Positions 1-37,686 of a DNA stretch of 37,686 nucleotides are shown piece by piece (the stretch's first letter is position 1; each line of letters opens with the position of its first letter). Source of the stretch: Methylobacteriaceae bacterium (GTDB taxonomy: Bacteria; Pseudomonadota; Alphaproteobacteria; Rhizobiales; Beijerinckiaceae); the NCBI GenBank assembly GCA_019244955.1, contig JAFASC010000222.1, positions 1 through 37,686 of the forward strand, written 5' to 3'. The position numbers and the translations under genes are program-made. The notes under the pieces were generated by a model. That model saw only the letters and a list, made by a program, of their open reading frames with translations. It did no database searches and had not been told where the DNA came from.

Positions 1-509
1 GGATCGCCGGTCTTACTCTCGGCGCGGGCGACAATCTCCTTGCGCTCGCTCAGTGCGCTGCGCGGCCGCGGTTTGGTCTCGCGGATCAGATCGAGCCCGT
101 GCTCGAGATCGAGGCGCAGATCTTGACCGGCGTCGCGCTTTTTCTCAAGCCCCGCATGCCAACTCGCGAAGGGATCGCGCCAAGCTTCGATCGTGTACAA
201 GTATCGCGCATTTGCTTCGAGCCGGAAAGAGCCGCTCCAGCGGTCGTTCTCGAGGAAACGCATGGGTGTGCGGCGCCACTCGGTTTCGCGTTCAACACGG
301 TACAAGAGATCGACACCGATTTTCTCGTGACCGTCGGAAAAGACCGTCGCCTGAACTTGAACCGTGTCGCCGACGATCCTTTTGATAGGCGTGTCGCCGC
401 AATCGATCATCGGGCTTACCGCTTCAATGGCGACGCGGCCCTCCGCAATCTGCGGCGATACACTTAATCCGCGCGCCCGCGAGGCGCGGGCATTCAATAC
501 TGGTGTCAT
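1..509 (-). CDS. glgE: GlgE, alpha-1,4-glucan:maltose-1-phosphate maltosyltransferase (N-terminal part)
   Basis: GlgE extends alpha-1,4-glucans with maltosyl units from maltose-1-phosphate in the cytoplasm. Only the first 169 codons are inside the window; the gene continues past the left edge. The visible part reads MTPVLNARASRARG and then shows the N-terminal domain pattern typical of GlgE (DUF3416): a CGDTPIKRIVGDTV stretch, VFSDGHEKIGVDLLYR, NDRWSGSF, a YTIEAWRDPFASW motif and KKRDAGQDL. The catalytic GH13 domain is not visible. The ATG overlaps the TGA of the upstream malQ-treY gene as ATGA, which points to translational coupling and fixes the start. Placement at the end of a trehalose/glycogen operon fits the role. 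The family call is firm although the protein is partial. Confidence 0.9.
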   Translation of the reverse strand, partial: MTPVLNARASRARGLSVSPQIAEGRVAIEAVSPMIDCGDTPIKRIVGDTVQVQATVFSDGHEKIGVDLLYRVERETEWRRTPMRFLENDRWSGSFRLEANARYLYTIEAWRDPFASWHAGLEKKRDAGQDLRLDLEHGLDLIRETKPRPRSALSERKEIVARAESKTGD

Positions 510-3500
510 GCGCCAATCCTTGCGACGGCGAACGGCAGGTCGGAGAGGAGTTCTGAAGCTGTGACTTCTCCGTTGGAAATAAATGCCGATCCCGTCAGGA
601 GGTTGCGCCACCGCCCCTCCGGCAGGCCGAGGCGCGTGTCGCGCCATCCCGCCTCCCCGAGCGGGAAATCAAGCTCGGCGAGTTGGCGGTGCAGGAGGCG
701 CGGCACCGCGACCATGAGCATGTCGTTCTGGCGTTGCCGTTTGAAGGCGACGAGCCGCGCCGCTTCCGCGCCCCGCACGGCAAGCGGCTCGAAAGTGCCC
801 TCGCTGTAGAGTTCAGGCGCCGCCGCCCGGTCAGCCAGCAGGATTGCCATCACCCGCTGTTTGATGCGCCCGTCCGCCCAGCCGCGGATGAGGTCGGCAA
901 GGTCGGTCGAGTCGGAGAGCGCAGCCGCGCGCGCGCTATAGTCGACCGGGCGCCGATTGTCGGGATCGACGAGCGAAAAATCCCAGAACTCGGTGCCTTG
1001 ATAGAAGTCGGGCACGCCGGGAAGCGTACTTTTCAAGATCGTGCGGGTCAGCCCGTTGAGCATGCCGCGCGCCGAAAGTTCCTGCGCCAGAGGAACGATC
1101 GCCGCCCAAGGCGCGCCGGCCGGATCAAGCAGCAGCGCGATGAACTCGCGTGCGCTTGCTTCGTAACTTTCGTTCGGATTAATCCACGATGTATGGCGCT
1201 TCGCCTCTCGCAGCGCCTTTTGCACATATGCGTTCAGACGCTCGCGGAAGCTCTCGATGATTTCCGGCGCGGACGTGTCTTGGATTGCCTCGAGCGGCAT
1301 CGCACCGATGAAAGATTGCAGCAGCATATAGCGGTCGTTCGGGTCGATCACCTCACGATCCGTGAACCGCTCCAGGACGGCGCGCTCGACCGTTTCGATC
1401 AGGCGCGCCCAGTTTTCCGGCATCTCGGAGAGTGCGAGCAGGCGCCCGCGCGCGTCCTCGCCGCGTTTGGTATCGTGCGTCGCCGTCGCGATCAGCGCGT
1501 TCTTTTGATGCTCGTAGCGCTCCTGCTGCGCGGCATAGAAAGCGTTGAGATCGATGCCGAATGCGGCGGGATCGCCCCCGACCTCATTCAGGACGAGAAA
1601 TCGCACCTCGCGATAGAACAGCGTGTCTTCGAGACTTTTGGCCATCACCGGCCCGGTCAATTGCTGGAAGCGGCGACGCAAGCGTGAAACGAGGCTTCGA
1701 CTCGGACGCGCCGGCGTCGTTCCGCGCTCCAGCAGCACGCCGGCGATCATGTCGTGCACGGTGGGGTCGGCCAGGCGGCTCTTCGCCTTCGCCTCGGCGA
1801 CGCTCGTCTCGATGATCTCAACGTCTTCCGCGGCAGCCGCGTGCCGCTCGGTGAGGTAAGTGCGGTACACCGGGAAAGCGGCGATTATTTCGCTCAACGC
1901 GGTGCGGATGGCGTTGACTGTCGCGTCGCGCGTACGGCGGTCGGAATCGGCGATGCGCTTTGCATCTGAGACCAGGCCCTCAAGCTCGCTCGCAAAGCTC
2001 GTCTCCAGGATTTCCAGTTTGGCGCGCCGCAGCGCCTCGTGAAAGTCCTCGCCGCGGCCGGTGCAGACGCGATAGAGTCGGTCGAACGGGCCCTTTGCGT
2101 TCCGGTCGACGAGAATGCCGTCAAGCAGCGTCAGCGCATCGTAACCCGTCGTGCCGGCGATCGGCCACTCGCGCAAGCGCTCGCCGGGTTCGAGAATCTT
2201 TTCGACGACGATGTAGAAGCCCGGCCCGACCGCGCCCTGTAGCGCTTCCACGTAAGCCGCGGGATCAGCAAGGCCATCGATGTGATCCACGCGCAATCCG
2301 TGCACGCGTCCCTCGCGGACGAGCCGGAAAATCAGCGCGTGGCTCGCTTCAAACACGTCCCGCTCCTCGACACGCAGTCCGGCGAGCGAATCGATGTCGA
2401 AGAAGCGACGGTAATTCACGTCGCTTGCGGCAACGCGCCAATAAGCCAGGCGATACGCTTGCTGTTCGAGCAATTCATGGAGCGGCTCGAAGCTTTCCCG
2501 CCGGCCTTTGATCCCGTTCAGCACTTCGACGGCGCGTTCGATCGCGCGCAGCAATGCCGGGTCGCGCCGCGCCGCGCGCGCAAGCCGCTTCTTTATGCCT
2601 TCGGCGCGAACAGGAAAATCGGCGCGCCGCCGCGCCGAAGTCTCGCTTGCCATGCTGCGCAAGTCGCCGACGATCGCCAAAACGTCGCGGCTGATCGCTG
2701 ATGTGCCGAGGATCGCTAGCGCATTGTCGAGAATATCGGGATAGGTGAGCGGCGAGATCGGGAAGCGGTGCTCGTATTGCCAGACGCTGAACGCCCCCTG
2801 CGCCGCATCGAAAGCGAGATGCAGGTTCCCGCTTTCCAGCGCCTCGCCATATTGCTCACCGAGAAACGGCAGGACCAGCTTGCCGTGCGCGCCAAGCCGT
2901 TGCCAGTCGACGTCGAAATAATGCGCATGCGGCGACAGTTCGCCCCATTCGAGGATCGACAGCCACCACGGATTGTCGGCTCCTCCCACTCCCATATGGT
3001 TCGGCACGATGTCGAGCACGAGCTGCAGATCGTGCTTGGCGAGCGTGTCGGAGAAGCGCAGGAATGCGGCTTCGCCGCCCAGTTCCGGATTGATCCTCGT
3101 CGGGTCGACGCTGTCGTAGCCGTGCGTCGAGCCCGGGCGCGCCTGAAAGATCGGCGAGGCATAGACATGACTGATGCCGAGCTTGGCGAGGTAGGGGAGG
3201 ATCGCGCTTGCCTGATCGAAACCGAAAGCCTTGTGGAATTGCAGGCGATACGTCGCGCGCGGCGGCGGTGAGGCTAGGCGCGAGACCTCCGGACGCAAGC
3301 CGCGCCCTTCGAGCGCGAGCGCCGCCGCGGTTTTCGCCAGCGGACCGCCAGGTGCGGCGATCTCGCGCAACGTAAGCCGCAGCCGCCGCTTCCAATTCGG
3401 ATGACCGCGATCGGGGCCCGGCATGTTCGCCTGATTCATCTCGCGTGTTGCGTCTTCCACTTGCACGGCGGCGAGGATCGAAGGCGTGCGCCCAAGATAG

Positions 3501-5374
3501 CGGATGCTGCCGACGAGTGGCGGCTCGCCGGGATCGTCGGCGGAGGTGAGGTTCTGCTGCTCCAAAGCCTGCCGTAGCCGCACTTTGTCGGCCTCGCGCA
3601 GCGCCCGCTCGCGCGCCGCGAGATCGGGTGCGAAAATGCCGAATGTTTCACGCAGATCGACATCTTGGCCGCGCCACCACCCCATGAAGGTCGGCAGATC
3701 GTGCGTGGTCAGCGCGGCCAAGGCATCGCGGGGATAAGCGTCCGGCGGTTTGAAGGCGCCGTCATTATCATGCTCGAAGAAGAGAATACGGTAGCTTAAA
3801 AGCCCAGCGCGCATGATCGCGTCGGAAAAACCTTCCGGCGCGGTGCCCAAATCTTCCGCAATGACCAGGCAACGATTGCGGTGGCTTTCGAGTCGGAGCA
3901 CCGCAAGCGAGGCTTCGAAGGGATACTCGACATAAGCGCCGTCTTTTGCCGATTGGCCGCGGGGAATAAGGAACAGGCGCTGCAGCTGGAATGCATGATC
4001 GATGCGGATCGCGCCGGCATGACGCATGTTGGCGCGAACCAATGCGCGAAAGGCGGCAAACCCCTGCGCCTCGAGTGCCAAAGGATGGAACGGCGGCAGA
4101 CCCCAATTCTGTCCCTCGGGCCCGAGCAGATCCGGTGGCGCGCCGATCGACAGAGCCGGTGCAAAGCGATCCGGATGCGCCCACACTTCCGAGCCGCCGG
4201 AATCACCGCCGACCGCGAGGTCGCGGTAAAGCCCGATCTCCATGCCGGCGCTTGCCGCATCGCGTGCCGCCTCGGCGAGTTGTCGATCGGCGAGAAATTG
4301 CAGCCATTCGTGGAAGTCGACGAGATCGGAATTTTGCTGGGCAAAGCGCGCGACCTGCGGCGATGCATGATCACGAAAAGCCTCCGGCCATTCGCCGAGC
4401 CAAGTGCACCCGTCTTGGCGTAATTTCTCCGAAGCCGATTCGAAGATCGCGTGCAGGCGCAGATTGTCGCCTTCATCGCGGCGAAACGCCTCGAATTCGG
4501 CCGTGGCTCCGCGCGAACGCACCTCCTGCCACAGCGCATCGAGGACGCGGCGCTGAATTGCCCAGACGGCGGCGTGGTCGACGAACGGCGCGCGACGCAA
4601 ATGGTCGATCTGCGCGGCGCTCTCGCCTTCAAGCAGTTTTGCCGCGCGGCTGCCGGCAAACTCCGGGATGCGACAGAGATCGATCAGCAGCGGATCCAGG
4701 AACAGCCGCGACGATGGCGAATACGGCGAGATTTTGCTGCGATCGGACGCAAACAACGCGTGCAGCGGACTGAGGCCCAGAAACGATGCGCCGTGGCGTC
4801 CGGCGGCTGTGGCGAGTTCGGCAACGTTGGTCAAATTGCCGATGCCGATGTCGTCCGATCCGCGCAGACTTGCGACTTGACACGTCAGTCCCCAGGCGCG
4901 GCCGCGCTCGAGTTGCTCGGGCTGGTAACACCGCTGCGGCGCGATGATGAGCAGCGACTCGGCATGGGAATCGCCGGCGCGCGTGATGAGCTTGTGATAT
5001 CCGCCGGGCAGATGGTCGAGCCAAAGCACGGTCCCGCGATCATGATGCTCGACTCGGGCTCGCCCTTCGCGCGTTCCGCCGTCCTCCAGCGCGACTTGCC
5101 ACTCGACCTTTGTCTCCGGCGCGGCACGCACAGGGATCGTGCCGTATGTGTCCGGCGTGATGACGGGCGCAACGAGCGCACGGCGCATCTGCTCGATTGA
5201 CGCGAGCGAATCGCGCGTCGCGCTGGCATTCGACACATCGAGGCCGAAAGCTCCGATGATCGCGCGCTTCGTCTCCTGCGGCGTGAGGTTTTCGTTCTGA
5301 TGGACGTCGGTGTAGCCGGGGGCAATCCCGAGCAGATTGGCGAGGCGATCTACGGCGTCGGCACCTGCGCTCAC
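506..5374 (-). CDS. MalQ-TreY fusion: 4-alpha-glucanotransferase / malto-oligosyltrehalose synthase
   Basis: One 1622-residue frame carries two enzymes that are normally separate. Residues about 1-695 are a GH77 amylomaltase (MalQ): GIGNL near 178-182, RIDH with the nucleophile at D459, the AEDLG acid/base at E507 and a TTHDLP motif near 556-561. Residues about 705-1622 are TreY, which turns the reducing end of a maltodextrin into a trehalosyl unit: TYRLQFHKAFGF at 708, DIVPNHMG near 788, GLRVDHIDGL with D1030, VVEKIL with E1058, and a later ATHDTKRGED. All catalytic motifs I looked for are present, so both halves look active. The GTG start overlaps the TGA of treZ as GTGA, and the gene ends in an ATGA overlap with glgE. 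MalQ would supply longer maltodextrins to the TreY half, whose product goes to TreZ. Confidence 0.95.
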   Translation of the reverse strand: MSAGADAVDRLANLLGIAPGYTDVHQNENLTPQETKRAIIGAFGLDVSNASATRDSLASIEQMRRALVAPVITPDTYGTIPVRAAPETKVEWQVALEDGGTREGRARVEHHDRGTVLWLDHLPGGYHKLITRAGDSHAESLLIIAPQRCYQPEQLERGRAWGLTCQVASLRGSDDIGIGNLTNVAELATAAGRHGASFLGLSPLHALFASDRSKISPYSPSSRLFLDPLLIDLCRIPEFAGSRAAKLLEGESAAQIDHLRRAPFVDHAAVWAIQRRVLDALWQEVRSRGATAEFEAFRRDEGDNLRLHAIFESASEKLRQDGCTWLGEWPEAFRDHASPQVARFAQQNSDLVDFHEWLQFLADRQLAEAARDAASAGMEIGLYRDLAVGGDSGGSEVWAHPDRFAPALSIGAPPDLLGPEGQNWGLPPFHPLALEAQGFAAFRALVRANMRHAGAIRIDHAFQLQRLFLIPRGQSAKDGAYVEYPFEASLAVLRLESHRNRCLVIAEDLGTAPEGFSDAIMRAGLLSYRILFFEHDNDGAFKPPDAYPRDALAALTTHDLPTFMGWWRGQDVDLRETFGIFAPDLAARERALREADKVRLRQALEQQNLTSADDPGEPPLVGSIRYLGRTPSILAAVQVEDATREMNQANMPGPDRGHPNWKRRLRLTLREIAAPGGPLAKTAAALALEGRGLRPEVSRLASPPPRATYRLQFHKAFGFDQASAILPYLAKLGISHVYASPIFQARPGSTHGYDSVDPTRINPELGGEAAFLRFSDTLAKHDLQLVLDIVPNHMGVGGADNPWWLSILEWGELSPHAHYFDVDWQRLGAHGKLVLPFLGEQYGEALESGNLHLAFDAAQGAFSVWQYEHRFPISPLTYPDILDNALAILGTSAISRDVLAIVGDLRSMASETSARRRADFPVRAEGIKKRLARAARRDPALLRAIERAVEVLNGIKGRRESFEPLHELLEQQAYRLAYWRVAASDVNYRRFFDIDSLAGLRVEERDVFEASHALIFRLVREGRVHGLRVDHIDGLADPAAYVEALQGAVGPGFYIVVEKILEPGERLREWPIAGTTGYDALTLLDGILVDRNAKGPFDRLYRVCTGRGEDFHEALRRAKLEILETSFASELEGLVSDAKRIADSDRRTRDATVNAIRTALSEIIAAFPVYRTYLTERHAAAAEDVEIIETSVAEAKAKSRLADPTVHDMIAGVLLERGTTPARPSRSLVSRLRRRFQQLTGPVMAKSLEDTLFYREVRFLVLNEVGGDPAAFGIDLNAFYAAQQERYEHQKNALIATATHDTKRGEDARGRLLALSEMPENWARLIETVERAVLERFTDREVIDPNDRYMLLQSFIGAMPLEAIQDTSAPEIIESFRERLNAYVQKALREAKRHTSWINPNESYEASAREFIALLLDPAGAPWAAIVPLAQELSARGMLNGLTRTILKSTLPGVPDFYQGTEFWDFSLVDPDNRRPVDYSARAAALSDSTDLADLIRGWADGRIKQRVMAILLADRAAAPELYSEGTFEPLAVRGAEAARLVAFKRQRQNDMLMVAVPRLLHRQLAELDFPLGEAGWRDTRLGLPEGRWRNLLTGSAFISNGEVTASELLSDLPFAVARIGA

Positions 5375-7185
5375 GGAGCGGTTCTCCAGGAGATGCCGGT
5401 CCAGGGGCGCAGGTGAACGCGATTGTCTTGCGCCGAAGCATCCGGGCTTTGCCAGATGATGCGCGCGCCATGGGGCAAATCGACTTCGCCTGCGCGGTCC
5501 CCGAACGACGCTGCAAAAGCGAGCCCGCCTGCCTCAAAGCGCCACTCGACCGTCAGCACGGCATTGGTGACATTATAGCTGGCGTCAAAATAGCGGCTCG
5601 CAATCAACGGCACGATTTCGCGATGCCGGATCGCGATCAAATTGCGCAGCTCGCTGAGCACGCTTGCATGCGGCTCGCGGCTGATTTCGGTCCAATCGAT
5701 CTTGGAATGGACAAAGGTCCTCTCGTCGGTCGGGTCGGGGATGCGTGCAGCAGCAGCTTCGTCGGCGAACGCCTTGAAGTGGCGGAACTCCCGGCGGCGG
5801 CCCTCGCGCACCGCTTTCGACAATTCTTCGCTCTCGGAGAAATCGACGAAAAACTGGAACGGCGCGGACGCGCTCCATTCCTCGCCCATGAACAACATCG
5901 GGATTTGCGGACTGAGCATCAACCCCGCATGCGCCAGCGCCAGCTTCTCGGGCGTGGTTAAGGCCGCGATGCGCTCGCCAAAGGCACGATTGCCAATCTG
6001 GTCGTGGTTCTGCAAGTGCGCGACAAAAGCGCTCGGCGGCAGATGCGCGGAAGCCTCCCCGCGCGGTTTCCCGCCACGAATTTGCATCGGTTCGCCCTGG
6101 AAGACGAAGCCTTCAGCAAGGCCGCGTCCGAGCCGCCCGACCGGGTCGTCGACGTAATCGGCGTAATATCCCTCGCTCTCGCCCGTCATCAGCACGTGCC
6201 AACAATGGTGCACGTCATCGTTCCATTGCGCCGTGTAATGAATCGGCTGGCCGGCTTCGTCGCGCTGCAGCCATTTCGCTTCGTTCTCTTCGTTTTCGAG
6301 GATTAGGTGGATTTGCCGATCCGGCAATGTCTCGCGAATTGCGTCCGCAATCTCGATCAGGATGTGGTTGGCGCTGTCATCGGTAATCGCGTGGACCGCA
6401 TCAAAGCGCAAACCGTCCGCATTGAACTCTTCGAGCCAATAGAGCGCATTGTGCAGGAAGAAATCGCGCACGGTCCGCTCTTCATCGAAAGCAAGTCCGC
6501 CGCCCCAGGGCGTTTGGTGGCGCTCGGTGAAGAAGGATTTTGCAAAAGCGTGCAGATAATTGCCGCTCGGGCCGAAATGATTATAGACTACGTCGATGAA
6601 GATCATGATCCCGAGCGCGTGCGCGCGCTCGATGAGCCGCTTCAAGTCATCCGGGGTGCCGTAGGACGCATTCGGCGCGAAGTGTGCGACACCGTCATAG
6701 CCCCAATTGCGTGCGCCGGGACAGTCGGAAAGCGGCATCAGTTCGATCGCGGTGGCGCCGAGATCGCGCCAATGTTCGAGCTTTTCTGCAAGCGCCGCAA
6801 ACGTCCCCTGCGGAGTGGCGGTGCCGACATGCACCTCGACGATTACCGCTTCCGCCCAAGGGCGGCCGTGCCACTCGCCGTCGCTCCAGGCAAAGGCAAG
6901 CGGGTCGACAATTGCGCTCGGCTGATGCACCCCGTCCGGCTGATAGCGCGAGGCCGGATCGGGCGCACGCAAGCTTTCGTTCAGTTCATAAATGTAGCGC
7001 GTGCCGGCACTCACCCCGGTCAGTTCCAGCTCGTGCCATCCGTCCGGCTTCGCCGCCATGGGGTGCGGGGTGTCGGCTACAATCGCGCGCGGATTTTGTT
7101 CGTCCGGGGCGAAAAGCGCGAACCGGGTCTTATCTTGATCGATATGCGCGCCAAACGGCATGCGGTGCACGCGTCTCATTATCAT
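5371..7185 (-). CDS. treZ: TreZ, malto-oligosyltrehalose trehalohydrolase
   Basis: TreZ releases free trehalose from malto-oligosyltrehalose made by TreY. The 604-residue length is usual. An N-terminal beta-sandwich (about 8-100, FGAHID...RFALFAP) precedes the GH13 barrel. Visible motifs are DVVYNHFGPSGNYL near 198-211, ADGLRFDAVHAI with the nucleophile at D262, the LILENEEN acid/base at about E297, and LQNHDQIGNRAFG further on. The ATG lies 3 bases after the TAA of glgX; another in-frame ATG two codons in and a third at residue 9 are possible starts. The TGA overlaps the GTG of malQ-treY. It acts in the cytoplasm, directly after the TreY half of the next gene. Confidence 0.95.
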   Translation of the reverse strand: MIMRRVHRMPFGAHIDQDKTRFALFAPDEQNPRAIVADTPHPMAAKPDGWHELELTGVSAGTRYIYELNESLRAPDPASRYQPDGVHQPSAIVDPLAFAWSDGEWHGRPWAEAVIVEVHVGTATPQGTFAALAEKLEHWRDLGATAIELMPLSDCPGARNWGYDGVAHFAPNASYGTPDDLKRLIERAHALGIMIFIDVVYNHFGPSGNYLHAFAKSFFTERHQTPWGGGLAFDEERTVRDFFLHNALYWLEEFNADGLRFDAVHAITDDSANHILIEIADAIRETLPDRQIHLILENEENEAKWLQRDEAGQPIHYTAQWNDDVHHCWHVLMTGESEGYYADYVDDPVGRLGRGLAEGFVFQGEPMQIRGGKPRGEASAHLPPSAFVAHLQNHDQIGNRAFGERIAALTTPEKLALAHAGLMLSPQIPMLFMGEEWSASAPFQFFVDFSESEELSKAVREGRRREFRHFKAFADEAAAARIPDPTDERTFVHSKIDWTEISREPHASVLSELRNLIAIRHREIVPLIASRYFDASYNVTNAVLTVEWRFEAGGLAFAASFGDRAGEVDLPHGARIIWQSPDASAQDNRVHLRPWTGISWRTAP

Positions 7186-7188
7186 TTG

Positions 7189-9291
7189 TTACGCCGGCGT
7201 AAGTTGGAAGAGCGCGAGCGAACGTGCGCCGATTGGAAATGTTCCCCCCGGACGCAGAACGGATACCGGCGTGCGCACATGTCCATGAGCCTCCTGCGTA
7301 TCGAACACATGTGTCCACGCGGCTCCCGGCAAATGCGGATTGAGCGTGAAATCGACCTTTTTGGTGGATGCGTTGAGGAGGACGATAAATCGCTGGCCGT
7401 CGGCCGAATCGTTGCCGATCTGCATGCCGAGCGTACGACGGTTCTCGTCCGCCCAGTCCTCGTTGGTCATTTCCCGGCCCTCGGGCGCGAGCCAATAGAC
7501 GTCCTGCAGGCCATTCTTGTCGACGCGGGAGCCGGTCAGATAACGGCGCCGGCGGAACACGTCATGACTGCGCCGAAGCCGGATGAGCAGCTGAATGAAG
7601 GAGAATAGATCGGGATCGACTTTCTCGCCGCGGTCCCAATCGAGCCAGCTCGTCTCGTTGTCCTGACAATAGGCATTGTTGTTGCCCTTCTGCGTGCGCG
7701 AGAATTCATCCCCCATGAGCAGCATCGGCACGCCGACAGAGAAGAACACCGTCGCCAGAAGGTTGCGCTTCTGCTGGGCACGCAAAACGAGAATGGCGGG
7801 GTCCCTGGTCGGCCCCTCGACCCCGCAATTCCAGGAGACGTTATGGGGATGTCCGTCTTTGTTGTCCTCGCGGTTCGGCTCGTTGTGACGCTCGTTGTAG
7901 CTGACGAGGTCCTGCAACGTGAAGCCGTCATGGGACGAGACATATTGGACCGAAGCCCAGGGCTGGCGCCCGCGCCTGTGAAAGATCTCGCGTGATCCAG
8001 TGAGGGCGCGCGCGAGACCGGCGATCTGTCCGGCATCGCCGCGCCAGAAACCGCGGATCGTGTCGCGAAAGCTATCGTTCCACTCGCTCCAGCCGGGCGG
8101 AAATTGTCCCAAGCGGTAGCCGTTGGAGCCGAGATCCCACGGCTCCGCGATCAATTTGACGCGCGACAAAACCGGATCCTGCCCAACTGCGCGCAGGAAG
8201 CCGGCCCGGTCGGAAAACTCGAATGGGTCGCGGGCGAGCGCCGGTGCAAGATCGAAACGGAAGCCGTCGACGTGATAAGCCTCAACCCAATGCCGCAGAC
8301 TGTCCGTCACCATCTGCAGGACGCGCGGATGCGCAAGGTCGAGCGTATTTCCGGTCCCGGTCACGTCCCAGACGAAACGCGGATTGTCCGGTGCAAGCTT
8401 GTAGTAGCTGCGATTGTCTATGCCGCGGAAGGAGAGCGTCGGGCCGAGCTGATTGCCTTCGGCGGTATGATTGTACACGACGTCGAGGATGACCTCGATC
8501 CTGGCTTCGTGGAGCGTGCGGACGGCGGCTTTGAGATCAAGCACGCCATCACCTTCGGAGCTGTAATAGCGCGGCTCCGGCGCGAAGAAAGCGAGAGTCG
8601 AATAACCCCAATAGTTCCTGAGCTTCTTCTCGACGAGAAAGCGATCGTCGGCGAAGGCATGGATCGGCATGAGTTCGATCGCGGTTACCCCGAGCTTGAC
8701 CAGATGATCGACGATCGCGGGATGGGCGAGCGCGGCATACGTGCCGCGCATCGTCATCGGCACGTCGGGATGCAGCTGCGTCAGGCCTTTGACGTGCGCC
8801 TCGTAAATCAGCGTGTCGCGCCACGCGTGACGCGGCGGCTGATCGCCACCCCACATATGCGAAGGGTCCTCGACCACGCATTTCGGCATCATCGGAGCAC
8901 TATCGCGGCTATCTCGGGTGAGGTCGGCGCGATGCGCATCCCGCCGATAGCCGTACAGCGCATCGTGCCAGCGAATGCGTCCGGAGAGCCGCCGCGCGTA
9001 AGGGTCGATGAGCAGCTTGCGCGGGTTGAAACGGTGGCCGTGCGCCGGTTCATAAGGTCCGTGCACGCGGTAGCCGTACAATTGTCCCGGGCGCAGTCCG
9101 TTCACATAGCCGTGCCAGACTTCGTCCGAATATTGCGGCAGTCTATATTCCTCGATCTGACGGCGTCCGGACGAGTCGAACAGGCAAAGGTCAACCGCGC
9201 TCGCATGGGCTGAAAACAGGGCGAAGTTCACGCCCTTGCCGTCCCAGGTCGCACCGAGCGGCGCAGGCGAGCCGTCGTCGAGGCGCGTCAT
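7189..9291 (-). CDS. glgX: GlgX, glycogen debranching enzyme
   Basis: GlgX hydrolyses alpha-1,6 branches of glycogen or limit dextrins and supplies linear maltodextrins to MalQ and TreY. From the ATG at 9291 the protein has 700 residues. A CBM48-like N-domain (GSPAPLGATWDGKGVNFALF, residues 8-27) is followed by the GH13_11 barrel: LDVVYNHTAEGN at 269-280, VDGFRFDLA with the nucleophile at D347, LIAEPWDLG with the acid/base at E383, and VSSHDGFTLQDLV. The frame is open further upstream to 9465, but that stretch overlaps otsA and resembles nothing in the family. The ATG at 9291 gives the normal N-terminus, has a GGAA about 9 bases upstream and leaves 32 bases after the otsA stop. Confidence 0.94.
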   Translation of the reverse strand: MTRLDDGSPAPLGATWDGKGVNFALFSAHASAVDLCLFDSSGRRQIEEYRLPQYSDEVWHGYVNGLRPGQLYGYRVHGPYEPAHGHRFNPRKLLIDPYARRLSGRIRWHDALYGYRRDAHRADLTRDSRDSAPMMPKCVVEDPSHMWGGDQPPRHAWRDTLIYEAHVKGLTQLHPDVPMTMRGTYAALAHPAIVDHLVKLGVTAIELMPIHAFADDRFLVEKKLRNYWGYSTLAFFAPEPRYYSSEGDGVLDLKAAVRTLHEARIEVILDVVYNHTAEGNQLGPTLSFRGIDNRSYYKLAPDNPRFVWDVTGTGNTLDLAHPRVLQMVTDSLRHWVEAYHVDGFRFDLAPALARDPFEFSDRAGFLRAVGQDPVLSRVKLIAEPWDLGSNGYRLGQFPPGWSEWNDSFRDTIRGFWRGDAGQIAGLARALTGSREIFHRRGRQPWASVQYVSSHDGFTLQDLVSYNERHNEPNREDNKDGHPHNVSWNCGVEGPTRDPAILVLRAQQKRNLLATVFFSVGVPMLLMGDEFSRTQKGNNNAYCQDNETSWLDWDRGEKVDPDLFSFIQLLIRLRRSHDVFRRRRYLTGSRVDKNGLQDVYWLAPEGREMTNEDWADENRRTLGMQIGNDSADGQRFIVLLNASTKKVDFTLNPHLPGAAWTHVFDTQEAHGHVRTPVSVLRPGGTFPIGARSLALFQLTPA

Positions 9292-9323
9292 CCAAGCGGA
9301 TTCCGGGACTGCTGGCCGGCGGT

Positions 9324-10856
9324 TCAGCCGTCGAGTGTCGTCCAGAGCGGGGGCGCCGCGCGGCCATTCACCGGCTGCGGCTGATCCTCCAAGAGGATGT
9401 CGAGGAAGCTCTTCGACCAATCCTCGACGTTGTTGCTTTCCAAGACATCCATCATCGCACGCCACCGCTCTTTGCGCTCCTCGAGGGGCATGTTTAGGCC
9501 GCGAGCGATGGCAGTGGCAACGCCCTGCTTGTCATAAGGATTGACGATGAGCGCCGCGTCGAGCTCCTGGGCCGCGCCGGCGAAGCGGGAGAGGATGAGG
9601 ACGCCGGGGTCCTGCGGCGCTTGGGCCGCGACATATTCCTTTGCAACGAGATTCATGCCATCGCGAAGCGGCGTGACAAGTCCGATGCGCGCCATCCGGT
9701 AGAGACCGGCGAGCGCCGTGCGGCTCATCGTCCTGTTCATGTACTGAATCGGCGTCCAGTCGAGGTCGCCGAATTTGCCGTTCGTATTGCCGACCTGCTC
9801 GGCGACCTTACGCTGAATTTGCACGTAGGCCGGTACTTCAGAGCGCGACTTCGGCGTAATCTGCAAGAGCACGGTGCGCTTCTTCATATCGGGATGGCGT
9901 TCGAGGAACGCTCCGAAGGAGTTGATCCGCTCAAATATGCCTTTCGTATAGTCAAGCCGGTCGACGCCGATAATGAGGCTCTTGCCGTCGAGGCTGGCGC
10001 GGGTGCGCTTGACCACTGTGTTGTGCTCGGCCAGGCGCGCTTCCTCGGCAAAAGCGCCGGTGTCGATCGAGATCGGGAAGGCACCGACCCGGAAACGCCG
10101 CCCGAAAGCCTCGCACCAGCCGTCGCCGAGAGCGCGACCGGCGCCGCTTCTTTCGATACAGCCGACGAAATTCTGGGCATCGAGTTGGGTCTGGAACCCG
10201 ATCAGGTCATAGGCCGCGAAGGAGCGCAATAATTCCTCGTAGGCCGGCAAGCCGGAGGCGACGTCGTCCGGAGGCCACGGCACATGCAGGAAGAACCCGA
10301 GCCGGTTGGAAAAGCCCATGTCGCGGAGCGCGCGTGCGAGCGGAATGAGATGGTAATCGTGAACCCAGATCGCGTCGCCTTCGTCGAGCAGCTTGGCGAG
10401 CCGACGGGCGAAAGAACCATTGACCCGGAAAAAGCCGGCGGTGTGCTGCGCCGAATATTCGGCAAGATCCAGCCGGTAATGGCAGATCGGCCAAAGCGCC
10501 CGGTTGGCAAAGCCGTGATAGAATTCTTCGAGATCGCGGCGGCTTAGATCGGCGACCGCATAGCTGACCGCGCCGTAGGTGCGCAGCGATGTCGCTGATT
10601 CCGGCATATCGTTGGTCTTGCCGGACCAGCCGAACCACAGGCCGCCGCGGGCCTTCAAGGCTGCGTCCAATGCCACCGCAAGACCGCCGGCGGCAGGCGT
10701 TCCGCTGGCGCTCGGCACCGGTACTCGGTTCGAAACTACAACCAGACGGCCGGTTTTTGGCCCTGTCTTGGGCGCCATGATGGGCCGCGATGGCTGCAGA
10801 AAGTCGACCTGACCCATCTCTTGCGAAAGCCTCTGCAATGATTTCGAATCCGACAA
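9324..10856 (-). CDS. otsA: OtsA, trehalose-6-phosphate synthase
   Basis: OtsA (GT20) joins UDP-glucose and glucose-6-phosphate to trehalose-6-phosphate. Family motifs are clear: RLVVVSNRVPVP, AGGLAVALDAAL, WFGWSGKT, DAIWVHDYHLIPL, LGFFLHVPWP, GVDRLDYTKGI and LVTPLRDGMNLVAKEYVAAQ near the C-terminus. The start is uncertain. A TTG at 10856 has a GAGGGGG Shine-Dalgarno 6 bases upstream and adds about 37 residues before the conserved core; ATGs at 10817 and 10778 would give a length closer to E. coli OtsA. I prefer the TTG because of its ribosome-binding site. It is the first gene of the operon. No OtsB phosphatase gene is visible in the window, so the final dephosphorylation must be encoded elsewhere. 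Confidence 0.93.
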   Translation of the reverse strand: MSDSKSLQRLSQEMGQVDFLQPSRPIMAPKTGPKTGRLVVVSNRVPVPSASGTPAAGGLAVALDAALKARGGLWFGWSGKTNDMPESATSLRTYGAVSYAVADLSRRDLEEFYHGFANRALWPICHYRLDLAEYSAQHTAGFFRVNGSFARRLAKLLDEGDAIWVHDYHLIPLARALRDMGFSNRLGFFLHVPWPPDDVASGLPAYEELLRSFAAYDLIGFQTQLDAQNFVGCIERSGAGRALGDGWCEAFGRRFRVGAFPISIDTGAFAEEARLAEHNTVVKRTRASLDGKSLIIGVDRLDYTKGIFERINSFGAFLERHPDMKKRTVLLQITPKSRSEVPAYVQIQRKVAEQVGNTNGKFGDLDWTPIQYMNRTMSRTALAGLYRMARIGLVTPLRDGMNLVAKEYVAAQAPQDPGVLILSRFAGAAQELDAALIVNPYDKQGVATAIARGLNMPLEERKERWRAMMDVLESNNVEDWSKSFLDILLEDQPQPVNGRAAPPLWTTLDG

Positions 10857-10970
10857 CGCCGTCCCCCTCAGCTTCGTTGCGAAGCTCGGCGCCTATCTTT
10901 CGCCCGCCCATGCTAGGATTGAGCCGCGCGGGAAGGCTTCTGGTTGAACCCGACATACAAAATGCGCGCC

Positions 10971-10999
10971 ATAACATTTGCTTAGCGCACGTTTTTCAA
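10971..10999 (-). promoter_or_regulatory. Candidate sigma-70 promoter for the otsA operon
   Basis: On the minus strand TTGAAA (-35) and TGTTAT (-10) are separated by 17 bases, roughly 110 bases upstream of the otsA TTG. Each hexamer has at least four matches to consensus. The 300-base divergent gap (10857-11155) between otsA and the oxoamine synthase must also carry the promoter of the plus-strand operon, but I saw no convincing one there and no good EcfG-type site. This is a pattern match only. Confidence 0.3.
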
Positions 11000-11155
11000 T
11001 CGACGTTGCTAGTCTGCCACTGCGGCACGGATTCCCGTGCGGTGTGTCCGCAGGTGGGTCGGTTTCACTGGCATCAACAGGGCATTTGAGTTAAGGGTCC
11101 GGAACTATTCGACAGTGCGCCTGCCCGATCAAACTGCAACCGGAATTCTCTCTGC

Positions 11156-12385
11156 GTGGCCCGACACAACAGCCTCAGCGATTACGCTTCGAAGCGGTTC
11201 CGACTAGCGGGGAAAGCCGTCCTCGACTTCGGAAATCCGTTTTTCGCCCCCATAGATCGCCTGGGACAGGATGCGGAACGCCGCGGCAAGCCATTCGTCA
11301 GCTTCGCAAATTACGACTATCTCGGCCTGGCGACGCATCCGCGCGTGAAAGCCGACAGCGCTGCAGCACTCGAGTCGCTCGGCGTCGGCGCCCTCGCCTC
11401 AAGGCTCGTCGGGGGTGAGCGCTCGACACACCAGCTCCTGGAGGAGGAGCTCGCATCCTTTCTCGGCACCGAGACCTCCCTCTCGCTCGTCTCCGGCTAT
11501 CTCACCAACCTGACCACGATCACCCATCTGATGGCCGGCCGCGATGCGCTGTTCATCGACGAACTGTCGCACAACAGCATTGTCAGCGCGGCAAAGAGTT
11601 CGGGCGCCGCGGTCGTCGTCTTCCGCCACAACGACCTCGACCATCTTGACGAGCTCCTCGCCAACAATCGCGAGAATTACCGCAACGTACTGATCATCGC
11701 CGAAGCCCTGTACAGCATGGACGGCGACATCGCCGACTTGCCGCGCCTCGTCGAGGTCAAGGAGCGGCACCAGGCGTGGCTGCTCGTCGACGAAGCGCAT
11801 TCACTGGGCGTGCTCGGCGCGACCGGCAGGGGCATTTGCGAGCATGCCGGCGTCGACCCCAATCGCGTCGATCTCATTATTGGCACCATGTCCAAGACGC
11901 TCGCCTCCTGCGGCGGCTTCATCGCTGCAAAGCGCAGCATCACCGACTGGATGCGCTACACGCTACCGGGTTTCGTCTATAGCGTCGGCTTGTCACCGGT
12001 GATCGTTGCCGCCGCCCGCGCGGCGTTGCAACTCATGCAGGAGGAGGCCTGGCGCATCGAGCGGTTGGCAAGGAACGCCGAGATGTTCCGCGACTGCGCC
12101 CGCCAGGCGGGGCTCGACACCGGCCCCGCCATCGGCCGCGGCGTGGTACCGATCCTGTTCGCATCGAGCCAGGAGACGATGCTCGCCTCGCAGCACCTCC
12201 TCGAGCAAGGCTTCTATTGCCCGCCGATCGTCCAGATCGGCGTTCCCAAGGACCAGCCGCGGCTCAGGTTCTTCATCTCGGCAAGCCATACCGAGGACGA
12301 CATTCGGCGGGTGATTGCCGCGCTCGAAACGCGGCCGGTCGTCGCCGGCGAGATGCCTGCCCAAGTCGCCACCGCGGCGTTGTAA
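11156..12385 (+). CDS. Alpha-oxoamine synthase family PLP enzyme, serine palmitoyltransferase candidate
   Basis: The 409-residue protein is a fold-type I PLP enzyme of the alpha-oxoamine synthase family (BioF, KBL, ALAS, SPT). It shows FANYDYLGLATHP near residues 48-60, SRLVGGERSTHQLLE, the cofactor-stacking region DELSHNSI, the VDEAHSLGVLGATGRG motif (PLP-binding Asp) and GTMSKTLASCGGF with the Schiff-base lysine. The family condenses an amino acid with an acyl thioester and releases CO2. The substrate cannot be read from the motifs. The following genes (N-acyltransferase, DES1-like desaturase, FA2H-like hydroxylase) suggest serine plus a long acyl chain, giving 3-ketosphinganine. No biotin or threonine-degradation gene is nearby. 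The start is a GTG with only a weak upstream GGA. It is the first gene of a plus-strand operon diverging from otsA. Confidence 0.85.
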   Translation: MARHNSLSDYASKRFRLAGKAVLDFGNPFFAPIDRLGQDAERRGKPFVSFANYDYLGLATHPRVKADSAAALESLGVGALASRLVGGERSTHQLLEEELASFLGTETSLSLVSGYLTNLTTITHLMAGRDALFIDELSHNSIVSAAKSSGAAVVVFRHNDLDHLDELLANNRENYRNVLIIAEALYSMDGDIADLPRLVEVKERHQAWLLVDEAHSLGVLGATGRGICEHAGVDPNRVDLIIGTMSKTLASCGGFIAAKRSITDWMRYTLPGFVYSVGLSPVIVAAARAALQLMQEEAWRIERLARNAEMFRDCARQAGLDTGPAIGRGVVPILFASSQETMLASQHLLEQGFYCPPIVQIGVPKDQPRLRFFISASHTEDDIRRVIAALETRPVVAGEMPAQVATAAL

Positions 12386-12454
12386 GCGGTACCGCCTGGT
12401 ATCTGTTCGATTGTCCGCCTTTTTAGGGTCATGGATCGCTGCTAGGGCGCGGCC

Positions 12455-13666
12455 ATGTCGGCAATCGATGTCGTGCCTGTCTCGGGCCTTGCCTCTTTTC
12501 TGGCGTTCTGCCGGATGCCGCGCACCCTTTATTCAGGCCATCCCGGCTTTGCGCCTTCTCTCGATGCGGAGCGCTGGACCCTTTACGCGCATTGGCTGAA
12601 CCCGCATTTCAAGCAGGTGACGTCGCAGGCTTGGCTTGCCCGCCGCGGTGGGCGCGCCGTCGGGCGCATCGCCGCGCAGATCTATCGGCCGGAGATCACC
12701 CCGCTCGGCGCCTCGCGCGCCCAGTTCGGCTCGCTCGACGCCGTGGACGACCGCGATGTTGTAGCCGCTCTGACCGCCACGGCGGAGGCATGGCTGCGCG
12801 AGCGCGGCGCGGCAATCATCCATGGGCCCTTCTCGCCGTCGGTGAACAGCGAGACCGGCCTTCTGGTGCAAGGCTTCGATGCCGTACCCATGATGTTCAT
12901 GCCCTGGCATCCGCCCTATCTCGGGCCTCTTCTCGAGGCCTGCGGCTACGGCAAAGCCCGAGACCTGATCTCCTACCGCTACCGGCCGACAAAGGCGGAT
13001 GCCCGCGATTCCGGCGTGACGGCCAGGCCCGAATGGCGAGACCGCCTGAAGATTCGGCCGCTGAGGCTCAAGGACATTCGCAGCGAGGCGGCGGTTATTA
13101 CCGGGATTTTCAACGACGCCTGGGGCCATAATTGGGGCTATGTGCCGCTCACCGTCGACGAACTCGTGTCCACGGCCGACGCGCTCAAATTCGTCATGCC
13201 GGAAGATTTCGGCTTCGTCTTCGAGCTGGATGGCGAGCCGGCCGCCTTCGGAATCGGGATTCCAAATCTCCACGAGATGACGGCCGACCTGAAGGGTCGG
13301 TTGTTCCCGTTTGGCCTGCGGCTTATCGGACGCGTCCGCAATGCCCGCTTCAAGACCGCTCGGATCGCCTTGTTTGGGGTGCGAAAGAAGTTCCAGCGTA
13401 GCGCGACGGGCGGCGTCATCATTCTCGGCCTGGTCGACCGGATGCGGCAATTGTACCGCACCTATAACCTGGAACAGATAGAATTCGGCTGGGTTTTGGA
13501 GGACAATGCCCAGATGCGCCGGCCGATAGAGCTTGGGGGAGCGCAGGTGGACAAAGTCCACCGCGTGTACGAGAAGCAGCTTGTCGCTCGCGCCGTAAGC
13601 GCAAACGAGCCGGCGGCGACGACGGCGGGCGCAAACAGCGAAGCACTGGCGCGGGGATTGGTTTAA
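12455..13666 (+). CDS. GNAT-like N-acyltransferase, candidate bacterial ceramide synthase
   Basis: This 403-residue protein has the look of a two-lobed GNAT-type acyltransferase: an N-terminal half with an RTLYSGHPGFAP motif, a middle IHGPFSPSVNSETGLLVQGF region and MPWHPPYL, and a C-terminal half with GFVFELDGEPAAFGIGIPN and EFGWVLEDNAQMRRPIE. No signal peptide or clear membrane helix is seen, though FPFGLRLIGRVRNARF is a basic, membrane-contacting-type stretch. The ceramide synthase described in Caulobacter belongs to this broad superfamily rather than to the eukaryotic CerS family. The position between a serine palmitoyltransferase candidate and a sphingolipid desaturase makes N-acylation of a sphingoid base the most economical role. 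Its TAA overlaps the next ATG (TAATG). The family is fairly clear; the substrate is inferred from context. Confidence 0.7.
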   Translation: MSAIDVVPVSGLASFLAFCRMPRTLYSGHPGFAPSLDAERWTLYAHWLNPHFKQVTSQAWLARRGGRAVGRIAAQIYRPEITPLGASRAQFGSLDAVDDRDVVAALTATAEAWLRERGAAIIHGPFSPSVNSETGLLVQGFDAVPMMFMPWHPPYLGPLLEACGYGKARDLISYRYRPTKADARDSGVTARPEWRDRLKIRPLRLKDIRSEAAVITGIFNDAWGHNWGYVPLTVDELVSTADALKFVMPEDFGFVFELDGEPAAFGIGIPNLHEMTADLKGRLFPFGLRLIGRVRNARFKTARIALFGVRKKFQRSATGGVIILGLVDRMRQLYRTYNLEQIEFGWVLEDNAQMRRPIELGGAQVDKVHRVYEKQLVARAVSANEPAATTAGANSEALARGLV

Positions 13667-14700
13667 TGAATCGTCCGATGGACATATCGGAAGCAACGTT
13701 GGCGGACCGCTCGCATATCGAGCGGCGCCGGGAAATCCTCAAAGCGCATCCCGAGATCCGCACCCTGATCGGGCGCGATCGCACGACCGCCTGGATCACG
13801 ATCTGCGTCGTCGCCGGCCAGCTGTGTCTTGCCGCGGTGTTCGGCGGCTTGGGGCTGCACTGTTGGTGGCTTGCCCTGATCGCTGCCTATTGCGTTGGCG
13901 CTTTCGCCAACCACGCGATGTTCGTCGTCATTCACGACGCGATCCACAATCTCGTCTTCGAGGACGGGCGCCTCAATAAGCTCACCGCGATTCTCGCCGA
14001 TCTCCCAAACGCATTTCCCACCTCGATGGGCTTTCGCGCCTATCACATCAAACACCACTCGCATCTGAGTTCCTACGACTACGATGCCGACGTTCCGAGC
14101 GATTGGGAGGCGCGCCTCGTCGGCAATCGCTGGTATATGAAGGCCGGATGGCTGTTCTTCTTCGCGGCTTTTCAATGGCTGCGCATCAGCCGGCTCAAGG
14201 GCACCGTGCCCGGCATTTTCAGCCGCTGGTCGATGATCAATATCGGCGCGGTAATCGTCTGCGATCTCATCCTCCTGTTCTTGTTCGGCCCTAATGCGCT
14301 GCTCTACCTGTTGGCGTCCTTCTGGTTCTCGGTCGGGCTGCATCCGCTCGGCGCGCGCTGGATCCAGGAGCATTATGCTCTCGCGCCGGGACAAGGAACG
14401 TTCGACTATTACGGGCCTCTGAACCGCATTCAGCTCAACATCGGCTATCACAACGAGCACCACGATTTTCCCGATATACCCTGGAGCCGGCTGCCTGAAC
14501 TGAAGGCCATGGCGCCGGAATATTATGACGGGCTGCACGCGCACTATTCCTGGACCCGACTGTTCTTCGCCTTCATCTTCGATCCGCGCTATTCGCTGCA
14601 CACGCGCACGGAGAACATGCCTGAACGGCCCGAGCGGCAAGACGTGATGGCGGAAAACTCGCATGCGACCTTCAAGCCGGCTCTCGCGGCGCAGAGGTGA
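13666..14700 (+). CDS. Sphingolipid delta-4 desaturase (DES1/DEGS)-like fatty acid desaturase
   Basis: The 344-residue membrane di-iron desaturase resembles animal dihydroceramide desaturase DEGS1 along its whole length. The N-terminus carries a charged RRREILKAHPEIRTLI segment like the lipid-desaturase N-domain of DES proteins. The three histidine boxes are HDAIHN, YHIKHH and YHNEHHDFP, and the stretch before the third box (SVGLHPLGARW, EHYALAPG, YYGPLNRIQLN) and after it (SRLPELKAMAPEYYDGL) follows the DES1 pattern. Membrane helices lie near 45-65, 68-86, 165-180 and 200-225. DEGS enzymes introduce the 4,5 double bond into dihydroceramide at the membrane. The ATG overlaps the previous stop, so it is translated together with the N-acyltransferase. 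I am confident of the family; whether the substrate is a sphingolipid needs biochemistry. Confidence 0.88.
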   Translation: MNRPMDISEATLADRSHIERRREILKAHPEIRTLIGRDRTTAWITICVVAGQLCLAAVFGGLGLHCWWLALIAAYCVGAFANHAMFVVIHDAIHNLVFEDGRLNKLTAILADLPNAFPTSMGFRAYHIKHHSHLSSYDYDADVPSDWEARLVGNRWYMKAGWLFFFAAFQWLRISRLKGTVPGIFSRWSMINIGAVIVCDLILLFLFGPNALLYLLASFWFSVGLHPLGARWIQEHYALAPGQGTFDYYGPLNRIQLNIGYHNEHHDFPDIPWSRLPELKAMAPEYYDGLHAHYSWTRLFFAFIFDPRYSLHTRTENMPERPERQDVMAENSHATFKPALAAQR

Positions 14701-14705
14701 TCTGA

Positions 14706-15362
14706 ATGACGACGAGATCAGAATCTGACGGTGCGGCCCTTGGCGATTATCTGACCGCCTCGCCCCGGTTATTCGAGAATCCGCTTCTCGACAAACTCTC
14801 GCGCGTGCACTGGACCGTGCCGCTTTACGCTTATGCGCCGGCTATCGCGGTGCTCGCTTATCTAAGTTTCACAAACGTAAGTGCCCTGGCGGCGGTCGGC
14901 TGCATGCTGCTCGGTTATATCGGCTGGACGCTGATCGAGTATTTCGGCCACCGCTATCTCTTCCATTGGGAATTTCCGGGTCAATTCGGCAAGCGTCTGC
15001 ACTTCCTCATTCACGGCGTGCATCACCATCATCCGAGCGATCCGCTGCGGCTCGTCATGCCGGTCCTGCTCAGCGGCCCGATCCTGCTTGCCGCGTTTGC
15101 GGTGATCGCGGTCTTATTCGGGTTCCCGCTGACCTGGCCGGTGCTTGCCGGCTTCACCGCCGGATACCTCGCCTACGACATGGTTCACTACCACGTGCAC
15201 CACCGAGAGCCGACGACCCGCTTCGGACGTATGCTCCGGCGCGTGCACATGCTCCATCACTTCCGCGATCACGATCGCGGCTTTGGGGTGAGCGCGCCGT
15301 GGTGGGATTACGTGTTCGGGACGTCCTACGCGAGCGAGAGTGCGAGGGGCGAGCGCCGCTAA
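14706..15362 (+). CDS. FA2H/Scs7-like fatty acid 2-hydroxylase
   Basis: This 218-residue integral membrane protein belongs to the fatty acid hydroxylase superfamily and matches the catalytic part of ceramide fatty-acyl 2-hydroxylases (yeast Scs7, human FA2H), without their cytochrome b5 domain. Its histidine clusters follow that family in order: FGHRYLFHW, LHFLIHGVHHHHPSDPLRLV, YDMVHYHVHHRE and MLHHFRDHDRGFGVS, then WWDYVFGT. Helices lie near 38-58, 63-80, 118-140 and 146-160. The eukaryotic enzymes hydroxylate the acyl chain of ceramides at C2; electrons must come from a separate carrier here. It starts 5 bases after the desaturase stop and ends the four-gene operon. Other members of this superfamily act on sterols or carotenoids, but the LHFLxHGxHH block favours the FA2H branch. 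Confidence 0.86.
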   Translation: MTTRSESDGAALGDYLTASPRLFENPLLDKLSRVHWTVPLYAYAPAIAVLAYLSFTNVSALAAVGCMLLGYIGWTLIEYFGHRYLFHWEFPGQFGKRLHFLIHGVHHHHPSDPLRLVMPVLLSGPILLAAFAVIAVLFGFPLTWPVLAGFTAGYLAYDMVHYHVHHREPTTRFGRMLRRVHMLHHFRDHDRGFGVSAPWWDYVFGTSYASESARGERR

Positions 15363-15375
15363 AGAACCTGTGCCC

Positions 15376-15392
15376 TGCAATAGTTAATTGCA
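15376..15392. promoter_or_regulatory. Inverted repeat upstream of the MFS gene
   Basis: TGCAAT-AGTTA-ATTGCA is a perfect 6+5+6 inverted repeat just after the hydroxylase stop and about 126 bases before the MFS start. The same leader carries two copies of TTATTGATT, near 15422 and 15464. It could be an operator for the transporter. A terminator is unlikely because the stem is AT-rich and no T-run follows. No factor is identified. Confidence 0.3.
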
Positions 15393-15517
15393 CGAAACCG
15401 GTTGTAAATAGCCGCGGCGCGGTTATTGATTGCAACCTTCGTTCCCCATCCCTAGTTGCCACTTATTGATTCGGGAGTGCGGCTCCACCCATCTCTCGAT
15501 GCATTCTCGGTGTTCGT

Positions 15518-16687
15518 ATGACCAGTCGTTGGCACGTACTCGGATTGCTTTTCCTCGTTCGCACGACAATGGCATTTCAATTCGAATCGGTTGCCGCCAT
15601 CGGACCGGTCCTCCAGCGCGAATTCAACGTCGGCCTTCCTGATATAGGGATGCTGATCGGCCTGTACCTGTTGCCGGGCGTGGTGATCGCTCTGCCCGGG
15701 GGCGCAATCGGGCGCGCGCTTGGAGACAAGCGCACCGTATTGGTCGGCTGCGCGATCATGTTCGTCGGCAACGTCATCATGGCTTTCTCCGACGTTTGGG
15801 CTGCCCAGGTCGGCGGCCGCTTGCTAACCGGCATCGGCGGCGTCGTGCTGAATGTCGTCAGCACGAAGATGGTGGCGGATTGGTTCGCGGAGCGCGAAAT
15901 CGCAACCGCGATGGCGCTGTTTCTCAATTCCTGGCCGTTCGGCATCGCCGTTGCCCTCTTGGCGCTGCCGTCGTTGGGCGTTGCCGAGGGCTACAAGGCC
16001 GTATTCTTCCTCGCCGCCGACCTCGTCGGAGCCGCCGCCCTCCTCTTGGCCTTCGTTTACAAAGACAGGGTCGTCGAAAGCTTTCCAAAAGAGGGCCCGC
16101 GGATGGAGCGACAGACCATCCTGCTTGTGACGCTCGCCGGTCTCATATGGGGCTTGTTCAATACCGCGATTGCGATGGTTTTCTCCTTCGGGATCAACGT
16201 CCTCATCGAGCAGGGTTGGGCGATTACAAGCAGCGGCTCGGTGATCAGTCTTGTTCTATGGCTGACCATTTTTACGGTGCCGCTCGGCGGGTACACGGCC
16301 GATCGGGTCAGGAGCAAGGGCGTTCTGATCGCGGCGAGCACGGTCGTCGCGGCGCTGCTGATGTTTGCAGTGCCGCGCACGGGCTATCCGCTGGCCGTGC
16401 TGATCGCATTCGGGCTGATCTGCGGTTTTCCCGCCGGTGCGATGATGGCGCTCCCGGCTTCGGTGCTGAAACCACAGAACCGCGCCGGCGGAATGGGGAT
16501 TTTCTTCACCGTGTTTTACCTCGCGATGTCACTCGGACCGGTGATTGCCGGCCGGCTTGCCGGCTATACCGGGCGCGCTGCGACCGCGCTTGACTTCGGC
16601 GCTGGCCTTCTCGTCGCCTGCCCGATCGTCCTCGCTGGCTTTATGGTTTTGCGCGAAGGCGCGCTCGCCAACGAAATTGCCGTGTAG
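15518..16687 (+). CDS. MFS transporter
   Basis: A 389-residue major facilitator with about 12 predicted helices. The loop after helix 2 carries GGAIGRALGDKRTVLVG, the family signature between helices 2 and 3, and a related PLGGYTADRVRSKGVLI lies at the equivalent place of the second half. A short charged loop near residues 185-205 separates the halves. The ATG at 15518 begins MTSRWHVLGLLFLVR. The substrate cannot be told. It lies 155 bases after the candidate sphingolipid operon on the same strand, with an inverted repeat between, so it may be separately controlled. It converges on paaE with only 17 bases between the stops. Confidence 0.85.
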   Translation: MTSRWHVLGLLFLVRTTMAFQFESVAAIGPVLQREFNVGLPDIGMLIGLYLLPGVVIALPGGAIGRALGDKRTVLVGCAIMFVGNVIMAFSDVWAAQVGGRLLTGIGGVVLNVVSTKMVADWFAEREIATAMALFLNSWPFGIAVALLALPSLGVAEGYKAVFFLAADLVGAAALLLAFVYKDRVVESFPKEGPRMERQTILLVTLAGLIWGLFNTAIAMVFSFGINVLIEQGWAITSSGSVISLVLWLTIFTVPLGGYTADRVRSKGVLIAASTVVAALLMFAVPRTGYPLAVLIAFGLICGFPAGAMMALPASVLKPQNRAGGMGIFFTVFYLAMSLGPVIAGRLAGYTGRAATALDFGAGLLVACPIVLAGFMVLREGALANEIAV

Positions 16688-16704
16688 GCGCTGTGCGGCC
16701 CCCT

Positions 16705-17778
16705 TCACATCGCGTCGTAATCGAGCGCGATTTTCTCCGTCGCAGGGCGGAACTGGCACGTCAGGACAAAACCTGCCTCTTCTTCCCATGGCTCGAGCGA
16801 AAAATTCTGGTCCATGGCGCCGGCGCCTTCCATCAGCTTGGCGCGGCAGGTGCAGCACATGCCGCCACGGCACGAATAGGGCAGATCGAGTTCGTGGCGC
16901 TCGGCGGCTTCGAGCACCGTCTCGTCCTTGCGCATCGCCAATTTATGCAGCGCGCCGTCGAGGCGGATTGTAAGGCTGATCTCCTCGCGCGCATGCGACA
17001 CAAGGGTCGACTTGAGCGGCCGCGGCGGCGTCTCGGTCGTGAAAACTTCGCGATGGATGCGGGCGCTCGGTAGGCCGAGCGCAGTAAGGGTTGCGCTCAC
17101 CTCCTCGATCATCGTCAGCGGGCCGCAGAGGAATACGTCATCGACGGCAGCGATGCCGCCTGCGGTGCGGATCAAGGCCGGCACTTTGTCGCCGGTGAGC
17201 CGCCCGTGCAGCAGATCGACGTCCTGCATTTCACGCGACAGAATGTGGTGCACCGAGAGGCGCTCGAGAAAGCGGTCTTTGAGCGCGTCGAGCCCATCCT
17301 TGAACATGATCGTCGCCGACGATTTGTTGCCATAGAACAAAACGAAATGGCTCTGCGGTTCGCGCGTCAGCACGGTCTTGATGATCGAGAAGATCGGCGT
17401 GATGCCCGACCCGGCGGCGAAGCCGACATAGGTGCGCTCTGCCGTCGCATCCGGTGCAAGGCCGAAACGCCCCTCCGGTCGCATGACTTCGATCGTGTCG
17501 CCAGCCCTCAGGCGCGCATTGGCAAAAGATGAAAACAGACCGCCATCGAGCCGCTTTATCGCGACGCGCAGTTCGCCTTCGTCCATTCCGGAGCAGATCG
17601 AGTAGGAACGCCGCACTTCCGCGCCGTCGAGCTTGGTGCGGAGCGTCAGATATTGTCCGCTGGTGAAGGCGAACTCCTCGCGCATCTCTTCCGGGACGGC
17701 GAAGCCGATCGAGATCGCCTCCGGCGTCTCGCGGCGCACGTCGGCAATGGTGAGAGGATGGAACCCTTGCGACGTCAT
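16705..17778 (-). CDS. paaE: PaaE, phenylacetyl-CoA 1,2-epoxidase reductase subunit
   Basis: PaaE passes electrons from NADPH through FAD and a [2Fe-2S] cluster to the PaaAC di-iron oxygenase. The 357-residue protein has the three expected parts: an FAD-binding barrel (FTSGQYLTLR, RRSYSICSGMDEGELRVAIKR), a nucleotide-binding domain (GFAAGSGITPIFSIIKTVL, FLCGPLTMIEE) and a C-terminal plant-type ferredoxin domain (YSCRGGMCCTCRAKL, with a further Cys in LTCQF). The frame stays open upstream into paaD, but the ATG at 17778 begins MTSQGFHPLTIADV, the normal N-terminus, and sits 5 bases after the paaD stop. It is the last gene of the paaABCDE operon in this window. Confidence 0.95.
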   Translation of the reverse strand: MTSQGFHPLTIADVRRETPEAISIGFAVPEEMREEFAFTSGQYLTLRTKLDGAEVRRSYSICSGMDEGELRVAIKRLDGGLFSSFANARLRAGDTIEVMRPEGRFGLAPDATAERTYVGFAAGSGITPIFSIIKTVLTREPQSHFVLFYGNKSSATIMFKDGLDALKDRFLERLSVHHILSREMQDVDLLHGRLTGDKVPALIRTAGGIAAVDDVFLCGPLTMIEEVSATLTALGLPSARIHREVFTTETPPRPLKSTLVSHAREEISLTIRLDGALHKLAMRKDETVLEAAERHELDLPYSCRGGMCCTCRAKLMEGAGAMDQNFSLEPWEEEAGFVLTCQFRPATEKIALDYDAM

Positions 17779-17783
17779 CCCGC

Positions 17784-18299
17784 TCAGATGCACTTGAAAT
17801 AATCGAAAGGCTCGCGGCAGGCTTTGCAGCGCCACAAGGCCTTGCAGGCTGTTGAGCCGAACTCTGACACCCTTTCCGTGTTGGACGAGCCACAATGCGG
17901 GCAGACGATGCTCTCTTCACCGAATAAAGCGCGGCGCGATGCATGTCCTGCCGGCGGCGCGATGCCGTAAGCCTTGAGTTTGGCTTTGCCGGTCTCGCTC
18001 ATCCAATCGGTCGTCCACGCCGGCGAGAGAACCTGGCGAACGTGCGCATTGCAGAAGCCGGCTTTAGCGAGCGCCATTTTGATGTCGAAGCCGATCACAT
18101 CGATTGCCGGGCAGCCGGAATAGGTCGGAGTGATCGCCACTTTCACTGTCCCGTCCGTGGCGACGTCGATCGAACGCAGCACGCCGAGATCGGCGATCGT
18201 GAGAACCGGGATTTCCGGATCGCGGACTTGTGCGACTGCTTCGCGCGCACGCGCGACGAGCTCATCTTGATGGCACTCGAGTTCCGTGAGCGCGGACAT
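17784..18299 (-). CDS. paaD: PaaD, phenylacetyl-CoA epoxidase Fe-S assembly subunit
   Basis: PaaD is thought to help maturation of the iron sites of the epoxidase rather than to catalyse the reaction. The 171-residue protein has an N-terminal DUF59/MIP18-type domain (VRDPEIPVLTIADLGVLRSI, TPTYSGCPA) and a C-terminal zinc-ribbon-like region (CPHCGSSNTE, WRCKACREPFDYFKC). I chose the ATG at 18299, which overlaps the paaC TGA by one base (TGATG); two GTG codons just upstream (18305, 18302) are in frame and possible. Confidence 0.94.
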   Translation of the reverse strand: MSALTELECHQDELVARAREAVAQVRDPEIPVLTIADLGVLRSIDVATDGTVKVAITPTYSGCPAIDVIGFDIKMALAKAGFCNAHVRQVLSPAWTTDWMSETGKAKLKAYGIAPPAGHASRRALFGEESIVCPHCGSSNTERVSEFGSTACKALWRCKACREPFDYFKCI

Positions 18300-19075
18300 C
18301 ACCACACCGCCTCGGGATGGGTCCGTTGCAGGTACTGCAGATCGGCGAGGATATAACCGACATGCTCGCTGTGGCGGCCGCTGCGCCCGCCGCTTTGCAT
18401 GAAGGGCGCCTGCGGGATTTCCAGCCTCGCCTCGCGTAGAATCGGTGCGAGGCGCTGATTCCAGGAGCCTTCAAGGCTGAGCACGTCTGGGGCGACGCCC
18501 GACTGGGCAAGACCGCGCTCGATGTCATCCGCCTCGAACAACTCGCCCGTGTAGACCCAGAGCTCATCCAGGGCCGTCTGCGCGCGCTCGTGACTGTCGT
18601 CTGTGCCGTCGCCGAGCCGGATCAGCCATTCCCCGGAATGGCGCAGATGGTAAGCGGTTTCCTTCTCGGCCTTGCCGGCCATGGCGGCCAGCGCCTTGTC
18701 GCGCGACGTCATCATCTCGCGCCAATACAAATCCATGAACGCCGAGAACAGAACCTGCCGCACGATCGTGGCGGCGAAATCGCCGTTCGGCTGCTCGACG
18801 AGAAGGCAATTGCGATATTGATGCTGCTCGCGCCGGTAAGCGAAATGATCTTCGGTGAGCCCGGAGCCTTCGACGAGCGCGGCGTAACCGTAGAGCGAGC
18901 GCGCTTGGCCGACGAGATCGAGCGCGATATTGGCGAGCGCGATATCTTCTTCCACCATGGGCGCGTGGCCGCACCATTCCGACAGCCGATGGCCGAGGAT
19001 CAGCGCGTCGTCGGCGCGCCGCAGCACGAGATTTAAGAGCGAGCTCTCGGCAAAGGAGATTGAGGTCGTCGCCAT
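18299..19075 (-). CDS. paaC: PaaC, phenylacetyl-CoA 1,2-epoxidase structural subunit
   Basis: PaaC is the non-catalytic ferritin-like partner that forms the core heterodimer with PaaA. The 258-residue protein shows the usual segments: LVLRRADDALILGHRLSEW, DIALANIALDLVGQARSLY, YRNCLLVEQPNGDF, KAEKETAYHLRHSGEWLIRL and, near the end, SGGRSGRHSEHVGYILAD. The ATG at 19075 overlaps the paaB TGA by one base (TGATG), which decides the start over nearby GTG codons. Confidence 0.96.
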   Translation of the reverse strand: MATTSISFAESSLLNLVLRRADDALILGHRLSEWCGHAPMVEEDIALANIALDLVGQARSLYGYAALVEGSGLTEDHFAYRREQHQYRNCLLVEQPNGDFAATIVRQVLFSAFMDLYWREMMTSRDKALAAMAGKAEKETAYHLRHSGEWLIRLGDGTDDSHERAQTALDELWVYTGELFEADDIERGLAQSGVAPDVLSLEGSWNQRLAPILREARLEIPQAPFMQSGGRSGRHSEHVGYILADLQYLQRTHPEAVW

Positions 19076-19362
19076 CACATATGTCCGACCTCGTCCGGCA
19101 CATCATAGAATGTCGGGTGGCGATAAATCTTCGACAAAGCCGGTTCGAACAGTTCATCCTTATCCGCCGGGTCGGAGGCGACGATCGCGCTGGATGGCAC
19201 GACCCAGATCGAATTGCCCTCGCCGCGGCGCGTATAGACGTCGCGCGCCGCCTGCAGCGCCATCTCCGCATCGGCTGCATGCAGCGAGCCGCAATGCTTG
19301 TGCGCGAGGCCGGAGCGCGAGCGGATGAACACTTCCCAAAGGGGCAGATGCTTCTCGCTCAT
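19075..19362 (-). CDS. paaB: PaaB, phenylacetyl-CoA 1,2-epoxidase subunit B
   Basis: This 95-residue protein is the small bridging subunit of the epoxidase complex. It begins MSEKHLPLWEVFIRSRSGLA and contains HKHCGSLHAADAEMALQAAR and a DVYTRRGEGNSIWVVPS segment, all typical of PaaB. The ATG is 3 bases after the paaA TAG, and its TGA overlaps the paaC start. Confidence 0.96.
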   Translation of the reverse strand: MSEKHLPLWEVFIRSRSGLAHKHCGSLHAADAEMALQAARDVYTRRGEGNSIWVVPSSAIVASDPADKDELFEPALSKIYRHPTFYDVPDEVGHM

Positions 19363-19365
19363 CGC

Positions 19366-20361
19366 CTACTCCGCTGCGATCTGCATGGCCTCGCGCCGTG
19401 CGCGGCGCTTCTGCGCATAGGCCAGCGCCGCCTCACGCACCCAGGCGCCGTCCTCGTGGGCTTTGCGGCGCGCCCGCATGCGCTCGCGATTGCACGGGCC
19501 ACCGCCGGCGAGCACGCGCTTGAACTCGGCCCAGTCGATCGGGCCGATTTTCCAGTGGCCGCTCGCGTCGTCATAGGCGAGCTCCTTATCGGGAATAGTC
19601 AGCCCGAGATAATGCGCCTGCGGAACGGTCGCATCGATAAACTTCTGGCGGAGATCGTCGTTCGAGAAGCGCTTGATTTTCCAGCGCGTCGACTGGTCGG
19701 AATGCTGGCTCTCGCTGTCGGGCGGCCCGAACATCATCAAGCACGGCCACCACCAGCGATTCAAGGCATCCTGCGCCATCGCTTTCTGCTCTGGCGTGCC
19801 GCGCGCGAGAGTCAGCATGATCTCGTAGCCTTGGCGCTGGTGAAAACTCTCTTCCTTGCAGATGCGGATCATCGCGCGCGCATACGGGCCATATGAGCAG
19901 CGGCAGAGCGGGATCTGGTTCATGATCGCGGCGCCGTCGACGAGCCAGCCGATCGCGCCGATATCGGCCCAGGTCAGCGTCGGATAATTGAAGATCGAGG
20001 AATATTTGGCCTTGCCCGCTAAGAGCTGCCCGATCAGCTCTTCGCGCGAGACATCGAGCGTCTCAGCGGCGGCATAAAGATAGAGCCCGTGGCCGGCCTC
20101 GTCCTGCACCTTGGCGAGCAGTGCCACCTTGCGCTTCAGCGACGGGGCGCGCGTGATCCAGTTGCCTTCAGGCAGCATGCCGACGATCTCGGAATGGGCG
20201 TGCTGCGAAATTTGCCGGACGAGCGTGCGCCGGTAGGCATCCGGCATCCAATCGTTCGGCTCGATTTTCTGCTCGGCATCGACACGCGCCTGGAAGCGAG
20301 CGGCCTCGCTGGACTGGTCGGTCGCCTCGTCGGGAATGCCGTTCAGCGCCTGCGTATACAT
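19366..20361 (-). CDS. paaA: PaaA, phenylacetyl-CoA 1,2-epoxidase catalytic subunit
   Basis: PaaA carries the di-iron site that converts phenylacetyl-CoA to the ring 1,2-epoxide, the committing step of aerobic phenylacetate breakdown. The 331-residue protein has the ferritin-like helices with both ligand motifs, [13 protein letters not shown] and [14 protein letters not shown], and the substrate-pocket stretch [15 protein letters not shown]. The frame is open upstream to 20448, but that part covers the promoter; the ATG at 20361 begins [15 protein letters not shown]. It is the first gene of paaABCDE. The downstream pathway genes (paaG, paaZ, paaJ, paaK) are not in this window. Confidence 0.96.
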
Positions 20362-20383
20362 GGCGGCTCCGCTAACACCGAGT

Positions 20384-20432
20384 ATTGTGTCACAAAAAAT
20401 CCAAACGTCAAATATTTTCTGTGACGTATCAC
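20384..20432 (-). promoter_or_regulatory. paaA promoter with two palindromic operator candidates
   Basis: Between paaX and paaA the minus strand carries TTGACG (20411-20406) and CACAAT (20389-20384) with a 16-base spacer, a plausible sigma-70 promoter. A perfect palindrome, TTGTG-T-CACAA (20385-20395), covers the -10 element. A second, GTGA-CGTA-TCAC (20421-20432), lies just upstream of the -35 and overlaps the paaX stop codon. Both share a GTGA/TCAC core. Placement over the promoter suits repression by PaaX, but which protein binds each site is inferred. Confidence 0.55.
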
Positions 20433-21301
20433 CCGGCCTGGGGGGCAAAGCGCTGGCTCATCGGCTGGGCCGGCGCGGGCAGCGGCCCGCGATGGTCGCA
20501 GGTGTGGGCGCCGAGCCAACGATCGGCCGGATCGGCAACGATGGCATAGATCGCCGCGCATAGGTTGCGGGCCTTGCGGCCGGGCCAATCCTCGGGAAGG
20601 AGCGGGTTCGGCAGGAGCGGGTCGCGCAGGACGATGCGGCGATATTCGTGGATCAACAGGACGCGGATGACGACGCAGTCGAGGTCGTTCGGGCCGACGT
20701 GGCCGCGCAGCGCCGCGCCGGTTGGGACGAACATCGCGTTGAACTGCAAATAGCGGGTGGCGAGCTCGTCGAGCGGCCATGCGCGTTGCGCCAGGGCTCG
20801 CGCCGTGGCGGGGTGTGTCGCACTGGCACTCAAGTGCAGTGCATTTTTCGGCCGATGGCCGGCAATTCCGATCACCAAGTCTGGCGTGAGCGCCGCATAG
20901 CCGTGGCTTTGCCAGTGCGCCCGCGCATCTGCCCGTTCGGTCGCACTTCCCTCAAGCAGCACCAGATCGAAGCCGCCGTGCCAGTACTCCGGCGAGCCGC
21001 CGTAGATTTTGCCGGCGGCGTCCGCGAACGCCTCCTCGGCTGAAGCCGAGAGCGCATAGAACGTGTTCCGGCCGATCTTCTTGCGCTCGAACAGGCCCTC
21101 GGCGACGAGGCGCGACATGGCCGTGCGCACCAGCGTCTCGCTGACCCGGAATGCCCGCATGATCTCAAGCAGGGAGGCAAGTGCCAGCTGCCCGCCGCGC
21201 GGCACTATGGCATCGCCGAACAGCGTCACGATGAGGGAGCCGGCACGGATCGGAACGCGCGCGTGGAAGCGGTCGAGGAGGTCGGCGACGAAACCGCTCA
21301 T
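20429..21301 (-). CDS. paaX: PaaX, phenylacetyl-CoA-responsive repressor
   Basis: PaaX represses phenylacetate genes until phenylacetyl-CoA binds. The 290-residue protein has the winged-helix region ([48 protein letters not shown]; residues about 15-90) and the PaaX C-terminal domains ([35 protein letters not shown]). I chose the ATG at 21301 because it gives the [13 protein letters not shown]-terminus similar in length to E. coli PaaX; an in-frame GTG at 21355 is possible. It lies upstream of paaA on the same strand, with a candidate promoter between them, and diverges from pncB. Confidence 0.93.
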
Positions 21302-21366
21302 CGGACCGGCGCTGGTAATTGTTCCATCCTCCCCGCTAGACTGATGCCCGGGCACGGCCAGGACCC

Positions 21367-22677
21367 ATGAGCACGATCCTCACCGACATCGCCAAGCGCG
21401 TCTACGATCATACCTGGAAGCTCGATCCGATCGTGCGCAGCCTGCTCGATACCGATTTCTATAAGCTACTCATGCTGCAGATGATCTGGGGGCTTTATCC
21501 CGACGTCGAGGCGACGTTCTCTCTGGTCAACCGCACACGCAGCGTGCGCATTGCCGAGGAGATCGACGAGCAGGAACTTCGCGGTCAGCTCGATCACGCG
21601 CGCACGATCCACTTCACGAAGAACGAGATGATCTGGCTTGCCGGTAACACCTTTTATGGTCGCTCGCAGATTTTCGATCCGAAATTTCTGGCCTGGTTGG
21701 CGAAGTTCGAGCTGCCCGAATACGAACTCCGGCGCGAGGACGGCCAGTTCGTCCTGCATTTCCACGGGCCGTGGACGCACACGTCGGTGTGGGAAATCCC
21801 GGCGCTCGCGATCATCAACGAATTGCGTTCGCGCGCGGCGCTGCGCGGCCTCGGCCGCTTCACGCTCGACGTTTTATATGCGCGCGCCAAAGCCAAACTC
21901 TGGTCGAAGGTGGAGCGCCTGCGCGAATTGCCTGATTTGCGCATCTCCGATTTCGGCACGCGGCGGCGCCATTCTTTCCTGTGGCACCGCTGGTGTGTCG
22001 CCGCGCTGAAGGAAGGGCTCGGCGAGAAGTTCATCGGCACGAGCAACGTGTTGCTCGCGATGGACACCGATCTCGAAGCAATCGGCACCAATGCACATGA
22101 ACTGCCGATGGTGCTTGCGGCGCTTGCAGCTGATGAGACGGGGCTTCGGGCTGCGCCCTACCGCGTATTGAAAGATTGGGAACGGTATTACGGCGGCAAC
22201 CTCTTGATCGTCCTGCCCGACACATTCGGCACGGCGGCGTTCCTGCGCGATGCGCCCGACTGGGTCGCCGACTGGACCGGCTTTCGTCCGGATTCGGCAC
22301 CGCCGATCGAGGGCGGCGAGCGCATCATCGCCTGGTGGAGATCGAAGGGGAAAGAGCCGCGCGACAAGCTGCTCGTCTTCTCCGACGCGCTCGATGTCGA
22401 CACGATCGAGGAGACTTACCGTCATTTCCACAGCCGCGTGCGTATGAGCTTCGGTTGGGGCACAAACCTGACCAACGATTTCGCCGATTGCGCGCCGCTG
22501 CCGAATGAGAAACTCGCGGCGATTTCGCTGGTCTGCAAGGTGAGCGAGGCGAACGGCCGCCCGGCGGTGAAGCTGTCCGACAATCCCAACAAAAGTGTCG
22601 GCGATCCGCGTGCGGTCGAGCGCTATCTTAAGCTGTTTGGCGACGCCGATCGCGTCGAGCAGGAAGTCGTGTTGTGA
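21367..22677 (+). CDS. pncB: PncB, nicotinate phosphoribosyltransferase
   Basis: PncB converts nicotinate and PRPP to nicotinate mononucleotide in the NAD salvage pathway. The 436-residue length is normal. Typical segments are [17 protein letters not shown] near the N-terminus (phosphoribosyl/nicotinate site), [71 protein letters not shown] and [10 protein letters not shown]. The ATG has AGGA a few bases upstream. It diverges from paaX across 65 bases, which must hold both promoters. Confidence 0.96.
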
Positions 22678-22897
22678 TTCCCGCGCAGAAGCGGCAATTG
22701 CACTGAACTGCCGCTCTATGCTGCAGCGGCTAATTTAAGCAGAACCTTGCTGCAGTCTGCCTTACGCGTGCGGGGGTGCGCTAAAAAATGTGCCCTGGGT
22801 CACACGCGCGCGTTTTCTGTCCGACACGAACGTAACCAGAAGTGCTGTGTGAAAGCACACCTGCTCCCGGCGCAATCGGCTGCACATTGCGTGCGTA

Positions 22898-22918
22898 CCG
22901 TTCGTACAGGACGAACGG
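22898..22918. promoter_or_regulatory. Perfect stem-loop in the leader of the small membrane protein gene
   Basis: CCGTTCGT-ACAGG-ACGAACGG is a perfect 8-bp stem with a 5-base loop, ending 36 bases before the ATG at 22955. No T-run follows, so it is not a terminator. It could be a repressor operator of the TetR kind or an RNA structure in the leader. The rest of the 277-base gap after pncB (22678-22954) holds a weaker hairpin near 22842-22858 (GTGCT/AGCAC) and no convincing gene. Confidence 0.45.
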
Positions 22919-22954
22919 ACGCATTGATGCAAGCCTGGTTCAGGCGGGGGAGTT

Positions 22955-23272
22955 ATGGACATGACCTATGCGAGTGATTTCCCGCGTGCCGTAGGGCCTT
23001 CCGTTCTCGACCGCGCCGGCGCGAGCGGCACGTCTGCGCATCAGGACACCCTGAATGTGGGCTATCTTCTATTCGCGTTCGGCGTGCTTTGGGTCGTGGC
23101 GATCGCCGCCGCGATGGCATTGGCGCCAGGCTCGCTGCCCAATTGCCAGCTGACAGTCTCGGGTGACACTGCCATGTGTCTGCCGAGCACGCCGGCCGCG
23201 GCGGCCGGCTTGAACGTGTCCGCGATCGTCATCCCCGCCGGTCTGGCAGGTTCCAACTACGACGCATTCTGA
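22955..23272 (+). CDS. Small single-pass membrane protein, unknown function
   Basis: A 105-residue protein I do not recognise. Residues about 1-34 are polar and begin MDMTYASDFPRAVG; residues about 36-57 (YLLFAFGVLWVVAIAAAMAL) form one membrane helix; the remaining 48 residues contain two cysteines (PNCQL and AMCLP) about 12 residues apart that could form a disulphide outside the membrane. A GGGGGAG lies 2-3 bases before the first ATG and 8-9 before a second ATG at 22961, so the second may be the true start. It stands alone between pncB and ydcF with a structured leader and a GC-rich hairpin after it. Confidence 0.65.
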   Translation: MDMTYASDFPRAVGPSVLDRAGASGTSAHQDTLNVGYLLFAFGVLWVVAIAAAMALAPGSLPNCQLTVSGDTAMCLPSTPAAAAGLNVSAIVIPAGLAGSNYDAF

Positions 23273-23304
23273 ACGTCCGCTCCTCCTAGGCAGTGCTAAA
23301 CGAC

Positions 23305-23333
23305 GCCGGCCGGGGCGACCGCGGCTGGCCGGC
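23305..23333 (+). terminator. GC-rich hairpin after the small membrane protein gene
   Basis: GCCGGCC and GGCCGGC form a perfect 7-bp stem around a 15-base loop, 33 bases after the stop at 23272. Only TTT follows, so it is a weak intrinsic-terminator candidate. The gap 23273-23507 otherwise shows no gene that I can support. Confidence 0.35.
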
Positions 23334-23507
23334 TTTGCTGAGGGAGAAACGTCACACCACGTCGGCCCCATTCTCAAGGGCGGACTTCGGGCAGGCATGT
23401 GTCCGTCCCCGCTCTCCCGGCCAACCCGGCTAGTAGCCGCCTGATTTCCCGAGTATTCTGGTACCCATGGGGATCACAAGGCGGATACCTTGCCTACAGG
23501 CCCTCGG

Positions 23508-24230
23508 ATGATCCCTAGCGGGAACACTCGCGGGAGCGCGCGCTCTTGGCGGACGTTCGGTCGCCGGGTGTTCCTGCTTTGCGTGGCGCTCGGCGTTGTC
23601 GGCCTCGCTGGCGGCTTTGTCGTCTTTGCCCGGCTTATCGATTACCAGGAACGGTCGGCAACGCTCACCTCCGCCGACGGCGTCGTCGCCCTCACCGGCG
23701 GCTCGGACCGCGTCATCGACGCGGTCGAATTGCTCGCCCAGGGGCGGGCGCGCCGCCTGCTCATCACCGGGGTGAACCAGCAGACGTCCCGGCACGAGAT
23801 GGCGCGGCTCATGCCGAATTTTCAACGGCTCTTCGATTGCTGTATCGATCTCGGCCGCGCCGCGCTCAACACGGCCGGCAATGCCGACGAGACCCGCCGC
23901 TGGGTGCAGCAGAACGCCATCGGCTCGAGCCTGATCGTCGTCACCTCCAACTATCACATGCCGCGCGCGCTCGTGGAATTGCGCAGCGCCCTGCCGCGGC
24001 TCGAACTCATCCCGTACCCCGTCGTCAGCGAGCGGCTGCGCAACAGCGATTGGCGCAGCGATGCCCAAGTCGCGCGTCTGCTGGCAATCGAATACGTAAA
24101 GTTCATCGCAGCGCTGGTTCGCACGAAGATCATGCCGCCTGCTAATACGCGTTCCGCCGATGTCATGACAGCATCGCGGGCACCTGCGGTTGCTCCGGAC
24201 CTTGCCGGGGTCGTGAACACCCGTCGCTGA
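23508..24230 (+). CDS. YdcF/ElyC-family (DUF218) membrane protein
   Basis: A 240-residue protein with a basic N-terminus, one membrane helix near residues 20-42 (FLLCVALGVVGLAGGFVVF) and a DUF218 domain outside: ADGVVALTGGSDRVIDAVELL, RRLLITGVN, LGRAALNTAGNADETRRW and VVTSNYHMPRALVELR. Family members are linked to envelope and peptidoglycan precursor physiology; the exact reaction is not settled. The frame also allows a TTG at 23490 with AAGGCGG upstream; I kept the ATG at 23508. It is 20 bases before plsC. In many Hyphomicrobiales the same pair follows ftsEX, which is not present here. Confidence 0.85.
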   Translation: MIPSGNTRGSARSWRTFGRRVFLLCVALGVVGLAGGFVVFARLIDYQERSATLTSADGVVALTGGSDRVIDAVELLAQGRARRLLITGVNQQTSRHEMARLMPNFQRLFDCCIDLGRAALNTAGNADETRRWVQQNAIGSSLIVVTSNYHMPRALVELRSALPRLELIPYPVVSERLRNSDWRSDAQVARLLAIEYVKFIAALVRTKIMPPANTRSADVMTASRAPAVAPDLAGVVNTRR

Positions 24231-24250
24231 TTCGTCGACGGCATTCCCGT

Positions 24251-25021
24251 ATGATTTTCATCCGCTCGGCGTTGTTCAATTGTCTTTTCTACGCGAACAC
24301 CGTCGCTCTCATGATCATCGGTTTTCCCACCATGATCTTCGGACGGCGCGCGGTGTTGTCGCTCGCACGGCTGTGGAGCCGCTCCTCGCTCTGGCTCCTG
24401 CGGGTGATATGTGGAACGTCGGCCGAGTTTCGCGGCCTGGAAAACATACCGAAGGGCGCCTGCATCATCGCTCCCAAGCATCAGTCCTTCTGGGAGACCT
24501 TTGCGCTCGTGAACTATTTCGATGACTTCTCTTACGTTCTGAAGCGCGAGCTGACATTCATTCCCGTGTTCGGCTGGTATCTTCTGCGGGCCGAGCAGAT
24601 CGCCATCGACCGCGGCAATGCGCAAACCGCGCTGCGCCAGCTCGTTGCAAAGGCGCAAGCGCTCTTTGCCGAGGGGCGGCAATTGTTCATTTTCCCGGAG
24701 GGCACACGCCGTGCACCCGGCGCGCCGCCCGCCTACAAAGCCGGGGTCGGCTACGTCTATGACAAAACCGGCGTGCCTTGCCTTCCGGTGGCGCTGAACG
24801 CAGGACTGTTCTGGCCGCGCCGCCGTTTCCTGCGCTTCCCCGGGACCATCGTGGTCGAGTTCCTTCCGGCGATCGCGCCCGGCATGCAGCGCGGCGCCTT
24901 CCTGCAGGAGCTGCAGGGCCGCATCGAGACGGCGACAGATAGACTTATCGCCGAGGCCGCGCGACAGTCGAAAGCGGCGGCGATCGGCACCTCGACACCA
25001 ACGCCGCAGGACCCGGTCTAA
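24251..25021 (+). CDS. PlsC-family 1-acyl-sn-glycerol-3-phosphate acyltransferase
   Basis: The 256-residue protein attaches an acyl chain to lysophosphatidate or a similar lysolipid at the inner membrane. It has an N-terminal helix (about 8-30), the HX4E-type active site in KHQSFWETF, LKRELTFIPVFGWYL, the FPEGTRRAPG substrate motif and GVPCLPVALNAG. The active-site acid is Glu rather than the commoner Asp, as in some PlsC homologues. It follows the YdcF-family gene after 20 bases, so the two are probably cotranscribed. Confidence 0.9.
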   Translation: MIFIRSALFNCLFYANTVALMIIGFPTMIFGRRAVLSLARLWSRSSLWLLRVICGTSAEFRGLENIPKGACIIAPKHQSFWETFALVNYFDDFSYVLKRELTFIPVFGWYLLRAEQIAIDRGNAQTALRQLVAKAQALFAEGRQLFIFPEGTRRAPGAPPAYKAGVGYVYDKTGVPCLPVALNAGLFWPRRRFLRFPGTIVVEFLPAIAPGMQRGAFLQELQGRIETATDRLIAEAARQSKAAAIGTSTPTPQDPV

Positions 25022-25085
25022 AACCCCGCATGGAACGGCGGCGGACCGCGTTTGTTTCCCTCCGGCTTTGAGGCAGGGCGAGAGC

Positions 25086-26873
25086 GTGACGGTCCCGCAG
25101 GTCGAAATCTTCGCGATCGTCGCGGTGATGCTGGTCCTCTTCATGTGGGATCGCCTGCGCCACGACCTTGTCGCCTGTCTGGCGCTTGTGGCGACGATTG
25201 TTACGGGAACGGTACCGCCGGGTAAAACCTTCTCCGGCTTTTCTAACCCGGTCATCATTCTGATTGCGGCGACGCTCGTCCTGGGGCGGGCGATCGGCAA
25301 TTCCGGAATTCTCAACGGCGTGTTGCGCGCTTTCCTGAAGCGGGTTCAGTCGCCGTCGTTGCAGATCGGAGCGCTGTCCCTTTCGGTCGGGCTGCTGTCG
25401 GCGTTCATGAAGAATGTCGGGGCGCTCGGCATCTTCATCCCGCTGTCGCTGGAGGCGGCGCGGCGGATCAAGCAGCCCCCGTCGATCTATCTGATGCCGC
25501 TCGCTTTTGCGTCCCTGATCGGCGGCACCGCAACGCTCATCGGCACCGGTCCGAACCTTTTGATCTCGACGGTGCGAGCCGACGTGACCGGCAAGCCGTT
25601 CCAGTTCTTTGATTTCACCCCGGTCGGGCTACCCCTCGCTTTGATGGCACTGGTTTTCCTCAGCATCGGATGGCGCCTGCTGCCGCGGCGGCAAACCGGC
25701 GCGAAGACGGTCGGGCAAGTGTTCAATCTCGAACGCTATACGACCGAACTTGTCGTGCCGGAGGACTCAGCGGCTGTGGGCACTACGGTCGCCGAACTCG
25801 AGGCGCTCGGCGAAGGCGAATTGTCGGTGAGTTCGCTCGTCCGCGCCTCGGAAGAGGACGAACGCCACTTCGTCCCCTCCTACCGCACCCGCCTCGCAAG
25901 CGGCGACATCCTCACCGTCCATGCCGATCCCGCGACCGTGAAAGCGGTGACCGACAGCGCCGGCTTGGAGCTTGCCGCCTCGAAAGAACTGAAAGCCCCG
26001 GAACGCGCCAGCGACGATCTGGAAATCGTCGAAGCCGTGGTGATGCCGGGCTCCCAACTGATCGGACGAACCGCCCAGAGGCTGCAATTGCGCCGCCGCT
26101 TCGAGGTCAGTCTGCTCGCGGTCAGTCGCGCCGGCCGCCCTGTTCACAGCCGTCTCATGGAGCATGTCCTCCAGCCGGGCGACATCGTCGCCCTGCAGGG
26201 TTGGGGCAACACGATATATGACACCCTTTCGGATCTCGGTTGTTTGCCGCTCGCCGACCGCAGCATCGCCCTGGCGCGCCGGCGATGGCGATTCATTCCC
26301 CTGCTGCTGCTATTGGCCGCGATGGCGATCGTCATTCTGCGGGTGCGCAGCGTCGAGCAAACCTTCTTCGGCGCCGCCGTGCTTTGCATCGCGCTTCGGC
26401 AGATCAGCCTGAAGGAGGCCTATGAATCCATCGACTGGCCGATCATCGTGATGCTCGGCGCGTTGATCCCGGTCGGCGAGGCGCTGAATGACACCGGAGC
26501 GGCAAACCTGATCGCCAACATGCTCGGGCAGGCGGCTCAGCACGTTCCCGGGCTGGTCGCGGTAGCGCTCGTCATGCTCACGGCGATGCTGGCCGCGCCG
26601 CTCTTGCATCACGCCGCCGCAGTTCTGGTCATGGGCCCCATCGCCGCGGCAATCGCGGCCAAGCTCGCCTACAATCCCGATCCGTTCTTGCTTGCCGTCG
26701 CGTTTGGCGCCGCCTGCGACTTCCTGACGCCGATCGGCCACCAGAACAATATGCTGGTGATGGGACCGGGCGGTTACCGGTTCAGCGATTATTGGAAGCT
26801 TGGCTTGCCGTTAACGCTGCTCGTTCTGCTCATAGGCACGCCGCTGATTGCTTTCTTTTGGCCCTTGCATTGA
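25086..26873 (+). CDS. SLC13-family permease with RCK_C domains
   Basis: A 595-residue transporter of the ArsB/NhaD-DASS superfamily. Two membrane halves (about 1-195 and 395-595) flank a cytoplasmic part with two TrkA-C (RCK_C) domains, the first around YTTELVVPEDSAAVG and the second around EIVEAVVMPGSQLIGRTAQRL ending LQPGDIVALQG. Repeated hairpin motifs are SAFMKNVGALGIFIP with GGTATLIGTGPNL in the first half and APLLHHAAAVLVMGP with FLTPIGHQNNMLVMGPGGY in the second. The substrate is probably an anion (dicarboxylate or sulfate) coupled to Na+ or H+, but this cannot be decided. I chose the GTG at 25086, preceded by AGGCAGGGCGAG, over a TTG at 25068. Confidence 0.88.
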   Translation: MTVPQVEIFAIVAVMLVLFMWDRLRHDLVACLALVATIVTGTVPPGKTFSGFSNPVIILIAATLVLGRAIGNSGILNGVLRAFLKRVQSPSLQIGALSLSVGLLSAFMKNVGALGIFIPLSLEAARRIKQPPSIYLMPLAFASLIGGTATLIGTGPNLLISTVRADVTGKPFQFFDFTPVGLPLALMALVFLSIGWRLLPRRQTGAKTVGQVFNLERYTTELVVPEDSAAVGTTVAELEALGEGELSVSSLVRASEEDERHFVPSYRTRLASGDILTVHADPATVKAVTDSAGLELAASKELKAPERASDDLEIVEAVVMPGSQLIGRTAQRLQLRRRFEVSLLAVSRAGRPVHSRLMEHVLQPGDIVALQGWGNTIYDTLSDLGCLPLADRSIALARRRWRFIPLLLLLAAMAIVILRVRSVEQTFFGAAVLCIALRQISLKEAYESIDWPIIVMLGALIPVGEALNDTGAANLIANMLGQAAQHVPGLVAVALVMLTAMLAAPLLHHAAAVLVMGPIAAAIAAKLAYNPDPFLLAVAFGAACDFLTPIGHQNNMLVMGPGGYRFSDYWKLGLPLTLLVLLIGTPLIAFFWPLH

Positions 26874-26898
26874 TCTGCTTCACCCGGCTTCACCCGCC

Positions 26899-26923
26899 GG
26901 AACGAAATAATCTGGCTTGGGTT
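26899..26923 (+). promoter_or_regulatory. EcfG-type stress promoter (near consensus) for the PRC-barrel gene
   Basis: GGAAC (26899-26903), 16 bases, then GGTT (26920-26923). The alphaproteobacterial general-stress sigma EcfG prefers GGAAC-N16/17-CGTT, so this has one mismatch in the -10 part. The predicted transcript would start about 30 bases before the GTG at 26964. Confidence 0.5.
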
Positions 26924-26963
26924 TTGGATTCACTTTCCACGCAAGCGAAACGAGGGCTGGCCC

Positions 26964-27434
26964 GTGACAAAGATGACGGTCGTCGCTGCAGTGCTCATAA
27001 GCGGACTGGTCGTGTCCGTTCCGGGCGCAGCCCAGACACCGACCACGCCGCCGCCGGCCTCGCCGAGCGCCCCGACCGCGCCGAACGCCGCCATGCCGTC
27101 ACCAACGGCGCCGATGCCCACCAATTCGCCCGCGACACCGTCACCGGCGACCCAATGGCTCGCGTCGAACGTCTACAACCAGAGCGTCTACGATCAGCAC
27201 GAGCAGAAGATAGGCGACCTGACCGACCTGATCATCGAGAAGGACGGCCATATCAAATCGGCGATCATCGGCGTCGGCGGTTTTCTCGGCGTCGGCCAGA
27301 AGGACGTAGAAGTCCCGTTCACCGATCTGAAGATGATGACGCGCAACGGCAAAAACTGGCTGGCGCTAGATCGCACGAAGGACCAGCTTCAGAGTGCGCC
27401 AACGTTCGACAAAAGCAGCCTGAAGCTTCCGTAA
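26964..27434 (+). CDS. Exported PRC-barrel domain protein
   Basis: A 156-residue protein with a signal peptide (MTKMTVVAAVLISGLVVSVP, likely cut after GAAQ), a long Pro/Ala/Ser-rich linker (about 26-63) and one PRC-barrel domain (about 64-140: ASNVYNQSVYDQHEQKIGDL, KSAIIGVGGFLGVGQKDVEV, VPFTDLKMM). PRC-barrel proteins of this kind are common stress-induced periplasmic proteins in rhizobia; the molecular role is unknown. The GTG has GAGGG about 8 bases upstream; an ATG three codons in is less well placed. An EcfG-like promoter lies in front. It converges on the small gene at 27464. Confidence 0.85.
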   Translation: MTKMTVVAAVLISGLVVSVPGAAQTPTTPPPASPSAPTAPNAAMPSPTAPMPTNSPATPSPATQWLASNVYNQSVYDQHEQKIGDLTDLIIEKDGHIKSAIIGVGGFLGVGQKDVEVPFTDLKMMTRNGKNWLALDRTKDQLQSAPTFDKSSLKLP

Positions 27435-27463
27435 AAATCGTGCTGCGTGGGTAACGCGACCGA

Positions 27464-27715
27464 TCAGCCGCGGCTAGCGCTCTGCAGCTTGCCGTCGATG
27501 GCGATGATCAGCATGCGCATGTCATCGGGATGCTCAGCTGCAGCGGGAGAGTAGAGCTTGCGCAACCGCGGCCCGAGTTGCTGCGCCTCGACAGATCCGT
27601 CGTTGGCGCGCGCGTCCGTGCGCCGCAACGGCCGGTCGCGGGGAATGATCTCGAAGCTCGGACCCGGTGCAGTGCGGCGGGACATGGTGTTCACGAACGG
27701 CTTGGTGATGCGCAT
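27464..27715 (-). CDS. Small protein of unknown function behind an EcfG promoter (possibly NepR-like)
   Basis: An 83-residue frame whose codons mostly end in G or C, as in real genes here. The N-terminal half is basic and disordered-looking. The C-terminal half, LGPRLRKLYSPAAAEHPDDM followed by RMLIIAIDGKL, has a faint likeness to the NepR anti-sigma pattern (LGxxLRxxY, then an acidic/proline turn and a hydrophobic helix). That likeness is weak and is my inference. A perfect EcfG-type promoter sits about 50 bases upstream, which supports a real gene in the general stress regulon. No good Shine-Dalgarno precedes the ATG at 27715; an ATG at 27685 is an alternative. It diverges from an HWE kinase, a partner type common in this stress pathway. 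Confidence 0.55.
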   Translation of the reverse strand: MRITKPFVNTMSRRTAPGPSFEIIPRDRPLRRTDARANDGSVEAQQLGPRLRKLYSPAAAEHPDDMRMLIIAIDGKLQSASRG

Positions 27716-27770
27716 AAGCGTAATCGTGGCAGACGGAAATCAGCCCCTCCGCTTTGCGGGTTGTCACGAA

Positions 27771-27795
27771 AACGCCGCATTTTACCATTCGTTCC
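27771..27795 (-). promoter_or_regulatory. EcfG-type general stress promoter, perfect consensus
   Basis: On the minus strand GGAAC (27795-27791) and CGTT (27774-27771) are separated by exactly 16 bases, matching the EcfG consensus. The predicted transcript start is about 50 bases before the ATG of the small gene at 27715. It lies in the 176-base gap shared with the divergent HWE kinase; I see no matching site on the plus strand. Confidence 0.65.
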
Positions 27796-27891
27796 CCAGG
27801 AGCTTTACCATTTGTGACTTGGAGTACAGATATTCTCGCGCTCGCCAACTAGCTTCGGACGGGCTAGCTTAGCTTTAACTTCGCGAGTGTG

Positions 27892-28995
27892 ATGTTGACC
27901 GGTCCCAGCAGCAAAGCTGAGCCATTCCTGTTTCGGGTCGCCGACCCGACAAGCGACGGCGGTCGCGCAGGCGTGCACGGCGGCGCGCACGAGCCGGCCG
28001 ATCTGCGCAAGGCGCTCGAGCGGACAACGCTCGCGCTCGCCGCCGGCGAGATCGGCGTCTGGGAATGGGACTTCGTCAGCGGCAGCTTCATTTGGGATGA
28101 GCGGATGCGCACCCTCTGGGGCCTGCCCGACGACACGGTTCCAACATACGAGCTGTTTCGCAATGCTTTGAACCCCGCCGATGTCGAGCGCAGCGACGGC
28201 GCACTCCTGACCGCCACCAACCCCGCCCGCGATGGCGACTATGAAGTCGAATACCGCGTGATCGGCATCAAGGACGGTATCGAACGCTGGGTACTGGCGC
28301 AGGGCCGCGCCTTCTTCCAAGACGGCAAAGCGATTCGCATGATCGGTACCGCGCGCGACGTCACCGAGCGTAAGCAGCGCGAAGCGCATGTCCGTTTCCT
28401 CATGCGAGAGATCGCGCATCGCTCGAAAAATCTGCTGGCGGTGATCCAAGCAATGGCGCGCCAGACCGCAGTGACGGCCGGCTCTGCACATGATTTCGAG
28501 CAGATATTCTCCGCGCGCCTGCAGGCGCTCGCTGCCTCACACGACATTCTCATGGATGAGGACTGGCATGGCGCCTCGATTGAGGAGCTCGTGCGCACGC
28601 AGGTCGGTCACTACGTCGATCTGATCGGCACGCGAATTGATCTCGCCGGCCCGGAAATGATGCTGAAGCCGGAAGCTGCGCAGAATCTTGGGCTGGCCCT
28701 GCATGAGCTGGCAACCAATGCAGCAAAATACGGCGCGCTCGCCAACGAAGATGGACGTATCGAGATACGCTGGGAACTCGATCAGAGCCGCTTCCGAATC
28801 AGCTGGCAGGAGATTGGCGGGCCGCCGGTTTCGCCACCTCAACGCGAAGGATTCGGTCATAAGGTCGTGACGCGAATCGTAACCTTGGCGCTCGAAGGCA
28901 CGGTCGATTTGCGTTTCGAGCCGAGCGGCCTCGTCTGGCGGCTCGACATTCCGGACAAGCACATCCTCACCCGGGGCGGTGGCGGCCGCGGGTGA
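27892..28995 (+). CDS. PAS-HWE sensor histidine kinase
   Basis: A 367-residue soluble kinase without membrane helices. A PAS domain spans about 38-155 (LALAAGEIGVWEWDFVSGSF, RVIGIKDGIERWVLAQGRAF, GTARDVTERKQRE). The kinase part belongs to the HWE/HisKA_2 group: MREIAHRSKNLLAVIQAMA with the phosphorylated His, ALHELATNAAKYGAL (N-box) and the WQEIGGPPV Trp-x-Glu motif that names the family, then GFGHKVV. HWE kinases often feed the PhyR-NepR-EcfG stress cascade or work as light/redox sensors; no LOV cysteine motif is evident. I chose the ATG at 27892; a GTG lies directly before it. No response regulator is adjacent. Confidence 0.92.
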   Translation: MLTGPSSKAEPFLFRVADPTSDGGRAGVHGGAHEPADLRKALERTTLALAAGEIGVWEWDFVSGSFIWDERMRTLWGLPDDTVPTYELFRNALNPADVERSDGALLTATNPARDGDYEVEYRVIGIKDGIERWVLAQGRAFFQDGKAIRMIGTARDVTERKQREAHVRFLMREIAHRSKNLLAVIQAMARQTAVTAGSAHDFEQIFSARLQALAASHDILMDEDWHGASIEELVRTQVGHYVDLIGTRIDLAGPEMMLKPEAAQNLGLALHELATNAAKYGALANEDGRIEIRWELDQSRFRISWQEIGGPPVSPPQREGFGHKVVTRIVTLALEGTVDLRFEPSGLVWRLDIPDKHILTRGGGGRG

Positions 28996-29006
28996 GGACG
29001 TCGCGG

Positions 29007-29192
29007 TTAGTACCGCCCGCGCCGCGCGAAGCCGAACACAAGCGAGATCAACAGCAGGACCAGCGCGACCCAGAACAGGATCCGTGCGCCTTCCATGGCC
29101 GTGCCGGCGACGCCGGTGAAGCCGAGCAGCGCGGCAATGACCGCGACGATCAGGAAAACCACGGCCCAATGCAGGAGATTGCCGAAGTTCAT
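29007..29192 (-). CDS. DUF1328 small membrane protein
   Basis: A 61-residue protein with two membrane helices (about 8-26 and 37-54) around the conserved loop FTGVAGTAMEGARILFWV, ending FARRGRY. This matches the DUF1328/YtjA family. Function is unknown; such proteins are frequently stress-induced in alphaproteobacteria. It lies downstream of alaS on the same strand but has its own EcfG-type promoter. Confidence 0.9.
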   Translation of the reverse strand: MNFGNLLHWAVVFLIVAVIAALLGFTGVAGTAMEGARILFWVALVLLLISLVFGFARRGRY

Positions 29193-29249
29193 ATCTGCCT
29201 CCGCTCAGCGCAGCTTCGACAGGCGAGCCGCGCCCATGACCTGCTCGCA

Positions 29250-29275
29250 AACGGGGAGCTAAGTTGCAAAGTTCC
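29250..29275 (-). promoter_or_regulatory. EcfG-type general stress promoter for the DUF1328 gene, perfect consensus
   Basis: On the minus strand GGAAC (29275-29271), 17 bases, then CGTT (29253-29250), in full agreement with the EcfG consensus. The predicted start of transcription is about 50 bases before the ATG at 29192. The site is just beyond the alaS stop. Confidence 0.7.
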
Positions 29276-29298
29276 AGCTTCCCGCGGGCGAGAAGCGA

Positions 29299-32103
<2,805 letters not shown>

Positions 32104-32207
32104 TCATTACGCCTGTCGAGGGAGAGAGGGGGGCGGGACCCGCGACAGAAACATCCGCCGCTCGCGCGTTGCATGCGTGAGCGCTTCAGCGGTTCAGGTT
32201 TCGCGCG

Positions 32208-33287
32208 TCACCCTTCGGCGGCATCATCTCCATCGTCGTCGCCGGTTTCGAGGATGCGCTCGGCGATGAGCCCGGCATTCTCGCGGATCGCCTGCTCTAT
32301 TCGCTCAGCCGCCTCGGGATTCTGCTTCAGGAAGAGCTTGGCGTTCTCCCGGCCCTGGCCGAGCCGCTGACTGTCGAAGGAGAACCAGGCGCCCGACTTT
32401 TCGACGACGCCGGCTTTGACGCCGAGATCGACGAGTTCGCCGGCTTTGGAAATGCCTTCGCCGTACATGATGTCGAACTCGACCTGCTTGAACGGCGGGG
32501 CGACCTTGTTCTTGACCACCTTCACACGCGTCTGGTTACCGATCACCTCGTCGCGGTCTTTGATCGCGCCGATGCGGCGGATGTCGAGACGGACGGAGGC
32601 GTAGAATTTCAGAGCATTGCCGCCCGTCGTCGTCTCCGGCGAGCCGTACATGACGCCGATCTTCATGCGGATCTGGTTGATAAAGATCACCATGCAATTC
32701 GAACGCGAGATCGAGGCGGTGAGCTTGCGCAGGGCCTGACTCATGAGCCGCGCCTGCAGGCCCGGCTGCACGTCGCCCATCTCGCCCTCGATCTCGGCGC
32801 GCGGCGTCAGCGCCGCGACCGAATCGACGACCAGCACGTCGACCGCGCCAGAGCGGATCAAGGTATCGGCGATTTCCAGCGCCTGCTCACCGGTGTCGGG
32901 CTGTGAGATCAGGAGATCGTCGAGGTTCACCCCGAGCTTGCGAGCATAGATCGGATCGAGCGCGTGCTCGGCATCAACAAAGGCGCAGGTACCGCCGCGC
33001 TTCTGCGCCTCGGCGACGACATGCAGGGTCAAGGTGGTTTTGCCCGAGGATTCCGGTCCGTAGATTTCGATCACTCGGCCCCTCGGCAGGCCGCCGACAC
33101 CGAGCGCAATATCGAGGCCGAGCGAACCCGTCGGGATGGTCTCGATCTCGACCACCGCCTGCTTGCCCTTGAGCCGCATGATCGAGCCTTTGCCGAAGGC
33201 GCGCTCGATCTGGGACAGGGCGGCGTCGAGCGCCTTGGTCTTGTCCACGGACGTCCCTTCTATGACGCGAAGATTCGGCTGGCTCAC
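32208..33287 (-). CDS. recA: RecA recombinase
   Basis: RecA forms the strand-exchange filament and triggers LexA self-cleavage. The 359-residue protein has the N-terminal [17 protein letters not shown], Walker [19 protein letters not shown], Walker [11 protein letters not shown], the L1/L2 loop region ([19 protein letters not shown]) and an acidic tail ([11 protein letters not shown]). The frame is open to an ATG at 33335, but the GTG at 33287 has AAGGA 8-9 bases upstream and gives the [11 protein letters not shown]-terminus usual in rhizobia. A LexA box and a promoter candidate lie about 80-125 bases upstream. Confidence 0.98.
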
Positions 33288-33367
33288 GGAAAGAATCCTT
33301 CTGGCATGGGCGGCGCGGCAGAAGCAACGTTCCATTGCTCACGTCCGGCGCAACCTCGATGGGCAGA

Positions 33368-33395
33368 AGTGTACATGCTTTGTTCGCGTCTGCAA
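33368..33395 (-). promoter_or_regulatory. Candidate recA promoter
   Basis: On the minus strand TTGCAG (33395-33390) and TACACT (33373-33368) are 16 bases apart, giving a leader of about 75 bases to the GTG. The -35 directly abuts the LexA box, so LexA bound there would block polymerase. Confidence 0.45.
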
Positions 33396-33410
33396 GTTCT
33401 TTTTTTGTTC
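33396..33410. promoter_or_regulatory. SOS (LexA) box upstream of recA
   Basis: GTTC-TTTTTTT-GTTC is an exact match to the alphaproteobacterial LexA direct repeat GTTC-N7-GTTC. It touches the -35 of the recA promoter candidate. The spacer is a pure T7 run. A third GTTC at 33382-33385 is 10 bases from the second copy, which is the wrong spacing. Confidence 0.8.
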
Positions 33411-33520
33411 ACGGGCGTGGGCGCCGGCTACAGGAACTGCCGGGCTTGAGGCGGCTCAATTTGTCCAAACAGGCGACGTAGGCTACCTGGACATACATTT
33501 ATCAGTCACGGTCCGGGGAC

Positions 33521-33709
33521 GTGCCGAAGCGTAAGGCCGATCATTATCTCAAACAGGCCGAGGAGTGCCGCGACCAAGCGACCCGCGCCTTACGCGAGGA
33601 AGACCGCGATTCGTGGCTGAAGCTCGCGGGCAAATGGCAGCGAATGGCGGAAGCAACGCATCACCCCGCCCAGCAGGCGCAGCAGCCGCAAGGAAAGTCC
33701 GACGAATAG
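33521..33709 (+). CDS. Small conserved rhizobial-type protein
   Basis: A 62-residue, highly charged protein: ADHYLKQAEECRDQATRALR, EEDRDSWLKLAGKWQRMAE and a Gln-rich tail. The HYLxQAEECR...WLKLA pattern recurs in many small hypothetical proteins of Bradyrhizobium and relatives and predicts two amphipathic helices. Function is unknown. The GTG has GGGGA directly upstream. It diverges from recA and stands alone. Confidence 0.75.
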   Translation: MPKRKADHYLKQAEECRDQATRALREEDRDSWLKLAGKWQRMAEATHHPAQQAQQPQGKSDE

Positions 33710-33893
33710 GCGGCGGCCGGTTGTCTAGCGCACGTCAGTGCGCGGTGAAAGCGGACCCGATGACCAAGCTCCCTTCGGGCCTGGCAGAACAGCGGCAGAA
33801 GCCGACGTCAACCTTCGACCGGGGTCACGCTGATCGTCGATGCTTGCGCTATCCATGGCGATAGACAAGACCGTGGGTGGCGAGGGTGAGGCG

Positions 33894-34916
33894 ATGCGAC
33901 AAATCTGGATCACCAAAGCCGGCGCGCCCGATGTTCTGCAGATAAAAGACGCGCCTGAGCCCGTGCCGGGGGCTGGCGAAGTGCGCATCCGGGTCGAGGC
34001 AAGCGGCGTCAACTTCGCCGACATTATGGGCCGCATTGGCCTTTATCCCGACCTGCCGCCTATGCCGGTCGTCCCGGGCTATGAAGTTAGCGGGCGTGTC
34101 GATGCGCTCGGCAGCGGCGTCGATGCCGAGTGGCTCGGCCGCGACGTCATCGCCCTGACCCGCTTCGGCGGCTATTCCGATGTGATCTCGGTGGCCTTAG
34201 ACCAGGTGTTTCCCCGGCCGCCGGCATTGTCAGCGATGGAAGCCGCGGCATTGCCGGTGAATTACTTCACCGCCTGGCAACTGATCGTCGTCATGGGCGG
34301 CCTGAAGCGCGGTGAGACCGTCCTCATCCACTCGGCCGGGGGTGGCGTCGGGATCGCGGCGACACAGATCGCCAAGCACATCGGCGCGACGATCATCGGC
34401 ACGGCCTCGGCCGCAAAGCACGATGAGCTGCGCGCGATCGGGGTCGAGCATCTCATCGATTACCGCACTGAGAATTTCGAGACGCGAGCGCGCGCGATCA
34501 CCGGCGGCCGCGGCGTCGAGCTCATTCTCGATCCGGTTGGCGGCGAGTCGCTCAAAAAAGGCTATCGCCTGCTCGCGCCGACCGGCCGGCTCGGCATCTT
34601 CGGCATGTCGTCTGCCGCAACCGGCAAGCAGCGGAATGTGGTGGGACTCGTGCGCGCATTGGCGAGCACGCCGTGGCTGCAATTCAATCCCGTTGGCTTG
34701 ATGAACGCCAACAAGGGCGTGTTCGGCGTCAATCTCGGTCACATGTGGAACGAGGTCGACCGCATCCGTGGCTGGGCCGATCAAATTCTCGATCTCGCCG
34801 CGCAAGGCGTGTTGAAGCCGCGCATTGCGCGCACCTTTTCGTTCGACGAGGCCGCCGCTGCGCATCATTATGTCCAGGACCGACGCAACATCGGCAAGGT
34901 TTTGCTGGTGCCCTAA
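33894..34916 (+). CDS. Zinc-less medium-chain quinone oxidoreductase/dehydrogenase
   Basis: A 340-residue MDR-superfamily enzyme of the quinone reductase/VAT-1 type. The N-terminal GroES-like domain (GAPDVLQIKDAPEPVPG, ASGVNFADIMGRIGLYP, VVPGYEVSGRVDALG) lacks the Cys/His set for catalytic zinc. The Rossmann domain shows VLIHSAGGGVGIAATQIAKH, the NADPH-binding AGGGVG motif, and the C-terminus ends RNIGKVLLVP. It probably reduces a quinone or enone with NADPH; the substrate is unknown. The frame is open from 33840, but the ATG at 33894, preceded by GAGGGTGAGG, gives the standard start MRQIWITKAGAPD. It converges on the TAXI-like gene. Confidence 0.88.
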   Translation: MRQIWITKAGAPDVLQIKDAPEPVPGAGEVRIRVEASGVNFADIMGRIGLYPDLPPMPVVPGYEVSGRVDALGSGVDAEWLGRDVIALTRFGGYSDVISVALDQVFPRPPALSAMEAAALPVNYFTAWQLIVVMGGLKRGETVLIHSAGGGVGIAATQIAKHIGATIIGTASAAKHDELRAIGVEHLIDYRTENFETRARAITGGRGVELILDPVGGESLKKGYRLLAPTGRLGIFGMSSAATGKQRNVVGLVRALASTPWLQFNPVGLMNANKGVFGVNLGHMWNEVDRIRGWADQILDLAAQGVLKPRIARTFSFDEAAAAHHYVQDRRNIGKVLLVP

Positions 34917-34976
34917 AGCAAGTCGCTCGACGTCAGCGGCAGCCGTAAGGTGGCGATGCGCTGCGGCGCCGGCGGT

Positions 34977-36350
34977 TCAGACGCCGCTCGGCTCGGTGCG
35001 GCGCACCGGGAAAGCGGCCACCGCGCCGCTCGGCGCATCGGGCGCCTCTTGCAGCTCGGCGCGACGCACCGCGATTGCGCGGCGCGCCTCGTCGATTGCC
35101 AGGCACACCGTCTCGAGCCCCGTCTCGTCGAAACGGCTCTCGCGGGCGCGATGCAGCGATTTGAGGGCGACGCGCGTCACCTCGTTGTCGAGGTCTTTCA
35201 AAGCGGCCAGCGACGCCGCTTGCCGCGCCGCCACCTCGATCTTGATCAATTCGTCGATGACCGCCATGGCGGCACGCCGGCCGTGCGCTTGCAACCGGCT
35301 GACCAAGGTCGCAACCAGGGAGCCGAGCCCGCCTAAGACCATCGCCAGGATGTAGAACCAGTCGCCATACTGGTCCATGAAGCTCTTCTCGGTATCCTGG
35401 TAATAGGCGGTCGCGCCGGGATGCAGTGCGAACGGCGCGCCTTTTTCGGTTGCCGGCGCCTCCATGTAAGCCGCAACGGGTGCCTGCGCGGCAAGCGCTC
35501 GGCGCATCGAGAACAGCCATTTCGTCGCGGCATCCACCGTGCCTTCCGGGATGCTCAGTGCGGCGACGAGCTGATGGTCCACGCCAACCGTGCTTGCGTC
35601 CTCCTTCGGCTGCGGCGCCAAGCCGCCGAAGAATCCGGCAGGGATGTCGACTTTGCTCAACCCCGGCAGCCGTTCGGCCACCGCCTCGGCGTTCTCGAAT
35701 TCGATCAAGGGCGCCTTGGCTTTGTCGGACGATAGAGCTGAGCGCACCTGTTCCACCGACGGCGCCTTCAGCGGTTGCACGAGGAAGACCGCATCGAACA
35801 ATGTGCTCGCTGCGGCCGGGGTCACCTGCTCGGCGGCCAGCGGCAGGTGGATAACCGAAGGCGCGTTCACGCCATAGAAACCAAGGAGTGCATCAAACAG
35901 GCGCACATTTGCCGGGTCGGCCGGCACGATGGCGACCCGCTTCTTGGCAAGGTCGGCGACCTTGGCGATCTTGGCGCGCGGAGTCGCGAATAGGAGCGCC
36001 GCGTCCCTGTGCACGATCAGCATCGTGCCGGCGCGCTTGGGCACCGCGACATCGCTGCGCACGATGGCGAAATCCGCCTTGCCGTCGTCGACGGCCGAGG
36101 ACGCCGCCGACGGATCGTCAGCGCGCATGACGCGGATCTGGGCTCTGTCCAGGCCTTTGTGCAGCGTCTCGACCGCCTCGGCGAAGGCGATGTCGGACGG
36201 CTCCGCCGCGGCGAGGCTCAACACCCAGAGTTCATTGGCGAAGCGGAAGGCCAAAGCGGCCACGACTGCGATCGCCAGCGCGATGGCAATCAGCGTCGGA
36301 AACGACGCAAAAAGAAAAACGGCCCGTTTGAGGCCCCGGTTACGCAGCAT
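34977..36350 (-). CDS. Membrane-anchored TAXI/NMT1-like solute-binding protein
   Basis: A 457-residue protein. An N-terminal helix (about 14-36, FASFPTLIAIALAIAVVAAL) anchors it, residues about 45-310 resemble TAXI-type TRAP or NMT1 periplasmic binding domains (GKADFAIVRSDVAVPKRAG, KVADLAKKRVAIVPAD, NVRLFDALLGFYGV), a second helix (FYILAMVLGGLGSLVATLV) follows near 328-348, and a charged, coiled-coil-like cytoplasmic tail of about 100 residues ends the protein. That layout looks more like a membrane receptor than a free transport protein. No TRAP permease gene is adjacent. The ATG at 36350 has GAGGAA 9 bases upstream; an ATG at 36374 does not have a good site. Confidence 0.8.
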   Translation of the reverse strand: MLRNRGLKRAVFLFASFPTLIAIALAIAVVAALAFRFANELWVLSLAAAEPSDIAFAEAVETLHKGLDRAQIRVMRADDPSAASSAVDDGKADFAIVRSDVAVPKRAGTMLIVHRDAALLFATPRAKIAKVADLAKKRVAIVPADPANVRLFDALLGFYGVNAPSVIHLPLAAEQVTPAAASTLFDAVFLVQPLKAPSVEQVRSALSSDKAKAPLIEFENAEAVAERLPGLSKVDIPAGFFGGLAPQPKEDASTVGVDHQLVAALSIPEGTVDAATKWLFSMRRALAAQAPVAAYMEAPATEKGAPFALHPGATAYYQDTEKSFMDQYGDWFYILAMVLGGLGSLVATLVSRLQAHGRRAAMAVIDELIKIEVAARQAASLAALKDLDNEVTRVALKSLHRARESRFDETGLETVCLAIDEARRAIAVRRAELQEAPDAPSGAVAAFPVRRTEPSGV

Positions 36351-36435
36351 TCGAATGGGTTCCTCGACGCCCATTATACATGCCGCGGGAGGAGTTCCCA
36401 AGGGACGGCGGCACGCCCGCCGCACCGCCGCGCGT

Positions 36436-36927
36436 TCAGCCCAAAAACGCGATCGTCAGCCATTCCGCCGCAAGGGCCGGCTTGTCCTTGCCCTCGATCT
36501 CTATCGAGACGGCATAGCGCACGACAGCCTGGCCCGGCTTTCGCGTGACATCGGATATTTTGAACCGGCCGCGGATCTTTGACCCCGCCGGAACTGGCGA
36601 AATGAAGCGGATTTTGTCGAAGCCGTAATTCATCCCCATCGTGCGTCCTTCGATGTCGGGCAGCGCGTCGTAAGCCATCGCGCTCAGCATCGACAATGTG
36701 AGGAAACCGTGCGCGATAGTGCTGCCGAACGGCGTCTCGCGTTTGGCGCGCTCGGGGTCGGTGTGGATGAAATAGGGATCGAAGGTGAGTTCTGCGAAGG
36801 CGTCGATCTTGTCCTGGTCGAGAGCCGTCCAGTCCGATACGCCGACTTCCTGGCCGATCAGGCTCTCAAGATCAGCGGCGTCGATCTTGCGGTTGTCGTT
36901 TTTGTAGAGGGCCGAGGAACTCAGCAT
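36436..36927 (-). CDS. MaoC-family (hot-dog fold) dehydratase
   Basis: A 163-residue single hot-dog protein of the MaoC/R-hydratase family. The signature is present: AELTFDPYFIHTDPERAKRE (acidic residue and His of the catalytic pair, FDPYFIH in place of the usual TGDxxxxH), then FGSTIAHGFLTLSML, GMNYGFDKIRFISPVPAGS and AEWLTIAFLG. Such proteins hydrate trans-2-enoyl-CoA esters. The substrate is unknown. The ATG at 36927 begins MLSSSALYKND; upstream codons in frame overlap the divergent peptidase region. Confidence 0.88.
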   Translation of the reverse strand: MLSSSALYKNDNRKIDAADLESLIGQEVGVSDWTALDQDKIDAFAELTFDPYFIHTDPERAKRETPFGSTIAHGFLTLSMLSAMAYDALPDIEGRTMGMNYGFDKIRFISPVPAGSKIRGRFKISDVTRKPGQAVVRYAVSIEIEGKDKPALAAEWLTIAFLG

Positions 36928-37019
36928 TTGTTTTTCTCTTCTCGGGACGTGCCGCCGGCAATTAGCCCGCTGTAAGGCGGGGTGTCGAGGGGCGGCTGCG
37001 GCCGCTATAAGGAGAGCCG

Positions 37020-37686
37020 ATGACCCTTCGCCCACTCCGCTTCGTCTTCGTGGCCGCGGCCCTCCTCTGCGCCGCGCCTCCCGCGTACGCGCAGCTCTCG
37101 TCCGAGGCCGCCGCGAAGGTCGAGCGCGTCACCGCAAGCGCGTCCTACAAAACCGCGATGGCGGCACTTTCGGCCGATCACGACCGCATCGTTGAGGAAA
37201 ACATCGCGCTGACCGAAATTCCCGCACCACCCTTCAGGGAAGCGGCGAAGGCGAAAGCATTCTTCGAGCTGTTCTCCAGGCTCGGCCTCGAAGAGGTCGG
37301 CATCGACGCCGAAGGCAACGTCACAGGGCTGCGCCGCGGTAGGGGCGGTCCGCTGCTGGCGGTGGCGGCGCATCTCGACACGGTGTTCCCCGAAGGCACC
37401 GACGTGCATGTCAAACGCGACGGCACGATCCTGCGCGCGCCGGGTGTCGGGGACGACACGCGCGGCCTCGCCATCATGCTCGGCATCATCCGCGCGATGG
37501 ACGCCGCGCATATCGCGACGGAAAGCGACATCCTCTTCGTCGCCAGCGTCGGCGAGGAGGGCCTCGGCGATCTGCGCGGCATGAAATACCTGTTCGGCAA
37601 AGGGCCATACAAGGACCGCATCAAGACGTTCATCGCGATCGACGGCCTCACTCCGCAGGCGATCATGACGACGGCGCTCGGCTCGA
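37020..37686 (+). CDS. Secreted M20-family metallopeptidase (N-terminal part)
   Basis: The frame starts at ATG 37020, 6 bases after AAGGAG, and is cut by the right edge after 222 codons. A signal peptide (MTLRPLRFVFVAAALLCAAP, cut after AYAQ) is followed by an M20 peptidase domain: AAHLDTVFPEG with the first metal-binding His and the Asp, APGVGDDTRGLAIMLG with the bridging Asp, and SVGEEGLGDLRG with the catalytic Glu. Family members cleave dipeptides, tripeptides or N-acyl amino acids; the signal peptide suggests periplasmic action. It diverges from the MaoC gene across 92 bases. Confidence 0.9.
   Translation, partial: MTLRPLRFVFVAAALLCAAPPAYAQLSSEAAAKVERVTASASYKTAMAALSADHDRIVEENIALTEIPAPPFREAAKAKAFFELFSRLGLEEVGIDAEGNVTGLRRGRGGPLLAVAAHLDTVFPEGTDVHVKRDGTILRAPGVGDDTRGLAIMLGIIRAMDAAHIATESDILFVASVGEEGLGDLRGMKYLFGKGPYKDRIKTFIAIDGLTPQAIMTTALGS

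Follow-up and report, generated by a model that had tools for sequence, protein, structure and literature searches.

In this study we describe a small gene on the minus strand of a 37,686-nucleotide contig of a Methylobacteriaceae bacterium (JAFASC010000222.1; the whole stretch is called the window below). Its product, a protein of 73 residues encoded at 27464-27685, is recognisable through intermediate sequences as a strongly diverged relative of NepR, which restrains the general stress response, and the gene stands behind a sigma-EcfG-type promoter box, GGAAC-N16-CGTT (27771-27795, minus strand). We consider it probable that this protein is a fast-diverging NepR-type regulator, driven by sigma-EcfG, that damps the response via a general-stress partner, most likely PhyR. 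The initial annotation of this stretch, which had reported the box in front of an unrecognised protein of the general stress regulon, is partly confirmed as an observation, and its interpretation is supported at the level of sequence.

Proposed role of the small protein

A stress-induced brake through PhyR is the most likely role, because two NepR paralogues under EcfG control, META2p0735 of Methylobacterium extorquens and NepR2 of Sphingomonas melonis, have been found to bind PhyR and to reduce the response (PMC4814048, PMC6599016). Stress would free EcfG, the box at 27771-27795 would be used and the 73-residue protein would accumulate. Its predicted C-terminal helices, LGPRLRKLY and PDDMRMLIIAID, may bind a stress-response partner, most likely the sigma-like domain of PhyR, on which the protein would compete with NepR; the NepR thereby released would bind EcfG, and the response would be damped. 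The same PhyR could be fed by the adjacent PAS-HWE kinase, which we regard as a candidate. By analogy with the paralogues studied in other species, we propose a NepR2-type brake role for the window protein with moderate confidence. MexAM1_META2p0735 of M. extorquens AM1, a species from the wider bacterial group to which the window's organism also belongs, is likewise small, NepR-like and preceded by an EcfG-type promoter; it binds PhyR, and its over-expression lowers stress resistance (PMC4814048). It differs in that it was found by BLAST and PSI-BLAST with NepR, whereas the window protein falls under every library cut-off, and the HWE-kinase/PRC-barrel neighbourhood belongs to the window, none having been found described for META2p0735. 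In Sphingomonas melonis, alanine at L32/L31 and Y36/F35 weakened NepR/NepR2; the counterparts in the window protein are L41 and Y45 (F in the congener), which match L31 and F35 of NepR2 of strain Fr1 (PMC6599016). However, S. melonis belongs to a different order of bacteria, and its NepR2 gene is part of the ecfG/phyR locus (genes 1444 to 1448), whereas the window gene lies beside an orphan HWE kinase (PMC6599016). Some NepR paralogues have been inert in tests, and one of them, META1p2700, did not bind PhyR (PMC4814048).

Considerably less probable, in our judgement, is that the protein, though NepR-like, does not compete for PhyR but inhibits EcfG or another ECF sigma factor directly, as an anti-sigma factor. 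RpoE2, the EcfG sigma factor of Sinorhizobium meliloti, is a binding partner of both NepR proteins of that species (PMC4814048), and the window's genome has several other ECF sigma factors. The ECF genes observed here, however, stand beside genes resembling their own membrane anti-sigma factors, and the EcfG-driven paralogues of M. extorquens and S. melonis showed PhyR binding while EcfG binding was not detected (PMC4814048, PMC6599016).

Neither ecfG nor nepR nor phyR was detected in the window's assembly, which is 91% complete. In the congener (genome G001) nepR and ecfG are adjacent on contig C356, near the contig end, and no phyR was found in its assembly. Two PF22029 matches in genome G000 were rejected as PhyR, both being ECF sigma factors with anti-sigma-like genes following. 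The ECF sigma factor genes at L038 6360-7901 and L037 5073-6385 exceed the Pfam PhyR_sigma2 cut-off and neither is a PhyR; this model alone overcalls PhyR.

The way in which alphaproteobacteria shut the stress response down again is poorly understood. EcfG-controlled NepR paralogues have been proposed as an answer, with support from two species to date, and a similar logic would be found here in a protein too diverged for the family libraries searched. Our findings suggest that annotation underestimates the number of NepR-type brakes.

The small gene and its neighbours

Within the genus, the comparison covers one other genome, the congener G001, in which an orthologue with a 74% identical protein stands at the same place, after a CitMHS-type transporter gene and a PRC-barrel gene. 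Over the 69 codons compared, substitutions at codon positions 1/2/3 number 11/8/30, with dN 0.154, dS 0.894 and a dN/dS of about 0.17, a pattern which confirms that the small frame is under coding constraint. The gene proposed initially is therefore real, but its length of 83 residues was wrong. That frame had begun at 27715, and the alignment with G001 shifts by 1 nt, while in the congener an in-frame TGA lies three codons ahead of ATGTCCCGC, which together rule out the first ten codons; ATG 27685 is the only start common to the window and the congener, so the protein starts there and has 73 residues. Judged from the position of the box, transcription would start near 27763, and because the translation start has moved to 27685, the expected untranslated leader is about 78 nt (27686-27763, minus strand) and not about 48 nt. 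An overlapping minus-strand frame of 104 residues (27534-27848) was rejected, as it has no family match and the conserved frame is the one of 73 residues. Locus L159 was left uncounted as a third genome, its DNA upstream of the kinase being identical to that of the congener.

Divergent from the small gene lies a PAS-HWE histidine kinase gene (27889-28995, plus strand; 368 residues; Pfam HWE_HK 2.2e-24, PAS_3 2.4e-9), and converging on it is the gene of a 156-residue PRC-barrel protein whose N-terminal part includes a hydrophobic stretch (26964-27434, plus strand; Pfam PRC 2.3e-12). The kinase orthologue on contig C138 of G001 is 93% identical. A kinase homologue adjoins the NepR-like gene in G001 and in two genomes of another genus, g28 (G337 and G332), a homologous PRC-barrel protein is encoded at the same place in G001, G337 and G396, and the order PRC-barrel, NepR-like, HWE kinase is common to the window, G001 and G337. 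In G337 the PRC-barrel gene is followed by an opposite-strand NepR-like gene with a strict EcfG box and then by the PAS-HWE kinase gene; in G396 the PRC-barrel gene and the NepR-like gene, again with a box, are accompanied by a PAS protein, read here up to its 3' part; and in G332 the NepR-like gene with its box is divergent from the HWE kinase gene. The g28 loci thus resemble the window in the small gene, its box, the PRC-barrel gene (G337, G396) and the divergent kinase (G337, G332), but differ in that the small protein still has PVPDRF (G337) or MPDRF (G396). No NepR-like neighbour was found beside the kinase homologues in genera g17 and g42, so that among the loci examined only part of the family has the pairing.

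Since kinases of the HWE/HisKA2 class drive PhyR (PMC12148442), the neighbouring HWE kinase is a plausible candidate partner. Gene order ties a diverged NepR-like protein to a specific HWE kinase, and this defined locus is a place where kinase-specific feedback could be tested. The same gene order, found in two genera, would also suit a NepR-like activator that binds unphosphorylated PhyR and promotes its phosphorylation by the neighbouring kinase, and NepR binding is reported to cooperate with PhyR phosphorylation in Rubellimicrobium and Caulobacter (PMC12148442); nevertheless, we regard an activator as improbable, since over-expression of the EcfG-driven paralogues tested in other species weakens the response. 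A wider idea, speculative and in our view rather unlikely, is that NepR has expanded in the genus to at least four diverged small paralogues beside canonical NepR, each possibly answering a different sigma factor or stress kinase. The window member, the HWE kinase and the PRC-barrel protein might then form a self-contained module in which the kinase has its own stress-induced brake.

Kinship to NepR

Library searches left the window protein empty-handed: Pfam and NCBIfam gave nothing up to E 10, neither it nor its orthologue matched Pfam NepR (PF18557) up to E 10, and a direct protein search of the genome contigs returned no relative. The protein initially called unrecognised is nevertheless NepR-like once intermediate sequences, that is, paralogue and g28 profiles, are used. 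A two-sequence profile, A1, picked further small frames within the genus (G001:C167, G001:C196 and G000:C298), and a five-sequence genus profile, A2, added G001:C204. As a link beyond the genus A1 was rejected, since it returned noise there. A2, built from the five genus sequences with no NepR among them, was searched across 397 genomes of the family; outside the genus 27 of its 28 best fetched places belong to the NepR family, against 0 of 22 for A1 as the control, with family membership called by an independently built profile of 21 NepR proteins. In profile-profile comparison with NepR, A2 scored 32.0 (probability 79%), versus 21.2 for the best of 200 column shuffles. The profile of the two orthologues is not clearly beyond chance against NepR, its score being reached by 5 of 200 shuffles, and the kinship therefore rests on the intermediates and on gene order.

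Two leave-out tests, each searched against 619 ORFs plus 2000 shuffles, placed the window protein and its orthologue on top: a profile of four genus paralogues, with the window protein left out, gave E values of 5.5e-6 and 1.8e-8 (next match 0.22), and a profile of the three g28 proteins gave 4e-4 and 1.4e-3 (next match 0.35). Among the corresponding g28 proteins, that of G337 clears Pfam NepR with 32.3 bits (cut-off 25.7), that of G396 lies just under it with 23.3 bits and that of G332 well under it. The best PDB sequence match of a mixed profile, A3, is NepR (3t0y_B, E 1.5e-4), which is supportive only, because A3 includes a canonical NepR. We think it very unlikely that the protein is an unrelated, lineage-specific stress protein whose likeness to NepR arose by chance or by convergence on a short helical pattern. 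Such a protein would fit the missing direct Pfam match and the shuffle result for the two orthologues, but not the independent profiles that rank the window protein first with clear gaps to the next match, nor the Pfam-recognised NepR at the same place in another genus (G337).

Like canonical NepR (PF18557; 3t0y chain B), the window protein is short and carries the helix 1 motif (I/L)GxxLRxxY, as LGPRLRKLY at residues 37-45 (F for Y in the orthologue), and a predicted second helix with hydrophobic spacing that ends in LD/ID. It differs from canonical NepR in that the (V)PDRF motif opening helix 2 is absent, PVPDRF being eroded to HPDDM (NPEDI in the orthologue), in that one residue is missing between the helices, in its lack of a Pfam match and in the place of its gene outside any ecfG operon. 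As the protein falls below the Pfam cut-off and lacks the PDRF motif, we file it as NepR-like and not as NepR. An N-terminal pattern like (I/V)PRD..P(V/L), with variants, recurs among the NepR-like proteins of the genus, as does LGxxLxxLYxP, behind which comes a second stretch resembling a helix. NepR has two amphipathic helices and flexible ends; for the window protein, single-sequence AlphaFold2 predicts, with low confidence (mean pLDDT 63.8), helices at residues 37-44, 47-51 and 53-71.

The EcfG-type box and related boxes

In a motif search of the window, the minus strand from 27795 to 27771 reads GGAACGAATGGTAAAATGCGGCGTT, with the -35 half at 27795-27791 and the -10 half at 27774-27771, ahead of a same-strand open frame, just as initially described. 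The window has three matches to GGAAC-N15-18-CGTT versus 1.23 expected, and all three stand at promoter distance before a same-strand gene. Over the whole assembly GGAAC-N16,17-CGTT shows no enrichment (58 matches versus 82 for the reversed control pattern), so that a match alone is no proof; the motif itself being common, the credibility of the box hangs on its place and its conservation. At the rate given by the genome-wide count, about 8e-6 per position, any one 200-nt stretch upstream of a gene has a chance of about 1 in 600 of containing a box.

Conservation of the box and the frame in related genomes had been named initially as a check, and both are kept in G001. All nine box bases are retained there in intergenic DNA (C138), and the box stands 86 nt from the same ATG, versus 85 nt in the window. 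It reads GGAACGAATGGTGAAATAAGGCGTT across the overlap of contigs C202, which carries the small gene, and C138, which carries the orthologous kinase; both contigs end in the same 20 bases, an overlap from which they appear to abut. Strict EcfG boxes also lie upstream of the corresponding gene in the three g28 genomes G337, G396 and G332. Because the congener keeps the nine bases at a near-equal distance and strict boxes recur in these three genomes, we place the box above chance; that it is a chance match, with the small gene transcribed from another promoter, would agree with a motif no commoner than its reversed control, but in the face of this conservation we give it little credence. A conserved GGAAC-N16,17-CGTT at promoter distance, one mark of the sigma-EcfG regulon, is thus present, and the box conservation in the congener together with the boxes in another genus supports the proposed place of the gene in the general stress regulon, where its transcription would depend on EcfG.

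A direct repeat, TTTACCATTYGT, occurs at 27781-27792 and 27804-27815. Its copies are 23 nt apart, one within the EcfG box and the other just upstream of the -35 half, and both are largely kept in the congener; the repeat could be a candidate operator.

Two further EcfG boxes were observed in the window. The second (N17; 29250-29275, minus strand) lies 57 nt before a DUF1328 gene (29007-29192, minus strand), and nearly the same sequence is found in the congener at G001:C138:11778-11803. The third (N16; 7221-7245, minus strand) is at the end of one coding region and 35 nt before the ATG of a frame which, by eye, resembles the beginning of treZ, a trehalose gene; G001:C265:2913-2937 holds a near-identical box, and the conservation of this third box may be an effect of the surrounding coding region. 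Near the start of other NepR-like paralogues of the genus (L036 3617-3823, L040 about 3050, L039 10164 and L098 45-299), GGAAC has GATT or CATT in place of CGTT at a spacing of 16-17 nt, which is possibly a weaker or variant EcfG promoter.
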